Positions 1 to 64,000 of a DNA stretch of 64,000 bases are shown here, in pieces. The notes under the pieces were generated by a model. The model saw nothing but the letters and a program-made list of their open reading frames with translations. It had not been told where the DNA came from and did not search any database. The stretch comes from Collinsella tanakaei YIT 12063 (GTDB lineage: Bacteria; Actinomycetota; Coriobacteriia; Coriobacteriales; Coriobacteriaceae): assembly GCF_000225705.1 (NCBI RefSeq), contig NZ_JH126468.1, positions 184,818 to 248,817 of the forward strand. Reading direction: 5' to 3'. Position 1 is the first letter of the stretch. Each line of letters begins with the position of its first letter. The position numbers were made by a program, and so were the translations under genes.

Positions 1-345
1 CCACACCTCGACGACGTTGCGGCAGGCGAGGAGCCTGGCGAGCCACTCGGCGTCGCGCCGGTCGTTCTTGCGCCCGCGGTCGGCGGCCGGCCGGTGCATC
101 TTGGAGACGGCGCCTACGGCGCAGTCGACGCCGAGCGCCCTCAGGGCGCGGCAGAGGTGGAAGCCGGTCGGGCCGCTCTCGTACACCGCCTTGGGCGACT
201 CGAACCCCAGTGCCCACTCGGCGACCGACGCGGGGTCGTATCCGAACCTTGCGCGGGACACCTCGCCGGTCATGGGGTCGAAGGCGCATGCGGAGATGCT
301 CCTCGCGTGGACGTCGAGACCGATGGCTGTGACATAATTGGACAT
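1..345 (-). CDS. IS110-family transposase, N-terminal part (truncated by window edge)
   Basis: This is the first 115 codons of a DEDD recombinase that moves the IS110 element through a RuvC-like domain. Visible landmarks are D11 in GLDVH, E56 in YESGPTG, and D95 and D98 in the KNDRRDAEW block, which together form the family's acidic active site. The start codon is ATG with a GGAGAGGGG ribosome binding site upstream. The C-terminal domain with the catalytic serine (Tnp_IS110 C-terminal domain) lies outside the window, so intactness cannot be judged. In this family the transposase works with a bridge RNA encoded in the flanking noncoding end (established for IS621). Confidence 0.88.
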   Translation of the reverse strand, partial: MSNYVTAIGLDVHARSISACAFDPMTGEVSRARFGYDPASVAEWALGFESPKAVYESGPTGFHLCRALRALGVDCAVGAVSKMHRPAADRGRKNDRRDAEWLARLLACRNVVEVW

Positions 346-545
346 GGCGGGCCCCTCTCCGTCGCATGTGGCGCGCGGCCACGGTTGGCGCTACGACCAT
401 TGTCGCCCGACCCACGATAGAGCTGCAAGGGGAGGGGCTCCCAATGTTCAACTCATATCGTCTCGGCGCCCCTGCACGCCATCCGCGGGTTTCTAGGCGG
501 CGCCGGGCTACGCGAGCCTGGTGCCGTTTTTCAGCTATACCGTCA
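346..545 (-). ncRNA. Putative IS110 bridge RNA region
   Basis: About 200 bp of GC-rich sequence without a credible ORF lies immediately upstream of the transposase start. In the IS110 subgroup this left-end noncoding segment encodes the bridge RNA that base-pairs with donor and target DNA. I see several short complementary blocks but have not folded it, so this is placement by family architecture rather than by structure. The remaining stretch to 787 holds no recognisable gene and probably carries the promoter of the next regulator. Confidence 0.3.
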
Positions 546-787
546 TTATGAGGCAAGCGCCGAAGAAACCGAAAGGCTCATCTTTGCTCACTCGCAATGA
601 TGACAAAACGGACCCCAAATCGAAAACGCCCACCCTTTCCCGCTTTCGCAAGCTACACCCTCATCAGCACACGCCCTCACGCAATCGCACCGCTACGACC
701 CGCTGTTACAAACCGTTGCTTGCGGCAACGGACGTGCCATGAGCAATATTGCGGTATCGTAAGTCCCAGCGAGAGAAAGAGCTCCCC

Positions 788-1297
788 ATGTTAAACGAGA
801 ACATCCGCGAACTCAGGAAACAGAAGGGCTTGTCCCAAGAGGAGCTCGCAATCAAGCTGAGCGTGGTGAGGCAGACCGTATCCAAATGGGAACGCGGTCT
901 CTCGGTGCCCGACGCGGAGATGCTCCTTTCCCTGGGCGAGGTGCTCGATACGCCTGTAAGCACCCTTTTAGGCAAGACGGTCATCGCTTCTGAGCCGGAC
1001 AGCCTGCAAGCCCTCTCCGAAAAACTCGAAGTGCTCAACGCGCAGTTTGCGCGGGCTCACGAATTAAAGTGCCGAGCCTTGAACACGCTGTGCATATCGC
1101 TCGCCGTCGCCGTAGCCCTTATCCTCCTGGCGCTTGGAATGATTGGGGAATCATATCTCGACTGGAATTTCACCAACCCCGAATACGCGATCGCGGGCAC
1201 CATGCTCCACGGCTTCGAGTGGATCTTCGTCCGCATCGCGCCCTTCATCCTCATCGCAGCCATCACCGGGGCGATCGCGACCCGTAAAAAGGGATAG
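788..1297 (+). CDS. XRE-family regulator with two membrane segments
   Basis: This 169-residue protein begins with a canonical helix-turn-helix (residues about 5-58, with LSQEELA and VRQTVSKWERG) and ends with two hydrophobic segments (about 98-118 and 146-163) followed by a basic tail. The layout suggests a membrane-tethered repressor. The start at MLNENIREL is preferred over an upstream in-frame ATG because a GAGAGAAAGAG ribosome binding site precedes it and the family normally begins at this point. It is followed after 97 bp by a second XRE gene on the same strand, and the two may be co-transcribed. Target and signal are unknown. Confidence 0.8.
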   Translation: MLNENIRELRKQKGLSQEELAIKLSVVRQTVSKWERGLSVPDAEMLLSLGEVLDTPVSTLLGKTVIASEPDSLQALSEKLEVLNAQFARAHELKCRALNTLCISLAVAVALILLALGMIGESYLDWNFTNPEYAIAGTMLHGFEWIFVRIAPFILIAAITGAIATRKKG

Positions 1298-1394
1298 CGC
1301 AACAAAGCGTTGCTCGACTGACCACATGCGGCACGAGATAATCGCAAGAAGGAAACGGGCTTTAAACCCAATGCCCACCTAAAGGAGAATCGCC

Positions 1395-1853
1395 ATGATC
1401 TTGCTCAAAGACGCCCTTGCCCGACTGCGCCGCGAACGCGGTCTCACCCAAGAGGAACTCGCCTCGCGGCTCTACATCACACGTCAAGCGGTAAGTCGCT
1501 GGGAAACTGGAGCGACGGAGCCGAGCATCGACATGATCAAGCTCATCGCTCGCGAGCTCGAGGTGCCCGTGATGCGACTGCTCGACATGCCGGAGCACTA
1601 CTGTCAAAGCTGCGGCATGATGTTCACCGGACCCGATCAGCATGGGCACGAAGCAGACGGCACCGAGACCGAAGACTTCTGCCGCTGGTGCTACGACCAG
1701 GGCGCGTACACCTACGAGACCACCATGGAAGAGATGATCGAGGACTGCGCGCCGCGCATGGCGGAGCACATGGGCTGGTCAGTGGACGAATGCGCATCGC
1801 TTTTGGGGGCGATCTTGCCCAATCTGCGCAGGTGGAATGCAACGGATAAGTAA
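1395..1853 (+). CDS. XRE-family regulator with C-terminal zinc ribbon
   Basis: The protein has 152 residues. Residues 1-62 form an XRE helix-turn-helix (LTQEELASRLYITRQAVSRWE). Residues 70-99 carry two CxxC pairs (C70/C73 and C96/C99), fitting a zf-ribbon_2-type zinc ribbon. An acidic helical tail follows. An AAGGAG site precedes the ATG. The fusion of an XRE DNA-binding domain to a zinc ribbon of the quorum or cleaning-enzyme associated type is known from gut bacteria, but its ligand is not established. It lies tail to tail with the MFS gene with only 35 bp between stops. Confidence 0.82.
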   Translation: MILLKDALARLRRERGLTQEELASRLYITRQAVSRWETGATEPSIDMIKLIARELEVPVMRLLDMPEHYCQSCGMMFTGPDQHGHEADGTETEDFCRWCYDQGAYTYETTMEEMIEDCAPRMAEHMGWSVDECASLLGAILPNLRRWNATDK

Positions 1854-1888
1854 GGCAGGCGCCAACGCAAGCATCACCTTGAAATCAG

Positions 1889-3262
1889 TTAGGACGAGAT
1901 TCTACTTGCAATAGGAATCGACACCGCAAGGCCCACCACCGCAGACACAAGCACAGCGCAAAATACCCAAGTGGTGCCGGCAGGGGATGCAGCGGGGGCA
2001 AGCATTCCGCATACAGCAGTGGATACGGTTCCGCCAAATCCCCTAAAGAACATCGCCGTGGATGTTGCCTTGCCAGCGTCGCGGGCATCTGCCCCCGTCT
2101 GCGCCGATAGATTGGAAACCGGCATTCCCACGCCGACGCCCAGGCCAAGCGCCGCCGCGAGCAATGTAACCAGGGGTGCGGTCAGGCTTTGCGCCCCAAC
2201 AATGAACGCTGCAGCCGCAGCTAAGATTACGAACGAAGATCTCACCGCAAGCGCACGAAGCCTGCCATTCTTCCTGAACAGGGCGCCCGACACGTTACTT
2301 CCAAGCATGAGGGCAAGCGTCATGGGAATGAGCGCCGCACCCGATGAGGTGGCGGCGATACCCATCGATTCCTGCAAAAGCCGCGGCAGATACGTCACGC
2401 CCGCCATGAGAGCAAACTGCACGCAGAAGCCCGAGATGAATCCTGCGACAACCCGAGGGCGGTAGAACAGCCCCATGGGAATCACGGGAGCACTCGCAGC
2501 AGCCTCAACCCTGTACAGGGCAAACGTGAGGATAACAAATAGCGCTACAAGAGCGGCTGCCCGGGGAGATACCAAGGGGAACGCGCCGCCCGCCAAACTG
2601 AACACGGCAACGAGGCTCAATACGCTCAACGATGCCAGCGCGCTTCCCGCCGCATCGAATTGCGCCGAGCGGGGTCCATCGCCCCTGCCCGGCAGACTCC
2701 TCGACGATAGTGCAAACGCGACAATCGCGATCGGAATATTCACAACAAAAATGACATGCCAAGACAAACCCTGGGCGACGGCCCCTCCAATCACGGGACC
2801 GATAACGCTCGCCACGCCGTACATGGCGGACGCCGCCCCAAGATAGGGACCCCTATCGCGCGGCGGAAGCATCATGGCAGCGGCTATGAAGACGCCGGCC
2901 TCTAACAAGCCGCCGCCAATACCCTGGAGCAAGCGAAACGCGGCAAGCGCCTCAATGGTGGGAGCCGCGGCGCACAGCGCAGACGCCGCAGCAAAGAGAG
3001 CCAGGCCAAACGCATACGTTCGCTTCAAGCCAAAATGAAACGCAAGGCCGCCGCATAGGAGCGTGGACACAGTGCTTGAAGCAAGATATGCAGTCATAGG
3101 CCAGGCATAATGCGCCGCTCCACCCAAGGCGGCCGAAATCGTCGGCAGCGCCGTTGCCACCACGGTAGAATCAAGCGCAGCGATAAACAACGCGAGCATG
3201 AGTCCGGCCGTCATCAACCCGCCAACAGGTTGACAAGCTCCACCGGTACGGGTTTCTTTCAT
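1889..3262 (-). CDS. MFS drug exporter, DHA2 type (14 TM)
   Basis: This 457-residue inner-membrane antiporter probably expels drugs or toxic amphiphiles. I count 14 hydrophobic segments, as expected for the DHA2 (EmrB/QacA-like) branch. The LDSTVVATALPTI motif lies in TM1 and the antiporter motif with GPVIGG in TM5. The chosen ATG (MKETRTGG) has an AGGAGGAG site 7 bp upstream; an upstream in-frame ATG would place that site inside the coding region. It follows an AraC/GyrI-type regulator by 75 bp on the same strand, suggesting substrate-induced expression. The substrate cannot be told from sequence. Confidence 0.88.
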   Translation of the reverse strand: MKETRTGGACQPVGGLMTAGLMLALFIAALDSTVVATALPTISAALGGAAHYAWPMTAYLASSTVSTLLCGGLAFHFGLKRTYAFGLALFAAASALCAAAPTIEALAAFRLLQGIGGGLLEAGVFIAAAMMLPPRDRGPYLGAASAMYGVASVIGPVIGGAVAQGLSWHVIFVVNIPIAIVAFALSSRSLPGRGDGPRSAQFDAAGSALASLSVLSLVAVFSLAGGAFPLVSPRAAALVALFVILTFALYRVEAAASAPVIPMGLFYRPRVVAGFISGFCVQFALMAGVTYLPRLLQESMGIAATSSGAALIPMTLALMLGSNVSGALFRKNGRLRALAVRSSFVILAAAAAFIVGAQSLTAPLVTLLAAALGLGVGVGMPVSNLSAQTGADARDAGKATSTAMFFRGFGGTVSTAVCGMLAPAASPAGTTWVFCAVLVSAVVGLAVSIPIASRISS

Positions 3263-3337
3263 TGTTGTACTCCTCCTTCTCCTCGTCCTCATGGACGAAC
3301 CGCGCGGTAAAACCGCAACGAACAGAAGGAAGGATGG

Positions 3338-4225
3338 CTATGCGCCGGACCGCTTCGAGATGGGCATCCATATCTCGCTGCGATATGACGTGGACGAGAA
3401 ATCGCCTTGCGGATACACCTCGATACTTACGTCACCCGACAGCCCGTAGCCTGACGAAGGCAGCCACTCGGAGTAGACCCTGCGATAGTGCTCTGCCGTC
3501 GCCGTGCTGCAAGGACCCGTGCAGTCGAATACGGCCCAAAGCCCAGATGGAACATGGATCTCATCCGCCCACGCCGGCGCCTCACGAGACGATGCAACGG
3601 CTATCTGATAGCTTTGGCCATCGTCCTTGCACACGTTGACGCCGAGGATTCCTTGAGGCTCCGACCCATCCGTCAGCGCGATCAGTTGCTCGATAACCCC
3701 ATCTTGCGAAGCGCTCTCCCAGAGATTGCGCAAGCCCTCTCTGCCTGAAGAGGACATTTGAACTAGCGGATTACCCTGAGCGCCACCGCAGAATGCCGTT
3801 ATTCCCACGAGGCGCATTCCCGGCTGGGGCACAACCCTCCACGACAAGGGCTCCGCACCCGTAACGGTAAGGGCGAACGTGCACCGCGGGAAAACGAGAA
3901 GAGAGGCGCCGGGGCACCTTGCCTCACTGGGAGATACGCCAAAGGCCTCTTGGAATGCTCGATTGAACGCCGTTGGCGAAGAGTAGCCATACCGCACCGC
4001 CACATCGAGCACGCGCTCGCCCCTAGACAGATCGAGCGCGGCGCACGACAAGCGACGCTTGCGCACGTACTCTGCCAGGCCCATCCCCGCAAGATAGGAG
4101 AACATCCGCCGGAACTGCCCTTCGGTGCAGGACGCAAAAGACGCCGCACGCGCGATATCGATGTCACCGTCAAGATGCTCCTCTATGTAGTCCACAGAGG
4201 CATTCAACCCTTCTATCCAGCCCAT
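3338..4225 (-). CDS. AraC-family regulator with GyrI-like ligand-binding domain
   Basis: This 295-residue regulator has an AraC/XylS double helix-turn-helix in the first 100 residues (VAVRYGYSSPTAFNRAFQEAFGVSPSEAR) and a GyrI/BmrR-type small-molecule domain in the remainder. That is the layout of multidrug-responsive activators such as Rob. The start at MGWIEGLN is supported by a GGAAGG site 9 bp upstream and by homologue-like N-terminal spacing; a longer form adds 12 residues. It sits directly upstream of the MFS exporter on the same strand, so it most likely senses the exporter's substrate and activates the pair. This assignment of target is inference. Confidence 0.87.
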   Translation of the reverse strand: MGWIEGLNASVDYIEEHLDGDIDIARAASFASCTEGQFRRMFSYLAGMGLAEYVRKRRLSCAALDLSRGERVLDVAVRYGYSSPTAFNRAFQEAFGVSPSEARCPGASLLVFPRCTFALTVTGAEPLSWRVVPQPGMRLVGITAFCGGAQGNPLVQMSSSGREGLRNLWESASQDGVIEQLIALTDGSEPQGILGVNVCKDDGQSYQIAVASSREAPAWADEIHVPSGLWAVFDCTGPCSTATAEHYRRVYSEWLPSSGYGLSGDVSIEVYPQGDFSSTSYRSEIWMPISKRSGA

Positions 4226-4387
4226 AGGGTCACCATCCTTCCGAAAACAAGCATGGGGCAATGCGCTTTTTCAATCCTCGCATAAACAGAGCGGATTATG
4301 CGAGCTTACTCGAGAGTCCGGCTGGCGGCCCCGCCTTCCATTCATCCAGATAGACCAGCCACGCTCTGCGGGTAGAGACGTAACTGT

Positions 4388-4819
4388 TCATTTCCCGCGA
4401 TGCTTGCGACGCCTTTTCTCGCGGCGTTTTTCCCATCGCGCGAACGTCTCTTCCCTGCCGCGCGCCGTACGCTCTGATCGGGCCTCATCCTTCGAGCGTT
4501 CCCGCTCACGAGCGAGCGCACGTTGCGATGCGGTTGAGGCACCTCGCATATGCAAGGCCTTCGCTGCTTCACGCGCACGGCGTTTGGGATTGCCAGGCAG
4601 CCGGTTTTGATGAGATTCAACCGGTTCCGTCGCCGTACTTAGATGCAAGCTCGTCCAACGCTCAAGCACCCATGTATAGATTTCTTCATTCGATGGCTCC
4701 GCGCCAAATACCACGCGCGCAACGCTCAGCATGTCACTCTCGACATGCTCTACCACGCCCACCCAAAACTGACCATCATGGTAGACCGTCAGGGTCGATG
4801 AGACTTCCCTCTTCCGCAT
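4388..4819 (-). CDS. yjdF: YjdF family protein
   Basis: This 143-residue protein matches the YjdF (DUF2992) pattern. It has an N-terminal STLTVYHDGQFWVGV segment and a GAEPSNEEIYTWVLERW block, and the C-terminal half is very basic (RREKRRRKHRGK). The biochemical role of YjdF is not settled. In Bacillus subtilis the gene is controlled by a riboswitch that binds azaaromatic compounds. Here the start codon is preceded by AAGGAGG, and an anti-Shine-Dalgarno sequence lies about 32 nt further upstream (see leader). The neighbouring GyrI-like gene and AraC/MFS pair fit a small-molecule-resistance neighbourhood. Confidence 0.85.
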   Translation of the reverse strand: MRKREVSSTLTVYHDGQFWVGVVEHVESDMLSVARVVFGAEPSNEEIYTWVLERWTSLHLSTATEPVESHQNRLPGNPKRRAREAAKALHMRGASTASQRALARERERSKDEARSERTARGREETFARWEKRREKRRRKHRGK

Positions 4820-4965
4820 AGCCGCGACCTCCTTCTATGTAGGGCTACGCGAAGAAGGGACAACCAAGGAGGCAGGTTACTGGCAGGCAAGCGCCCGCGG
4901 CCCGACTACCCGACGGGCGCTGTGTTTTTATCTTCGATAGGTACCAGTATAGGGGTGAAACTCGC
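4820..4965 (-). promoter_or_regulatory. yjdF leader, candidate yjdF-class riboswitch
   Basis: The leader contains a strong GC hairpin (7-bp stem, plus-strand 4891-4897 with 4914-4920). Transcript segment CCUCCUU (plus-strand 4866-4872) is exactly complementary to the AAGGAGG ribosome binding site (4828-4834). That would allow translational on/off switching, as in known yjdF RNAs. I cannot confirm the consensus core by eye, so the class is inferred from the downstream gene and the sequestering stem. Confidence 0.45.
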
Positions 4966-5014
4966 CTTGGGGCCTCTAGAAGTGCACAAAGCAATCCCGT
5001 CGCCATTCTGGCGC

Positions 5015-5647
5015 TTAAGCCCTACGAACCGGATGCCTGATCACTGTCTTGAGTTTCTCGGGCGCAGTACGACGGGCGTCGTTGAGGTAGATCTCATGAT
5101 GCATGCGCTCGTCAGAAAAATCCTCAACGTAACCGCTCTCCTCGGCGAACGCGCGCATCGCCTCGACGGTCGCCGGCTCATCATCATAGGGACCCACGTG
5201 CAAGCACTGAACGCACAGCCCCTCCTCAATGGTGAGCAGCTCCACCTGGGAAAAGTCGCGCTTTTTCTTGGCAGTCGCCTCTTCAACGGCCCACTCGAAC
5301 TCACTGCGCGTCACAAAATCCGGCACACGAATGGCCGAGATCCAGTTGAAGTCCTCCTTGCGCGCATAGTCCACGCCAAGCACGCCGTCTTGCCACCAAA
5401 AACCCTCTAGCGGTGGCACCACAAAATCGAAATAGCCCTCGATGCGATGGTCGCCCTTCTTGGACATCTTGATGGTGTAGGCAACTCCGTAGAGCATCTC
5501 GAGCGCATCCTTGTACGCCCCGCCCTCTTCGTTGGGGTCACCATGCCCTCTCACTGCAAGAAACGCCATCTCGGGCACCTCGACAACCCCCGGCTTCTTG
5601 GGTGGAAGATAGTACTCCTTGTATCCCTTCTTGTAGTCAAACGCCAC
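5015..5647 (-). CDS. GyrI-like domain protein (stand-alone ligand-binding family)
   Basis: The protein has about 210 residues and belongs to the GyrI-like family whose members begin FDYKKxYKEYY and continue with KPxxVxVPxMxFLAVRGxGDPN, both present here. It may bind or hydrolyse small hydrophobic molecules, and some relatives act as cyclopropanoid hydrolases. I chose the GTG just before FDYKKGYKEYY because family members start there and a GGGGGTT stretch precedes it. A longer frame from a GTG at 5728 is open but has no good ribosome binding site and would run into the divergent promoter. Two GyrI-type domains within 2.5 kb, this one and the AraC fusion, suggest shared ligand chemistry. Confidence 0.82.
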   Translation of the reverse strand: MAFDYKKGYKEYYLPPKKPGVVEVPEMAFLAVRGHGDPNEEGGAYKDALEMLYGVAYTIKMSKKGDHRIEGYFDFVVPPLEGFWWQDGVLGVDYARKEDFNWISAIRVPDFVTRSEFEWAVEEATAKKKRDFSQVELLTIEEGLCVQCLHVGPYDDEPATVEAMRAFAEESGYVEDFSDERMHHEIYLNDARRTAPEKLKTVIRHPVRRA

Positions 5648-5758
5648 GGCAACCCCCGCTCTGTAGATAAACCCGCCGTTTGTTACCCGCTGTTCAAGCG
5701 CGGCAATATAATGATCAAAAGATACCACCGCTTGGCCTTACGTCCGCAGGAGATGCCC

Positions 5759-6196
5759 ATGCGTAAGAAGACCGCCCTCATCGCAGCAATAGGCGCCCTC
5801 ATCATCTTTGGAGCCATCGCATCCGCGCTCTTTTCATCCGGCGGGGATACAAAATCGGTCCAACGCATCGCGGCGCCCACAAGTCTCTACGGAGAAGCCG
5901 ACATCTCTTCCGCTTTCGACGCCATTGAAGCGACGTTCGCCTCAGACTTTACGGGATGCACCCTTAAAGAACTCCGCTACAACGGCGAGATTGAAAAAAC
6001 GTTTTTGGACGATGAACTCGATCGCAAACAAACGGGAGCTGAAGACCGCATCATCGTCCTATCAACGTTCACAACCAGCTGGAGATCTACAAACGAAGGC
6101 TTCTCGCCAAATGAGACGTACGAAGACTGGCAGTGGGTACTCACCAGGCCTACGCAAAACGCCGCATGGAGCGTGGAAGGCTGGGGATATTGCTAG
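5759..6196 (+). CDS. Hypothetical membrane-anchored exported protein
   Basis: This 145-residue protein begins MRKKT and has one N-terminal hydrophobic segment (about residues 5-25), suggesting a signal anchor. A soluble extracytoplasmic domain follows, with paired aromatic residues near the C-terminus. No lipobox cysteine is visible. A GCAGGAG site sits 6 bp before the chosen ATG. I do not recognise the family. It is divergent from the GyrI-like gene and is followed by a terminator-like hairpin, so it is probably monocistronic. Confidence 0.65.
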   Translation: MRKKTALIAAIGALIIFGAIASALFSSGGDTKSVQRIAAPTSLYGEADISSAFDAIEATFASDFTGCTLKELRYNGEIEKTFLDDELDRKQTGAEDRIIVLSTFTTSWRSTNEGFSPNETYEDWQWVLTRPTQNAAWSVEGWGYC

Positions 6197-6199
6197 CGC

Positions 6200-6363
6200 C
6201 ATCCGCACCAAACCAAAACGAACGAGCAGCGTCTCGCATACGCAAAGCCAATGGAAAACAACAATCAACGCCACAGCGTACAGGACGATGGAATCTTGAA
6301 GAAGCTGCCGCGCAAGCCATATGAGGACAAGAATCGGAGACATGAGAAGAGCAAAGGCTAGCA
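6200..6363 (-). pseudogene. Fragment duplicated from the zinc-ribbon membrane protein gene at 11 kb
   Basis: About 160 bp here are roughly 90 percent identical to the C-terminal half of the membrane protein at 10988-11305. They encode the same LLMSPILVLIW, LLQDSIVLYAVALIVVF and CETLLVRFGLVRM segments. The N-terminal zinc-binding half is absent and the reading frame runs on beyond the original stop. It is a remnant of a partial duplication, not a functional gene. Confidence 0.7.
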
Positions 6364-6368
6364 AACAA

Positions 6369-6396
6369 ACCCCCAGGCATAGCGGGGGGCTTTAGT
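6369..6396 (+). terminator. Terminator-like hairpin after the hypothetical exported protein
   Basis: A run of five C pairs with a run of G across a short loop and is followed by CTTTA. The T tract is short, so strength is uncertain. Confidence 0.45.
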
Positions 6397-6516
6397 ATCC
6401 GCCCCGTGGGGCTCGATGCCACGACAGCGAGGGCGCGGCCATCCTTTACGGAAGACCGATAGGGGCATAGCCGCTGTTTGCATCACAGGCATGGCATGTG
6501 GGTCTCTCACGTTAGG

Positions 6517-6873
6517 CTAACGCGAAAAGGCAAGGAAGAAGAGGTAGAAACAGCTCACGTCTAGCAAAACGGCAGACACAAGCACAATGATGGCAACAAT
6601 TAGGTCTCGTTCCTCACGCGCGTGAACACCGGGAACGTTGGAGAGCCCAAGATACCGACAGCATATTCCAAAAATGATCACGCCAATGGAAAAGAGCGGC
6701 ATGAAGAGATACTCCCACTTGCTTCCAAAGCGGGTTGGAACGTTCCCAAAACCAAAGTGGACGGGAACGACATCAGGCAACTTCGATACCCGCAAAAGAA
6801 ACCATGCGAGGGGAATCAGGCAAATCACCAGACTGGCGACATCAATAATCAAACAGAGCCGTTTTCGATTCAT
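6517..6873 (-). CDS. DUF1648-type small membrane protein
   Basis: This 118-residue protein has three hydrophobic segments (about 5-25, 52-72 and 90-112). Between the first two lies the signature loop LPDVVPVHFGFGNVPTRFGSKW, typical of DUF1648 domains found in SdpI-like immunity or transport proteins. The chosen ATG (MNRKRLC) has a GGTGGG site upstream; the open frame extends 40 codons further but without family resemblance. It is shorter than full SdpI proteins (about 200 residues). It could be a stand-alone DUF1648 protein or the survivor of a larger gene. Confidence 0.72.
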   Translation of the reverse strand: MNRKRLCLIIDVASLVICLIPLAWFLLRVSKLPDVVPVHFGFGNVPTRFGSKWEYLFMPLFSIGVIIFGICCRYLGLSNVPGVHAREERDLIVAIIVLVSAVLLDVSCFYLFFLAFSR

Positions 6874-6932
6874 TGTCCCACCCCATCGCTCGTCCAGCAA
6901 AAGGATAAAAGAGCCTCTATCAGCGCTAGGCA

Positions 6933-7003
6933 CACAAGACGCCTCTGGCAGGAGGCAGCCGCCTGGTATGGCGAACTTTAACAAGTTGAACAAAGTTTAA
7001 CAA
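6933..7003. repeat. 71-bp dispersed repeat, copy 1
   Basis: This copy is about 90 percent identical to 12988-13058. It contains a GCCTC/GAGGC mini-hairpin and a TTTAACAAGTTGAACAAAGTT block. Here that block is partly duplicated downstream as a second AACAAGTTGAACA. Its origin is unknown. Confidence 0.7.
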
Positions 7004-7034
7004 GTTGAACAGAGCCCTTGTACCGCAGCCCGCC

Positions 7035-7290
7035 TCAGCGTGAATACACCGGCTCGACGAACTGGCCGTATTGGCTGACCACCTCAAGTTTGAAGCGACG
7101 CACCTGCCCCCTTGCGTGAACAACGGGACGCCCTCGCCCAAAAGCACGGGCGCCACCTGGATGATGAGATGATCAACCATGTCGCGAGAAAGCAGGGGCG
7201 CCAGGACGGTGTTGCCGCCCACGATCCAAATATTGCGATGTGTGCCCAGCCCCTCCACAAACGCTGCAGGGCCACCCGCCACTGCCGTGA
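7035..7290 (-). pseudogene. Remnant of a RibD_C/dihydrofolate-reductase-like protein (C-terminal part)
   Basis: One frame encodes NIWIVGGNTVLAPLL and LIIQVAPVLLGEGVPLF, the conserved C-terminal core of the RibD-C/DHFR-like reductase family. A shift in frame then gives the expected tail FKLEVVSQYGQFVEPVYSR and a stop. The N-terminal two thirds are missing, and the fragment abuts a decayed toxin gene. It is therefore a truncated, frameshifted remnant, not an active reductase. Confidence 0.72.
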
Positions 7291-7574
7291 ACCCCGGGCA
7301 GTCGAGCGCTCGATGGTGGCAGTCCCCTCTGCCTCACGCACCGCGTACAGGACAATATTGGAGCCGGCACGTGCCCAACGATAACCCAGCAACCCAACAA
7401 CGGGATCGAGAGCGAGCGGGAATGCATAAGGCGCTTGCTCGAGAAGGCCAACGAGGCGCTCCACGCATCGAGCAGATTCGCACCTGTCTGCTTTCCGCCG
7501 GTGCGGTAGCTTAGGTAAACGATCGATTCTCGCAAGTCTTCCAGGGCCGCATCGGTTTCCACAACGGAGAACAT
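7291..7574 (-). pseudogene. Decayed RelE/ParE-type toxin gene
   Basis: The gene starts at an ATG that overlaps the antitoxin stop region (FSVVETDAALEDLRESIVYLSYR), then shifts frame. It continues in another frame with DPVVGLLGYRWARAGSNIVLYAVREAEGTATIERS, which matches the C-terminal beta sheet of plasmid-stabilisation RelE/ParE toxins. At least one frameshift and the loss of a proper end make it a pseudogene. The neighbouring antitoxin is broken too. Confidence 0.65.
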
Positions 7575-7576
7575 AT

Positions 7577-7839
7577 CTACAACCCGAACTCTTCGCGCAG
7601 GCGCTAGCCCCCTTGCGGGCGGGATGCGTCCGCCCCTCCACCACATCACGATGCCCCTCGGCCGAGCTCTTGAGCAAATCGAGGCGGACCATGAGCCGCT
7701 CATACGACTCGATGTCCATGACCGCAAGATCACCTGCACCATTTTTAGCGACACAGACCGGCTACCGCTTTTCCCGGCACCATGCCGACACCTCGTCGTA
7801 TCCGTTGCGCAGCGTGGAGCTTGAAATGATCTTGGGCAT
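7577..7839 (-). pseudogene. Decayed Phd/YefM-type antitoxin gene
   Basis: The gene starts MPKIISSSTLRNGYDEVSAW and is interrupted by an in-frame TAG after about 25 codons. It then resumes with the typical Phd continuation (KNGAGDLAVMDIESYERLM). A frameshift near the end is corrected by a tail reading REEFGL and a stop. The length is not a multiple of three. An AGGAGG site upstream and the tight overlap with the toxin start mark a former type II toxin-antitoxin operon. Confidence 0.7.
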
Positions 7840-7907
7840 GATATACCTCTATTCCTCCTATATTTAGTGAGAATTTCTTTGGTATATCAGCTTTAGGACA
7901 GCGTCAA

Positions 7908-9275
7908 TCACTCGTTGAGAAACCGCACCGGTGCGACCCTGATCACGCGAAACACCGGCATCAGCTCCGCTACAACCAGCACGACGAATCCTGCGACGGC
8001 GATGAGGGCCGCAGGGGCAAAACGCACGGACAGCGTCGCGCTCCCAGCACCCAAGCCCAACGCATGGGCCGCGATCACGTTGGAAAGCACAACAGCAAAC
8101 AATGCAGCTGAGCCTGCAGTCACCACATGCATAAAGGCCTCGAAAAGCGAGACGGCGCAGACCTGGCGCGGGGTGGCACCCCATACCTCCAGCAATGACG
8201 CGTCGTGCTCACGCACTCGCAAGGCAAGAACTACATGTGCGCATGACCCCACAGTCGCCAAGATGATCGGCCCCGCAAACATTACGCACGCGAGGCGCGG
8301 GTCGAGGCCGAATCCGCTCCCAATCGGCAAGTCGCATGCCGTGGCATACCGCCCCATCAAGTCCATCATCGAATAGAAACCCGCAACGATGCCCATAGCA
8401 ACCACGAGGAATGTCTCAATCGACAAGCTTTTCGTCAAACCGTGCCGAGCGCTCCTGCGCGCAAGAAGCCACGCTGTCCAGCGCGACAACGGACACGTCA
8501 CCGCGCGCAGGATCCTCGGCAAAAGTACTGGGGAGAACGCCGTAATAAGCACCGGGATCGCAATAGGCAAAAAGACAAGCCAGGTACTCTGACCGAAGTC
8601 GACAGGGGCCAAGGCGGGGTCGACCGTAGACACACACCACGCGGCGGCGGCACATGCGGCAAGGGCGGCAAGCCATCGCAGCGGCGTCATGCGCGCGGAT
8701 GCGCCCTCGACCGACCGCTCGTCACGCAAGGCCAACACGGGCGGGGCGCACGCCGCTGCCCTTGCGGCGCGCGCCCCACCGAGCACCGAAACGAGTAACG
8801 ATACACCCATAACCGCAGGGTAGAGGGATAATCCTGTCAGAAGCCGCACCCCTTCGAACAAGTCGATATCCTTGAACAGAGCGCTGAATACGGCGGGGGA
8901 ACTTGCCCAGCACAAAGCCAAGCCCAAGCACGAACCGAAGACCCCCACAAGCGCAATTTGAACGATGACGGCAAAGCCCACCACAACCGGAGGAATGTTG
9001 ATCACCTGCCACAGGGCATAGGTGCGCCGCAACGAGAAGATGCTTCCCCGGGCCGTTGAAGAGAGAACGACGCATCCGGAAAGCGCCGAGAACATGAGAA
9101 TCGCCTGGGCGACGCTTCTAAAGAAGAAAGAAGCCGACGCCATCGGATCCGCTGCCGCCGTTGCGGAAAACGATGCGAACCAACCTCCCATATAGCCAAA
9201 CGCGGCGGCAACGGCGAGCACGCCGAACCACACATGCCAATGCTCCCGAACATCGCCAACAAGCAGGAGAATCAT
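7908..9275 (-). CDS. ABC transporter permease, FtsX/MacB type
   Basis: This 455-residue membrane protein has an N-terminal segment, a long extracytoplasmic part and several C-terminal hydrophobic helices. The FtsX-like core occurs twice: VLALRVREHDASLLEVWGATPRQV near the C-terminus and a related block in the middle. Its ATG overlaps the stop of the ATPase gene in an ATGA arrangement, so translation is coupled. With the ATPase it probably forms an exporter or mechanotransmission complex of the MacB/LolCDE superfamily. No membrane-fusion partner is adjacent, so the substrate is unknown. Confidence 0.83.
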   Translation of the reverse strand: MILLLVGDVREHWHVWFGVLAVAAAFGYMGGWFASFSATAAADPMASASFFFRSVAQAILMFSALSGCVVLSSTARGSIFSLRRTYALWQVINIPPVVVGFAVIVQIALVGVFGSCLGLALCWASSPAVFSALFKDIDLFEGVRLLTGLSLYPAVMGVSLLVSVLGGARAARAAACAPPVLALRDERSVEGASARMTPLRWLAALAACAAAAWCVSTVDPALAPVDFGQSTWLVFLPIAIPVLITAFSPVLLPRILRAVTCPLSRWTAWLLARRSARHGLTKSLSIETFLVVAMGIVAGFYSMMDLMGRYATACDLPIGSGFGLDPRLACVMFAGPIILATVGSCAHVVLALRVREHDASLLEVWGATPRQVCAVSLFEAFMHVVTAGSAALFAVVLSNVIAAHALGLGAGSATLSVRFAPAALIAVAGFVVLVVAELMPVFRVIRVAPVRFLNE

Positions 9276-10027
9276 CGCAACATCGCCCCCTCGGCGGCTT
9301 CGCGCGGCTCCATCTTCTCCATCGCGGCGAGGATTTCCCGCGACGTGGAGCGAGTCATCATGTGGACGATCTTCCCGTCACGCATCACAAGCACTCGGTC
9401 GGCACGAGCGGCCGCCTCAAGATCATGCGTCACCATAACGACGGACCGGCTCTCCCCATCCGCCATGGCTCGCAGCATATCGAGGACCACGTTCCCGTTC
9501 GCCGTGTCGAGGGCGCCAGTGGGTTCATCGGCAAACACAATGTCCGGACCAGAAGCGACAGCCCGGGCGAGCGCCACGCGCTGCGCCTCGCCACCGGACA
9601 AATCGGCCGGACGAGCATGCTCCTTCCCTCCCATACCGACCCGCTCCAAGAGATCGCACATGTCCTTCCTGCTCACCCTACGACCGGCAAAGCGCTCAGG
9701 TAGCGAGACGTTCTCGCCCACGGAAAGCGAGGGCATGAGATTATACTGCTGGAACACGAACCCGACATGCCTGGCTCTAACCTTCGCGCTCTCGCCGCGC
9801 CTCGCTCGCACGATATCCACGCCCATAAGATGAATCTCGCCCGCATCGGGGACCTCAAGCCCCGCCAAACAGTACAGCAGTGTCGACTTGCCCGAACCGG
9901 ATGGTCCCACGATTGACACCATCTCCCCAGCCGACACGCTCATATCAACGCGGCGAAGAAGCTCAGTGCTCAGATCTCCATGTCTGTAACTTTTGCGCAC
10001 ACCACGTGCCTCAACGAGGATGCCCAT
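9272..10027 (-). CDS. ABC transporter ATP-binding protein, MacB/LolD type
   Basis: This 251-residue ATPase has Walker [10 protein letters not shown], signature LSGGEAQRVALARA, Walker [13 protein letters not shown] and the H-loop VTHD, all intact. The [10 protein letters not shown] form is characteristic of the MacB/LolD/FtsE branch. The start at MGILVEARG follows an AAAGGAG site; the frame is open further upstream but without a ribosome binding site. It is coupled to the FtsX-type permease downstream. An XRE regulator starts about 150 bp further on the same strand and could control it. Confidence 0.9.
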   Translation of the reverse strand: MGILVEARGVRKSYRHGDLSTELLRRVDMSVSAGEMVSIVGPSGSGKSTLLYCLAGLEVPDAGEIHLMGVDIVRARRGESAKVRARHVGFVFQQYNLMPSLSVGENVSLPERFAGRRVSRKDMCDLLERVGMGGKEHARPADLSGGEAQRVALARAVASGPDIVFADEPTGALDTANGNVVLDMLRAMADGESRSVVMVTHDLEAAARADRVLVMRDGKIVHMMTRSTSREILAAMEKMEPREAAEGAMLR

Positions 10028-10180
10028 AATTCTTTTGCTCCTTTTGCCAACCCGCCCCTGAGCATACAAGACCAAGGCGCATGAGCCCCGCCTCCGCAAG
10101 AAAGGGCGTATCGGACAAACGCCAAGTTACCTTACACGCGTCAAGTCAATTGATAGCGAATACGAGAACCCAGCCAGCGG

Positions 10181-10582
10181 CTACTTCCATCCGGGGATGT
10201 CGGCACCCGCGGTGAGCATCGTGGACAGGATGGTCAGGATAACGACGATCAGCAGGAACACGACCGCGGTACCGGCGATAACCATGAGGGCGCTGAGGGC
10301 GAAGCGGTGCTCGCGCGACAACTCGCGCGGGGCGGCTGCCAAGGGCGTCTCGCACACCGACGGGACACTCGCCGAGCCCGTGAGGATGAAGTCCGTGCTC
10401 ACACGATAGATTTGCGCGAGCTTGACCACGTTGTCGACCTCGGGGCGACCCTGAGCGCCCTCCCATTTCGAGATGGCCTGACGGGAAACCCCGAGCAGAT
10501 CCGCCAACTGCTCCTGCGAATAGCCGGCCTTGCGGCGAAGATCGAGCAGACGGTCGGCAAGCTGCGTCGCTGCGTCATCCAT
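10181..10582 (-). CDS. XRE-family regulator with C-terminal membrane helix
   Basis: This 133-residue protein has an N-terminal helix-turn-helix (YSQEQLADLLGVSRQAISKWE, residues about 10-65). A single hydrophobic helix (about 98-122) lies close to the C-terminus. An AAGGAGG site precedes the ATG. The layout repeats that of the regulator at 0.8 kb, a membrane-tethered XRE protein. It lies upstream of, and in the same direction as, the MacB-like ABC pair, which is its most likely target. Confidence 0.82.
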   Translation of the reverse strand: MDDAATQLADRLLDLRRKAGYSQEQLADLLGVSRQAISKWEGAQGRPEVDNVVKLAQIYRVSTDFILTGSASVPSVCETPLAAAPRELSREHRFALSALMVIAGTAVVFLLIVVILTILSTMLTAGADIPGWK

Positions 10583-10708
10583 AATGAAAGCCTCCTTGTA
10601 GCACTGTTGTTCCAGGCCCGAAGGCAGCCGTCATGGAATGCTTTCGCCCCTTTGGCCACCTGGACTCAGTGCAAGACTATCCTCGCAACCGCCGTTGCGC
10701 TCCACCAT

Positions 10709-10951
10709 CTAGCAGCGACAATTGTAGCAACACATCATGACAATTCCGCCACCGCCCGTTGCGGTGAGGAAGCAGGGCCCCCGTGAGATGCTTTGCTGTA
10801 AACGGCAGTGTGGCAGCTGGCGACAGCGCAGGTCGGCGGCGCGATAGATGTTCGCCGCATTGCAGGTCCACACATCAAGAACCTTGATGAAGACCCCCGC
10901 CGCAACACCAGCCAAGGCGAACGCGATCGTTTTCAAGTCTGCCTCGCGCAC
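10709..10951 (-). CDS. Possible small membrane protein, probably degraded
   Basis: A GTG start with an AAAGGG site 5 bp upstream opens an 80-codon frame. Its first 30 residues form a convincing membrane helix (TIAFALAGVAAGVFIKVLDVW). The rest (many Cys, Arg and Gly) does not look protein-like and suggests a frameshift. It may be a truncated relative of small phage-type or housekeeping membrane proteins. I would treat it as hypothetical or pseudogene. Confidence 0.3.
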   Translation of the reverse strand: MREADLKTIAFALAGVAAGVFIKVLDVWTCNAANIYRAADLRCRQLPHCRLQQSISRGPCFLTATGGGGIVMMCCYNCRC

Positions 10952-10987
10952 ATTGGCCCTTTCAGCTGGAGCGAAATAACGCGCCGG

Positions 10988-11305
10988 CTACTCAACCTTG
11001 ACTCCCGTCATACGCACCAAGCCAAAACGAACGAGCAGCGTCTCGCATACGCGAAACCAATAGAAAACGACAATCAACGCCACAGCGTACAGGACGATGG
11101 AATCTTGAAGAAGCCGCCGCGTAAACCAAATGAGGACGAGAATCGGAGACATAAGGAGGGCAAAGGCTGCCAAGACGGCAGTTGATCTGCCGAACCCGCC
11201 CAACGGTGCCCATTCGAACTCTTCTCCACAGGCGCACCGCCTCGGCATAACGCCGAACTTAACTGGCAGCCTTCGTCCGCAACGAGCGCAGGCAATCCGC
11301 CTCAT
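10988..11305 (-). CDS. Zinc-ribbon small membrane protein
   Basis: This 105-residue protein begins with a rubredoxin-like knuckle pair (CARCGRRLPVKFG and PRRCACGEEF, residues 5-30) followed by two membrane helices (about 45-68 and 72-90). An AGAGGGG site precedes the chosen ATG (MRRIACARCG). The function is unknown. A partial second copy of its membrane half lies at 6.2 kb, showing that this locus has been duplicated. Confidence 0.68.
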   Translation of the reverse strand: MRRIACARCGRRLPVKFGVMPRRCACGEEFEWAPLGGFGRSTAVLAAFALLMSPILVLIWFTRRLLQDSIVLYAVALIVVFYWFRVCETLLVRFGLVRMTGVKVE

Positions 11306-11400
11306 TATCAACCCCTCTTCCGAACCGAGCTGCCACTGAAATCCGCACAAGGACACCAGAAAGCAGCTCGAGCAGGCGCCTTTATTCGGTCTTTATTTGC

Positions 11401-12780
11401 TTACCCCACGCCGTCCATAAGCGCCCAATGCCACGCGGGCACGACCTCGATCATTCCCTCGGGAACCTCGATCGTCGAGCGCTCGCGAAGCGTTACCACC
11501 AGACCCTTGTCCACCCCGGCATACCACATGGCGGACGCCAAAGAACCGATTTCGCGTGCTCGCGTGCGATCCGCCGTCATATCCACCGTCACCTGTATAA
11601 GGCCATATGGCTCGAGCGAAAGAGCGTCACCCACCACGAAGTCGACCTTCTCCCGCTTTGCGCCGGGAACGGTGAGCGAGCAAACCGTGTCAATCCGGGC
11701 CGATGCCGCTCGGCGAGCGAGCTCGTTGTGCACGGCGGTCTCCAGCCGCTTGCCAGCATCTTGCTGGCTCGCGCGGGAGACGGCGTGCGCCATGCCGGTG
11801 TCGACGGCATACACCTTGCGGGTCGCCGTGCTCGACGGGGAGAATGACGTGGAATACTCGCTTACGCCATCGTAGAGATGTGCCTGCTCGAGCAGTCGCG
11901 ACACCTCCGAGACAGTCTCCCACGTTGTTGGATACCCCACCTTTTTCAGGCTCGCCACAAGGCTGTTGACCGACAACTCGCAACCGGTGTTGCGCAGCCC
12001 ATACAGCGCGACTTGGTTCGCCAGCGCCACGCCGGCACGCGGGTACCTGTCGACCACGTCGCGCACCACGACATCGCGAACGTACGTCTGCAGCAACGCC
12101 ATACGCTCGGCGCCGCCGCAGCCCTGCGCCCCAGGAAAACCGCCCTCAATCAAATACCGATCAAAAGCGGCTTCCAACGAACTTCTCATCGTCGGAGCAA
12201 CGGAACCTGCAAGCGCAAGGTCGTCCGCATCTGGAAGATCGATGCCATTAAATAGGCAGAATTCTACAAAGGACAGGGGGCGCATAGGATGCTCGAGAAG
12301 CCTGCCGCGAAACCGGCTCGCGATCTCGTCAGCGGACAGCTTGGACGACGAACCCGTCACCACAAGCGTCACGCGCTCTCGCTCCGCGATTCTCTGACAG
12401 AATCCTTCCCAATCGTCCGCCTCTTGGACCTCATCGAGGAATAGGTAGCATCCTTCGCTTCTGGCAGAAGGGACCTGGCGCCAGTATTCCTCAACGACAT
12501 CATTGAGCAACGCAGGAGGCGTCGGTCGAAGCCTGTCATCTGCGAAGTTGAAGTAGAACACCCGATCGCGCGGCACGCCGCAGGACAACAACTGCTGGAT
12601 GAGCTGGAACGCGTAGAACGTCTTGCCACACCGACGGATACCCGTAATGGCATGGATGAGATTGAACGGCGCGGGCTCGGGCAGCGCCTCGACAACCTCG
12701 CGGCGCGGACGGGGGCTCGGAAACTCAAAAGCACGAGCCTCTTGCACAAGATCGGCATAGTCAAACGCAGTCGGCGACAT
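11401..12780 (-). CDS. AAA_14/DUF4143 ATPase (copy A)
   Basis: This 459-residue stand-alone ATPase has a P-loop in GIRRCGKTFYAF (about residue 55-66) and Walker B LFLDEVQE. It has a sensor-1-like VVTGSSSKL, and the PLSFVEFCLFNG segment typical of AAA_14 proteins. A middle winged-helix region follows, then a C-terminal DUF4143 nuclease-like domain (ending VDKGLVVTLRE and VVPAWHWALMDG). These genes are common in gut bacteria, often in many paralogues, with no proven function. The ATG is preceded by AGGAAGGGGAG. Directly upstream are two tandem inverted repeats with a 33-bp period, and the second copy at 46 kb has the same arrangement with different sequence. Confidence 0.85.
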   Translation of the reverse strand: MSPTAFDYADLVQEARAFEFPSPRPRREVVEALPEPAPFNLIHAITGIRRCGKTFYAFQLIQQLLSCGVPRDRVFYFNFADDRLRPTPPALLNDVVEEYWRQVPSARSEGCYLFLDEVQEADDWEGFCQRIAERERVTLVVTGSSSKLSADEIASRFRGRLLEHPMRPLSFVEFCLFNGIDLPDADDLALAGSVAPTMRSSLEAAFDRYLIEGGFPGAQGCGGAERMALLQTYVRDVVVRDVVDRYPRAGVALANQVALYGLRNTGCELSVNSLVASLKKVGYPTTWETVSEVSRLLEQAHLYDGVSEYSTSFSPSSTATRKVYAVDTGMAHAVSRASQQDAGKRLETAVHNELARRAASARIDTVCSLTVPGAKREKVDFVVGDALSLEPYGLIQVTVDMTADRTRAREIGSLASAMWYAGVDKGLVVTLRERSTIEVPEGMIEVVPAWHWALMDGVG

Positions 12781-12814
12781 TGGATACTCCCCTTCCTCCG
12801 CCATCAGTATACCA

Positions 12815-12870
12815 ACTTCTCTTCAATGGAGAGAAGTTTAAGCTTTTTCTTCACTTCGTTGGAGAGAAGT
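12815..12870 (-). promoter_or_regulatory. Tandem inverted-repeat operator candidate of AAA ATPase copy A
   Basis: Two 23-bp units begin exactly 33 bp apart. The first is a perfect inverted repeat, ACTTCTCT-N7-AGAGAAGT. The second keeps the right arm and most of the left arm (19 of 23 positions identical). They lie 35-90 bp upstream of the ATG, where a promoter is expected. Self-regulation is inferred, not shown. Confidence 0.5.
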
Positions 12871-12987
12871 ATGAGGGCACGCTTGAGGCAGCGCCCGTTC
12901 CCTTACGCACTCGAGCCGGTATTCGCGCACATAAGGAAATGCGATACCAACCATGACATATGAAGGAGTTTCGAACGGCACCGAGTC

Positions 12988-13058
12988 CACAAGACGCCTC
13001 CGGCAGGAGGCGGCCGCTTGGTATGGCGAGCTTTAACAAGTTGAACAAAGTTAAACAA
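12988..13058. repeat. 71-bp dispersed repeat, copy 2
   Basis: This is the partner of 6933-7003. On the plus strand this copy ends a tiny frame (MTYEGVSNGTESTRR...WYGEL) that starts at 12955 and stops inside the repeat. Copy 1 retains the same RLxQEAAAWYGEL ending. I cannot tell whether a small peptide or the end of a lost gene is encoded. Apart from this repeat and the ATPase operator, the 12781-13174 spacer shows nothing else. Confidence 0.65.
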
Positions 13059-13118
13059 AGTTCTCGGTAGCGGGGTACACCGATGAGGGGTCGTCGACCC
13101 GTGCGACCGCTCAAACTT

Positions 13119-13171
13119 ATCTTCGCCATATCTAGTATACTTGTCGATAATATTACGAAGATGGCGAGGAT
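13119..13171 (+). promoter_or_regulatory. Inverted repeats over the fic promoter and ribosome binding site
   Basis: ATCTTCGCCAT (13119) and ATGGCGAGGAT (13161) form an imperfect inverted repeat enclosing a second, imperfect palindrome around TAGTATACTTGTCGATA. The right arm includes the GAGGA ribosome binding site. This resembles an autoregulatory operator, but no binding data exist. Confidence 0.35.
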
Positions 13172-13174
13172 ATC

Positions 13175-14269
13175 GTGACTCAATTCGATTTCAACAGGGC
13201 GCTTGCCAGCCTCATGACTCCGGAGGTCGTATCCGCTCTCGGGAACATCCGGGAGCTCAAGGGCAAGACGTCCCTGCTCTCCGCCGCCCATCCCAACCGC
13301 TTCGCCGCCTTGGTGGAGGTGGCCAAGATTCAGAGCACGAGCGCTTCGAACAAGATCGAAAACATCTCGACCTCCGACAGGCGCCTGCACGAGCTTATGC
13401 TCGAGAACGTGGAGCCGAAAAACCGCGACGAGCGTGAGATCGCCGGGTACCGGTACGTCTTGGACATCGTCCACGAGAGCCACGATAACATCCCCATCAC
13501 GCCCGGCGTCATCCTCCAGCTTCACCGCGACCTATACCGTTTCTCCGGAGATTCCCATGCAGGCAGATGGAAGGACTCCGATAACGTCATCGCCGAGCGA
13601 ACCGCCCAAGGCGAGCTCGTCGCACGTTTTATCCCCACGTCCGCCGCCGCAACGTCCGGTGCCATCGAGGCCATCTGCAACGAATATCGCAAGCAGGTCG
13701 AGGCCGTGGTGTACGACCCCCTGCTTGTCTCCCTTGTGTTCGCGTTCGACTTCGCGAGCATCCATCCGTTCAACGACGGCAATGGACGCATGAGCAGGTT
13801 GGTCACGCTGCTGCTCATGTACCGCTCTGGATACGACGTGGGAAAGTACGTCTCAATCGAAAGGGAGATCGAGCGAACGAAGGAGACCTATTACGAGGCC
13901 CTCGCCGCAAGCTCCCATGGCTGGCGGGAGGGCGATAACGACTACACCCCCTTTATCACGTACATGCTAGGTATCATCGGCGCGTGCTACCGAGAGCTCG
14001 CCGACAGGTTCTCTCTGGTGGGCGCCCCCGCGGGCAACGAAGATGCGGTCCGTGCGTTTCTCGACAAGCAGCTCGGCACCGCGACAAAACGGGAAATCCT
14101 GGACGCCAACCCCGGCATGAGTCAACGCACGCTCGAGCGCATTCTCTCAAAGCTACAGCAAGAGGGCGTTATCGAGAAAGTTGGCGCAGCGCGATCGACC
14201 GCGTACCGGCGACTATGGGACACCCCCTCTCCGGCAAACCTTCCCCATGAAAGAACGGAAACCAGATGA
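13175..14269 (+). CDS. Fic family protein (probable AMPylase) with N-terminal inhibitory motif and C-terminal winged helix
   Basis: This 364-residue Fic protein carries the full catalytic loop HPFNDGNGRMSR near residue 196-207, so nucleotidyl transfer should be possible. An S-x3-E-N inhibitory motif (SNKIEN) lies in the N-terminal helix near residues 57-62, which marks a class II Fic that self-inhibits by an Arg clash. The C-terminal 60 residues (TKREILDANPGMSQRTLERILSKLQQEGVIEKV) look like a winged helix, suggesting DNA-binding autoregulation. The start is GTG with a GAGGA site. Its stop overlaps the LysR start by 4 bp (ATGA), an unexpected coupling. Confidence 0.88.
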   Translation: MTQFDFNRALASLMTPEVVSALGNIRELKGKTSLLSAAHPNRFAALVEVAKIQSTSASNKIENISTSDRRLHELMLENVEPKNRDEREIAGYRYVLDIVHESHDNIPITPGVILQLHRDLYRFSGDSHAGRWKDSDNVIAERTAQGELVARFIPTSAAATSGAIEAICNEYRKQVEAVVYDPLLVSLVFAFDFASIHPFNDGNGRMSRLVTLLLMYRSGYDVGKYVSIEREIERTKETYYEALAASSHGWREGDNDYTPFITYMLGIIGACYRELADRFSLVGAPAGNEDAVRAFLDKQLGTATKREILDANPGMSQRTLERILSKLQQEGVIEKVGAARSTAYRRLWDTPSPANLPHERTETR

Positions 14270-15180
14270 AACTCCAACAACTCAGATATATCGTCGAGGT
14301 GGCAGCATGCGGCAGCGTCACGGAGGCAGCACGCAGGCTCTTTGTATCGCAGCCAAGCGTGACCGCCGCCGTGCGCGACCTGGAGCGCGAAATGGGCATC
14401 ACGGTGTTTGAGCGGACGAGTAAGGGCATGGTGACCACCACCGAGGGGCAGACCTTCCTCGGCTACGCGCGCCAGGTGCTGGAGCAGGCCGACCTGCTTG
14501 AAGAGCGCTTCAAGCGCGACACCCAGCCCGTGCCCCGCTTCGCTGTCTCCTGCCAGCACTACTCGTTTGCCGTCAACGCTTTTGTGGACGTGATCCGCAC
14601 CTTTAACGCCAGCCGCTACGAGTTCACCTTGCGCGAGGAACAGACGCACGAGATCATCGAGGACGTCGCCCATATGAAAAGCGAGCTGGGTGTGCTCTAC
14701 CTCTCGGACGCAAACCGCGAGGTCATAACCCGCATGCTGCGCGCTGAGGAGCTTGAGTTCGAGCCTCTTTTCTCGACCGCATCGCACGTCTTCCTCTCCT
14801 CGACGCACCCGCTGGCGACGCGTCCCTCTGTCACGCTCGAAGATCTCGCCGGCTACCCCTACCTCTCCTACGAGCAAGGCGACTTCAACTCGTTCTACTT
14901 CTCAGAGGAACCGCTCTCCACGCTGGGCCGCGACAAGAACATCCGCGTGCGCGACCGTGCCACCCTGTTCAACCTGCTCATAGGCCTCGATGGCTACACC
15001 GTGTGCTCGGGCGTGATCTCGCACGAGCTCAACGGCGAAGACATCATCGCGATTCCCCTTGAAGTTGAAGAGCACATGGAGGTGGGTATTGTCACGCGGC
15101 GCAACACGCACCTCTCGCGCTACGGAGAAGCGTTTATCGCCGCGATTCGCAAGCATATCCCAAGCTCATCCGTGCTATAG
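14266..15180 (+). CDS. LysR-family regulator
   Basis: This 304-residue LysR-type regulator has a winged helix in residues 1-60 (VTEAARRLFVSQPSVTAAVRDLEREMGITVFER) and a periplasmic-binding-like effector domain after residue 90. It lies 102 bp upstream of the MetE-like gene on the same strand, and regulators of this layout often control methionine or cysteine genes. Activation of that gene is the simplest hypothesis. Its ATG overlaps the fic stop, so it may be translated partly by coupling. Otherwise only a weak AAAGAACGG precedes it. Confidence 0.87.
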   Translation: MKLQQLRYIVEVAACGSVTEAARRLFVSQPSVTAAVRDLEREMGITVFERTSKGMVTTTEGQTFLGYARQVLEQADLLEERFKRDTQPVPRFAVSCQHYSFAVNAFVDVIRTFNASRYEFTLREEQTHEIIEDVAHMKSELGVLYLSDANREVITRMLRAEELEFEPLFSTASHVFLSSTHPLATRPSVTLEDLAGYPYLSYEQGDFNSFYFSEEPLSTLGRDKNIRVRDRATLFNLLIGLDGYTVCSGVISHELNGEDIIAIPLEVEEHMEVGIVTRRNTHLSRYGEAFIAAIRKHIPSSSVL

Positions 15181-15282
15181 GTTTTTCCTATCGTATTGTC
15201 ATTGATTTCAGTATTTCCCAATCGAGGTGCGTCCGCGCATACTCCTTTCATCAGATAGCGCACCCAATGAAAGGAACCAACC

Positions 15283-16401
15283 ATGACTGCCATCGCACCC
15301 ACCCGCTTCGATATCGTCGGCAGCTTTCTTCGTCCCGATCGCCTTAAAGCCGCGCGCGCCGCACATGCCGCCGGCGAGCTGGACGATACCGAACTCAAGC
15401 AGGTTGAGGACGAGTGCATCGCCGAACTTGTCCAGAAGCAGAAGGATGCCGGCCTGCCCCTTATCACCGACGGCGAGTTTCGCCGCTCCTACTGGCACCT
15501 CGACTTTATGTGGGGATTCGCCGGCATCGAGCACGTGGAGCTAGACCATGGCTATTTCTTTGTGGGCGAGGAGACCACGCATGGCTCCGCCGTCCTCACC
15601 GGCAAGATCTCTGGAGAGAACCATCCCTTTATCGACCACTTCGCCTTTGTGCAGGCGCTTGAGGAGCCCGGCCACGTCGCCAAGCAAACTATCCCCGCGC
15701 CCGCTCAGCTGGTGTTGGAGCTTTATCGCGACGCCGCCGCCACCGAGCGCACACGCAGCATCTATCCCAATGAGGATGAGCTGCTTGAGGACATCGGCGC
15801 CGCGTACCGCACCGTTATCCGCGAGCTCTACGCCGCCGGCTGCCGCAACCTGCAGCTTGATGACTGCACCTGGGGCGCGCTGGTGGACGAGGGCTTCCAG
15901 GCAGCCATTCGCGCCGCGGGTTCCACGCCCGAAGCGGAGGCGGAGAAGTACCTGCGCGTAAACAACCTGGCGCTGGTCGACCGCCCGGCAGACATGGCCA
16001 TCACCACCCACGTATGCCGCGGCAACTACCACTCAACCCATGCTTCGAGCGGTCCATATGATCTGGTCGCGCCCATCCTGTTTGCCCGCGAGAACGTCGA
16101 TGCCTTCTACCTTGAGTTTGACGATGAGCGCTCAGGTGGTTTTGAACCTCTCGCCCACGTGGCGCCGGGAAAGAAGGTTGTCCTGGGCCTGGTGACCACC
16201 AAGCGCCCCGAACTTGAGGACAAGCAGGCCGTCATCAAGCGCATCCATGAGGCCGCGCGCTACCTGCCGCTTGAGGACCTGTGTCTCTCTCCCCAGTGCG
16301 GCTTTGCCAGCTGTGAGATTGGCAACAAGCTCACCGAGGACGAGCAGTGGGCAAAAATCGCCCTGGTACGCGAGATCGCTCAAGAAGTTTGGGGCGCCTA
16401 A
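15283..16401 (+). CDS. Short MetE-like (YxjG/YxjH type) methionine synthase family protein
   Basis: This 372-residue protein corresponds to the C-terminal catalytic barrel of cobalamin-independent methionine synthase. Family landmarks are FDIVGSFLRP at the N-terminus, LITDGEFRRSYWHLDF, the zinc ligands in THVCRGN and YLEFD, and LSPQCGFAS near the C-terminus. Such short forms probably methylate homocysteine using a donor other than polyglutamyl methyl-THF, or a related thiol. An AAAGGAACC site precedes the ATG, and an efficient terminator follows. It is probably controlled by the LysR protein immediately upstream. Confidence 0.87.
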   Translation: MTAIAPTRFDIVGSFLRPDRLKAARAAHAAGELDDTELKQVEDECIAELVQKQKDAGLPLITDGEFRRSYWHLDFMWGFAGIEHVELDHGYFFVGEETTHGSAVLTGKISGENHPFIDHFAFVQALEEPGHVAKQTIPAPAQLVLELYRDAAATERTRSIYPNEDELLEDIGAAYRTVIRELYAAGCRNLQLDDCTWGALVDEGFQAAIRAAGSTPEAEAEKYLRVNNLALVDRPADMAITTHVCRGNYHSTHASSGPYDLVAPILFARENVDAFYLEFDDERSGGFEPLAHVAPGKKVVLGLVTTKRPELEDKQAVIKRIHEAARYLPLEDLCLSPQCGFASCEIGNKLTEDEQWAKIALVREIAQEVWGA

Positions 16402-16484
16402 GAGCCCTTGCAAGAATCTAGACCGTACATCCACGCACAGACGCCACGCGCACCCGCCATACGCAGCCGCGCATCCATATGCAA

Positions 16485-16525
16485 ACGGCGACCCCGGAAA
16501 ACTCCAGGGTCGCCGTTGTTCTTTT
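16485..16525 (+). terminator. Rho-independent terminator of the MetE-like gene
   Basis: A 10-bp perfect stem (ACGGCGACCC with GGGTCGCCGT) closes a 12-nt loop and is followed by TGTTCTTTT. Confidence 0.85.
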
Positions 16526-16561
16526 GGACGATGTCCCCGTCCGCAAGCTCAGTAAGCTCAA

Positions 16562-18826
16562 CTACTCCGCGAACTGCGAGTTATACAGGTCGGCGTAGAA
16601 GCCACCCGCCGCGAGCAGCTCATCATGCGTGCCGCTCTCGATGATATCGCCTTCCTTCATCACCAAGATGAGGTCGGCGTTCTTGATGGTCGAGAGGCGG
16701 TGCGCGATCACAAAGCTGGTGCGACCGCTCATGAGCTCGTCCATAGCCTGCTGAATCTTAAGCTCCGTGCGCGTGTCCACGTTCGAGGTCGCCTCGTCCA
16801 AGATGAGCATGGGCTTGTCGGCGATCATGGCGCGCGCGATGGTCATCTGCTGCTTTTGGCCCTGCGAAAGGTTGATCTGGTCGTTTAGCACCGTGTCATA
16901 CCCATGCGGCTGCGAACGGATGAAGTGGTCCAGGCCCACGGCTCGGCACGCTCGGCGTACCTTTTCATCGTCCACACCCTCATCGCAATAGACCAGGTTC
17001 TCGCGAATGGTGCCCTCGAACAGCCAGGTATCCTGCAGCACCATGCAAAACAGGCTGTGCACATCCTCGCGGCGCATGTCGCGCGTGGGCACCCCGTCGA
17101 TGCGAATCTCGCCGCCGTCGATCTCGAAGAAACGCATGAGCAAGTTGACCATGGTGGTCTTGCCAGCGCCCGTGGGACCCACGATGGCGACCTTTTGACC
17201 GGGCAGGGCATGGGCCGAGAAATCCTTGATGACGGGCTTGTCCGCTCCGTCATAGGTGAAGCGCACGTGATCGAACTCAACCTCGCCGCGTACCGTGCGG
17301 TCGCCCAACGCGGGCTTGGCGGATTCGTCTGCCATCTCCTCCGCATCGAGGAACTCGAACACGCGCGTGCCCGCGGCCCCGGCAGACTGCAGCGCCTGCA
17401 CGCCCTGGGCTATCTGGGAAAGCGGCTGCGTGAAGTAGCGCACGTAAAGCATGAAGGCGACGATCACGCCAAAGCCTATCTGACCGTCAAGCGCGAGGGC
17501 GCCGCCCGCCACGCACACCGCCACGTATCCAAAGTTGCCGATGAACGTCATGATGGGCATCATGAGGCCGGACAGGCACTGGGCGCGGAAGCCCGCCGAC
17601 ACGAGCTCGGCGTTCATGCGGTCGAACTCGGCGCCCACCAGGTCCTCGGCGTTATAGGCCGTGATGACCGTGTGGCCGGTATAGGACTCCTCGATATGGC
17701 CGGACAGCGCGCCCAGGGCGTTCTGCTGGCGCATAAAGTACTTCTGGCTGCGGCCCATGATGGCCATCATCAGCGCAAAGCCCAGCAGGCTGGCGCCTAC
17801 GGCGGCAAGCGTCATCCACCCGTTGGTACGGATCATCATGAACAGACTGCCAAAGAACAGCACCACGGCGGACAGCAAGGTGCTGACGCTTTGGTTAAGC
17901 GACTGAGCCAGTGTATCGATATCGTTGGTGATGCGGGAGAGGATATCTCCGGTGGGCACGCGGTTGAAGTAGGACATGGGCAGGCGGTTGATCTTGGCAG
18001 AGATCTCTGCACGCAGCCCGCGCGAGATGCGTTGCGTCACCGTGGTCATAATGAGGCCTTGCAGCACCGAGAGCACGTAGCTTGCTATGTAGAACCCAAT
18101 GAGCACCGTCGCCGTGCCCAATACAAGCTCCATGTCGATACCGGGTTCAACCAAGCTCTTGACGGATTTGGGCAGGTTATCCAGGGCGGACATGGTCGCC
18201 TGGGTATCGTTCATATCAAGGTTCGCAAAGATATCGAGCAGCTCTTGCTGGTCCTTGGAGGTAATGGTGACACCATCGACCTCGACATCGGTCATCAGCG
18301 CGGCGCGCGTCTCCTGGGGCATCTGGAGCAGCGCCTCCATGCCCTTGGTGGCATCGCCCGGGGCCGAGGTGTCGGGGGTGTCCGCGACGCTCGCCATATC
18401 CTGCATGGAGCCCATCGCGGCGGCGTCGCCGGCAGCGCCCGCAGCGGCAGGGTCCATACCCGCGGCGACTGCGGCAGCGGCCTGCTGCTCTGCCAGCTTT
18501 TGGGCGTTTTGCTGCATGTTGTCAGAAACGGTGGTCACAATGAGCTCGAGTTTATCCGTATCGGGCGCGATGCCGTTTTGGATGGCATCGGTGATGTCGG
18601 AGAGCATGTTGGGGCCCAGCAGCGTCAAGATGGTGCCCACCGCAGCGCACGCGAGCGCGATCGCGACCGCGGGAACGTAGCGGCGGCAAAACGCGAGCAG
18701 CTTGCCCCAGGTCTTGCGGTCTATCTTCTGGCCAGCGGCGCCGCGTCCACCCATAGGTCCTCGTCCACCCATAGGGCCGTGGCCTCCCATGGGACCGCGC
18801 GCCGGCATAGCATGATTGGTTGCCAT
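16562..18826 (-). CDS. Heterodimeric ABC exporter subunit with catalytically competent Walker B and large extracellular insertion
   Basis: This 754-residue half-transporter joins a six-helix exporter domain to an ATPase with Walker A GPTGAGKTT, signature LSQGQ (changed from LSGGQ) and Walker B LILDEATS with the catalytic Glu. The N-terminus carries GPMGG repeats (residues about 10-32). About 155 residues rich in Ala, Met, Gly and Asp separate TM1 from TM2, much longer than the usual short loop. The ATG follows the partner's stop directly (TAAATG). Together with the partner it fits the LmrCD/BmrCD-type asymmetric multidrug or peptide exporter. Regulation by the MarR gene upstream is likely. 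Confidence 0.9.
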   Translation of the reverse strand: MATNHAMPARGPMGGHGPMGGRGPMGGRGAAGQKIDRKTWGKLLAFCRRYVPAVAIALACAAVGTILTLLGPNMLSDITDAIQNGIAPDTDKLELIVTTVSDNMQQNAQKLAEQQAAAAVAAGMDPAAAGAAGDAAAMGSMQDMASVADTPDTSAPGDATKGMEALLQMPQETRAALMTDVEVDGVTITSKDQQELLDIFANLDMNDTQATMSALDNLPKSVKSLVEPGIDMELVLGTATVLIGFYIASYVLSVLQGLIMTTVTQRISRGLRAEISAKINRLPMSYFNRVPTGDILSRITNDIDTLAQSLNQSVSTLLSAVVLFFGSLFMMIRTNGWMTLAAVGASLLGFALMMAIMGRSQKYFMRQQNALGALSGHIEESYTGHTVITAYNAEDLVGAEFDRMNAELVSAGFRAQCLSGLMMPIMTFIGNFGYVAVCVAGGALALDGQIGFGVIVAFMLYVRYFTQPLSQIAQGVQALQSAGAAGTRVFEFLDAEEMADESAKPALGDRTVRGEVEFDHVRFTYDGADKPVIKDFSAHALPGQKVAIVGPTGAGKTTMVNLLMRFFEIDGGEIRIDGVPTRDMRREDVHSLFCMVLQDTWLFEGTIRENLVYCDEGVDDEKVRRACRAVGLDHFIRSQPHGYDTVLNDQINLSQGQKQQMTIARAMIADKPMLILDEATSNVDTRTELKIQQAMDELMSGRTSFVIAHRLSTIKNADLILVMKEGDIIESGTHDELLAAGGFYADLYNSQFAE

Positions 18827-20584
18827 TTACGCCAACTCCTCTTCGCTTAGCTGGGACAGGGCAATCTGCTGGTAGGTCTCGCAATCGCGCATAAGCTCCT
18901 CATGCGTGCCCTGGCCCACAACGCGGCCGTCTTCCAGCACCACGATGCGGTCCGCATCGCGGATGGTGCCTATGCGCTGCGCCACGATGATGCGGGTGGT
19001 GTCCGCGCACTCGCGGTCGAGCGCATCGCGCAGCACGCGATCGGTCTTGTAGTCCAGCGCGGAGAAGCTGTCGTCAAAAATCAAGATCTCAGGCTTGCGG
19101 GCGATTGCACGAGCGATGGACAAGCGCTGGCGCTGACCACCGGAAAGGTTGGTGCCGCCCTGAGCGATCTGCGCTTGGTACGCACCTTCCATCTTCTCCA
19201 CAAACTCAGCCGCCTGCGCGGCGCCCACAGCCGCCTCGACATCGGAATCGGTCACGGGGCCGCGGCCGTTATCGCCGTAGGCGATGTTGCTCGAGACCGT
19301 GCCGCCAAAGAGCGTGGCTCGCTGCGACACGTAGCCTATCTTGTTTCGCAGCGCGCGCGTGGTGTACTCGCGCACGTTCACGCCGTCGACCAGCACCTCG
19401 CCCCACGTCGCATCGTAAAAGCGCGGGATAAGGTTGATCACCGTTGACTTGCCCGAGCCAGTCGAACCGATAAGCGCCACCGTCTCGCCGCGATGCGCCG
19501 AGAAGGAGACGTGCCGCAGCATGCTGCCCTCTGCATCCGGGTAGCGGAAGGTCACATCGCGGAACTCGATCTCACCGGTCTGGCCGGGCTTGCCCTGTTC
19601 AAGCGCGCCGTCCTCGATAGAAGCCTCGGTATCCAGCACCTCGTTGATACGCGACGCCGCCACCTGGGCGCGGGGTAAGATCATGAAGATCATTACCAGC
19701 ATCATGAACGCCATGACCACCATGATGGCGTACTGGGAGAAGACCATCATGTCGGAAAACAGCGCGATCTTATCCGCCATGAGAGCGCTGTTGATAACTG
19801 CCGCGCCAATCCAATAGATGGCGAGCGACAGGCCGCTCATGGTCGCCTGGATGGTGGGCATGAGGAACACCATGGTTCGGTACGCCACCAGCTGGTTGTT
19901 GGTGAGCGTATCGTTGACGACGTCGAAACGATCCTGCTGATAGGCCTCGGCGTTATAGGCGCGCACCACGGAAAGGCCCGACAAGTTCTCGCGCGACACC
20001 CGGTTCAAGTCATCCGTCAAACGCTGCATGCGACGGAATCGCGGTGTAGCGATAAGCAGGCAGATTCCCACAACGGCAAGCAAAACCAAAATCGCCACAC
20101 CCGTAGCGGCCGTCCATTCCCAGCGCTTGCCGGCAATCTTGGTGATAGCCCAAGCGGCGGTAATAGGCGCCTTGATCAGCATCTGCAGACCCAGCACGAT
20201 CAGCATCTGCACCTGCATGACGTCATTGGTCGACCTGGTAATGAGGCTTGGGGTGGAAAAGCGGCCGATCTCTTCCATAGAGAACGACTGCACCTTGTGA
20301 AACATCTTGGCGCGCATGGTGCCGCCAAAACCCGCCGCGATAAACGACGAGCATACAGCCGTTGCCACGGCCGCCAGCAAACTGCCCAGCGAGCAGGCGA
20401 GCATCTTGCCACCCGCGGTTAAGATCTCGGGCATAGTTGAACCCTCAACCTGCACCAGGCGGGTAATCTCGGCCATATACTCAGGTGATTTAAGGTCAAG
20501 CCACACCTGGACAACAATAAATGCCAGTGCCAGCACCGCCACCGCCCATTCGCGCGAACGGAGATACCGTAGTAGTTTTGTCAC
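18827..20584 (-). CDS. Heterodimeric ABC exporter subunit with degenerate ATP site
   Basis: This 585-residue half-transporter has six membrane helices, then Walker A GSTGSGKST, a canonical signature LSGGQRQR and a Walker B reading ILIFDDSFSALD. There the catalytic Glu is replaced by Asp. This complements the partner, which has the Glu but an altered signature, so the dimer has one consensus and one degenerate site. The start is a GTG (VTKLLRYLRS) because AAAAGGAG lies 6 bp before it. It precedes and is coupled to the second subunit. The MarR regulator is encoded 130 bp upstream. Confidence 0.9.
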   Translation of the reverse strand: MTKLLRYLRSREWAVAVLALAFIVVQVWLDLKSPEYMAEITRLVQVEGSTMPEILTAGGKMLACSLGSLLAAVATAVCSSFIAAGFGGTMRAKMFHKVQSFSMEEIGRFSTPSLITRSTNDVMQVQMLIVLGLQMLIKAPITAAWAITKIAGKRWEWTAATGVAILVLLAVVGICLLIATPRFRRMQRLTDDLNRVSRENLSGLSVVRAYNAEAYQQDRFDVVNDTLTNNQLVAYRTMVFLMPTIQATMSGLSLAIYWIGAAVINSALMADKIALFSDMMVFSQYAIMVVMAFMMLVMIFMILPRAQVAASRINEVLDTEASIEDGALEQGKPGQTGEIEFRDVTFRYPDAEGSMLRHVSFSAHRGETVALIGSTGSGKSTVINLIPRFYDATWGEVLVDGVNVREYTTRALRNKIGYVSQRATLFGGTVSSNIAYGDNGRGPVTDSDVEAAVGAAQAAEFVEKMEGAYQAQIAQGGTNLSGGQRQRLSIARAIARKPEILIFDDSFSALDYKTDRVLRDALDRECADTTRIIVAQRIGTIRDADRIVVLEDGRVVGQGTHEELMRDCETYQQIALSQLSEEELA

Positions 20585-20714
20585 ACGTTGCTCCTTTTCT
20601 TCGCAGGCGCATGCGCCGATAGATCGACCATCGTACACGCGCTCCTTATACCTAACCCTATGAGATATTTATATGCAGCCATGCGCTGCAGGGATTGATT
20701 AGGACATAGCCGTA

Positions 20715-21212
20715 TTAGGACGAGAACGGGCAGCGCGATGCGCGGGGTGCCTGCTCGCCATCTTCCTCGTCCATAGCAACTGAAGCGGGACGAGCCACGG
20801 CGCAGATGTCGCGAGCCGTTTCGAAAAACGCCCGGAGCCTCTCGATACCCACCGCGTCGATGATGGCGGCCGCATGGTTGCGAACGTTTCGATACGCCGC
20901 ATCTGCCAGAGCGCGCCCGCGGGGCGTGAGGGTGACCACCGTAACGCGAGCGTCTGATATGGCGCGCTCGCGCGCTATAAGCCCCTTGGCCTCCATGTTC
21001 TTGAGGAGCGCTGCGACGCGGGCCGTGCTGACGTGCAGTTCTTCGGCTATCGCGCCGGCCGTGACGGGATCGTCTCCCTCCTTGGCGCAGCACAGCATAC
21101 GCATGATGCCGCCGGCGCCCACAGTGGTCTCATCGATGTGATGGAATAGGTGCACCGGCCTTGTTTCATCAACCAACGCTATGAATTCATCGACCTGCTC
21201 TTCTGTAGCCAC
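20715..21212 (-). CDS. MarR-family regulator
   Basis: This 165-residue winged-helix protein (VTAGAIAEELHVSTARVAALLKNMEAKGLIARERAISDARVTVVTLTPRGRAL) carries the MarR wing signature DARVTVVTLT. The start is GTG with a GGAGGAACC site. Unlike compact MarR proteins it has an extra 20-residue tail. It lies at the head of the ABC exporter pair and has a 17-bp palindrome just upstream of its own ribosome binding site. The expected arrangement is a repressor that controls itself and the exporter. Confidence 0.85.
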   Translation of the reverse strand: MATEEQVDEFIALVDETRPVHLFHHIDETTVGAGGIMRMLCCAKEGDDPVTAGAIAEELHVSTARVAALLKNMEAKGLIARERAISDARVTVVTLTPRGRALADAAYRNVRNHAAAIIDAVGIERLRAFFETARDICAVARPASVAMDEEDGEQAPRASRCPFSS

Positions 21213-21229
21213 AACCGGTTCCTCCTAAT

Positions 21230-21246
21230 ATCTAACGTCGTTAGAT
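21230..21246. promoter_or_regulatory. 17-bp palindrome, probable MarR operator
   Basis: ATCTAACG-T-CGTTAGAT is perfectly symmetrical around one base and overlaps the promoter/leader of the marR gene, just upstream of its GGAGG. A degenerate look-alike (ATCT and GTTAG half-sites) occurs in the exporter leader near 20650. Confidence 0.6.
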
Positions 21247-21358
21247 TATTCTACAGGAAAAAGATTGATTGCGAATAACTTGGACAAACACACCTTGGAC
21301 ACACATGGCCGCCGTCCCAAAAACCTTTCAAACCGGTGGCGGCAAAAGGCGATCGCGT

Positions 21359-21553
21359 CTATTTCCTACGCCACTTATCGGGCAGGTGCACGTCGATGCG
21401 ACCACCGGAAAGAAAAAACACCGCCGCGAGTACCACAAAGACCACGGGCAGGATGCGCAGCGCACCCACCACGATAACGCCCAGCAGAGATAAGACCAAC
21501 GATACAACGGCAGCTATAATGAGCAGGCCGGCAAGTGCGTAGAGAACAGACAC
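21359..21553 (-). CDS. Small hypothetical membrane protein (64 aa)
   Basis: A GTG start preceded by AAAGGGGGA opens a 64-residue protein made almost wholly of two hydrophobic helices (residues about 3-26 and 29-48). A short charged tail follows (GGRIDVHLPDKWRRK). The frame is open further upstream, but that part lacks a ribosome binding site and overlaps the divergent gene. It resembles small LiaI/YxzK-type or DUF-type membrane proteins only in topology. The function is unknown. Confidence 0.6.
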   Translation of the reverse strand: MSVLYALAGLLIIAAVVSLVLSLLGVIVVGALRILPVVFVVLAAVFFLSGGRIDVHLPDKWRRK

Positions 21554-21630
21554 GGTATCCCCCTTTGATACATCTATCGACGCATTTGTTCCCCATTGTA
21601 GCCTCCCGCAATCCAGCAAAGGACCTACCC

Positions 21631-22311
21631 ATGCAAACCGCGTCCCCGCTTGCACCCACCCTGTTTATCGACGCCGATGCATGCCCCGTCACGCGCGAGG
21701 CGCTCGATGCCGCCAGGAGACACGGCATCCATACCGTAGTCGCCGGAAACAGTACGCAGAACCTGCAGCGCCGCATCCGCCGCGACGACCCCCGAGACGC
21801 CCTGTCCGCGCGCCGGGGCTTTTGGGTTGAAACGCTCGACGTGAGCGTAGGTGCGGATGCCGCCGACTTCGCCATCGTCGAGCGCCTGCAACCCGGCGAT
21901 GTGGTTGTAACCCAAGACATTGGCCTTGCCAGCATGGTGTTGGGACGAGGAGCCTTCGCCATAGGAGTACGCGGGCACCTGTACCGCAAGGAGACCATAG
22001 ACATGCAGCTCTTCATTCGCCATGAGGAGAACATGGTGTTGGGACGAGGAGCCTTCGCCATAGGAGTACGCGGGCACCTGTACCGCAAGGAGACCATAGA
22101 CATGCAGCTCTTCATTCGCCATGAGGAGAAGAAGGTGCGCCGAGCGGGCGGCAAGACGGGCGGCTTCAGCGCTTTTGATGATGACGACCGCGAGCGATTT
22201 GTTCGCAATCTCTCGTCCCTTATCCACGATGCCCTACGCAATGCCGCACAGACCATTAACAGCGAAAACAATACCGTTGATGTCGATGGGAACGATGTAA
22301 CTGTGGACTGA
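21631..22311 (+). CDS. YaiI/YqxD family (DUF188) protein with in-frame 99-bp duplication
   Basis: The protein has 226 residues, where relatives are about 150-190. It begins with the family signature LFIDADACPVTREAL and contains DVSVGADAADFAIVERLQPGDVVVTQDIGLA and a conserved RGHLYRKETIDMQL segment. That last segment is present twice because a 33-residue block is repeated head to tail with only the final codon differing. The family has a PIN/NYN-like nuclease fold of uncertain role. The duplicated part covers the end of the conserved domain, so the fold may be disturbed or tolerate an extra hairpin. The AAAGGA site supports the ATG. Confidence 0.85.
   Translation: MQTASPLAPTLFIDADACPVTREALDAARRHGIHTVVAGNSTQNLQRRIRRDDPRDALSARRGFWVETLDVSVGADAADFAIVERLQPGDVVVTQDIGLASMVLGRGAFAIGVRGHLYRKETIDMQLFIRHEENMVLGRGAFAIGVRGHLYRKETIDMQLFIRHEEKKVRRAGGKTGGFSAFDDDDRERFVRNLSSLIHDALRNAAQTINSENNTVDVDGNDVTVD
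21934..22131. repeat. Exact 99-bp tandem duplication
   Basis: Unit 1 (21934-22032) and unit 2 (22033-22131) differ only at the last base (AAC versus AAG codon). Such identity implies a very recent event, or an assembly artefact. Confidence 0.92.
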
Positions 22312-22436
22312 ATCTGTATTCAGTCTTTCTTAAGGACCGCCCCTGATTAATAAAAAAGGGCGGTGGTACATATACAGCGGTGCGCCAAACGACCGTTGGG
22401 CCACTGGCCCGGCAACGCTGAATTGGAGTTGATCGT

Positions 22437-22730
22437 ATGCGCCACAAAGACACGATTGCAAAGCCTGATGATGTCCCGCTTCCCCTGCAGGACGCAGCTC
22501 TTGCAACCATCGGCGAGACCGCCATCGAGATTGCGCCCAAACCGGCACACAAACCCGCGCCCGTTAAGAAAGTAACGCTTAAGCGCAATCACTCTGCCGA
22601 CCAGCGAGCCAATCTCAAGCGCGCATACCAGGCGTTTATCCGCGCATCCAAGAAGGCAGGCAACGCCGCCGCCCAGGTTCTTTCTCCTTCCGAGGCCTGG
22701 CCCATGCGACCCTACGCCGCCTCAATCTAG
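22437..22730 (+). CDS. Hypothetical basic protein (97 aa)
   Basis: This short protein has a proline-rich middle (PKPAHKPAPVKKV) and a basic C-terminal half. I recognise no domain. A GGAG lies 8 bp before the ATG, and a strong terminator follows about 60 bp after the stop, which favours a real transcript. The preceding 125 bp contains a 7-bp hairpin (22336-22364) with the T tract in its loop, so it is not a convincing terminator. Confidence 0.45.
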   Translation: MRHKDTIAKPDDVPLPLQDAALATIGETAIEIAPKPAHKPAPVKKVTLKRNHSADQRANLKRAYQAFIRASKKAGNAAAQVLSPSEAWPMRPYAASI

Positions 22731-22787
22731 CCAGTGCGGGGAGATACGAGTTTCCCTTCCTCCTCCCCCATCCCCGCACTTGGCCCC

Positions 22788-22832
22788 AATGCGCCCCGGC
22801 TGCCTTGTACCACAGCTGGGGCGCATTTTTTC
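22788..22832 (+). terminator. Rho-independent terminator
   Basis: A 10-bp stem AATGCGCCCC with GGGGCGCATT is followed by TTTTTCT. A second hairpin (GAAAGCGC with GCGCTTTC, 22847-22886) lies directly after it, without a clear T tract. Confidence 0.8.
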
Positions 22833-22919
22833 TGCAACCACAACGCGAAAGCGCCCCAATGCCAAACGCGGCACTGGAGCGCTTTCTTATATCCTCGGTT
22901 TTAGCCTGCCGGAGCAAGC

Positions 22920-23054
22920 CTAGCCGCGGGGTCCACGGCGGTACATGTCAACAACCAGCCAGACGACAGCTAATCCGGCTGCCCATCCCATAACGGGAAG
23001 CAACACATCGTTAAGACCGCAGACCATGGCTTCTATAACGGGACGAGGCACCAT
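22920..23054 (-). CDS. Tiny membrane protein (44 aa) downstream of the ABC permease
   Basis: The small gene encodes MVPRPVIEAMVCGLNDVLL, then a membrane helix (VMGWAAGLAVVWLVVDMY) and a basic end RRGPRG. A GGAGG site sits 8 bp before the ATG. It starts 65 bp after the permease stop on the same strand, so it is probably the last gene of that operon. The function is unknown; an accessory peptide for the transporter is a guess. Confidence 0.6.
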   Translation of the reverse strand: MVPRPVIEAMVCGLNDVLLPVMGWAAGLAVVWLVVDMYRRGPRG

Positions 23055-23119
23055 GGGGTTTGCCTCCAATCACTCGAGCAAAAACGAGGGTGGACACGAG
23101 TACGCGAAAAACGAGCTCG

Positions 23120-25324
23120 CTAGTGCGCATGGCGCACACGGATGGCGTCCGACACGATCCCTTTGCTCATGAGGTAGGTGACCAGGAAGTAGCCGCCGTA
23201 GCAGAGCAGGAAGATCGAACAGGTCATCCCCACCGTGCCACCGATCGACATGCCACCAAAAAGCGCCACGATCTCGATAACAACCTGGAGCGCGACCAGC
23301 GAGTGCGCCACGCCCATAACCAACGGGAACACAAAGAAGATCGCCTGCTGCACCAGCACGGAGCGCATGATCTCGTGACGCGACGTACCCAGCTCGGAGA
23401 GAATGCGGCAATTCTTGCTGGAATCCGCCACGCCGGAGAGCTGTTGAATAGTAAGGATGGCTGCGCACGCCACGACGAGGACGAAACCGATATAAATCGC
23501 CAGATAGCTGATAAGGCCATTCATCGAGTTGGTGGATTCATAGGTCTGCAGCCTAGTTGCCTCCATGCCCCATATGGCGCTTTCCGTGCCGTCGGCGTTT
23601 GTTATGCTTCCCCATGTGCGCTCGCGTCGCACATAGCCCTCGGTCTCCTCGTAGGACAGCCCCTCTTTGTAGTTTCCCATAAAGTAGCTCGTATAGAGCG
23701 GAAGCCCCAGCTCGTCGACGATTCGGTCTGGCACGATGACGGTACCCGAATTGGAACCCATTGAAGCGTTAAAGAATGAGCTCGCCGCCTCGTCCACATG
23801 ATCGGACACCGGATGCAAAACGTTACCGCCCATGTCGATTTCAACGCCATCATGGAGGGCGGCATCATATATCTTGCCGACGCTTTCGCCCAGATCGCTC
23901 GCGATCAAATACCCGTCCCTGCCCAGGTCAACGCGATCCATGCCACGAAAAGCAAGATAGCGGTTATAATCGCTCTCCTTCATGACCTGCAAGCCCATCA
24001 TATTGGCGTTGCTGCTTGCCGTGCCCTTGGGCAAAGGCATATTCACCGCATCGGCAAGACCGTTGAGGCTTACCAACGGAACCTCCTCGCCCATCCGTCG
24101 AGAGTCATACACTTCCACTTGTTCGTACTTACCCAAGATATGAGCAAGGTCGAAGGGCTCTTCGTTAGCAGTGCCGGCATCAATGATATTGTTCTCGCTG
24201 ATTTTCAGTATGTTGAGCGGCTCGGACGCGAGCTTAATCGGTGCATAGCCTTCCTGAGCCCGATCGGCTTCAAGTTGAGGATCGTTGAACATGTCGGGTC
24301 CGTAATACATCACCGCACGGGAATAGTCCGCGATTGTGCTCCGCTCCACGCTGGTGTTCATAACGTTGGCGATAGACATACCGCCCGTCACGCTAGTAAT
24401 GGCGAGGAACAAGATCATCGAGATAATCGCCATGGAGAAACTCACCGTGTTCACCTTGGCGGAGAGCTGGCGCATGGTGAACATGTTGAGACCGCGCCAG
24501 TAGAGACCGCGGGCCCCCTGCAGCGCCTTGAGCAGAAACCCGGAGAAACCGAAGAAGAACAGGATTGTGCCGACGACCACGATTCCCGTAGTGGTCGCGA
24601 ACTGTACAAACGCCGCATCGTACTCGCTTGGCGCCGCATCGATGGGCAGGCCGTCGCGCAACAGGCGGTAGTACGCCACGCCAATCATGACCGCTCCGAC
24701 AATGAATATCACAGCCGATAAGATGGGATTGCGCGTCTTTACCGCCTCGTTCTTGCGATTTGCGCTCATAAGGTCGATAACCTTAGCGCGGCGAACTACG
24801 CCCAGATTGAACAGCAACGTGACAAAAAAGATGGCGACCAGGCACCCCACGGTAATCAGCAGGGCCGGAATCGAGAAGAAGAAGTGAAAGTCGCGTATCT
24901 GCGTCTTGAACAACGATGCCGTAAAAAACGTCATGAACTGAGAAAACGCCACGCCCAACACAATGCCAAGCACCAGAGCCGCACCAGAGGCGATCGCCGT
25001 CTCAAGCGCCATGACACGCGATACCTGGCCTCGGCTCATGCCCAGCACTTGATAGAGACCGAACTCCTTTTTACGCCGCTTCATGATGAAGTTGTTGGCG
25101 TAAACCATCAGGAAGCCCATGACGACGGCAAGAAATGTGGTGAGGCCGGACATGATGGTGCCGAGAAGCTCTGGCAACCCCTCCTCCTCCAGGACAATAT
25201 CCGCCTGGACGGAAATGGTGTTGAATGCGTAGAACACCGTTACGGCAAGCGTGAGCGTGAGCAAGTAGACCAGGTAGTCTTTGCCCGTTCGGCGCACGTT
25301 GCCCCATGCGAGCTTAAAGAGCAT
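23120..25324 (-). CDS. ABC transporter permease, BceB/FtsX type
   Basis: This 734-residue protein has about ten hydrophobic helices and a large extracellular domain of roughly 230 residues between TM7 and TM8, the hallmark of BceB-like peptide-sensing permeases. The N-terminal [23 protein letters not shown] and the EFGLYQVLGMSR motif are typical. The start (MLFKLAWG) has GGGGAGGG upstream and overlaps the ATPase gene end by 11 bp. BceAB-type transporters resist cell-wall antibiotics and normally sit beside a two-component system. None is adjacent here, so regulation is unclear. Confidence 0.88.
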   Translation of the reverse strand: MLFKLAWGNVRRTGKDYLVYLLTLTLAVTVFYAFNTISVQADIVLEEEGLPELLGTIMSGLTTFLAVVMGFLMVYANNFIMKRRKKEFGLYQVLGMSRGQVSRVMALETAIASGAALVLGIVLGVAFSQFMTFFTASLFKTQIRDFHFFFSIPALLITVGCLVAIFFVTLLFNLGVVRRAKVIDLMSANRKNEAVKTRNPILSAVIFIVGAVMIGVAYYRLLRDGLPIDAAPSEYDAAFVQFATTTGIVVVGTILFFFGFSGFLLKALQGARGLYWRGLNMFTMRQLSAKVNTVSFSMAIISMILFLAITSVTGGMSIANVMNTSVERSTIADYSRAVMYYGPDMFNDPQLEADRAQEGYAPIKLASEPLNILKISENNIIDAGTANEEPFDLAHILGKYEQVEVYDSRRMGEEVPLVSLNGLADAVNMPLPKGTASSNANMMGLQVMKESDYNRYLAFRGMDRVDLGRDGYLIASDLGESVGKIYDAALHDGVEIDMGGNVLHPVSDHVDEAASSFFNASMGSNSGTVIVPDRIVDELGLPLYTSYFMGNYKEGLSYEETEGYVRRERTWGSITNADGTESAIWGMEATRLQTYESTNSMNGLISYLAIYIGFVLVVACAAILTIQQLSGVADSSKNCRILSELGTSRHEIMRSVLVQQAIFFVFPLVMGVAHSLVALQVVIEIVALFGGMSIGGTVGMTCSIFLLCYGGYFLVTYLMSKGIVSDAIRVRHAH

Positions 25325-26153
25325 CGGATCCCTCCCCACCCATCATGGCGACGACTTCCATAATGCGGTCGAAGAACTCGCGACGAGAACTGTCGCCGCG
25401 ACGCAACTCGGTGAAGATCTTGCCGTCGCGGATGAACAGCACGCGACCGGTATAGCTGGCGGCAAAGCTATCATGGGTGACCATGAGAACCGTCGCTCCG
25501 TAGTTCTGGTTCATATTCTCAAAGCTCTCGAGCAGCAGACGGGCGTTCTTGGAATCGAGCGCGCCGGTGGGCTCGTCCGCCATAATCACCGCGGGCTTGG
25601 TCACCAGGGCGCGCGCCGCCGCCACGCGCTGCTGCTGGCCGCCGGACAGCTGATAAGGATACTTGTCGAGCGTCTGGGCGATGCCGAGTCGCAGGGCCAC
25701 CTCTTCAACGCGGGCAAGCACCTCTTTGGCGGAAACGCGCGCGATGGTGAGCGGCAGTGCGATGTTCTCCCGCGCGGTCAAGGTATCAAGCAGGTTTGAA
25801 TCTTGAAAGATGAAGCCGAGCTGCTCGCGGCGGAACTTGGTGAGCTTAGCTGATTTCAGCTTGGTGACGTCCGCCCCTCCCACGATCACCGATCCGCTAG
25901 TCACTTGATCGATGGTGGAGACGCAGTTCAGAAGCGTCGACTTGCCGGATCCGGAAGGACCCATGATGGCGACGAACTCGCCCTTGGTGACCTTGAACGA
26001 GACATCGTCCAAAGCACGCGTCACGTTATTACGCGAACCGTACACCTTCTCGATATGTTGCGCATCGAGTACCACCGGAGCCGTAGAGATCCGAGACGCC
26101 GCAGGCGCCGCATGGCGTCCAACCATACTGGGAGTAGGTACGTTCATATTCAT
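25314..26153 (-). CDS. ABC transporter ATP-binding protein, BceA type
   Basis: This 279-residue ATPase has Walker [10 protein letters not shown], signature [14 protein letters not shown], Walker [14 protein letters not shown] and VTHDS, all intact. It has an N-terminal extension of about 25 residues before the fold begins at [19 protein letters not shown] site precedes the ATG. It is paired with the BceB-type permease and probably co-transcribed with the 47-residue membrane protein 64 bp upstream. Confidence 0.92.
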
Positions 26154-26217
26154 ATAATGACTCCACTTCTCATCTACGCCAAACGGCGCCCTTTTGCCCT
26201 ACATCTGTATATGCGAG

Positions 26218-26361
26218 CTATAACGTGCTGTGCATGGATGCGTTTGCCATGAGCCACAGCATGCCCAGAGAAAGCACGGCCATAACAATGAGCACAAGAG
26301 CCATCTGGCCCATCGACATACCGTATGCGATTCCATCCATTGTGTTGTTTGCTGCCTTCAT
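26218..26361 (-). CDS. Tiny membrane protein (47 aa) at the head of the ABC operon
   Basis: The gene encodes MKAANNTMDGIAYGMSMG, then one membrane helix (ALVLIVMAVLSLGMLWLMA) and a short polar end. AAGGAGG sits 8 bp before the ATG, one of the best ribosome binding sites in the region. Its position upstream of bceA-like and on the same strand suggests a small operon partner or leader peptide. No family is recognised. Confidence 0.6.
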   Translation of the reverse strand: MKAANNTMDGIAYGMSMGQMALVLIVMAVLSLGMLWLMANASMHSTL

Positions 26362-26560
26362 GACGAACACCTCCTTGACCATATACTCTCAAGTTGACGC
26401 TGCGACAGCCATCGATTTGCCTTACGAGATGCTTTCGCTTTTGTAAGGTTCACTCCCGCGTCGCCGGAGCGCTACTATAGCTAGGTCGATCGGGACAATC
26501 GCTTGCACCAAGCGTTCAATCGTCCCCCTGCCCAAGCGTTTAGAAGGGATTGCCCAGACC

Positions 26561-27394
26561 GTGAAAACCGTCCATGTTGCCGCCGGCGTCATCTGCAACC
26601 ATGAAACCGATGAAGTCCTCGCCGTCCAGCGTGGGTACGGCGACATGGCGGGATTATGGGAGTTTCCCGGGGGCAAGGTCGAACGAGGAGAGCAATCTTT
26701 AGATGCCTGCGTGCGCGAACTCGCAGAAGAGCTACACGTCACCGTTTCCAACCTGAGAAACTTCTACACCGTTGAATTTGACTACGACGACTTCCACCTC
26801 TCGATGGACTGCTTCTTGTGCCAGATAGATTCAGGCGAAATCAAGCAAACCGAGCAGATGGATATCCGCTGGGTCAAACGCGAAGCGCTCGCCACGCTGC
26901 AATGGATGCCCGCCGACGTTGAGGTGGTGCAAGTGCTCACCGAGGCAAAGGATGCCGAAGGAGACGCGCGCCAGGTAAAACGTCGTCATGACAGCAGGAA
27001 GTCGATGCAGGGAAACAAGAGGGCGAACACCAAGCCAGAGCTTCTGGTGAGGCAGCGATTGCGCGAAGCCGGCCTTACGGGATACCGGCTGCAGTGGAAG
27101 AAGGCGCCCGGCCGCCCCGACATCGCGTTTCCCGGTCGCAAGATAGCCATCTTTGTCAACGGTTGCTTTTGGCACCGCTGCCCCCATTGCAATCCATCCA
27201 TGCCCAAGCGCAACACCGACTTTTGGATCGCCAAGTTTAAGCGCAACGTGGAGCGAGATCAAGCGGCTATCGCCGAGCTTGAAAACCTGGGATGGACTGC
27301 TATCACCATTTGGGAATGCGAGCTCAAAAAGAAGAACATCGACCAAACCATGGAGCGCGTTATCACCCAGATACGCGAGGCCACCAAGGCGTAG
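26561..27394 (+). CDS. Nudix hydrolase fused to a Vsr-type very short patch repair endonuclease
   Basis: This 277-residue protein has two domains. Residues 1-130 form a MutT-like Nudix domain with GGKVERGEQSLDACVRELAEEL; the usual Gly after the EE pair is His. Residues 145-277 match Vsr endonucleases: NTKPELLVRQRLREAGL, GRPDIAFPGRKIAIFVNGCFWH, and LGWTAITIWECEL. Nudix enzymes remove oxidised nucleotides and Vsr nicks T:G mismatches from deaminated 5-methylcytosine, so both halves deal with damaged bases. No cytosine methyltransferase is adjacent. The GTG start has AGAAGGGAT 9-13 bp upstream. Frames join without a stop, so the fusion appears real. Confidence 0.85.
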   Translation: MKTVHVAAGVICNHETDEVLAVQRGYGDMAGLWEFPGGKVERGEQSLDACVRELAEELHVTVSNLRNFYTVEFDYDDFHLSMDCFLCQIDSGEIKQTEQMDIRWVKREALATLQWMPADVEVVQVLTEAKDAEGDARQVKRRHDSRKSMQGNKRANTKPELLVRQRLREAGLTGYRLQWKKAPGRPDIAFPGRKIAIFVNGCFWHRCPHCNPSMPKRNTDFWIAKFKRNVERDQAAIAELENLGWTAITIWECELKKKNIDQTMERVITQIREATKA

Positions 27395-28136
27395 CCCCCT
27401 TGTAAGGTGATGGCCATGTTTGGGTTTTGCATAGAACAAATCTAATTCGCAGCAATTTGTAACATTTTATCACGTTATGAATAGCATTTCTCATTTACCT
27501 GTGATTCTTTTATTCATTATGCAAAGTGCCTGTGAGAATGATTTCATTTGATAGCGCACCGAACCGTCTCCATTGACCCCCTACCGTTTCATCACGAGGC
27601 GCACACGGTAGACGGTATATTTTTCACGGTTAAACGGTAGGTAATTCCTAATACAACCATTTTTACCTGCGATTTTATACATACCACGTTTGAGTGTAAG
27701 AGATTCTAGGTCTTTTCTAATCGCAAAAACAAGGGATAATGGACTAAGCGCGTTACGAGAGCAGCGACTGTAATGCGCATGGTACAGGTGGACGGGCGAG
27801 GAGGTCGACGCATGCATTCTCCCAAAGACGCAGCTAGTACCTTTTCGGTGCAGCCATCCCGACGTGCGAACCATTTCTCCTTCCCCCCGACACAGAGAAC
27901 TGGCCTCCTCGACTCCACCAAACGTCGCTCCTCTAACCAACGGGTTAACTTGGAGCGCTCCTTCCACAACTTGCTTGACGCGTTGAGCATTTCCCCCGTA
28001 TAGGCGCGTCACCGCAAGGCTGTCTTCGCCCCATGGCGACTCAAAGGGTCCGGATTCGTCCGGGCCCTTTTGCGTTGTACCAATTCTCCTCGCAATATAA
28101 CGGCCCCTTCGTCTACAGAAGAGCTCGCGAAGCCTC
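27395..28136. other. 742-bp spacer without a recognisable gene
   Basis: The left third (about 27430-27680) is AT-rich and the right part is GC-rich. A long-range complementarity (CGAGGAGGTC near 27798 with GGCCTCCTCG near 27902) and the terminator at its end hint at a structured plus-strand RNA. The open frames on both strands have no ribosome binding site or protein-like composition. Confidence 0.5.
28043..28073 (+). terminator. Rho-independent terminator
   Basis: AAAGGGTCCGG pairs with CCGGGCCCTTT (one mismatch/wobble position) around a short loop and is followed by TTGCG. It closes the gene-less spacer on the plus strand. Confidence 0.6.
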
Positions 28137-29120
28137 TTATCCAGTCTCCCGCATTGCAGGAATCGCGTTCGCTCCTTCAATCCTTGGAACGCCGCAGGCA
28201 TCAAGGATAGAGAGCAGGGGCTGACCCGCGACCGCCTGGGCAAAAGTAAACCGAGCGAATAGCATTCCCTTGTTTCGGCACCTTGACTCCCTAAGGCGTT
28301 CTACACGGATGACGTCGACTACGGACATCCCCCGCTCTTTAGCAATCCGTTTGTACTTCCCCGCGCCGTCAAGCTCTCCCGCCACGTAAGCCTTCTTCAG
28401 CCGCCATCCGTAGTCGATTCGATATGTCCTCTTATCAACTTCGTCATACAACTCAACCTGAAGATCGGGCAACTGCACTCCGTTCTCAATCATTACCGCC
28501 CGCGCATACGACTCTCCCCCGTTCTCGCTCCTGCCATCACCGTAATCGAAGACATCGAGAACGAACTGCCCATTGTTTATCGCCTTGCAAACTCTTTCCA
28601 ATCGGTCTCGGAATTCTTCTGGACTAACCTGAGATGTACGGAGCGCAGAATCAACCGTTGCCAGCCCGTACCTAAAGCCGTTTGCGCGGACGCAATCGCA
28701 GACGGTTCTCTCTAGCGTTGTGACCTCCACGCCATCAACCATCGCAGTCTCAGCATGCCTGTTATTGTGAAAGCGAACGATGCCGCACGGTTCGCGAGTC
28801 CCCACCACATGAACATGTTTGAGTTTTGAGGTGGACACCTCTAAGCCGTGCAGCACCGCCGCGGAGTGGCTGCAGAATACCCACGAAGGGTGCATGCGAG
28901 CCAGGCTCTTAATCATGCATTTCGCTTGCTGTCGCATCTCCAGCTCATCCCAGTAAGCCTTCTCAGCGAACAGGCCTTGATATGGCATCACCAGCTTGCC
29001 GCTTTCAACCAAGCGACCACATGCTCGACGCAGGTTCTTATCCTGACAGGTCGCAAGACGTCCGTCGCTTCTCGCGGCAGTTAGGATCTCGTTGATTCGT
29101 TCGACATTTGCCTTGGACAT
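28137..29120 (-). CDS. AbiEi-like protein: winged helix plus DUF559/restriction-endonuclease-like C-terminal domain
   Basis: This protein has 327 residues. The N-terminal 70 residues resemble the winged helix of AbiEi-type antitoxins. The middle has SHSAAVLHGLE and VTTLERTVCDCVR, the COG5340 signature. The C-terminal part (ESYARAVMIENG, YRIDYGW, GELDGAGKY) matches a PD-(D/E)XK-like DUF559 domain. No AbiEii nucleotidyltransferase toxin is next to it, so it is an orphan. The ATG (MSKANVERI) has a GGCGGG site. A conspicuous array of inverted repeats lies 330-535 bp upstream. Confidence 0.75.
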   Translation of the reverse strand: MSKANVERINEILTAARSDGRLATCQDKNLRRACGRLVESGKLVMPYQGLFAEKAYWDELEMRQQAKCMIKSLARMHPSWVFCSHSAAVLHGLEVSTSKLKHVHVVGTREPCGIVRFHNNRHAETAMVDGVEVTTLERTVCDCVRANGFRYGLATVDSALRTSQVSPEEFRDRLERVCKAINNGQFVLDVFDYGDGRSENGGESYARAVMIENGVQLPDLQVELYDEVDKRTYRIDYGWRLKKAYVAGELDGAGKYKRIAKERGMSVVDVIRVERLRESRCRNKGMLFARFTFAQAVAGQPLLSILDACGVPRIEGANAIPAMRETG

Positions 29121-29448
29121 GACAGACCCGCCGTTCAAACTTCTCGGTCATTCACCGTGCATGGTCGCATGAAGGAATATCGCATTCTTACCGCCATATC
29201 TCTCCCAAAGCGAGTCTGGAATAACTCATGATTCTTTCACCGACTTCTTTTGTGCAGGTCAAACCCTTAAGATAAGCGCCTCGGTGGCAACAGCATCCGT
29301 CGTAAGCCAGCCAATCTTCACGTAACAAGAAAATATATCTGCTCTGGCGTCTCCGACGTGCTTGCCGCGCCAAAGAAAGCATGGGAGAGCGCATGCTTCG
29401 TCATTTCGAACGATGCGAAGCTGACGACGCAAAATCGTCAAAAAGATC
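29121..29448. other. Spacer without a recognisable gene
   Basis: Short minus-strand frames are broken by stops in all phases and resemble no family known to me. The segment may be leader or decayed sequence between the repeat array and the AbiEi-like gene. Confidence 0.4.
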
Positions 29449-29655
29449 AAATGGCACCAGATAATACTTGTATTATCTGGTGCCATTTTTCTCATCAAAA
29501 ATGGTTCAATCTAATACACAAATAGAAATCGGTATTATCTAGTGCCAGAATTTCTTAAAAAAGTGGTTCCCTTTAATACCAATCTCAGGATCTGTATTAA
29601 AAGGAACCACTTTGAGCCAATAAAACGGTCCAAAATAATACCAGGCCGGGAAACC
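29449..29655. repeat. Perfect hairpin followed by three degenerate 62-bp tandem repeats with inverted motifs
   Basis: A perfect inverted repeat with 19-bp arms and 2-bp spacer (29449-29488) introduces the array. A 15-16 bp motif of the form GGYNC...TAATAC then recurs seven times in alternating orientation: 29453, 29470, 29503, 29531, 29565, 29594 and 29627. Forward copies c, e and g are 62 bp apart, and reverse copies b, d and f are 62 bp apart. The array is AT-rich against its surroundings. Confidence 0.75.
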
Positions 29656-29763
29656 GAACAACTGCCCAGTTCTGCAGAGAAGCCTACGCCGCTGCAGCCC
29701 AGATTCGCCGACCACCACGCCCTCCCTCTCACAAGGCGGGCAGGCGCAAGGGACGGGCGCGCG

Positions 29764-31962
29764 CTACATCAGCTTGGTCTCTTCGAGCTTCTCGATAATC
29801 CAGTTGTTGGCGCGAATCACCGGACGACGGAACACCAGGCCCAGAGCCAAAGACGGGATAAGGTAGCTGGCAAGCGTGCCCATCTCAACCCAGTACTCCA
29901 TTCCATACGAACCCGCCATGGCGGCGTGCATCGCATTGATGCCATGCGTAAACGGCAGGAACGGATAGACCATCTGGAAGAAGTCCGCTGTCATCTCGAT
30001 AGGGAACGTTCCGCCCGAGCCAGCCACCTGCATGACCAGCAACACAACCGCAAGCGCCTTGCCGATATCGCCAAACGAGACGGTGAGCGTGTAGATGATG
30101 TTGCAGAACACAAAGCCCGCAAGCCAGCCCGTCGCCAAGAAGAGCAGCGGGCTTTCGCACTGAATCTCAAAGAACAGGATGTCGCCGGCGCACACCAGAG
30201 TGCTCTGCAGAAGCGACAGCATGGCGAACAGCATGAAACGACCCAGGTATAGCTCGTGCAGACGCACCGGGGCCAGCTGCATCTTTACGGAATCATCCAC
30301 GCCGACCTTCAACATAGCGGCCAGGACGATGCCACCCACCCACAGGCTCAAGATGGTGTAGAACGGAGCCATCGCCGACCCATAGTTCTTGATGTGGTAG
30401 ACCGCATGGCGGTCAAGGCCAACGGGCGCAGCAAGCGCCTCCGACAGCGCCTCGGGGTCATTGCCGATCAGCTCGCGAATCTTCTGGAGATCACCGTTTT
30501 GGACCGCCTCGTCGAGCTCCGCTTTCATCTGCTGCAAATCATCTGCGGACGCATTCAGCGTGGACGAGGTATTTGTCAGGACCCTTTGCACATTGCCCAG
30601 GTCTGCTGCCAGGGAACCCGATGCGCTCTTGAGACTGTCCACCGTCGCGTCAACGTTGTCTGAGATGCCGGATGCAGAAGACGCAATGTTCTCAACAGAG
30701 GACTTCAGCTCCTCAGCCTGGCCCTTCAACGTCTCATCGTAGTCGCCCTTAACCTGGGACAAGGTCTGCTTCGCTTCGTCGATCAGGGCGATAACGTCGG
30801 CGCGGGCCTGCTGGGCGTTCGCAAGACCACTTGCCAAATCGCTCGCCGCCTGGCGCAAGCGGCTCTCAAGCTGGCGCTGCTTGGTCGAGACGCTCGTCAA
30901 ACTGGTGATGATATCGTTCAGGCGCGCCTCAAGCCGGGGCTTCAAGGCGTTATCCGGCAGCTTCTGCTTGAGCGCCTCGACGTCCGCCGTGATCGCCTCG
31001 ATCTTGGACGCCTGCGCGCCCACCTTATCTGCCAAGGCATTCATTTGATCCTGGGTATCTTGCGATTGGGTTCCCGCCGCGTCGAACACATCGTCCACAG
31101 CGCTTGAAACGTCATCAAAACTGCCGGACACAGAGGCTAGGGCGTCATTGATGGAGTCGGCCGAGTCGCCAAGTGCGCCCTGAACGCTCGCCAGGCCGGC
31201 CTTGGCATCTGTCAAAAGCTCTTGCGAGCGGTCGGACGTCTCGCCAGACGTGCCCAACAGGTCGCCGGCAGAAGACACCAAACTAGAGGTTGACCCCATG
31301 AGCCCGCCGAACGAACCGGCGGTGGACGCCGCGTCGCGCAGGCTGCTGATGCCGCCATCCAGCGTAGAGCTAAGGTTTGACACGTAATTCTTGACCTCAT
31401 CGCTATCCATGAACTCAAGCAAACTCGAGCTGGTAGCTAGGCCAATGTCGCCAATGGTCTGGGTAAAGGTCTCGTCGATTTGCTGGCGCACCGTGCTTGC
31501 GCCCTTATCGGTCACGCGCGGGGCGATGGCGTTTGCTTTCTGGTTCTCGTAATAGATGATCTCAGAGTGCTTCACCTCGGTTGAAAACAAGGTCATCATA
31601 TCTGCCGAAAACTCCTGCGGTATCACCACTGCCGCGTAGTACTCGCCAGACTTCACGCCCTCGATCGCCGCGTCCTCATCCACAAACACCCAGTCCAACG
31701 CATCATTGGCGCGCAGAGCAGAGGTTACGTTGTCGCCCATGTTGATCTTGATGGGAATCAAATCGCTTGTATAACCCTCGTCGCTGTTGGCGACCGCCAC
31801 CTTGAGGTTGCCCGTATTGCCATACGGGTCCCAGCTGCCCGCGATGTTGAACCAAGCATAGAGCACGGGGACAATGACCAGGCCCACCATCACAATAAGG
31901 CCGATGACGCTCTTGCGAATGTTGGAAAGATCGTGTTTGAACAGGTTGATGATGTTTTTCAT
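29764..31962 (-). CDS. YhgE/Pip-family membrane protein (second of pair)
   Basis: This 732-residue protein has one N-terminal membrane helix and the YhgE/Pip signature VLYAWFNIAGSWDPYGNTGNLKVAVANSDEG. An extracellular helical coiled-coil region of about 400 residues follows, then five to six C-terminal membrane helices of the ABC-2 permease type. Relatives include the phage infection protein Pip and ESX-like/type VII secretion accessory proteins such as EsaA. The ATG overlaps the stop of the upstream paralogue by one base (TAATG) and has GGGAGG upstream. The pair probably forms a heteromeric envelope complex. Confidence 0.87.
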   Translation of the reverse strand: MKNIINLFKHDLSNIRKSVIGLIVMVGLVIVPVLYAWFNIAGSWDPYGNTGNLKVAVANSDEGYTSDLIPIKINMGDNVTSALRANDALDWVFVDEDAAIEGVKSGEYYAAVVIPQEFSADMMTLFSTEVKHSEIIYYENQKANAIAPRVTDKGASTVRQQIDETFTQTIGDIGLATSSSLLEFMDSDEVKNYVSNLSSTLDGGISSLRDAASTAGSFGGLMGSTSSLVSSAGDLLGTSGETSDRSQELLTDAKAGLASVQGALGDSADSINDALASVSGSFDDVSSAVDDVFDAAGTQSQDTQDQMNALADKVGAQASKIEAITADVEALKQKLPDNALKPRLEARLNDIITSLTSVSTKQRQLESRLRQAASDLASGLANAQQARADVIALIDEAKQTLSQVKGDYDETLKGQAEELKSSVENIASSASGISDNVDATVDSLKSASGSLAADLGNVQRVLTNTSSTLNASADDLQQMKAELDEAVQNGDLQKIRELIGNDPEALSEALAAPVGLDRHAVYHIKNYGSAMAPFYTILSLWVGGIVLAAMLKVGVDDSVKMQLAPVRLHELYLGRFMLFAMLSLLQSTLVCAGDILFFEIQCESPLLFLATGWLAGFVFCNIIYTLTVSFGDIGKALAVVLLVMQVAGSGGTFPIEMTADFFQMVYPFLPFTHGINAMHAAMAGSYGMEYWVEMGTLASYLIPSLALGLVFRRPVIRANNWIIEKLEETKLM

Positions 31963-34604
31963 TACTGGTCGCCTCCCTTCATGTGCTTGGCGCGCGGTGC
32001 GCTGTGGTCCCCCGCCACGTCCTTGTCCTCATCCGCGCCGTCATGGGCCACCTTGACCGCAAGCGACCCGGGCAGCACGGTTGTGTGCGAGCGAATCTCA
32101 TTCACCAAGGCATCATCCGGAAGCTCGGCGATGCGAAGCTGGAACTGCATGCTTTCGCGTATGTACTCGACCACAATCATGTACGTATCCGCGAGAATGA
32201 CCGAAACAATCCAAAGGACCAGCATGATAATCTTGCCCTCGATCTCCAAATCGAGCGTGGCGGTAAGGATGAACAGCACCACGGGAAGACCAAACACCAG
32301 CATGAAGCCAGCTTTGATGAGTTTGGGGTAGCGCTCCTCAAATCGAGCCGCCCGCAGAATAAGGTCCTCACGATAGCCCGCGGTGTCGAGCATGGCGCGC
32401 AGGGCCCAGCGCAAAGAGAAGCGCTCACGGGGACGGTCATCTTTTTCGCAGATCATAACGCCCGTGCGCTCCAGCTCTTTATCAAACAGCAGGTTGAGGT
32501 TGAGCATGAGGGTGCGCAGCTTCACACCAATAAAGAGCGCGACCGCCAAAAAGACCGCAAGGACACCCAGATTGATTGCGTAATCCATACCGTACATGCC
32601 GCCAATGGTCTCGCGCATGGCAGAGATGCCATAGGTAAAGGGCAGCAGAGGGTGCAAGCGCTGGAAGAAGCCCGGCATCATCTCGATGGGGTACATGCCC
32701 GATGAACCCGGGATTTGGACGATGACCAAGATTACAACCAACGCTTTGCCGATATGCTTGAACGCGCTCGCAAGCGCATAGATGATGTTGACGTAAACGA
32801 ATGAGGTAAAAATACCCGCCAACACAAACAGCTCGGGGCGCAGGCACTGCATACCTAGGACCAAATCGCCGCAGCACACGATAAAGGCCTGCACAAAGCC
32901 AAGCACCACCAGCAGCAACCAGCGGCCAAAGTAGCCCTCGGTAGCAGTAAACGCGCCAATGCCCTCGCCATCGACCTCTAGCTTAATGATGGCGATGAGG
33001 ACGCAACCGCCCACCCACAGCGCCAGGTTGGTATAGAACGGGGCCACGCCGGAGCCATAGTTGCTCACGGGATACACTGCCTTAGTGGTAAGGGTCACGG
33101 GGCTGGACATGAAATCCGCCAGGTCGGCAGAACTGGCACCAAGAATCTCGTCCAGCTTATCAAGCGACTCGGATGCGCGAAGCGCGGCAACATCATTTGC
33201 AGCCGTGCTCAACGTGCCCTGCAACTTCTCTAGCGAGGAGTCAGCCTGCGACATGGTCGAAGAAGCCTGGTCCAAGGTTGTGATGAGCTGGGAGAGCACG
33301 CCGCGAGCCTGCGCGATGGTGGGCTCAAGGCTTGCCACCACGCCGGTAAGATCGCCGGATACCTCGGAGAATGAATCCATGCCCTGGCTTAGCTGCGGAA
33401 GCACCGTGCTGGCCATATCCTGCTGCACGCCCTCCATAGCGCTGATCCCCTGTTGGGTGGCCGAGTCAAGAGATGACACCGCGCCCGCAATCGCGCCCGC
33501 GGAGTTCTGAATATCAGTGCTCTGGTCCTGCAGGGCGTCCTTCAACGTCTGGAGCTCTGCCAGCTGCTCTTCGAGCGCGGAAAGAACAAGACCGCTGTCG
33601 ATGCCCGTGATTTCGCGAATATCGATGATAATCCGGTTAACATCATTGATGACCATTTGGACATCTGCCAGGGCTCCATCAACCTTGCCGCCAGCCGCGC
33701 TAATGGCACCGGAAAGCTTGCCCACGGCGACGTTGGCATTGGAAGACGCCTTGCCCATTTGGGTCAAGCCGTGACTAAGAGCTGTGTTGAGCGAGCTCGC
33801 AAAGTTGCGCGAGCTGGTGCGCGCGGATGCCAGCAGCGCATCGCCCTTATCGAGCGCGTTGACCAATGAGGGGATTTGGCCGGAGAGCGCCGACAAGGTC
33901 TCGTCAGCCTTGGCCCCCGCCTCTTTGGAGGTCGCGATGGTTTTCTGCATGCCCGCTAGGGCATCGCGCACGTCCTGCAGAGCCTGGCTGGAACGCTGGA
34001 CGTTCTCCAAGATGCCGCCCTGGGTCTCGGCGCCCTGAGCATCCAGATCGCCCGCCGCATTCTGTATTTTCTCGACCAGCGTTTCACTCACCGTTGCGAC
34101 AAAGGTCTCGTTAATCTGCTCCTCGACCGTCTGCGCGCCCGTATCGGTCACCTTGGGCGCAATGGCATTCTTCTTCTCGTTGCAATAATACTCAAGTTGA
34201 GGCTGGGTAAACGTACCCGTCAACATGCTGGTAAGGTTGGTGCTGAAGTCATCCGGAATGATGATCGCTGCGTAGTACTCGCCGGACTTCACGCCCTCCA
34301 CGGCAGCATCCGCGTCTGTAAAGACCCAACCAAGCTGGTCGTTTTCTTTAAGCTTGGAGACGGTCTCATCGCCCGCGTTGAGCTCTCCCACGTATTCGTT
34401 GGACGTGCCCTGGTCGTTGTTGGCAACGGCAACCTTGATATTTGCCGTGTTTCCATACGGGTCCCAGTTGGCAACTATGTTGTACCAAGCGTAGAGCGAC
34501 GGAATAACGCATACGCCAATAGTGATAACCAAAGCAACGGGATTTTTAAGCAGGCGCAAGATATCGCGCTTGAAAATCTGAAATGCCTTTTTCACTAGAA
34601 CCAT
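31962..34604 (-). CDS. YhgE/Pip-family membrane protein (first of pair), with cytoplasmic C-terminal extension
   Basis: This 880-residue paralogue of the next gene has the same SLYAWYNIVANWDPYGNTANIKVAVAN signature, a long extracellular helical region with many Ala/Ser/Gln heptads, and C-terminal ABC-2-like helices. It continues about 150 residues further with two more hydrophobic helices (LVFGLPVVLFILTATLD and IIMLVLWIVSVILADTY) and a charged tail that the partner lacks. The start codon (MVLVKK) has only a weak AGG site, and a GTG three codons downstream is an alternative. A promoter region of about 340 bp separates it from a divergent GNAT gene. Confidence 0.86.
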   Translation of the reverse strand: MVLVKKAFQIFKRDILRLLKNPVALVITIGVCVIPSLYAWYNIVANWDPYGNTANIKVAVANNDQGTSNEYVGELNAGDETVSKLKENDQLGWVFTDADAAVEGVKSGEYYAAIIIPDDFSTNLTSMLTGTFTQPQLEYYCNEKKNAIAPKVTDTGAQTVEEQINETFVATVSETLVEKIQNAAGDLDAQGAETQGGILENVQRSSQALQDVRDALAGMQKTIATSKEAGAKADETLSALSGQIPSLVNALDKGDALLASARTSSRNFASSLNTALSHGLTQMGKASSNANVAVGKLSGAISAAGGKVDGALADVQMVINDVNRIIIDIREITGIDSGLVLSALEEQLAELQTLKDALQDQSTDIQNSAGAIAGAVSSLDSATQQGISAMEGVQQDMASTVLPQLSQGMDSFSEVSGDLTGVVASLEPTIAQARGVLSQLITTLDQASSTMSQADSSLEKLQGTLSTAANDVAALRASESLDKLDEILGASSADLADFMSSPVTLTTKAVYPVSNYGSGVAPFYTNLALWVGGCVLIAIIKLEVDGEGIGAFTATEGYFGRWLLLVVLGFVQAFIVCCGDLVLGMQCLRPELFVLAGIFTSFVYVNIIYALASAFKHIGKALVVILVIVQIPGSSGMYPIEMMPGFFQRLHPLLPFTYGISAMRETIGGMYGMDYAINLGVLAVFLAVALFIGVKLRTLMLNLNLLFDKELERTGVMICEKDDRPRERFSLRWALRAMLDTAGYREDLILRAARFEERYPKLIKAGFMLVFGLPVVLFILTATLDLEIEGKIIMLVLWIVSVILADTYMIVVEYIRESMQFQLRIAELPDDALVNEIRSHTTVLPGSLAVKVAHDGADEDKDVAGDHSAPRAKHMKGGDQ

Positions 34605-34945
34605 CCAAACCTAGTCGACGCTGTCCCCCACGTACACTCCCCGTCCAAGACAGGGGTCGTTGACAGAAAAGGATTCCGATACGATTGCTCCAGCACTATA
34701 CAACAATTGTGTATAAACGTACATGTGGGGAGTAATTTTGGTTGACAGATGAAATAAACCAACACATTCGAAGCCTACGCGACAGTTGTTGTAGCATATA
34801 TATACTGTTGTAAGTGCTCTGTTTTTCCGCATGCTCCCCGCGATAGACCGCGCACCGAGACTTTACAAAAGGCCACGCACGCACCGCCTATACTGGATAC
34901 ACTGTCGGCGCGCACCCTATAGTCGCACCGGGACGGGGGATGATC
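34605..34945. promoter_or_regulatory. Divergent promoter region between the YhgE pair and a GNAT gene
   Basis: The region holds a near-palindrome TATACA-N7-TGTATA (34697-34715) of TetR-operator size. It also has a TACAACA direct repeat around an AT run (about 34785-34812) and a TTGACA box near 34742. No coding potential was seen. No TetR gene is adjacent. Confidence 0.4.
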
Positions 34946-35410
34946 ATGTCGTTTGTCTTTGATACCGCTTCCGCAGACGATTGCGAACGCGTTTGGGACC
35001 TCATTTGCCAGCTAGAGAAGTGTCGGCTGCCCTTTGAGCCCTTTCGCGAAATGTTTGTCAAACAAGTGAAGAGCACGCACTACTGCTGCCTTGTCGCCCG
35101 CGAAGAAGCAGATGCCCCCGCATGCGCCATATTGAACCTGCGCTTTGAAAACCAGCTGCACCACGCGGCGCGCGTCGCTGAGATCCTTGAATTCATTGTG
35201 GACGAGCCCCACCGCGGCAAGGGAATTGGGGCCGCGCTCCTCGAAGAAGCCCAGCGCGTCGCAAAAGAAATGGGATGCGTGCAACTTGAAGTCACCAGCA
35301 ACCGCACGCGTACGGAGGCGCATGGTTTTTACGAATCCCAGGGTATGGTGAACTCGCACGTAAAGCTTACGCTACCGTTTGACGAGATTGATCTAGAGGA
35401 CATCTCCTAG
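34946..35410 (+). CDS. GNAT-family N-acetyltransferase
   Basis: This 154-residue protein has the GNAT fold: an N-terminal helix pair, then AEILEFIVDEPHRGKGIGAALLEEAQRVAKEMGCVQLEVTSNRTRTEAHGFYESQGM. The RGKGIGAALL segment is the acetyl-CoA pyrophosphate loop. The ATG at MSFVFDT lies 6 bp after GGGGG; one two codons upstream is also possible. The substrate cannot be told. It converges on the 5-FTHF cyclo-ligase gene with 7 bp between stops. Confidence 0.85.
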   Translation: MSFVFDTASADDCERVWDLICQLEKCRLPFEPFREMFVKQVKSTHYCCLVAREEADAPACAILNLRFENQLHHAARVAEILEFIVDEPHRGKGIGAALLEEAQRVAKEMGCVQLEVTSNRTRTEAHGFYESQGMVNSHVKLTLPFDEIDLEDIS

Positions 35411-35417
35411 CATGCGC

Positions 35418-36014
35418 CTAGCGGCACGCCCAGACGCTGCCCTCGGTCACGATGAAATCAACCGGAACGTCGAATGACTCGACGGGAAGCGGATTCGAAC
35501 TGATCTGCATGGTCCTTGCCAGGGCGATTTTGTCTCCCGGGTAATGCCAGAGAAAACGGTCGTAGCAACCGCCTCCATACCCTATGCGGTGACCCTGGGC
35601 ATCGAATACCAAACCGGGGACCAAACATACCGACCCAAAGAAATCGTCCATAGAAAGCAGGCGACACTCATCTGGATCGGGCTCGAGAATGCCCTTGAAA
35701 CCAGGTGAGACCTGATTGAGGGATTCGATCTCGTAAAACGCCATCTCTCGGGTTGCCGAATCGACCAAGGGCACGCCCACGCGGCGCCCCGATTCGAGAA
35801 CGCCCTGGATAATGCCGTGTGTATCGACTTCATTCCCATAAGATATATAGGACAAAACAAGCGGGGCTTCTGCAAACAGCGGAAAATCCAGTAGCGTTTC
35901 GTCGATCGATCGATCCATACGGGCCTTGAAAGGGGCGGGAATCTGCTGGCGCGCGGCAAGGTAGCCCGCTCGCAAAGCGCTTTTGTCAGCATCGGTGCCG
36001 TACGAACTCGCCAT
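35418..36014 (-). CDS. 5-formyltetrahydrofolate cyclo-ligase family protein
   Basis: This 198-residue enzyme converts 5-formyl-THF to 5,10-methenyl-THF with ATP, feeding one-carbon metabolism. Family markers are the N-terminal KSALRAGYLAAR helix, LSYISYGNEVDTHGII, DAQGHRIGYGGGCYDRFL (ATP/Mg site) and VPVDFIVTE near the end, all in order and at full length. A GGGAGG site precedes the ATG. Confidence 0.93.
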   Translation of the reverse strand: MASSYGTDADKSALRAGYLAARQQIPAPFKARMDRSIDETLLDFPLFAEAPLVLSYISYGNEVDTHGIIQGVLESGRRVGVPLVDSATREMAFYEIESLNQVSPGFKGILEPDPDECRLLSMDDFFGSVCLVPGLVFDAQGHRIGYGGGCYDRFLWHYPGDKIALARTMQISSNPLPVESFDVPVDFIVTEGSVWACR

Positions 36015-36127
36015 GCACGCCTCCCATAATTCCCCGTAGTACTTGGAGTTTTATTTTAGCAGCCAAACCGGCAGCTCCACATAATTATAGAAGGCCAAAG
36101 CATGTCCCTTCAGAAAGCCTTAATCCA

Positions 36128-36170
36128 CCAAAAAGGGCTCCGCAACTCGTATATGAGCTGCGAAGCCCTC
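36128..36170 (-). terminator. Rho-independent terminator of htpG
   Basis: On the minus strand AGGGCTTCGCAGCT pairs with AGTTGCGGAGCCCT (14-bp stem with two mismatch or wobble positions) around an 8-nt loop, followed by TTTTTGG. Confidence 0.85.
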
Positions 36171-36203
36171 TGTTCGCTCGGCACTACATCGCCAAGAAGC
36201 AAT

Positions 36204-38228
36204 CTACATCAAGCTGCAGATATTCTGAGCAAAGGCAACGGGATCGGCAGGCAAGATACCCTCCACCAGCAGTGCCTGGTCATAGAGCAGCCCCGCGTAC
36301 AGGGAGAGCTTCTCAGTGTCATCCGCCTCCTTAGCGGCCACCAACTTCTCGAACACCGGGTGCTTAGCGTTGAGTTCCAGCACGCGGACGGTCTTGGGCA
36401 TGCCCTCGGTACCCGCCTCGGGACCGCGAGCCAAAACCTTTTCCATCTCAAGCGACAGCGGACCCTCGGTGGTGATACAGGCCGGGGCATCGGTCAGACG
36501 GGCCGAAACGGCGACTTTCTCCACCTTATCGCCAAGGGCTTCCTTCATGGCTTCGAACAGGTCGCCGTGCTCGCGCGTAGCCTCCTCGGCATCCTTCTTC
36601 TCATCCTCGGTTGCCAGATCAAGATCGCCGGTCGCAACGTTCTTGAACTCGATGTCGCGATCTTCCACCTCAGGCTCGGCGCCGTCGGCCACCGCCTTGG
36701 CAGCCGCCTCGCGCGCCACCTCGTCCTCGTAGACCTTGGACAGGCCGCAGGCGTGATAGGTCCGCATGGCCTGGAAGGTGAACTCGTCCACATCCATGGT
36801 GCACAGCAGCACGTCGTAGCCGCGATCGAGCACGCCCTTCACCACGGGCATCTTGGACAGACGCTCGCGGTCGTCACCGGCGGCGTAATAGATCGCCTTC
36901 TGCCCCTCGGGCATGGTCGCGGCGTATTCCGCCAGCGTCACCATCTTGTTCTCGCGCGCGCTCCAGAACAGCAGCAGGTCTGCCAGCTCGGAAGCCTTCA
37001 TACCATAGCTGGAGTAGATGCCGAACTTGAGGCCGCGTCCAAAGTTCTCGAAGAAGGCCTCGTAGGTCTCGCGATCATCGTCGCGCATAGCCTTGAGCTC
37101 GCTGGTGATCTTCTTCTCTACGCGCGAGGCGATGGCACGCAGCTGACGGTCCTGCTGCAGGGTCTCGCGAGAGATGTTGAGCGAGATATCGGCGGAATCC
37201 ACCACACCGCGCACAAAGTTGTAGTAGTCCGGCAACAGGTCGGCGCACTTCTCCATAATCATGACGTTGGAGCTGTAGAGGGAGAGGCCCTTTTGATAAT
37301 CCTTGCTGTATAGGTCGAAGGGGGCGCGGCCGGGGATGAACAGCAGCGCATCGTACTCGAGCGAGCCCTCGGCATGGAAGCTGATGGTGCGCGCGGGATC
37401 GTCCCAATCATGGAAAGTCGACTTGTAGAACTCGTTATAATCGGACTGCTCAACATCTGAGCTGCGCTTTTTCCAAATGGGCGTCATGGAGTTGATGGTC
37501 TCGAGCTCCTGGTAGTCCTCATACTGGGGCTGATAGTCGTCGCCGGCATCCTCTGGACGAGGAAGCTCGCGGCTCTTGCTTACCATCATCTGGATGGGAT
37601 AGCGCACGTAGTTGCTGTAGCGGGTTATGAGGTCACGCAGGCCCCACTCGGTAAGGTAGGTGTCGTAATTCTCGCCCGCCTCGCCGTTCTCGCCCTTGGT
37701 GTTCTCGCGAATGGTCAGGATGACATCGGTGCCGTGCTCGGCGCGCTCGCCATCTTCGATGGTGTAGCCCTCAAGGCCGTCGCTCTCCCACACGTGCGCC
37801 GTCTGTTCGCCAAAGGCGCGGCTCACAACGCGAACCTTGGATGCGACCATGAACGCAGAGTAGAAGCCCACACCAAACTGGCCGATGATGTCGACATCAC
37901 CACCCTGGCTCTCGGCGTTTTCCTGCTTGAATTCCTCGCTACCCGAATGGGCGATGGTGCCCAGGTTGCGCTCCAAATCCTCCGCGGTCATGCCGATGCC
38001 GTTATCGGAAACGGTCAACGTGCGCGCGTCCTTGTCGAACGAGATTCTGATAGCCAGGTCGTTGGAGTCTAGCTTGATATCGGAATTGGTCAGGCTCTTG
38101 AAGTTGAGCTTGTCCACGGCGTCCGACGCGTTGGAGATCAACTCGCGAAGAAAGATCTCCTTGTTGGTATAGATCGAGTTGATCATGAGGTCGAGCAGCT
38201 TTTTGCTCTCCGTCTTAAACTGGCGCAT
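36204..38228 (-). CDS. htpG: Molecular chaperone HtpG (Hsp90)
   Basis: This 674-residue cytosolic Hsp90 has an N-terminal GHKL ATPase domain (LRELISNASDAVDKLNF, DNGIGMTAEDLERNLGTIAHSG, GQFGVGFYSAFMVASKV), a middle client-binding domain and a C-terminal dimerisation domain. The length exceeds E. coli HtpG (624) because of an acidic linker insert around EDRDIEFKNVATGDLDLATEDEKKD. The start (MRQFKTESKK) has GGAGGG upstream; the open frame extends 19 codons further but is not family-like. It appears monocistronic. Confidence 0.96.
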   Translation of the reverse strand: MRQFKTESKKLLDLMINSIYTNKEIFLRELISNASDAVDKLNFKSLTNSDIKLDSNDLAIRISFDKDARTLTVSDNGIGMTAEDLERNLGTIAHSGSEEFKQENAESQGGDVDIIGQFGVGFYSAFMVASKVRVVSRAFGEQTAHVWESDGLEGYTIEDGERAEHGTDVILTIRENTKGENGEAGENYDTYLTEWGLRDLITRYSNYVRYPIQMMVSKSRELPRPEDAGDDYQPQYEDYQELETINSMTPIWKKRSSDVEQSDYNEFYKSTFHDWDDPARTISFHAEGSLEYDALLFIPGRAPFDLYSKDYQKGLSLYSSNVMIMEKCADLLPDYYNFVRGVVDSADISLNISRETLQQDRQLRAIASRVEKKITSELKAMRDDDRETYEAFFENFGRGLKFGIYSSYGMKASELADLLLFWSARENKMVTLAEYAATMPEGQKAIYYAAGDDRERLSKMPVVKGVLDRGYDVLLCTMDVDEFTFQAMRTYHACGLSKVYEDEVAREAAAKAVADGAEPEVEDRDIEFKNVATGDLDLATEDEKKDAEEATREHGDLFEAMKEALGDKVEKVAVSARLTDAPACITTEGPLSLEMEKVLARGPEAGTEGMPKTVRVLELNAKHPVFEKLVAAKEADDTEKLSLYAGLLYDQALLVEGILPADPVAFAQNICSLM

Positions 38229-38350
38229 GCGAGAATCCCTCCATAAAGCGGGCGCCCACAAACCTTGCTGAGGCACCCTATACATTAACGGATTCTATAC
38301 TACCCACATTCGCGCTCATAAAACCTAAGCGATAAAGACTTAGATAATCT

Positions 38351-38842
38351 CTAAAGCCGCTTTGCCATCCAAAGATGGGGCTGGCCCTCGTCTTCATAAT
38401 CCACGTCGGAGATCTGGGTGTATCCCATCTTCGCGTACAAGTCGCGCACGCACTCCTGCGCATGCAGCTTGACCAAACGAGCGCCGGCGGCACGCGCCGC
38501 ATCATCGCTCGCACGCACTATCTCGCTCGCGAGGCCACGGCGCCGGTACTCGCCCAGAACCGCCACGCGCCCCAGCAAGTAGGTTTCAGAAGCCCCAATT
38601 CCCTCATCGAACTCGCAAGCGGGAGACTTGGGGGCATCGAGTGCAGCCGCCCTCTCCAGCTCCTCGGGAAACACGCGGGAACAGCCAGCGACCTCGCCAT
38701 CAACGTAGAGCGTCACATGAATGCACCGGGGATCGTCGTCAATCTGATCGAACTCGTTTTCATAGCCCTGCTCGTCCATAAACACGCGCTTGCGCACATC
38801 AAACGCCGCATCTCGCGCATCAAAGCGCACGGTCAGTTCCAT
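38351..38842 (-). CDS. GNAT-family N-acetyltransferase, ElaA-like
   Basis: This 163-residue acetyltransferase has the features VRKRVFMDEQGYENEFDQIDDDPRCIHV near the N-terminus, LLGRVAVLGEYRRRGLASEIVRASDDAAR (acetyl-CoA loop) and LHAQECVRDLYAKMGY near the C-terminus. This pattern resembles ElaA/YjcF-type enzymes. The ATG (MELTVRF) lies 5 bp after AAGGAGG. It follows the exopolysaccharide-control genes by about 50 bp, but probably has its own job. Confidence 0.87.
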   Translation of the reverse strand: MELTVRFDARDAAFDVRKRVFMDEQGYENEFDQIDDDPRCIHVTLYVDGEVAGCSRVFPEELERAAALDAPKSPACEFDEGIGASETYLLGRVAVLGEYRRRGLASEIVRASDDAARAAGARLVKLHAQECVRDLYAKMGYTQISDVDYEDEGQPHLWMAKRL

Positions 38843-38895
38843 CTGGGCCTCCTTGCCGCAGCACAATAACCAAAAGCAGCGCGAAGCCCTAGACA

Positions 38896-39528
38896 CTAGC
38901 GCTCGACGTAGCGCAAGCATACCTTTTTGAAGTAGCGGTAATGGCCGGCGTTATGGGCATCGCTTGCCACATAATCATACAAGCCGGCATTGAGCAACTT
39001 AAGCGCGGGACGCTTCTCTTTGCCAAATCTGCCGCCAGCTATAAAGTCAGCCGAAGCCTGAAGCTTGCAACCCATCGAAACCAAGCGCTGAGCGATCTCG
39101 ATATCCTGCTGGATAGCCCGGCAGCGCTCTGGGTGGGCGATGATAATCTGATAGCCCCTACCCTGGAGTTCGTAGATGGTGCGCTCGTACTCCACAAAGT
39201 CGTACTTGGTGGCGCCGCGAGAAAGCTCCAGCAGCAGCTCGTTGCTGCCATCAAAGTGAAGGTAGCGCGCGTAATCAAGGCCCAAGTCCATCAGCTTTGC
39301 ATAGTTGACCTCAAAGCCCATCTGCAAGGGGAACCCCCCGGCACGGCTCTGTAGGAGCCTAAAGGCATTCCACATGGCCGCATAATTAAAGTAGGGGTCC
39401 CGGCAATGGGGCGTGCAAACAATACGGGTTATACCCGCCTTCTTTGCCGACCGCAGCATATCTAAGCTTTCATGCAAATCCCGGGCGCCGTCATCGACAC
39501 CCGGGAGAATGTGGCAATGTATATCGCG
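38896..39528 (-). CDS. CpsB/CapC-family PHP tyrosine phosphatase
   Basis: This protein of about 210 residues has the PHP-type metal motif DIHCHILPGVDDGARD at its very start, then CTPH, GFEVNY, AHPERC and SDAHN, which provide the manganese ligands. It dephosphorylates the tyrosine cluster of the cognate BY-kinase and so sets exopolysaccharide chain length. I take the GTG just before RDIHCH because the family starts there and it follows the kinase stop by 10 bp. The frame is open 22 codons further (a TTG start), overlapping the kinase gene. Confidence 0.87.
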   Translation of the reverse strand, partial: RDIHCHILPGVDDGARDLHESLDMLRSAKKAGITRIVCTPHCRDPYFNYAAMWNAFRLLQSRAGGFPLQMGFEVNYAKLMDLGLDYARYLHFDGSNELLLELSRGATKYDFVEYERTIYELQGRGYQIIIAHPERCRAIQQDIEIAQRLVSMGCKLQASADFIAGGRFGKEKRPALKLLNAGLYDYVASDAHNAGHYRYFKKVCLRYVER

Positions 39529-39538
39529 CACGGCCGCG

Positions 39539-40330
39539 TTAACGCTTTGCGAAGCGGCTGCCGCTGGGGCGCTTGGCGCGCGAAGCGGGCTCAAGCTTTA
39601 CCGGAGCGCTCAGCACGCCATCAACCACGGGATCGGGCTGGCCCGCGCTGGACTTATGATGAGAGCCGTCCTTGGAGTAATACGAGTAATAATACTCGTT
39701 ACCAATGTTCTCGCAGCAATTCATCACCGTGCCGATAATATGAACCTCTGCCTTGCGAAGCTGGGCGACAGCGTCCACAACCTCCTTGCGCCTGGTATAG
39801 TTCTCGCGAATAACAAATAAAACGCCATCAACCAGCTGGCCAATCTCGGCAGCATCGACAAAGGCGCCCACCGGCGGCGTGTCGACAACCACGTAATTAA
39901 AGCGGTTCTCGAGCTGACTGATTAGGTCTGCAAAACGACGGGAGGCAATCAGGTCAGCCGGATTGGGAATATGCGGCTCGCAGTCAAGGAAGAACATACC
40001 GGGCTGATCGACCTCAACCAGCGCCTCATCAAGCGTTGCCTGCTCGGAAAGAACGGCGTAGATGCCGCCAGACGAGTGGACGCCAAGCATATTCGCCAGG
40101 CTGCGACGACGCATATCGCACTCGACCAAAACCACGCTAGCACCACTCGATGCAATTGCTCGAGCCAAATTGCATGCCGTGGTCGACTTGCCCTCCTTAG
40201 GTTTGGACGAGGTGACCGCAAGGGTCTGGATGGGCTTATCTACGCTTGCAAAACGAATGTTGGCAAGCAAGGTTTTCATTGCATTCTGAACAGCGCGGCG
40301 ATCGTTGCCAGCCCTCTTTTTCAACGCCAT
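39539..40330 (-). CDS. CpsD/CapB-family tyrosine kinase (BY-kinase)
   Basis: This 263-residue cytoplasmic kinase has Walker A SSKPKEGKSTTACNLA, Walker A' VVLVECDMRRRSLANML and Walker B YVVVDTPPVG. A tyrosine cluster NEYYYSYYSKD lies near residue 218, the usual autophosphorylation tail, here followed by about 35 extra basic residues. It needs the membrane activator encoded just upstream (3-bp gap). Confidence 0.9.
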   Translation of the reverse strand: MALKKRAGNDRRAVQNAMKTLLANIRFASVDKPIQTLAVTSSKPKEGKSTTACNLARAIASSGASVVLVECDMRRRSLANMLGVHSSGGIYAVLSEQATLDEALVEVDQPGMFFLDCEPHIPNPADLIASRRFADLISQLENRFNYVVVDTPPVGAFVDAAEIGQLVDGVLFVIRENYTRRKEVVDAVAQLRKAEVHIIGTVMNCCENIGNEYYYSYYSKDGSHHKSSAGQPDPVVDGVLSAPVKLEPASRAKRPSGSRFAKR

Positions 40331-40333
40331 GGA

Positions 40334-40993
40334 TTACCTACCGTCCTTAAGAACCGGGATACGGCCAATGACAGAGATGCCAAGGAGGTCCTCGGCATCC
40401 TCAGAGCTGCGGACGCGCGTGTTCAGCATATCGATAAGTACGATAATCGCAACCGCGGCAAACAGTCCTGCCAAAAACGCGACGGCAACATACAAAGTAC
40501 GGTTGGGGCCGCTGGGAGATGTGGGGGCGTCGGCGCGATCGATCACATTGACGCTCTGAGCCATCTGCACGTTTTGCGCAACCTCAGAGACCTCTTCTGC
40601 GATAGCGTTCGCAACGCGGGCGACACCCTCGGCATCCTTGCCGGTAACGCTCAGCGTAATGACACGCGACGTGGTCTCGCTCGAAACGGACACCTTATAG
40701 CCGTTCAGGCTCTTAAGACCCAGTTTTTTAGCGGAACCGTCCTGGACGACGTCGCTCTGCAGCAGCGTGGCGACGTCATTCGCCAGCATCTGGGATGCGG
40801 AGAGGTCGGTATAGTTGGTGGATCCGCCAGCAGATGACTCGCGAGCAAGGATGTACATGCTCGTACTTGCCGTATAGGTGTTCTCCATCATGAAAAAGCT
40901 AACGCCCGCCATGGCAACTGTACACACGATTGGCAACACAACGAGCAGCTTAATATGCTTCCGCAGAAGTTGGAATAACTCGAGCAGCGTCAT
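40334..40993 (-). CDS. Wzz/YveK-type chain-length determinant, kinase activator
   Basis: This 219-residue protein has two membrane helices flanking an extracellular domain (LLVVLPIVCTVAMAGVSFFMM near the start; LYVAVAFLAGLFAAVAIIVLIDML near the end). A proline-rich motif (ADAPTSPSGPNR) precedes the second helix, as in Wzz/CapA activators. It regulates polymer length and activates the kinase. The module is complete (activator, kinase, phosphatase), but no glycosyltransferase or polymerase gene is adjacent. The roughly 200 bp upstream (40994-41196) is AT-rich and probably holds the promoter. Confidence 0.88.
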   Translation of the reverse strand: MTLLELFQLLRKHIKLLVVLPIVCTVAMAGVSFFMMENTYTASTSMYILARESSAGGSTNYTDLSASQMLANDVATLLQSDVVQDGSAKKLGLKSLNGYKVSVSSETTSRVITLSVTGKDAEGVARVANAIAEEVSEVAQNVQMAQSVNVIDRADAPTSPSGPNRTLYVAVAFLAGLFAAVAIIVLIDMLNTRVRSSEDAEDLLGISVIGRIPVLKDGR

Positions 40994-41196
40994 AAAGAGC
41001 CGTTACCTTTCAAAAATGCCCCCGCACATAAATTGGTGTAACAAGAAGCTAATTGCTATTGCGACTAATTTGACATTCTATCGCATTCACCGAAAGAATG
41101 TTGTTCTTTACGAAACCTTCGCTCTCATGGCTAAAAGCAAATTCGTCTAGCAGCGCATAATGTCGAGCGAAAGGGGGCGGCCTCGCTTTTTATGAA

Positions 41197-42612
41197 CTAA
41201 AACGAAGAGACTTTGAATGCCTCGGGGAACGTAACGGTAATGCACGTGCCCTCACCCAACTTGCTCTCCACATTTAGCTCGGCATTATGGAACACGGCCG
41301 CGTGCTTCACGATAGCAAGCCCCAGACCGGTCCCCCCGCGCGCTTTCGAACGACTCTTATCCACGCGGTAGAAACGCTCGAAAATCTTCTCACGCTCCTC
41401 CTCCGCGATGCCGATGCCCGTATCCGATACGCGAATATAGGGTCGTTCATCGCTATTGAGCCCGCAGGCCAAGAGAACGGAGCCGTCGGCCTTGTTGTAG
41501 CGAATCGCGTTGCTCGCCAAGTTGTAGACCAGCTCGTCCAACAGGCGCGGCACGCCCTCGACCACCGCGGGGCAGGAGGAAACGGTCAGCAGTACCCCCT
41601 GCTTGGCGGCGACGCCCTCAAGTCTCTGATATACGGAGTCGAGCATGCGGGGCAGGTCCACCGGCTCTCGAGTGCCCAGCACGCTCGCAGCGGCGGCATC
41701 GGCACTATGCTCGGCCTCGTCCAAATTAGACAGGGTAAGGATATCGTTAACCAGCGAGGTGAGACGCCCCGCCTCCTTATAGATACGCATGGCGAAATCA
41801 CGCTGGTCATCCTCGCTTGCCACCATACCGCTGCCAATAAGCTCCGCGTAGCCAGAGATTGCGGTAAGCGGAGTCTTGAGTTCGTGCGTAATGTTGGCAG
41901 TAAATTCGCGACGCATGCGGTCGTTGTCAGCGAGCACGCGCATCTGGCGTTTGAGCTCCTGGCGCTGATTCTCGATGCGCTCAAGCATTGGCACCATTTC
42001 CTGATAGGCATTTTCCATATTGCGCTTGGGATGATCGAGATCGACCAGCTCAAGCGGGGCGATGATCGCCTTGGCCTCGCGGCTGGCGGCCGCCCACGCA
42101 AGCAGCGCCGCCACGGCGCCCAGGCACAAAAGCGGAATGAGGAGGGTGAAAAAGATGGAGATATAGCCCTCTTGTCGCTTGGAGAGGCGTATCACGCTGC
42201 CGTCGTCCAAGCGCACCGCGTTGTACAGCATGGTCTCGCCCATAGTAGAGCTGGAGCGCTCTGATATACCGTCGCCGTCCGCCAACGCCTCGGCGATCTC
42301 CGGGCGATCAGCGTGGTTCGCCATGTCGGAGGGGCTCTCATCGCTATCGTACAAAACGGTGCCGTCATCGGCGACCAGCGTCACGCGCGTATCGCCCAGC
42401 TCGATTTGGTCGAGGAGAACATAGTCATCGCTTGCCTGGTTAAGCGCCGCCGCCACCACGTCGGTCTCTTCGCGCAGTTCCTCGTGAGTGGAATCGGCAA
42501 GATTCCCCTGCAGATACAACGTGCCCGCGACGGTGAACACCGCGATGACCGCGACGGCCATTATGAACAAGGTTGCGAAAACGCGTTGAGAAAGCGAATG
42601 GCGAGTGGTCAC
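41197..42612 (-). CDS. Sensor histidine kinase, PhoR type
   Basis: This 471-residue kinase has two N-terminal membrane helices bordering an extracellular domain of about 130 residues. It then has a HAMP-like linker, the H-box NITHELKTPLTAISGYAE, N-box LASNAIRYN, G1 DTGIGI and G2 GGTGLGLAI. The GTG at residue 3 of the open frame is preferred because GGGGCG sits 6 bp before it. It follows the response regulator by 15 bp and is probably its partner. The preceding pstB makes phosphate-starvation sensing likely. Confidence 0.88.
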   Translation of the reverse strand: MTTRHSLSQRVFATLFIMAVAVIAVFTVAGTLYLQGNLADSTHEELREETDVVAAALNQASDDYVLLDQIELGDTRVTLVADDGTVLYDSDESPSDMANHADRPEIAEALADGDGISERSSSTMGETMLYNAVRLDDGSVIRLSKRQEGYISIFFTLLIPLLCLGAVAALLAWAAASREAKAIIAPLELVDLDHPKRNMENAYQEMVPMLERIENQRQELKRQMRVLADNDRMRREFTANITHELKTPLTAISGYAELIGSGMVASEDDQRDFAMRIYKEAGRLTSLVNDILTLSNLDEAEHSADAAAASVLGTREPVDLPRMLDSVYQRLEGVAAKQGVLLTVSSCPAVVEGVPRLLDELVYNLASNAIRYNKADGSVLLACGLNSDERPYIRVSDTGIGIAEEEREKIFERFYRVDKSRSKARGGTGLGLAIVKHAAVFHNAELNVESKLGEGTCITVTFPEAFKVSSF

Positions 42613-42627
42613 AATCAACGCCCCGAA

Positions 42628-43308
42628 CTACTCTGCGCTGTCAGCCAGGCGATACCCGACGCCGCGCACCGTCTCGATGCAACCGGCGCGCTCACCCAGC
42701 TTCTGACGGAGCGTCTGCACGTGGACATCAACGGTACGCGAACCGCCATCGAAATCCCACCCCCACACGCTTTGCAGCAGGGCTTCACGGGAAAACACGA
42801 CGCCCGGCTTGCGCATAAGGTACTCAAGAAGGTCGAATTCGCGCAGGGTCAACTTGACCTCCTGCCCGTCGACCACAACCTGACGATGGCTGGGAGATAG
42901 AGAGATGCCGCCCAGAGTCAGGATGTCGGAGGTCTTTTTGGTCATGCCACCGCGACGGAGCAGTGCACGGCAACGGCTCGTAAGCTCCATCAACGAGAAG
43001 GGCTTGGTGAGGTAATCATCGGCGCCGCCGTCCAAAGCCACAACCTTATCGAGCTCCGTGTCCTTTGCGGTCAGCATCATGATGGGAACCGTTGCAGTCT
43101 CCGAAGACGAGCGCAAGCGACGAAGGATCTCAAGGCCGTCGGTGTCCGGCAGCATGATGTCGAGCAGCACGGCATCCGGCACGCGCTTTGCCACCGCCGC
43201 CTTGAACTCGCTGTCGCACGAGAACCCTTCCGCCTCGATACCCTGCTGGTGCAGGGCATATAGTGTCAAACCCCTGATGTTGTCATCGTCCTCAACGTAA
43301 TAGATCAT
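42628..43308 (-). CDS. OmpR/PhoB-family response regulator
   Basis: This 226-residue two-domain regulator has the receiver phosphorylation site in LLDIMLPDTDG (about residue 50) with the conserved MLTAKD Thr and the LTKPF Lys. Its C-terminal winged helix has REFDLLEYLMRKPGVVFSREALLQSVWGWDF and TVDVHVQTLRQKLG. GGGAGG precedes the ATG. It lies between pstB (173 bp upstream) and the PhoR-like kinase. It could control pst and the phn operon, though no Pho box was verified. Confidence 0.9.
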   Translation of the reverse strand: MIYYVEDDDNIRGLTLYALHQQGIEAEGFSCDSEFKAAVAKRVPDAVLLDIMLPDTDGLEILRRLRSSSETATVPIMMLTAKDTELDKVVALDGGADDYLTKPFSLMELTSRCRALLRRGGMTKKTSDILTLGGISLSPSHRQVVVDGQEVKLTLREFDLLEYLMRKPGVVFSREALLQSVWGWDFDGGSRTVDVHVQTLRQKLGERAGCIETVRGVGYRLADSAE

Positions 43309-43481
43309 GCCGCTCGCCTCCCGCGGATATCGTGTGGCGCCGCAGACCCATCAAGGCCTCGGCGCCCGTCAACTGCCCACACTTGTTATGCGACCAATCA
43401 TACACCGTGCCGGACGCGCCGATAACAAGGCAGCGTGCATGTCATCAAAAGCGACTCCGCAATCGGTGCGAACTCGGTCGA

Positions 43482-44345
43482 TTAGCCAAAGCGGCCGGTA
43501 AGGTAATCCTGAGTCCTGGTATCTCGCGGATTGCGGAACAGCTCACCGGTCTCAGCATGCTCAACCAACTCGCCCAACAGGAAAAACGCCACGGAGTCGG
43601 AAATACGAGACGCCTGCTGCATGTTGTGCGTGACAACAACCAGGGTGTAATGCTCTTTGAGCTCCATTGCCAGCTGCTCAATCATAACTGTAGAGATGGG
43701 ATCGAGAGCAGAGGTGGGCTCGTCCATAAGCAGGACCTCGGGCTTGACGGCAAGCGCGCGGGCGATGCACAGGCGCTGCTGCTGACCACCGGAAAGACCG
43801 AGTCCGGAACTCTTGAGCTTATCCTTTACCTCGTCCCACAGCGCCGCGCGGCGCAGAGACTCCTCGACCAAGCCATCAAGCTCATCGCGATCCTTGATAC
43901 CAAGACCGCGAGGACCGTAGGCCACGTTATCGTAGATGCTCATGGGAAACGGATTGGGGCGCTGGAAAACCATGCCCACGCGCTGACGCAGACGGGTCAC
44001 GTTGTAGTCCGCGTAGATGTCCGCGCCGTCCAGCGTGATGGAGCCCTCGATACGGCAATCCTTAACGCTATCGTTCATTCGGTTGAAGCAGCGCAGCAGC
44101 GTGGACTTGCCGCAGCCGGACGGACCGATAAACGACGTGATCTCACGATCGCGAATGGCTATATTGACGTCTTTAAGCGCATGGTGGTCGCCGTAGAACA
44201 GGTCCAGATGCTCCACGCCCAGGCGAACATCATGCTGAGGTTCGGGCGCCTTATCCGCATATACCGGAGACGCCACGGACTCCCCCATCTCAAACGCACG
44301 CGCCGCCGCGACCGCGTCCGTCCACTCCTGCTCGTTGTTTTCCAC
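43482..44345 (-). CDS. pstB: Phosphate ABC transporter ATP-binding protein PstB
   Basis: This 287-residue ATPase has Walker [20 protein letters not shown], where the FNRMND continuation is diagnostic of PstB. It also has [23 protein letters not shown], signature [14 protein letters not shown], Walker [14 protein letters not shown] and [15 protein letters not shown] at the end. An N-terminal extension of about 40 residues precedes the fold. The start is GTG with GGAGG. Remarkably, pstS, pstC, pstA and phoU are not adjacent, and an unrelated kinase gene lies upstream. Confidence 0.95.
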
Positions 44346-44439
44346 TCGCTACCTCCTCATGAGCCTATTAGCTCATCAGATGGTACGTGGCACACTTCAT
44401 GCAGGTGAAAGGCAATTGTTAGGGCATTGTAATGTCAAC

Positions 44440-44464
44440 GAGAAAAGGGCCCGAAGGCCCCTTG
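44440..44464 (-). terminator. Rho-independent terminator upstream of pstB
   Basis: On the minus strand GGGCC-TTCG-GGCCC is followed by TTTTCTCG. It ends transcripts from the VanS-like kinase gene and its following spacer, about 95 bp before the pstB start. Confidence 0.8.
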
Positions 44465-44605
44465 TGTCCCGGGCAGAGGTGAACAAGAAGGCTGCGCGAT
44501 GCCTGAAACCCAACCGGCTCGCAGGCCGTGTCAACCAAGCTTGCGGGCGCGCACGCCCGCGGCAGGTTCTCCTCGTCCACATCCACCTACGGCCACCTTG
44601 GAACT
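44465..44605 (-). ncRNA. Candidate structured RNA between the VanS-like gene and pstB
   Basis: The spacer can fold into a branched structure. An outer stem CCAAG/CTTGG (44597-44601 with 44535-44539) encloses a 7-bp GC hairpin (44543-44560) and a weaker inner stem. A further CGGC/GCCG hairpin and then a terminator follow. No ORF with a ribosome binding site is present. I do not recognise an Rfam family. It may be a 3' UTR-derived RNA, an independent sRNA or a pstB leader. Confidence 0.35.
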
Positions 44606-44644
44606 ATTAGTCGGAATAGCCCGGTTGGCCTCTCGTGTATTGTC

Positions 44645-46084
44645 TCATTCCGGGAGCGTAATAGTAAAGACCGTATGCTCGGGAGTCGATATGCACTCAA
44701 TAGCTCCACCATGGGCGTTTACGATTTCCTTCGCAATGGCCAAACCAAGGCCGGCACCGCCGCGATTTGTCGCACGTGCGGCATCCAAGCGGTAAAACTT
44801 CTCAAAAATCACCTTGAGCTTTGGCGCGGGAATGGGGTCTCCCTGATTCTCAAAGCGTATGCGCACGCAGGCGGCGCCCGTCGCCGCATCCTGCTCTCGG
44901 TCCGCGCTCACCCGAATGGTCGAGCCCTCATAGCTATAAGCTATGGCGTTCTTCATGATGTTATTGAACACGCGCGCCATCTTGTCGCCATCGACCAGCA
45001 CGGTAAGCCCGGGCTCGACCTCGATAGAGGCGTCTTTTCTCTGGTCGGACAAGATGGGGTAGAACTCGTCCGCCACCTGGGCAAGCATGAGGCCCAGATC
45101 GACATAGCCGCGCGTAAGAACAATATCGTGGAAATCGAAACGGGTGATGTCGAAGAACTCCTCGATAAGAGCATCCAGGCGATGCGCCTTGTCCAGCGCA
45201 ACCCCCGTAAAACGCACGCGCTGCTCCGCGGGCAGATCGGGCGCCTCCTGCAGCAGCGACAAATAGCCCACCACACTTGCCAACGGAGTCTTGAGGTCAT
45301 GGGCCAGATAGGTAACCAGGTCGTCCTTGCGACGCGCTTCATCGGTCAGCGCCTGGGCGCTTTGGCGCTCGCGCTCGCGGACCCGGTTGATAGCGCCCTC
45401 GACCTCCAGATAGTCGCCATCCAAGTTATCCCAACTGTCACGGTGGTCCACCAGGCGATCGACCATGTGCCGAGCGATGGCGCGGTCCGCATCCTCGCGA
45501 CCGCGGTCGCGCCCAAAGTTAAACATGGCCCGTCCGGCAAAAAAGCTGCCGCAGATGGCAAGAGCCAAAAAGAAGCCGCAGAACATGAAGAAGTACTCGA
45601 TATTGAGGAACAGCGGACCGGCCGCCCGCGTCACAAGGGAACCTATGAACAGCATGGACAGCCAGGCGATGCCGCCCATGGTAACGGTGCGGCGGACGTT
45701 GACAAAGCGCTCGATGAGCATGTACCCCACCACAAACGCCACCATCGCGATAAGGATGTTCTCAAGGCCGAGCAACTCGATAAGCAGCAGGCCAAGCACC
45801 ACGCAAGAGACGATGCGGCTCTCGAACACGCGGCGTACTTTCTGGATGGCATCGTCCACCCGCTGGTCAACGCCGTCCCCCGCCCACGCGAAGTCCTGGG
45901 GCGGAGCCGCCGGCACCTGAGACTGCGCGGAGCCCGCGGCAAAAGATGGATTGGAGGCAGGTGTAGATGCCGTGGTTGCGTCGGCGCCAGCTTGACCGGG
46001 CGTGTTGGGACCGGGCGCATCCGGATCATTCGGACGACCCGTTATGGGATTGATGGGCGCGCAGTCCCCGTGCTTTTTAGCCAT
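44645..46084 (-). CDS. Sensor histidine kinase, VanS type
   Basis: This 479-residue kinase has a Pro/Ala-rich N-terminal tail of about 75 residues and four predicted membrane helices with little extracellular sequence. A dimerisation domain follows with TYLAHDLKTPLASVVGYLSLL (H-box) and FFDITRFDFHDI, both typical of VanS. The ATPase domain has NNIMKNAIAYS, FENQGDPIP and GGAGLGLAIAKEIV. The cognate VanR-type regulator is 1.6 kb upstream, separated by an AAA ATPase gene that appears inserted. Membrane-embedded sensing of cell-wall stress is the likely role. It is followed by a terminator. Confidence 0.88.
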   Translation of the reverse strand: MAKKHGDCAPINPITGRPNDPDAPGPNTPGQAGADATTASTPASNPSFAAGSAQSQVPAAPPQDFAWAGDGVDQRVDDAIQKVRRVFESRIVSCVVLGLLLIELLGLENILIAMVAFVVGYMLIERFVNVRRTVTMGGIAWLSMLFIGSLVTRAAGPLFLNIEYFFMFCGFFLALAICGSFFAGRAMFNFGRDRGREDADRAIARHMVDRLVDHRDSWDNLDGDYLEVEGAINRVRERERQSAQALTDEARRKDDLVTYLAHDLKTPLASVVGYLSLLQEAPDLPAEQRVRFTGVALDKAHRLDALIEEFFDITRFDFHDIVLTRGYVDLGLMLAQVADEFYPILSDQRKDASIEVEPGLTVLVDGDKMARVFNNIMKNAIAYSYEGSTIRVSADREQDAATGAACVRIRFENQGDPIPAPKLKVIFEKFYRLDAARATNRGGAGLGLAIAKEIVNAHGGAIECISTPEHTVFTITLPE

Positions 46085-46213
46085 GGGATACCCCTATAGA
46101 CATGGGAGCGCCGATGTGACGGGCACTCGGGCGTTTAATCTTGGTATCGAGTATATTGAGCGCTCGCGTCCATGTGTACAAAAGACTTGCTTAAGCTCGC
46201 GGTGCGCACATAG

Positions 46214-47575
46214 CTAATCTAGCAACCACTTCCACGCGGGAACAATGTGAACGACTCCGCCCTCAAACGCAACCTCGTCCTCCTCGTCCATAGTAACGAT
46301 CCAACCCTCGGGTACACCTAGCGAGCGCATGCCCGCCTGCAGGCCCAAGATTTCGCGCGCACGGGTCTTTTCATTTGACATGTCCCATGTCACCTGGACA
46401 AGCTGATACGCCTCGCCCATAAGAGGGCCGCCGACCACAAAGTCGATTTCATGGCGTATCGCGCCGGACTCAGTTACCAGCAGCCGCGAAAGGGAGCCAT
46501 GCCTGGGGCTCACGTTAACCCTTTTCATCTTATTAAAGACGGCGGTCTCCAATCGCTGCGCCTCATCCCTGCTTGCTGAAGGCGAAAACGCCATAAGCAT
46601 TCCCGGGTCGATGGCGTACACCTTTGAGGCCGATCGCGTATTGTCCGCAAGCGAACGCGAAAACTCGTTGAGCTCGAACACCAGATCAGCTTCCTGATAA
46701 TACGAGAGTAAATTAGAGAGCGTCGCCCTAGACGTCGACACGCCGGCGCTCTTAAACTGCGCCGCAAGTTTATTGATCGACAGCTCTCTGCCAGATGAGG
46801 CAAGGCACCGAGTTAGAAACCGAGAGGCCACCACCTGGTTGCGAACTCCATAACGTTCTACAACGTCCATGTTGACCGTGCGGTAGGCATATTCTTGCAA
46901 CAGAGAGATTCTATCTGCCGGAGAAAGATTTTGCGCGGCAATGAACCCTCCTCGCTCAAGGTACTCGGGCAAGAGGTTTCGCAACTGGGCGGACAACGTG
47001 CTGCCAAACACAATGGACGCGCCGGCGCCCGTGCCTTTTGCCCGTACGCCGCGAAAACGCGCATATTCCCCAAAGCTCATGGGGTACAGCTCGCGAGTTA
47101 GCGAACGTCCTCGAAACTCGCTTGCCAAGCCCGTTGACAACATTTTGGACGAGGAACCGGTAACGTACATTGTCGCTTTTTGCGTATCGATAACGCGGCG
47201 CAAGAAAGCTCCCCATTCGGGCACTTCTTGGATCTCATCAAAGAATAGGAACGCGCCCTCTGTTTTCGCTTGCGGACGCATGGCATAAAACGTGTCGAGA
47301 ACCTTCGACAGGAGCTGCGAATCATATGGCCTGAGGCGTTCGTCCTCAAAGTTGAAGTAGAGGATATTGTCGAAACTGTATCCCGCCTGAACAATGCGAT
47401 GCATTTCCTGATAGAGACGATATGTCTTTCCGCAACGGCGAACGCCCGCGACCACAATCGCAAGATTGCCACGTGCAGGAGGCTGCACGGCACCCAGGTC
47501 AAGGTCCCGCTCAAACACCTCGGGAATGCCTGTGTCGAAGAAATCCTGGATCTTCTCAGCAATTATCGAGTTCAT
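46214..47575 (-). CDS. AAA_14/DUF4143 ATPase (copy B)
   Basis: This 453-residue relative of copy A has P-loop GVRRCGKTYRLY, Walker B FLFFDEIQEVPEW, sensor VTGSSSKML, the PMSFGEYARFRG segment and a C-terminal DUF4143 domain (HEIDFVVGGPLMGEAYQLVQV; ending HIVPAWKWLLD). The two copies share architecture but differ widely in sequence, so they are not a recent duplication. The gene separates the VanR- and VanS-like genes. The ATG has only a weak GGAC upstream because a tandem inverted-repeat operator lies 10 bp before it. Confidence 0.85.
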   Translation of the reverse strand: MNSIIAEKIQDFFDTGIPEVFERDLDLGAVQPPARGNLAIVVAGVRRCGKTYRLYQEMHRIVQAGYSFDNILYFNFEDERLRPYDSQLLSKVLDTFYAMRPQAKTEGAFLFFDEIQEVPEWGAFLRRVIDTQKATMYVTGSSSKMLSTGLASEFRGRSLTRELYPMSFGEYARFRGVRAKGTGAGASIVFGSTLSAQLRNLLPEYLERGGFIAAQNLSPADRISLLQEYAYRTVNMDVVERYGVRNQVVASRFLTRCLASSGRELSINKLAAQFKSAGVSTSRATLSNLLSYYQEADLVFELNEFSRSLADNTRSASKVYAIDPGMLMAFSPSASRDEAQRLETAVFNKMKRVNVSPRHGSLSRLLVTESGAIRHEIDFVVGGPLMGEAYQLVQVTWDMSNEKTRAREILGLQAGMRSLGVPEGWIVTMDEEDEVAFEGGVVHIVPAWKWLLD

Positions 47576-47584
47576 GAGACGTCC

Positions 47585-47644
47585 AATCTTGCCACGCTAC
47601 GTTGCAAGATTTGTATACATCTTGCAATCCTACGTTGCAAGATT
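47585..47644 (-). promoter_or_regulatory. Tandem inverted-repeat operator candidate of AAA ATPase copy B
   Basis: Two inverted repeats, ATCTTGC-N11-GCAAGAT, occur at 47586-47610 and 47619-47643, exactly 33 bp apart. A 17-bp direct repeat starting CTACGTTGCAAGATTTG (47597 and 47630) covers the right half of both. The sequence is unrelated to the copy A operator, but the period is the same. Confidence 0.55.
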
Positions 47645-47710
47645 TGGTGCAATCCCTGATGCAATACTACGCACGATTGCTTGCTATATAGTCTTTTACC
47701 TGCGGTTTTT

Positions 47711-48412
47711 CTATCCCTCGATGGTATAGCCGACGCCCCAGATGTTCTTGATGAAACGCGGGCTCTGCGCGTCGTCGCCGATCTTCTCGCGCAGATGGCG
47801 GATATGCACCATCACCGTGTTGTTGGACGAGGACATGAACTCCTCGCCCCACACCGCTTGGAACAAGTCCGCGACCGGCACCACGCGCCCGCGGTTCTCA
47901 GCCAAATACAGCAAGATGGAATACTCGAGCGGCGTTAAGCGCACCGGCTTCTCGTCCACCATCACGCTACGCGAATCACGGTTGATGACAAGTCCGTTAA
48001 AGCCGATCTCAGAGGCCTCTTCCTCTGCCTGGCCGCGGGCTCCGTACTTGGTGTAGCGACGGAGCTGCGCCTTGACGCGGGCGACCAGCTCAAGCGGGCG
48101 GAAGGGCTTGACCACGTAATCGTCCGCACCCAGCGAGAGGCCCTCGATCTTGTCAGTCTGCGAGTCTCGCGCGGTCAGCATGATGACGGGATACGTATGG
48201 TTGTTGCGGATGGTGCGCAGCAGCTCGAAGCCGTCGACGTCCGGCAGCATGATGTCCAGCACCGCCAGGTCGAACTCGTTTGTCAGGATCTCTCGCGCCG
48301 CATCCGCTCCCGTGTAGGCAAGCGTTACCTGGTAGCCCTCGTTCTTTAAATAGATTCCAACCAGGTCGGTAATGGTCTTCTCGTCATCGACAACAAGGAT
48401 ATGCGCGTCCAT
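47711..48412 (-). CDS. OmpR-family response regulator, VanR type
   Basis: This 233-residue regulator has the receiver motifs ILVVDDEK, VLDIMLPDVDGFELL (phospho-Asp near residue 51), MLTARD and VVKPF. A winged helix follows with TPLEYSILLYLAENRGRVVPVADLFQAVWGEEF and NTVMVHIRHLREKIG, closely like VanR. GGGGAGG precedes the ATG at MDAHILVV; the longer frame is not real. It is divergent from the D,D-carboxypeptidase gene with about 150 bp between starts, making that gene its most likely target. Confidence 0.9.
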   Translation of the reverse strand: MDAHILVVDDEKTITDLVGIYLKNEGYQVTLAYTGADAAREILTNEFDLAVLDIMLPDVDGFELLRTIRNNHTYPVIMLTARDSQTDKIEGLSLGADDYVVKPFRPLELVARVKAQLRRYTKYGARGQAEEEASEIGFNGLVINRDSRSVMVDEKPVRLTPLEYSILLYLAENRGRVVPVADLFQAVWGEEFMSSSNNTVMVHIRHLREKIGDDAQSPRFIKNIWGVGYTIEG

Positions 48413-48563
48413 GCGACCTCCCCTTTGGGCTATCCGTCTGGCGCCAACGCGACCCCCGATTAATCGCATGGCAGCAGGTATACTCATCTTTAGCCAGTCT
48501 ACACTCATTTGCGCGCGGCGTCGCAACCGCACCGCCGGGTCACATTCTTTTAAGGTGGAAACC

Positions 48564-50003
48564 ATGCTCAAACACAGACAACCGCCGCATCGCCCCCGTA
48601 AGTTCCGCATTCGCGCCCTTGCCTCCGCTGCAACCCTTGCGCTTGTGGGAGCGCTGACGGCGCCGTCTGCCTATGCGGACGTCCGCGACACGGATATCAT
48701 CTGCGGCGCATCCTATGCGGAGCAAGCGCGCGCAGCGGAAGATCAGCCCGATATTGTTGCCGCCGCCGCGATTGTTGTTGGCCAGGACGGAACAGCCTAT
48801 TTTGAGCGCGATGCCGACGCGGAGGTAAAGATCGCCTCGCTCACCAAGGTCATGACGGCCATCATCGCGCTTGAAAATGCCCAATCTGATGACACCATAA
48901 CGGTAGACCAACGTGCGGCCACCGTTGGCCAGTCGACCGCCGACCTTAAAGAGGGCGACAAGCTCCCCCTCTCCGAGGCGCTCAAGGGCCTTATGATGCC
49001 GTCTGGCAATGACGCCGCCATGGCGATCGCAACGTCTGTGGGAGCGCTCATCGACCCGCAAAGCGATGACCCCTACCAGACTTTTATCGACGCCATGAAC
49101 ACCAAGGCGGCGGAGCTGGGCATGGACCACACGGTCTTCGCCAACCCCCATGGCCTGGACTTCGATGGCTGGGAGGGCGATTTCCACTCGACCGCGCGCG
49201 ACGTGGCAACCATGTTTGCCCACGCGATGAAAAACGAGGCGTTCCGCTCGATTGTAGCGGACACCGATAACCACATCACCGTCACCAGCGCGGACGGAAG
49301 CGAGCGCACTATAGAGCTTAAGCAGCGCAACGAGATATTGGGGCAGGATGGCAACATTGGCGGCAAGACCGGCGGCACCTACATCGCCCTTTCCAATTTT
49401 GTTGGCGCGTTCAACCGAGAGACGGGCGGCGAGATCTACACCGTTGTACTGGGCAGCGAGACCAGCGACACCCGCTGGGATGACACCCGCACCCTGGCCA
49501 ACTGGTACTACGACCACGTGGTTAGCTACCCCGTTGCCAGCAGCCGCACGCAAGCCGTAACCGCCGAGGGCACGCCGCTGGTGGGCCGCGCCGCCCATGA
49601 CGACTGGACGGACAAGACCGTCGACGTCACGCTTGCAGATCCCGAGCAGGCGATCTCGCTGTTTAGCCTGGCAGGCGATGTGGAGGCCGCGCTTGACATC
49701 GACCGGGTGCAGGGCGACGTAAAGCGCGGCGACACCGTGGGCGAACTGGTGCTGAGCCAGCAGGGCCGCGAGGTCGCGCGCGCCGAGCTTGTCGCCGCCG
49801 AGAACCAATCCGCACCCCAAGGCATCGACTGGCTTATGGTCCAGCTCGACCGTTTAGTACGCACCGTTTTGGGCGAGGACGCCACGGCTCAAAACCAAGA
49901 GCTTATAGAACCCGTCGACCCGCAGGATCTTGACGCCGTTGGCGCTGACAACAACGCCGCCAGCGACAGCGACGCCGCAGCCGCCGCGCAGCCCGCTAGC
50001 TAA
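48564..50003 (+). CDS. D-alanyl-D-alanine carboxypeptidase (peptidase S11, class A low-MW PBP)
   Basis: This 479-residue exported enzyme trims the terminal D-Ala of peptidoglycan stem peptides. A signal peptide lies at residues about 12-38 (ALASAATLALVGALTAPSAYA). The catalytic motifs are SLTK near residue 92, SGN near 147 and KTGG near 267, all intact. The C-terminal part (about 340-420) is a PBP5-like beta domain. It is followed by a low-complexity Ala/Asp tail and no clear membrane anchor beyond an amphipathic WLMVQLDRLVRTVL helix. AAGGTGG precedes the ATG. It is divergent from vanR-like and overlaps the phnPP stop by 8 bp. Confidence 0.92.
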   Translation: MLKHRQPPHRPRKFRIRALASAATLALVGALTAPSAYADVRDTDIICGASYAEQARAAEDQPDIVAAAAIVVGQDGTAYFERDADAEVKIASLTKVMTAIIALENAQSDDTITVDQRAATVGQSTADLKEGDKLPLSEALKGLMMPSGNDAAMAIATSVGALIDPQSDDPYQTFIDAMNTKAAELGMDHTVFANPHGLDFDGWEGDFHSTARDVATMFAHAMKNEAFRSIVADTDNHITVTSADGSERTIELKQRNEILGQDGNIGGKTGGTYIALSNFVGAFNRETGGEIYTVVLGSETSDTRWDDTRTLANWYYDHVVSYPVASSRTQAVTAEGTPLVGRAAHDDWTDKTVDVTLADPEQAISLFSLAGDVEAALDIDRVQGDVKRGDTVGELVLSQQGREVARAELVAAENQSAPQGIDWLMVQLDRLVRTVLGEDATAQNQELIEPVDPQDLDAVGADNNAASDSDAAAAAQPAS

Positions 50004-50892
50004 GGCGAACCTCGTCCTCAAAAAGCCGGGAGACGCGCTCGCCCGCCTCATCCGCGCCAATATACCGGCAGCCAACGGCCTTGGGCTTGCCAAAGGTACC
50101 GTGGTAGTCGCTACCGCCGGTTGCAAACAGGCCGTATTCCGCCGCGACCCGGCGGGCGCGCTCGACATCTGCCAAGCTGTGATCCGGATGGTGCACCTCT
50201 ATACCCTGAAGGCCCGCGCGCACCAACCCCGGCACCGCGGCCCAAGAATCCATCTGGCCCGGATGCGCCAACACGGCGACACCGCCCTGCTCGCGGATCG
50301 CACGAACCGCATCTTCCGCCGCAGGGTAGTCGACGGTGCGGTCGGCGATACCACCGCCTTTGAAAAGGCGCTTCACGCACGCCTGGTGTCGCTCGTCCGC
50401 ATTGGGCAGATGCGAAAACGCCTCCATAAGATGCTGCCGATAAAAGCCCGTGCTGCGAGATCCCACGCCGATGGCCTCGTCTAGCGATAGCTCGCGACCG
50501 TCAAACGTCTCACCGGCGCGCATAATGGTCCACGCCTGCCACAGCGACAACTGCGTGCGGGCGAAAAGCGTGGCGTCCACCATACGCTCAAGCGGGCCGT
50601 CGCCGGCGGGCGTGGCTTCAAGGCCGTACGCCAGCACGTGCAACTTGTGCCCCGTTGCGGGATCCATGGCAGACACCTCAACACCCGCCAACACGGGCAC
50701 GGCAGCACCGCGGGCGGCGGCGCGAATGGACGAAAGCTGGCGCAGGCAATCGTGATCGGTCACGGCGATGCCCGCCAGCCGCATACCTTGAGCGGCAGCG
50801 ATCAGCCCTTCGACCGTCTCCGACCCATCTGAATACACGCTATGCATATGTAGGTCGAGCGTTCCCGCCGGACTACCGTATTCCATCGCCAT
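49996..50892 (-). CDS. phnPP: PHP-domain cyclic phosphate dihydrolase, PhnPP type
   Basis: This 298-residue PHP-family metal phosphoesterase has DLHMHSVYSDGSET (HxH), AVTDHD, GVEVSA, VLAHPGQ, EVHHPDHS and GGSDYHG, which supply the trinuclear metal ligands. As the last gene of a phn operon it matches Eggerthella lenta Elen0235. That enzyme opens 5-phosphoribosyl 1,2-cyclic phosphate and then removes the phosphate, replacing the beta-lactamase-fold PhnP of E. coli. GGGGAGG precedes the ATG (MAMEYGSP). It follows phnL by 81 bp. Specificity is inferred from context and family. Confidence 0.85.
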   Translation of the reverse strand: MAMEYGSPAGTLDLHMHSVYSDGSETVEGLIAAAQGMRLAGIAVTDHDCLRQLSSIRAAARGAAVPVLAGVEVSAMDPATGHKLHVLAYGLEATPAGDGPLERMVDATLFARTQLSLWQAWTIMRAGETFDGRELSLDEAIGVGSRSTGFYRQHLMEAFSHLPNADERHQACVKRLFKGGGIADRTVDYPAAEDAVRAIREQGGVAVLAHPGQMDSWAAVPGLVRAGLQGIEVHHPDHSLADVERARRVAAEYGLFATGGSDYHGTFGKPKAVGCRYIGADEAGERVSRLFEDEVRLS

Positions 50893-50973
50893 GTGAATCC
50901 TCCCCAATCGCTTTCCAGTCACTCCCTGGGCGCCCGCCCGGCACCCCGCACAGACGGGAGCCGGTCGTCACCG

Positions 50974-51738
50974 TTATTCTGCTACAGAACTCCCCGCCAC
51001 AAACCCGCCTGCTTGCATGTTGTACTCGCGATCGCAAACGCCTTCCATAAACTCAAGGTCATGAAAGATGCCAAGCATAGTGGTACCGGACGCCTTAAGC
51101 TGCTCGATCAGCTCGCGCACCTTCGCCTTGCTGGCGTTGTCCAAACTGTCGGTAGGTTCATCCAGCAGCAAAAAGCGTGGACGACGTACCATAGCGCGGG
51201 CGATGTTCAAGCGCAGCTTCTCGCCGCCGGAAAACGTGTTGGGATACAGATCCCACAGGTTCTTGGGAAAATCGAAATGTTCCAGCATGCGCGTGGTCTC
51301 AGACTCGATCGCCTCCTCGTCCTCAAACGCCTCTGACGCGCTGGCGCGAACGATCTGGCGAGCCGTAGTGCGCGGAACGCAATCCAAAAACTGGCTGATG
51401 TAGCCAATCTCGTTATTGCGCAGGTAAATCATGCGCCGCTCATCCAGCGTCGCCAAGTCGACCACGCCAAACGCAGCGGAATCATACAGGATCTTGCCAG
51501 ACTCGGGCAGATTGGTGCGGTAGATGCACTTGAGAATGGTCGATTTGCCCGAACCCGAGCGCCCCGTCACGCCCACGAACTCCCCATGGCCCACGCGCAT
51601 CGAGATGTGCTCGCAACCGCTCACGCGACGCCCGGCGGCATGCAGGGTAAACCCCTTGCTGACGTCTTGGATATCAAGCAGCGGCGTTGAGGCTGGCACC
51701 GCGGCGGACGCCCCCGCAAAAGACTTCGCTCCGCTCAT
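50974..51738 (-). CDS. phnL: C-P lyase system ATP-binding protein PhnL
   Basis: This 254-residue ABC-type ATPase has Walker A GRSGSGKSTILKCIYRTNLP, where the KCIYRTNLP continuation is typical of PhnL. It has the Q-loop YISQFLDCVPR, signature FSGGEKLRLNIARA and Walker B FLLLDEPTDSLD. PhnL associates with the C-P lyase core complex together with PhnK rather than with a membrane permease. Its ATG overlaps the phnM stop (ATGA). Confidence 0.94.
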   Translation of the reverse strand: MSGAKSFAGASAAVPASTPLLDIQDVSKGFTLHAAGRRVSGCEHISMRVGHGEFVGVTGRSGSGKSTILKCIYRTNLPESGKILYDSAAFGVVDLATLDERRMIYLRNNEIGYISQFLDCVPRTTARQIVRASASEAFEDEEAIESETTRMLEHFDFPKNLWDLYPNTFSGGEKLRLNIARAMVRRPRFLLLDEPTDSLDNASKAKVRELIEQLKASGTTMLGIFHDLEFMEGVCDREYNMQAGGFVAGSSVAE

Positions 51739-53015
51739 GCGCGCACCCCCTCGTCCACAAGCGTCTCTTCCACGGTCGCGGCATCGGTCGCGAAACGCGC
51801 GGACATGCTTGGCAGCGAAGGGTACCAGGTACGAGACACCACGCGGCCGTCGACCATTGCCATGGTGATCACCGGGTAGCTATGCTGCCCCTCCTCGACC
51901 TCGCGCACAACCAGTACGTCAGCTTTCTTGCCCTCTTCCAGGCTTCCAATTTGGTCATCTGCCGCCACGGCGCGCGCCGGGTTGATAGTGAGCATGGCAA
52001 AGGCCTCTTCAAGCGGCAGCTTAAAGGTGTGGTGCAGTACAAATGCGCTTTGCAGCATAGCGGTGGGATAGTAGTCCGAACACAGACAGCTCGCCACGCC
52101 CCCGCGAACCGCTTCGCTGGCAGACAGATTGCCAGAATGGCTCTTGCCCAGCAAGATGTTGGGCGTGCCCATCACGGTGCTCATGCCGCGACGACGCGCC
52201 TCGGCAGCGACCTCCAGACTAATGGGGAACTCCGAGATAGTGCAGCCCAGCTGCTGCATCAGTTCCAGTTTCTCTACCGTGTCGTCGTCATGGCTGGCAA
52301 CGGGCACGCCGTGCTCGCGCGCCAGGCTGGCGAGCGATGTCAGCGCGTCCAGCGTAATCTTGGGCGACTCCTCGCAAGCCTTTGCAACCTCCAGGGCGTC
52401 CTCCATAGAGAGCTCGCGGTCGCTGCGAACCGACCGGCGCCAGATCTCCAAGTCGCGATACTGGCCCTGGCCAGGCGTGTGATCCATAAAGCTCAGCTCA
52501 TCCACCTCGCCGGCGGCGATATGGCGGGCGACGTCCTCAACCACGCCCACGTTGTCGATCTCAAGACGTAAATGCAGTCGATGCCTAATAAGGTGGGCAT
52601 TGCGCCCCTCGGTGCGCTTGGATGCGGCGATCAGGGCCATGATGCGCTGCGTATTCTCCCAAGCTCGCACCGGCTTTGTGTCCATCACATCGCGCCCATA
52701 GGCAGAGAGCGAGTGGTACATGGTGGTGATGCCATGGCCCAACAGCTCGCGCTCGGCCTCAAAAAACGCCGTGGGAAAATCCATGAGAACGGTGGGGCGC
52801 GGAGAGATAACGCCCTCGATATAGTCAGAATGAATATCGACCAGGCCCGGCACCACGTAGCCGCCGTGCGCATCGATCACGCCGGCGCCGGCGCGCTCCG
52901 CCTCAAGCGTGCCCTGCTGTTGAATGGCGGCGATGCGGTCGGCATCGACCACCAGCTCGTACCCAAAGAGCAGGCGGTCCGGTTGGACGATGATACCGTT
53001 GCGAATTACATACAT
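51735..53015 (-). CDS. phnM: Alpha-D-ribose 1-methylphosphonate 5-triphosphate diphosphatase PhnM
   Basis: This 426-residue amidohydrolase-fold enzyme releases pyrophosphate from the ribosylated phosphonate triphosphate. Metal and family motifs are VDIHSDYIEGVISPRP, SFMDHTPGQGQ, PVASHDDDT and LCSDYYP, all intact. It is about 45 residues longer than E. coli PhnM (378) because of its C-terminal tail after VVDGRVVSRTWY. A GGAGGAAC site precedes the ATG. A 93-bp gap follows phnK. Confidence 0.95.
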   Translation of the reverse strand: MYVIRNGIIVQPDRLLFGYELVVDADRIAAIQQQGTLEAERAGAGVIDAHGGYVVPGLVDIHSDYIEGVISPRPTVLMDFPTAFFEAERELLGHGITTMYHSLSAYGRDVMDTKPVRAWENTQRIMALIAASKRTEGRNAHLIRHRLHLRLEIDNVGVVEDVARHIAAGEVDELSFMDHTPGQGQYRDLEIWRRSVRSDRELSMEDALEVAKACEESPKITLDALTSLASLAREHGVPVASHDDDTVEKLELMQQLGCTISEFPISLEVAAEARRRGMSTVMGTPNILLGKSHSGNLSASEAVRGGVASCLCSDYYPTAMLQSAFVLHHTFKLPLEEAFAMLTINPARAVAADDQIGSLEEGKKADVLVVREVEEGQHSYPVITMAMVDGRVVSRTWYPSLPSMSARFATDAATVEETLVDEGVRA

Positions 53016-53108
53016 GCTCTTAGTTCCTCCAAATATAGGTAGCTAAGCGTTTTGGACGATTTAAGGGGCGGGCGCCCGTACCCGGCGGCCTTTTGCGTCT
53101 CGCCCGTG

Positions 53109-54026
53109 CTACAGCAGCGAGTACACAAGCTCCTGCGTGTAGGGGTGCTGCGGGTCCTGCATCACCTGGTCGGTAAGGCCGTGCTCGATCACCCGGCCGT
53201 CCAGCATCACCATGGTGCGGTCCGCCAGCAGGCGGATGACACCCAAGTCATGACTTACCACCACCATGGAGACTCCCAGCTCGCGGCGCAGCTGCAAAAT
53301 CAAATCGAGCACGCGAGCCTGCACGGAGAGGTCGAGCCCCGTGGTGACCTCGTCCAAAAACAGCAGGGGCGGACGGTTGGAGAGCGCCTTGGCGATCTGG
53401 ACGCGCTGCTGCATGCCGCCGGAAAACGCGCGGGGCGCCTCCTGCTCGCGACGAACCGGAATGTTGACGCGCTCAAGCAGCTCGCGCCCGCGGTCGACCA
53501 TCTGCCCCACCTCGCGCGAGCCGGCGGCGATCTGCTTCTCCGCAATATTTGACAGCGCGGAGAAATTCATGCGCAGGCCCAGGTAGGGATTTTGGTACAC
53601 CATGCCAAAGATGCGGTCGCGAATATAGCGCTGCTGCTGGCGCGACACCTCGAAGCAATTGGCAGCGCCGCCGTCAAAGGCCGAGACGCGCATATCGCCC
53701 GACGTGGGCTGCTGGTCAAAATACAGGCACTGCATGAGGGTCGATTTTCCCGATCCGCTTTCGCCCACAATACCCAAGATCTCGCCGGGATGAACCTCGA
53801 GCGAAACGTCGCGCACGGCGTGCACGGTGCCGCATTTGGGGCAGATGTTGCGCTCCAGGGGAGCGTTGACGTTGCGGCAATAGTCGCAACCCTCGCCATA
53901 GCGCTTCGCCAGGTGATTAACCCGCAATACGGGATGCAGATCTTCAAATCTCCTGGTCACGGTTGCAGGCAGCTGCCGGCCCGCCGCGGCCGCGGCGCCA
54001 TTCGCGCCGTTGTGTACGTTATCCAT
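53109..54026 (-). CDS. phnK: C-P lyase system ATP-binding protein PhnK
   Basis: This 305-residue ABC ATPase has Walker [21 protein letters not shown], signature FSGGMQQRVQIAKAL and Walker B LLFLDEVTTGLD. An N-terminal region of about 45 residues contains CDYCRNVNAPLERNICPKCG, a zinc-knuckle-like CxxC pair that E. coli PhnK has only partly. It binds PhnJ in the core complex. It starts directly after the phnJ stop (TAGATG). Confidence 0.94.
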   Translation of the reverse strand: MDNVHNGANGAAAAAGRQLPATVTRRFEDLHPVLRVNHLAKRYGEGCDYCRNVNAPLERNICPKCGTVHAVRDVSLEVHPGEILGIVGESGSGKSTLMQCLYFDQQPTSGDMRVSAFDGGAANCFEVSRQQQRYIRDRIFGMVYQNPYLGLRMNFSALSNIAEKQIAAGSREVGQMVDRGRELLERVNIPVRREQEAPRAFSGGMQQRVQIAKALSNRPPLLFLDEVTTGLDLSVQARVLDLILQLRRELGVSMVVVSHDLGVIRLLADRTMVMLDGRVIEHGLTDQVMQDPQHPYTQELVYSLL

Positions 54027-54881
54027 CTATGCGCGCCCGCCTTCCCTGTGGTGTGCAACGTGGTTAGAGCAATAGTCGGTATCAGAGCACTGCCATGCGG
54101 GCTCGCCGGTGGCGGGGTCCACGGTCTGCGTCATGAACACGCCCGTGGCACCGCACACGCAGCATCGCTTGCCCTCAAAGTCCTCGCGCACAAACGGGTA
54201 GTCGTCAAAGGCGAGCGACTCCACCTTGGTGTGGGGCGGCACGGCGTAGATTTTCTTCTCGCGGCCGGCGCCAAACAAAAAGAGGTTGTCAGCATTGTTA
54301 AGGCGGCCGTTGTCGTAGCGCGGAATGGGGCTGGGCGCCATAACGTAGCGCCCGTTCACCATCACAGGATGGTCTGCGCCGGTAGTGGTTGTTCCGTATC
54401 GCACAATCTGTTCAAACAGCTCTAGGTAGGCGCCGGTGTACTCCGCTTCCGCGTGCAGGCGGCGCGTCACGGTCTCGCGCGGCTCATAGGTGCGCAGCGG
54501 CTCGGGCGTGGGCACCTGCAGCACCATAAGCTGGTCGCGGGTAAGCGGGCGCTCGGGTATGCGGTGGCGACTCTGAATAAGCGTGGCCTCCTGCGTTGAC
54601 GTGGTGGTCGCAACTCCGGTGGTCTGCTGCACCAACGTACGGATAGACACCGCGTTGACGCTTGCGTCCGAGCCCTGGTCGATCACCTTGAGCACATCGG
54701 CAGGACCGATGCAAGACAACGTCACCTGCAGACCGCCCGTACCCCAGCCGCGCCCAATGGGCATCTCACGGCTGGCGAAAGGCACCTGGTAGCCGGGGAT
54801 GGCCACCGCCTTGAGGATCGCGCGGCGGATCTCGCGCTTGGAACCCTCGTCCAAAAACGCAAAGTTGTAGCTATTTTGCAT
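54027..54881 (-). CDS. phnJ: Carbon-phosphorus lyase catalytic subunit PhnJ (radical SAM)
   Basis: This 284-residue radical SAM enzyme breaks the C-P bond of 5-phosphoribosyl 1-phosphonate, giving a hydrocarbon and the 1,2-cyclic phosphate. The unusual cluster motif near the C-terminus is intact: C240-x2-C243, C265 and C271 in CCVCGATG and WQCSDTDYC. They correspond to C241, C244, C266 and C272 of the E. coli enzyme. NFAFLDEGSKREIRRAILKAVAIPGYQVPFASREMP is the expected N-terminus. It overlaps the phnI end by 11 bp. Confidence 0.97.
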   Translation of the reverse strand: MQNSYNFAFLDEGSKREIRRAILKAVAIPGYQVPFASREMPIGRGWGTGGLQVTLSCIGPADVLKVIDQGSDASVNAVSIRTLVQQTTGVATTTSTQEATLIQSRHRIPERPLTRDQLMVLQVPTPEPLRTYEPRETVTRRLHAEAEYTGAYLELFEQIVRYGTTTTGADHPVMVNGRYVMAPSPIPRYDNGRLNNADNLFLFGAGREKKIYAVPPHTKVESLAFDDYPFVREDFEGKRCCVCGATGVFMTQTVDPATGEPAWQCSDTDYCSNHVAHHREGGRA

Positions 54882-56019
54882 GGGCGACCTCGTTTTGAAG
54901 ATCTTGCGCCGGGCCGCCGTTGCGCCTGGAACGCAAGGCGGAATCCAGCTTGCTTTGGAACGTGACGTAGTGGGGCAGCTTAAGATGGCTGATAAAGCCC
55001 GTGGCCTCCACCCCGTCTATATGGGTAAGAACAAATTCCTGGTCCTGCGTGGGGTAGCGCACATCATCTGCCCGCAGGCTGTGATCAAGCACGCTCATGG
55101 CGATCGCCTTGCTCTCATCCCCGCCCATTACCAGGCCATAGCCCACGTCGAGCGAGCTTACGTGGCGGCCATCGACCACTTCGTCAGAGACAATGAGGCT
55201 TTCCACCTCAACTACGGGGATGCTTCCCAGGTAATAGGCGTCATCCTCGCTTGCCGCGTCCGAGTCCGCAGACGCGATGGTCACCGGCACATCTCCGCGA
55301 CGCAGCTCCCCCACCGTTGGATGCGACAGGCCAAAACCGCGAATCGCCGCATAGCCTATGGCGACCACCGCCTGCGTGAGCCCGCGCGTGAGCGCTTGCA
55401 GCACCACGCTGCGGGGAGCGGGAAACGCCAGCGGCGTCTTGGTAATGTCCACGGGCTCCGTATCATCCTGCTCAAAGGTGGGAGTCATCCCAATATGGCG
55501 CAGATAATCCAACACCTTGGGCACAGCCTCTAGCGATTCCTCGCCCACAGGCGGCGCCACCTGCTCAAGGCGCTCCCGCAAAACCCGAGCGGTCTCGCGC
55601 AGGTCACCATCGTCCTCATCCGCAATGCCAAAATCAATCAGTCGATGACTGTAGTCACGCGTGGCACCCAGCACCTGGCCGCCCTCTATGTCCTTGAACG
55701 CCGCGGAGATGCGACGGTTCACGCGCATGCAGCCGGTATCGATGGTGCGCGAGGTATACAGGCGCTCCAGCGTGGAACGGTAGGCTCGGACCAGAAAGAC
55801 GGCTTCTTCGACCGATCCTCGCGCCTGCTTTACCGCAAGCGCCGCGATATCCGGCGCCCACAGCGAGCCCTCGCTCATAACCTGCTCGACCAAACACGGC
55901 AAGCTGCGAGCGACGTCGTCTGCATCCAGCGCGCGGTGCGTCGAGACTCGCTGCAGCTCAAGCAGGTCAAGCGACGCCGCAATTGCCTGCTCGCCCCCGC
56001 TCACCGCTACATATCCCAT
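54871..56019 (-). CDS. phnI: C-P lyase complex subunit PhnI
   Basis: This 382-residue protein is the nucleosidase-like subunit that, with PhnG, PhnH and PhnL, attaches phosphonate to the ribose triphosphate of ATP. The N-terminus MGYVAVSGGEQAI is characteristic, as are MSEGSLWAPDIAALAVKQARGSVEEAVFLVRAYRSTL and the C-terminal LDHSLRADDVRYPTQDQEFVLTHIDGVEATGFISHLKLPHYVTFQSKL. The ATG at MGYVAV follows GGGGG; a TTG two codons upstream is also in frame. It overlaps phnH by 13 bp. Confidence 0.96.
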   Translation of the reverse strand: MGYVAVSGGEQAIAASLDLLELQRVSTHRALDADDVARSLPCLVEQVMSEGSLWAPDIAALAVKQARGSVEEAVFLVRAYRSTLERLYTSRTIDTGCMRVNRRISAAFKDIEGGQVLGATRDYSHRLIDFGIADEDDGDLRETARVLRERLEQVAPPVGEESLEAVPKVLDYLRHIGMTPTFEQDDTEPVDITKTPLAFPAPRSVVLQALTRGLTQAVVAIGYAAIRGFGLSHPTVGELRRGDVPVTIASADSDAASEDDAYYLGSIPVVEVESLIVSDEVVDGRHVSSLDVGYGLVMGGDESKAIAMSVLDHSLRADDVRYPTQDQEFVLTHIDGVEATGFISHLKLPHYVTFQSKLDSALRSRRNGGPAQDLQNEVAHAK

Positions 56020-56780
56020 GAACAACCCCCATCTTCAAGCGCGCCTGCGCACTCGATTGCACTGGACCGCGGAATCGCGATCACGTGGCCCGCGCCGTCG
56101 ACCAGCACCACATCGATTCCGCAGGGAAACTCATCCTCACGTTCCACGCGCGCCCGCAGCACGTCGCCGCGGTCGCAGGCGATAACGGCGGACCCGTCAA
56201 CGCCCGGGCCCGTTATGCGCCACTCCGTGGCAGCTTGAGCGCTTGCGACCGCCGCCGCCACGGATCCCGGCTCGCCATACTGGTCTGGCGCGACGTGAGA
56301 AGCGTTGGACGAGGAGCCCGTGACGGTCCCATCGCGCCCGCGCCCCAGCAAGGTCGAGCACTCGACAATGCACGTCGCCCCCAGGTGCGGGGCTTCAAGC
56401 GTTCCGGCCGTCACGCCCTGCACGCACGCGGCCGCCACGTCTCCGCGAACGCTCACGGGAACAACCACGTAGGCGGCGCTGCGTTGGTCGCGAGCGCACG
56501 CATGGAACCGACGCACCAGCAAACGCTCCGCGCGCGTCCCCTCCTCGCCCGTCACCGCCAGGCTTGTTGCAGAATCCAGCAACGCATCCGCCAGCAGCAT
56601 GGTCGCCGGCATCAACCCCGCGCGCGCCGCTAGCGCGGCCTCATCCGCCAGGCCGAAAAGCCGCTGCACCTCACCGGGACGAGCCATGGCGTCGAGCAGC
56701 ACCCTAAAGGTTGCCTGCAGCCTAAAAGCCTGCTGATCGGCATCCGCGTTGCGCTCAAAGCGCGCCGTAGAAGTTGTCAT
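56007..56780 (-). CDS. phnH: C-P lyase complex subunit PhnH
   Basis: This 257-residue PhnH is longer than the E. coli protein (194). Conserved parts are QQAFRLQATFRVLLDAMARPGEVQRL near the N-terminus and REDEFPCGIDVVLVDGAGHVIAIPRSS near the C-terminus. The family is PLP-transferase-like in fold but non-enzymatic and is required for the ribosylation step. The extra residues lie in the middle (GEEGTRAERLL and SNASHVAPDQYGEP). The ATG overlaps the phnG stop (ATGA). Confidence 0.93.
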   Translation of the reverse strand: MTTSTARFERNADADQQAFRLQATFRVLLDAMARPGEVQRLFGLADEAALAARAGLMPATMLLADALLDSATSLAVTGEEGTRAERLLVRRFHACARDQRSAAYVVVPVSVRGDVAAACVQGVTAGTLEAPHLGATCIVECSTLLGRGRDGTVTGSSSNASHVAPDQYGEPGSVAAAVASAQAATEWRITGPGVDGSAVIACDRGDVLRARVEREDEFPCGIDVVLVDGAGHVIAIPRSSAIECAGALEDGGCSWDM

Positions 56781-57256
56781 TTCGCCACCGCCTGCACGCT
56801 CATGTCCTGTCCTCCCATTTCATCGAACGCCACGCGAGAGGCAAGCGTTTGCGCATCCTGCGCAGAGCGCGCCTCACACAGGCTGTGCCAAGCGTTTTCT
56901 ATGTACTGCTCAAGCTGGATGCGGCACTCCAGGGAACCCGGCAGCGCGCATGCCGCGTCTATAACGGCGAGGCTGTAGGCCAGGCCCTCGTCCACGCCAA
57001 GCACCGCGCCCAAGCCTTCGGCCTCTTGACCCGCACCGGGACCGCTTACGAGCACACGGCATTCCGTCATGAGGGCCTCGCCCATATAGAAGCGAGAGCA
57101 GCGGGCCGTGTCGCGGACCTCGCACATCACCAAACCCTGGCGCGGGGCGGACAGCACCTCGACGCGAAGCTGCTCCTCGATCATGCGCGCCAGCTTGGCC
57201 GCCAACAAAGGGTCGCCCTCAACAAGCGCTTCGGTCCGTTTTCTCCTGCTAATCAC
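56777..57256 (-). CDS. phnG: C-P lyase complex subunit PhnG
   Basis: This 159-residue protein carries the PhnG pattern GLVMCEVRDTARCSRFYMGEALMTECRVLV followed by LGVDEGLAYSLAVIDAA. It is the small subunit of the PhnGHIJ core. The GTG at ISRRKRTEAL is chosen because GAAAGGGGACC lies just before it and the N-terminus then matches the family length of about 150. The frame extends 18 codons upstream without support. Confidence 0.92.
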   Translation of the reverse strand: MISRRKRTEALVEGDPLLAAKLARMIEEQLRVEVLSAPRQGLVMCEVRDTARCSRFYMGEALMTECRVLVSGPGAGQEAEGLGAVLGVDEGLAYSLAVIDAACALPGSLECRIQLEQYIENAWHSLCEARSAQDAQTLASRVAFDEMGGQDMSVQAVAK

Positions 57257-57319
57257 GCGGTCCCCTTTCATAAGGATTGCCCGTGCACAACGGCAACTGC
57301 GGCCGCACAAGCGTTATTA

Positions 57320-58198
57320 CTAGTCGTTGATGATGTAGCGCCGACGCAGGCGCACCGAGACAAGCTCCAGCGCAAACGCCACCAAGATACACACGTAGAC
57401 GATCACGCCCACCTCATGCAGGTTGTAATAGCGCGTGCCGGCTTGGTACAGCTGAAAACCAATCCCGCCCGCGCCTGCAAACGCGCCCACGGCGACCGCG
57501 TTGGTAAAGTTGATCTCAAAGCGAATGAACGTCCAACTCAACAACTTGGTAATAGTGCCCGGCAGCACTGCCTGGAACACGGTTTGCCAAAAGCCGGCGC
57601 CGCTCGCGCGCAGCGCTTCGATCACGCCGCCGTCGATCTCCTCGAAACTCTCCGAATAGCTCTTGGTGAGATAGGCAATGGAGTGCAGCGAGATGCCCAA
57701 GACGGCGGCCTCCGACCCCAAGCCGATCGCCACGGTAAACACCAGCACCCACAGGATGGTGGGGATGGCGCGGATAACCGCAACCACGGCCTTAACCGCG
57801 TTGGAAACCGCGGGGCTGGACAGATTCTCGCTTGCCGCCAAAGCAAGCAAAAACGAGACCACGGCGGAAAGCAGCGTGCACACCACGGTAACCGCCAACG
57901 TGATGACCGTGCTTTGCGCCACGGTTTCCCAGGTAAAGTGACTTGCTCCGTACGGCGGGTCGAGAGCGGGCTGCAAGAACATGGCCCTAGCGTCCGCCAG
58001 CGCCTGCAGCGCCGCCCGGCCCAAGTCCACCGCTCCATACTGCATGCGCGCAAATGTAAGCACCGTAAGCACCGCCAACACCGCAAGGGTGATGGGAATG
58101 GCGCGGTTGGCGCCTTTGGACGAGGACGTGCGCAGGCGCCCGCGAGCGTCGCGCTCGACCACGGCCGCCGCCGATTGCGTGAGTTGCATGCCCGCCAT
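57320..58198 (-). CDS. phnE: Phosphonate ABC transporter permease PhnE (second copy)
   Basis: This 292-residue inner-membrane permease has about six helices and the EAA-loop region SYSESFEEIDGGVIEALRASGAGFWQTVFQAVLPG. Tandem phnE genes are common in phosphonate and phosphite uptake operons, and the two form a heterodimeric channel. Its ATG overlaps the first permease's stop (TAATG). A 63-bp gap precedes phnG. Confidence 0.92.
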   Translation of the reverse strand: MAGMQLTQSAAAVVERDARGRLRTSSSKGANRAIPITLAVLAVLTVLTFARMQYGAVDLGRAALQALADARAMFLQPALDPPYGASHFTWETVAQSTVITLAVTVVCTLLSAVVSFLLALAASENLSSPAVSNAVKAVVAVIRAIPTILWVLVFTVAIGLGSEAAVLGISLHSIAYLTKSYSESFEEIDGGVIEALRASGAGFWQTVFQAVLPGTITKLLSWTFIRFEINFTNAVAVGAFAGAGGIGFQLYQAGTRYYNLHEVGVIVYVCILVAFALELVSVRLRRRYIIND

Positions 58199-59034
58199 TA
58201 GATCATCGACCTCCTCGCCACGTTTGAGACGGCCTCGATCGCCAGCACCAAGACGATGGTCAGCACAATGACCAACCCGGCGCAGTCATAGCGAAACGAG
58301 TTGTAGTACAGCTGGAACACAAAACCAATGCCCGTGCCCGTAAGCAGGCCAATCAGCGTTGCGGACCTAATGTTGGTCTCGACCATATAAAGCATCCAGC
58401 TCATAAGGTCCGCCGCGGCGAGCGGCAAGCCCGCCTGAAACACCACGTGCCAAAAACTCGCACCGCACGCCCGCAGAGCCTCAACGGGTCCCGTGGGAAT
58501 CTCGTCAAATGTATCTAAAAAGAAGCGCGTAAGCTGGCCAAACGTGGTAAGGAACAGAGCCAAAAACCCAGTGAACTCGTTTTGCTTGAACGAGAGGAGG
58601 AGAAGCAGCGCCCATGCGACCATGGGGACGTTGCGCACCACGCTTGCAAAGGCGCGAATGATACCGCGAACCGGCCCCCACTCCACGCCGACGGTGCGCG
58701 ATCCAAGCACGGCCAAGACTATGCCCAAAATAGCAGCGATCACCGTCGCCGCCACGGAATCGAGCACAGTGGAGACCGTCTGCTCCAACACGTAGCCAAG
58801 CTCGCCCAAAGAAGATGCCGTGGGCATAAAGTTCTGCAGCATCCATGCAAGCGCGGCGGGCACGGACGTCAACGCGTAGGCCAAGCTGAAGTCGCAGATA
58901 GAGGCACCCAGCTGGAACACCGCCACGGCAAGCGCTACGCCGCCGATGGTGATGAGCTGACGGCGGCGAAACCACCCTAGATCAACGGAAGCGCGCGAGC
59001 AGGCGCTTGGGCACGCGGCATCGACGGTACTCAT
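58198..59034 (-). CDS. phnE: Phosphonate ABC transporter permease PhnE (first copy)
   Basis: This 278-residue paralogue of the next gene has the EAA-like loop FFLDTFDEIPTGPVEALRACGASFWHVVFQAGLP and six or so helices. Its ATG overlaps the phnC stop (ATGA). With the neighbouring permease, PhnC and PhnD it forms the phosphonate importer. Confidence 0.92.
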   Translation of the reverse strand: MSTVDAACPSACSRASVDLGWFRRRQLITIGGVALAVAVFQLGASICDFSLAYALTSVPAALAWMLQNFMPTASSLGELGYVLEQTVSTVLDSVAATVIAAILGIVLAVLGSRTVGVEWGPVRGIIRAFASVVRNVPMVAWALLLLLSFKQNEFTGFLALFLTTFGQLTRFFLDTFDEIPTGPVEALRACGASFWHVVFQAGLPLAAADLMSWMLYMVETNIRSATLIGLLTGTGIGFVFQLYYNSFRYDCAGLVIVLTIVLVLAIEAVSNVARRSMI

Positions 59035-59915
59035 TGCGCACCGCCAGGAGCCGTGGCGCCAACACCAACCGCCGAAACGTCCGCAACGGGCACGCCGGAC
59101 GCAAGCGGTGCGGGACCGGCTACCTCGACATCGACCAGGGCTTCCTCATCACCCTCGTAGATGCGGGCGATAACCTGCGGCGTCACCTCGTCCGGTGTGC
59201 CCTCGAAAACCTTCTCGCCCTCGCGCAGGCCGATGATGCGGTCCGAGAACTCCAATGCAAAGTCAACCTGATGCAGATTCACCACGCATGCGATGCCGTG
59301 CTGCCTGGTCACGCGGCACAGGTGTTCCATAACCATGCGGCTGCTCTTGGGGTCGAGGCTAGCGATGGGCTCGTCGCACAAAATGATCTTTGGGTCTTGG
59401 ATCAATGCGCGGGCAATGCCGACGCGCTGCTTCTGACCACCAGAGAGCTGGTCGGCGCGGCGGTAGGCAAACTCGCCCAGCCCCACCTCGTCCAAAAGCT
59501 CGAAAGCCCGGGCTTTCTCGTCCTCGGTATACAGACCCAAAGCCCCCGCCAGGGCGTTCTTGTAGCCAAGGCGTCCGTGCAACACGTTTTGGATGGCGCA
59601 CAGCCGGTAGACCAGGTTGTAATTTTGAAAGATCATGGCGATCTTGGTGTGGACTGCGCGCAGGTCGCCGCGACGAAGATGCGTGATGTCGCGGCCCTCA
59701 AAAACCACGCTGCCCTCGCTTGGCTCGATCAAACGGTTGATGCAGCGCAAAAACGTCGACTTACCCGCGCCGGACGGACCGATCACCGCAACAAATTCGC
59801 CGGCCTCGATAGTGGTGTCGACGCCTTGTAGGGCATGACGCTGGCCGGTCGCGCGCGGCCCATCATAGCTTTTGCCAAGCCCCGTGATTTTCAGAAGCGG
59901 CACATGCTGCGTCAT
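59031..59915 (-). CDS. phnC: Phosphonate ABC transporter ATP-binding protein PhnC
   Basis: This 294-residue ATPase has Walker A GPSGAGKSTFLRCINRLIEP, MIFQNYNLVYRLCAIQNVLHGRLGY (PhnC-type Q-loop region), signature LSGGQKQRVGIARA and Walker B IILCDEPIASLDP. About 40 extra C-terminal residues, rich in Ala, Val and Pro, follow the fold. The ATG (MTQHVPLLK) has GGGGAGCG upstream. It lies 100 bp after phnD. Confidence 0.95.
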   Translation of the reverse strand: MTQHVPLLKITGLGKSYDGPRATGQRHALQGVDTTIEAGEFVAVIGPSGAGKSTFLRCINRLIEPSEGSVVFEGRDITHLRRGDLRAVHTKIAMIFQNYNLVYRLCAIQNVLHGRLGYKNALAGALGLYTEDEKARAFELLDEVGLGEFAYRRADQLSGGQKQRVGIARALIQDPKIILCDEPIASLDPKSSRMVMEHLCRVTRQHGIACVVNLHQVDFALEFSDRIIGLREGEKVFEGTPDEVTPQVIARIYEGDEEALVDVEVAGPAPLASGVPVADVSAVGVGATAPGGAQ

Positions 59916-60015
59916 GGCGCTCCCCTTTCTTTGGAACTGCCGACAATAAATAGGAGGCCGGGCGCGCGGTTTCGCATTGCCCGCACACTCGGCCAACCGT
60001 ATTCACGCCAAGCGT

Positions 60016-61149
60016 TTAAGCAAGGTTGCGGATGGGGTCGTACCAGCTATCCTCAACCGCGATGAAGCCGGCGGTGTCGCCCAAGCTCCACACGGCGCCG
60101 GAATCCTCCACGTCCTCGGGCGCAAACAGAAGCTCGTCGGACGCGGTCTCCTTGGAGGTGAGGCCCTCGAGCAGCTTGTCGATGATGTCCTGAGGAAGCA
60201 CCTCGGTGTTCACCGCAATGGGACCGTTGAGCACCGGCGTGGACTGGATGATGCCAAAGCTCTTGCCCTGCACGCGGTCGAAGGGCTGGGCGGCGCCATC
60301 CTTAACGTTGTAAACCTGACCAGCGGAATTAGCCTTGTCGCGGTCATCGGTGGGAACGTCCAGATACATGTCGACGTCGATATCGTCGAACGCCGCCACA
60401 TCGGCATCGCCCTGCAGCAGGTTGACGGCGGAACCGGGGTGGCTGTTACCAAAGAGCACCTGGCTAAAGAAGCCGGGCTTAGTGAGCTCATCGGTCGAGG
60501 CGACCTCGTCCGGGAAGGCATCCATGATGGCGTTGGAGGGGACCTTGAAGCCAGAGGTGGAAGTAGCGGAGACAAAGCTCATGCGCTTGCTCTTGACGTT
60601 CTTGATGGAGTAGCCGGTGGGATCGGAATCGTCCTTATACTGGTCCATCTGGTCTGCGGGAACGCAGATGCGGCTAAAGTACTTGGCGCCATCCAGCTTG
60701 CCGTCGGTGTCAGAAGTGGTGACCAGCGGCATGACCTTAGCGTTCTTCTTCTGAGCCTGAATGAAACCCTCGGCGCCCATGTTGGCAAGCTGCGCCTTAC
60801 CAGAGGCGATGGCCTCGATGGCGACGTTGTAGTCGGTAGTGGTCATAAGCTCAACCGGCACGCCGGCGTACTTCTCCAGGACCTTGCCAAACTCCTCGCG
60901 GCCCTTGTCAAACTCAGCGGAGGACTCGTTGGGGAGCCACACCATGGTGATCTTGTCGACGGTCGAGCCTTCGTCGGAGCCGGTTGTAGCGGCACCGCCC
61001 TTGCCCTCGGTGGATCCGCAGCCCGCAAGGCCCAGACCCAGCGTGATGGCGCCCATGCCCATAAGGCTCAAAAAAGAGCGGCGCGAAACCTGCAGCTTGC
61101 GCTGGGCATCGTCGTTGATATTCATGGCGTTCTCGATATTAGACTGCAT
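60016..61149 (-). CDS. phnD: Phosphonate-binding lipoprotein PhnD
   Basis: This 377-residue solute-binding protein has SRRSFLSLMGMGAITLGLGLAGCGS near its N-terminus. The LGLAGC lipobox (Cys near residue 44) and the SRRSFL pair suggest a Tat-dependent lipoprotein. VWLPNESSAEFDKGREEFGKVLEKYAGVPVEL is a PhnD/SsuA-like start of the mature fold. It is the first gene of the operon, with AGGGAGAG before the ATG, and delivers phosphonates to PhnCEE. Confidence 0.94.
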   Translation of the reverse strand: MQSNIENAMNINDDAQRKLQVSRRSFLSLMGMGAITLGLGLAGCGSTEGKGGAATTGSDEGSTVDKITMVWLPNESSAEFDKGREEFGKVLEKYAGVPVELMTTTDYNVAIEAIASGKAQLANMGAEGFIQAQKKNAKVMPLVTTSDTDGKLDGAKYFSRICVPADQMDQYKDDSDPTGYSIKNVKSKRMSFVSATSTSGFKVPSNAIMDAFPDEVASTDELTKPGFFSQVLFGNSHPGSAVNLLQGDADVAAFDDIDVDMYLDVPTDDRDKANSAGQVYNVKDGAAQPFDRVQGKSFGIIQSTPVLNGPIAVNTEVLPQDIIDKLLEGLTSKETASDELLFAPEDVEDSGAVWSLGDTAGFIAVEDSWYDPIRNLA

Positions 61150-61231
61150 CTGACTCTCCCTTCAAGCGCCCCTATGCCCGCAGGCGAGGCGAATGCGTAC
61201 TTGAACAGCAGAACAGATGATAGAAAGGCAA

Positions 61232-61274
61232 AGGGCCTAGACGGCGCCGCGCACGGCATGCCTGTCCAGGCCCT
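61232..61274 (-). terminator. Terminator-like hairpin before phnD
   Basis: AGGGCCT and AGGCCCT pair over a 29-nt GC-rich loop that can fold internally, followed by TTGCCTTTCT on the minus strand. It may end the upstream tatD transcript or attenuate phn transcription. The rest of the 61150-61460 spacer shows no gene; it should hold the phn promoter. Confidence 0.5.
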
Positions 61275-61460
61275 AACTTGCATTACGGGTATTTGATTAT
61301 GGAACGCACGGTGCGATGTGTTTCTTGACCAAAACGATACGCATCCCGGTCTTGGCGCATCCAAACGTTAACGCATCCAAGACAATTGTGAATGAGATAT
61401 GGACGAGAATCGGTCTGCAACGCGATCCGCATCATGACTCAAAATCAATCGCAAAAGATG

Positions 61461-61886
61461 CTACTTGCGGCGGCGCTTGCGCTTCTTTGCCGCCTTGGCT
61501 TGCGCCTTCTCCTGCTTTGCCTGGGCAATCTCGCGAGCCACGGCGTACTTCTCTTCATTACGCTGGGCTGTAATCTTTTTTGCCTGGCTGCGCGAGACAA
61601 ACCACACAACCACCGCCGCCACAAAGAGCAGCGAGCACGCCCAGCGTCCACCGTAGAACAACATCTGGTTGCCCAGTTTGGATCCCATGCTCGACGCAAG
61701 GTAGGACAACACGGCGCCGACAAGCAAAACGGGAAACACCTTGGTCAGCGGCAGGGAGAAATGAATGTCGTTATCAACCGCCTTGCCGCCAATCGCCGCG
61801 TTGCGACGCTCGCGAAGAACCTCGGCGGAGGTGGGCTCGCGCTCTTCGTCCCGCGTTTCATCGACTTGAGCGTTGGTATCGTTCAT
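61461..61886 (-). CDS. Hypothetical membrane protein with basic C-terminal tail
   Basis: This 141-residue protein has an acidic N-terminal part (residues 1-40), two membrane helices (about 47-67 and 80-100) and a highly charged helical tail ending KAAKKRKRRRK. No family is recognised beyond general similarity to small actinobacterial membrane proteins. It starts immediately after the TatD stop (TAAATG), so translation is coupled. Confidence 0.7.
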   Translation of the reverse strand: MNDTNAQVDETRDEEREPTSAEVLRERRNAAIGGKAVDNDIHFSLPLTKVFPVLLVGAVLSYLASSMGSKLGNQMLFYGGRWACSLLFVAAVVVWFVSRSQAKKITAQRNEEKYAVAREIAQAKQEKAQAKAAKKRKRRRK

Positions 61887-62915
61887 TTAATTCTGCCTTC
61901 CAAAGAGCTTGAGGGAATTGCGCCAGACAGCATACGCGATTTGCGCCGGATCCTCACCCGTCACGCTTGAACGGTAACCCGTCAGCGCCTCGACGGTCCA
62001 GGGAATCATAGCGGGTTCGCATTCAAGTCCGCGAATGGGCTCGGGAGCCATATACGGGCAGTCGGTCTCAAACAACAGCAGATCAAGCGGACATGCCGCG
62101 AAAGCCTCTCGAACCTCATCGTTGCGCTTAAAAGTGGCGGCGCCGCCAAAAGCGATATGGCACCCAAGGTCGCAGAAGCGCTCCATAGTTGCACGGTCCT
62201 CGCCAAAGCAATGCAGTACGCAACCGGCAGCCGGCACGCCAACCCGCTTGAGCACGTTATAGGCGTCCAGATGAGACGAGCGCTCAACATCGTCCGCTTC
62301 ATGCCTTAGATGCAGCTCAACGGGTAGGTTGCGCTCGACGGCAAGGCTAAGCTGTCGGGCCATAACATCCATCTGCATCTGATGCGGCGCCGCCTCGATA
62401 TTGTCCTCCGCGTCAAAATGATAATCCAAGCCGATCTCGCCCACGCCGGAACATAAGGGGCTATCGAGCGCTTCGAGCACCTGGGCATGGACATCGTCTG
62501 TATACTCGGGCGCGCCATAAGGATGCACGCCCGCAAGGAAAGAAATGCGCGATAGCAGCGCCCGCGGATTGGAATCCCATGCATCCGCACAGGGTCCAAT
62601 CAGCTCGCCAGCGGGCTCCAACGGAGCCACACCGGCGGCAAGGGCCTGGTCAAGCAGGTCTCTCGCCTGATCGATCCAGCCAACCAGCTGCTCGTGATAC
62701 GTAGCGGCATCGCGATGGTCCGCCAGCGGATCCCAGATGGTAGTCATCTGCCGCACGCCAGCAAGCGCGGACCGGGCGATAGCCTCGGCCGGATCTTTAT
62801 CCCAAAAACTCATAAGGTGCGCATGAGTATCCGCGATGGGAGCCAGCGGCGCCGGAACCGCGAATTCCTTTTTCTTTTTTGCAAACACTAGCGAAAAACG
62901 AGGGTCGGTCTGCAT
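61887..62915 (-). CDS. TatD-family metal-dependent hydrolase
   Basis: This 342-residue protein has a TIM-barrel DNase/hydrolase fold with the ADTHAHL metal motif, GVHPYGAPEY, GEIGLDYHF, LPVELHLRHEADD, LHCFGED and FETDCPYMAPEPIRG. These are all expected TatD landmarks, with extra residues at the N-terminus and in the first third (about 80 more than E. coli TatD). TatD proteins are 3'-5' exonucleases acting on damaged DNA or RNA. The order metG, rsmA, tatD is common in Gram-positives. Confidence 0.92.
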   Translation of the reverse strand: MQTDPRFSLVFAKKKKEFAVPAPLAPIADTHAHLMSFWDKDPAEAIARSALAGVRQMTTIWDPLADHRDAATYHEQLVGWIDQARDLLDQALAAGVAPLEPAGELIGPCADAWDSNPRALLSRISFLAGVHPYGAPEYTDDVHAQVLEALDSPLCSGVGEIGLDYHFDAEDNIEAAPHQMQMDVMARQLSLAVERNLPVELHLRHEADDVERSSHLDAYNVLKRVGVPAAGCVLHCFGEDRATMERFCDLGCHIAFGGAATFKRNDEVREAFAACPLDLLLFETDCPYMAPEPIRGLECEPAMIPWTVEALTGYRSSVTGEDPAQIAYAVWRNSLKLFGRQN

Positions 62916-62927
62916 GGCGGCTCACCC

Positions 62928-63818
62928 CTAACCCTGCTGCGCCAGCGCGGCGGCCAGGCGAATAAAGTCGCTTGTGCTCAGGGCCTCCGCACGCGTGGTG
63001 GGCGCAATGTCGCAGGCTCCAAAAGCCTTGTCCAGCTTCTGCTTCTCAAAGCCCGAGGAAGACATGGAGTTGCGAATGGTCTTGCGGCGCTGGGCAAACG
63101 CCGCCTCCGTCACCCGTGCAACATCGTCGCGCGTACAGCCCTCGCCCTCGGCCCATGCCATGAGGTCGAACACCTCGTCCCCACTAGTCCGCCTGTCGAT
63201 GCGCACCACGGCAGAGTCAACGTGCGGAGCGGGCATAAAGCAACGCGGCGGCACCTCGAAGCGACCCGTAACGCGTCCGTAGAGGCCCAATTTTGCCGTG
63301 TAAGCGCCAAACGCCTTGGTGCCCGGCTGCGCGGCGATACGGTCGGCAACCTCTTTTTGCACCATGACAACCGCGGCGTTAAGGCTGGGCATGGTCTGGA
63401 AGAACGAAAGGATGATGGTTGCAGCCACGTTGTATGGCAGGTTAGCAACCAAAATGCTGGGCCCACCGCCGGAGACGTCAGCGATTTGCTCGGGCGCAAC
63501 CTTGAGCGCGTCGCCCATGATGAACGAGAAATTAGCGTTGAGGGCGGCATGCGCGCTCAACACCGGCTCAAGCTCCGAGTCCATCTCGATAGACGTGACA
63601 TGGCCGGCATCCTGCAGCAGGGCGAGCGTCAACGTGCCAATGCCCGGGCCAACCTCTAGCACCAGCTGGTCGCTCGATAGGCTTGCAAGGGCGCAGATGC
63701 GCTCGATCACATGGTTGTCGATAAGGAAGTTCTGGCCCAGACGGTGCTTGGTGGCAAGTCCGTAGGTCTCCAGCAGCGCACGGGTTGCGGAAGGATTCGC
63801 CAGCGGCGACGTGGTCAT
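62928..63818 (-). CDS. rsmA: 16S rRNA (adenine(1518)-N6/adenine(1519)-N6)-dimethyltransferase RsmA
   Basis: This 296-residue SAM-dependent methyltransferase dimethylates two adjacent adenines in helix 45 of 16S rRNA. Markers are KHRLGQNFLIDNHVIERI, VLEVGPGIGTLTLALL (SAM motif I), VANLPYNVAATIIL (catalytic NLPY) and the C-terminal RRKTIRNSM. The ATG (MTTSPLANP) lies after GGAGGAGC; the frame is open further upstream without support. Confidence 0.96.
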   Translation of the reverse strand: MTTSPLANPSATRALLETYGLATKHRLGQNFLIDNHVIERICALASLSSDQLVLEVGPGIGTLTLALLQDAGHVTSIEMDSELEPVLSAHAALNANFSFIMGDALKVAPEQIADVSGGGPSILVANLPYNVAATIILSFFQTMPSLNAAVVMVQKEVADRIAAQPGTKAFGAYTAKLGLYGRVTGRFEVPPRCFMPAPHVDSAVVRIDRRTSGDEVFDLMAWAEGEGCTRDDVARVTEAAFAQRRKTIRNSMSSSGFEKQKLDKAFGACDIAPTTRAEALSTSDFIRLAAALAQQG

Positions 63819-63931
63819 TGCTCCTCCTATGGTCTCCTCGGTTCTTAACACGGAGGACCTGCCATGCGGATGCGCCGCCTGACAGGTCCGAACATCAAAT
63901 AGCATATATGCGCCCCGGGCGCACGGGAGCC

Positions 63932-64000
63932 CTAGTCAACCAGGCGCGGGAACAGCGGGTCGCCCTTCTCCACGGGCTCGCCGCCGGCAAGGCCGCCCCA
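63932..64000 (-). CDS. metG: Methionyl-tRNA synthetase, C-terminal end (truncated by window edge)
   Basis: The last 22 codons read WGGLAGGEPVEKGDPLFPRL and a stop. The EKGDPLFPRL ending is typical of bacterial MetRS lacking or ending before a C-terminal dimerisation domain, and metG commonly precedes rsmA/tatD. The rest lies outside the window, so the call rests on a short tail plus synteny. Confidence 0.65.
   Translation of the reverse strand, partial: WGGLAGGEPVEKGDPLFPRLVD

Follow-up and report, generated by a model that had tools for sequence, protein, structure and literature searches.

What are two palindromes, set at a fixed distance from one another just before an ATPase gene, meant to do, and which molecule reads them? 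The question is raised by the window analysed here, a stretch of 64,000 nucleotides from Collinsella tanakaei YIT 12063, which carries two genes of the AAA_14/DUF4143 family, copy A and copy B, each preceded by such a pair (Table 1). In our judgement the palindromes are likely to be an operator in the promoter of the ATPase gene they precede, with the ATPase itself as the most likely reader.

Table 1. Genes, operator units and promoter elements of the two ATPase loci (positions in the window).
Feature	Position	Strand	Basis or remark
Copy A, AAA_14/DUF4143 ATPase	11401..12780	-	459 aa from ATG 12780; Pfam and PADLOC
Shine-Dalgarno-like GGGGAG before ATG 12780	12787..12792	-	Sequence
Putative -10 box TATACT, directly downstream of A1 in gene direction	12806..12811	-	Read from sequence
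Operator unit A1, perfect palindrome ACTTCTCT-N7-AGAGAAGT	12815..12837	.	Sequence; kept by the orthologues at 62% and 60%
Operator unit A2, imperfect palindrome TCTTCACT-N7-AGAGAAGT, 2 mismatches	12848..12870	.	33 bp from A1
Copy B, AAA_14/DUF4143 ATPase, 453 aa	46214..47575	-	Pfam, PADLOC; about 37% identical to A
Operator unit B1, ATCTTGCCA-N7-TTGCAAGAT, 1 mismatch	47586..47610	.	Sequence
Putative -10 box TATACA between B1 and B2	47612..47617	-	Sequence; B orthologues have TATAAT there
Operator unit B2, perfect palindrome ATCTTGCAA-N7-TTGCAAGAT	47619..47643	.	Sequence

A pair of palindromes at the promoter of copy A

The first possible start codon of copy A, which gives its longest reading, is at 12804; ATG 12780 is the likelier start, since GGGGAG precedes it and orthologues agree with it. 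With this start, the two units lie some 35-90 bp upstream of the ATG. They begin 33 bp apart and the first is perfect, just as a sequence-only reading of this DNA had reported; the symmetry of A1 extends to AACTTCTCTTCAATGGAGAGAAGTT at 12814-12838. They overlap the promoter region of copy A's own gene, and both lie upstream of the putative -10 box, the position of which is conserved in both orthologues (62% and 60%). A consensus -35 is absent from this promoter, and the TATACT box was missed by a scan for consensus promoters. When the 150-bp stretch was shuffled with its dinucleotides preserved, none of 2000 shuffles attained the direct-repeat score, and 1/300 the palindrome score. The word is private: a pattern search of the whole genome (2,492,085 bp), allowing up to 2 mismatches, finds only the A1 and A2 sites, and the reversed pattern used as a control gives 0 matches. 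It is also conserved where its surroundings are not, as had been expected of close orthologues: in those at 62% and 60% (G018, G033) the half-sites AACTTCTC/GAGAAGTT are still present, as is the -10 box, while most of the remaining DNA has diverged.

Several features of the neighbourhood deserve mention. A gene for an HTH_3 regulator, CI-like, lies downstream of copy A (10181-10582, - strand), and a Fic protein gene (13175-14269, + strand; PADLOC SoFic 2.5e-37) is divergent from it; a tandem operator was looked for before this Fic gene and not found. Another locus of the genus (L253) has an intact ATPase-like gene (1552-2628, - strand), the 3' end of which resembles, when compared by eye, window positions 12880-13010; this suggests that a decayed neighbour ATPase lies upstream of copy A. 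The same locus (L253:1318-1513, G032) has a remnant of gene A, reduced to roughly the first 50 codons (80% identity), where only one of the two palindromes survives.

A second copy with the same period and another word

The units of copy B are likewise 33 bp apart and their word differs from that of A, so that the claim of a second ATPase gene with equal period and unrelated sequence holds. With up to 3 mismatches allowed, the B word occurs in the whole genome at B1, at B2 and at one place that has 3 mismatches. The orthologues of B (L063-L079, L083) have three 33-bp units, the last two of which form a 60-bp dyad centred on a -10 box, TATAAT, and the symmetry of this dyad is kept via paired changes at three positions. 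Because its upstream half precedes the expected transcription start, the dyad argues for an element that acts at the level of DNA. This bears on a reading that we hold to be extremely unlikely, namely that the repeats are an RNA-level element, a leader hairpin or terminator, or that they arose by chance. It is true that unit A1, read on the + strand, is a terminator-like hairpin; against this, both units of copy A stand upstream of the putative -10, and in the B orthologues, where the -10 box is between the units, symmetry was maintained although no transcript is expected to include the upstream unit.

Two further observations concern the B type. A broken gene (L082/L103, G029:C1:21673-22647), with 3 internal stops, has retained its upstream AATCTTGCAA repeats with period 33. 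In the window, a gene for a VanR-like response regulator (47711-48610) lies beside copy B.

The genome has nine DUF4143 matches, and those in intact genes mostly have a private array just upstream. Period 33 is found for A and B (L008 and L006) as well as for L002, where CCACATTTTTCCTTGGAACTTTGTGCGAGACT is present nearly three times. The period is 23 for L003, with CATTCGGATTTTGGTAC three times, and for L001, and it is 22 for L004, with TACTAGTTATAACTAGTA; no upstream array was seen for L005. A scan of a collection of genome contigs with protein A gave no more than distant homologues.

The proteins: an ATPase, a predicted winged helix and a PD-(D/E)XK-type domain

Both products exceed the curated Pfam cut-offs for AAA_14 (PF13173) and DUF4143 (PF13635), with 104.6 bits (4.9e-30) and 34.9 bits (1.6e-8) for copy A, and 112.1 and 47.7 bits for copy B. 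An AlphaFold model built on 10 sequences (mean pLDDT 77, pTM 0.79) predicts an ATPase, a helical, winged-helix-like segment at about 251-309 and, at the C-terminus, a domain of mixed alpha-beta type, in which the positions of a PD-(D/E)XK-type motif would be found. The best fold matches in the PDB are 2qby and 2v1u, Orc1/Cdc6 proteins on origin DNA (E 6e-7 to 3e-6), with low whole-chain TM-scores. A sequence search of the PDB with A returned only designer PPR proteins, which we discarded as spurious.

The E-D-ExK motif of PD-(D/E)XK nucleases is retained in 60 of the 64 clusters of the family defined below. A and B have lost the catalytic lysine, Q-x-T standing in place of ExK, and so do not show the active-nuclease motif. 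They belong to a small branch with Q-x-T/S (A, B, L005, L221) in which the lysine is replaced while E and D are retained. To judge from these residues, members of this branch are possibly nuclease-dead regulators, so that A and B may act without cutting.

This distribution of the motif matters for the suggestion, made from the sequence alone, of a selfish, site-addressed element, in which the palindromes would be the address or target of a homing ATPase-nuclease that moves into or cuts DNA there. The motif's presence in nearly all clusters would suit such an element, as would the patchy distribution of the family and its carriage by plasmids or phages. We nevertheless find it quite improbable. 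Besides the lost lysine of A and B, exact A-type words in 45 genomes of the genus are confined to A genes and a single A-gene remnant, two additional matches with 1 mismatch fit chance, and the sites are placed at the promoter rather than flanking the gene at both ends.

The fold also brings to mind initiators of replication, and the 22-23-bp tandem repeats of some copies look like plasmid iterons. The repeats might then be initiator sites, iterons or ORBs, serving a replication-like or DNA-melting function, with autoregulation secondary; ORBs, the sites of Orc1/Cdc6, likewise vary from origin to origin within a genome (PMC6742236). This is very unlikely in view of the presence of several copies per chromosome, of the shortness of the arrays (2-3 units), placed on the gene's own promoter, and of the fact that no replication gene stands alongside within the window.

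Tandem arrays are enriched across the family

The survey covered 150 genes of the family, mainly from one phylum, grouped into 64 clusters at 50% identity, with gene starts predicted by a simple rule. The region from -150 to +60 was compared with that of 272 other ORFs, most of which belong to these loci too, and an array was called strong when its direct-repeat score was at least 11 with a period of 22, 23 or 32-34. Strong arrays precede 27/64 clusters and 2/272 control genes (Fisher 5e-20); at any other period the same score gives no enrichment (3/64 against 10/272). The sequence-only reading had proposed that 33-bp-period palindromes would be enriched upstream of paralogues: enrichment there is, while 33 bp is not universal, for the periods are 32-33 or 22-23, and 34 in Thermococcus. 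Where an array comes with a good -10 box, that box is inside it or close to its edge in 26 of 37 cases. Chance or local composition as a source of the repeats is excluded by this test, with its 272 control genes, together with the shuffles. Likewise, arrays are not a general trait of accessory ATPase genes: among ATPase_2 (PF01637) genes of the same phylum, 0/24 have periods of 22-23 or 32-34. In roughly half of the clusters, no clear direct repeat is seen between -150 and +60; some of these have one long inverted repeat in its place.

In some subfamilies (loci L042, L113, L115, L116, L244, L235) one promoter dyad of about 34 bp, such as TTCTCAAATCCGGAATCGATTCCGGATTTGAGAA, replaces the tandem array. 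Stand-alone Fic genes of the same phylum (L275, L283, L266, L262, L273, L277) also have repeats or dyads before their start (CACTATTCTAAT...), and the autocorrelation of Fic upstream regions peaks weakly at 41 bp. Repeats of this kind may be a common habit of single-gene systems with a built-in HTH, each family having its own period.

Period and word follow the protein

On the tree of the 64 proteins, the period (32-33 or 22-23 bp) changes 3 times, against a mean of 9.1 changes and a minimum of 5 in label shuffles, none of 300 being as low as 3. Mean autocorrelation has 32-33 as its sole peak on one side of the tree, and 23 with its double, 46, on the other; controls are flat. Farther away, a peak at 34 is common to all the Thermococcus homologues, which are distant members from archaea; a homologue from Puia (Bacteroidota) has period 23 and a Methanomethylovorans copy period 32. 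In other distant copies, from plasmids and phages, the period is ambiguous or there is a single inverted repeat.

The word, too, goes with the protein. Similarity between arrays is at background (about 6) below 45% protein identity, reaches 7 at 45-60%, a median of 14 at 60-75%, and 24.5 at 75-90%, the last value coming from two pairs only. The similarity of flanking DNA does not rise above background at any protein identity up to 90%, so that conservation of the locus, with flanks at background where words match, was rejected as the cause of shared words. An example is the palindrome TTACTCAA-N4-TTGAGTAA, common to four genomes from three families of the phylum (L199, L203, L212, L218), where it occurs twice, 22 bp apart. 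The more precise proposal that the repeat varies together with residues of the winged helix could not be substantiated: the partial correlation is 0.09, and no domain stood out after correction for overall identity.

If not the ATPase, the reader of the arrays could be a distinct transcription factor whose gene lies nearby or elsewhere. Regulator genes do lie near both copies, the HTH_3 gene by A and the VanR-like gene by B, and defence loci under a dedicated repressor acting on direct repeats exist, as in the case of RptR (PMC12255303). We think this unlikely all the same, as word and period track the ATPase sequence across genomes and locations, and a single external regulator predicts one common word, not a private one for each paralogue. 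Ten distant plasmid copies, moreover, sit in ten different neighbourhoods with no common neighbour gene. Because of this, and of the fold likeness to Orc1/Cdc6, binding by the ATPase itself is the simplest reading.

A probable private address for autoregulation

How would self-binding by the ATPase work? One protein unit, or a dimer, would occupy each repeat, the repeats being about two or three helical turns apart, and the spacing would be set by the mode of oligomerization of each protein lineage. Since the array shares positions with the -35/-10 region or with the transcription start, a protein bound there would act as a repressor and keep its own level low. A word of its own for each paralogue would allow several copies to reside in one genome without cross-regulation. 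Release, whether through the ATP state, loss of the protein or invading DNA, would raise expression, and in members retaining its motif the DUF4143 nuclease domain would be the likely effector. The earlier proposal of orthogonal self-regulation, put forward to account for one architecture with different words, gains from the enrichment and the conservation of the arrays; the binding and the repression themselves are what we infer.

A more ambitious version extends this to the whole family: the protein of every copy would read its private word, which would also be a sensor or compatibility tag, and the same word, arriving from outside, would titrate the protein off its promoter and trigger the nuclease. 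The incoming word could then belong to a rival element or to a phage carrying it. We regard this extension as rather unlikely.

A DNA address found in bacteria and archaea would be the first likely sequence-specific ligand of this family, and it offers a direct route to assays. With many protein-operator pairs in one genome, we also have a natural set in which to study how the regulation of paralogues is kept separate and how new DNA words evolve and, with reference to engineering, a possible source of orthogonal repressor-operator parts.

A plausible role in defence

A role of the family in defence is plausible. Both proteins match the PADLOC profile PDC-S01 (1.2e-84 for A, 6.6e-86 for B), an ATPase fused to a PD-(D/E)XK domain that one report calls the fourth most common defence system (as a candidate) across prokaryotes, and validation is described there as pending for most candidates of its class (PMC12988326). 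In the open-access literature we found almost nothing on its mechanism; one paper there mentions DUF4143, and only in passing, and a search for AAA_14 gave unrelated ones. A table of Thermus thermophilus genes that change when plasmid DNA is present includes an AAA_14/DUF4143 gene, its value being 6.6 (PMC4406477). As to location, copies are found next to or within defence loci: a family gene of a Treponema saccharophilum plasmid (L240:1869-3104) has hsdR on one side and a DNA methyltransferase gene on the other, within a type I restriction-modification locus, and the Methanomethylovorans copy is near a viperin.

Comparison with known systems

Autoregulation is a known type of mechanism; private addressing throughout a family, with a spacing fixed by clade, appears to be undescribed. 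The sequence-only reading knew of no such paired sites for this family, and we too found no earlier description of such operators in the open-access literature. Plasmid iterons with an autoregulated Rep gene are tandem repeats of about 22 bp near the gene that encodes their reader. The present family differs in being mostly chromosomal, with many paralogues, two classes of period and, in the 33-bp class, palindromic units. In Orc1/Cdc6, an AAA+ domain and a winged helix together read partly palindromic elements that differ between the origins and paralogues of one genome (PMC6742236). Our family has in addition the DUF4143/PD-(D/E)XK domain, and its copies of the site, two or three in phase, are on the gene's own promoter; a replication function is very unlikely here, and the likeness is one of predicted fold.

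With respect to PDC-S01, A and B match its models but belong to the branch that lacks the catalytic lysine, and operators or regulation have no place in its description, as far as the accessible text of that report goes (PMC12988326), whereas arrays are seen here. Finally, negative autoregulation via repeated operators is known at defence loci, from AbiEi-type toxin-antitoxin systems (PMC7319586) and from RptR (PMC12255303). In those systems binding falls to a separate small protein, an antitoxin or a repressor, whereas here the likely reader is the single-gene effector itself.
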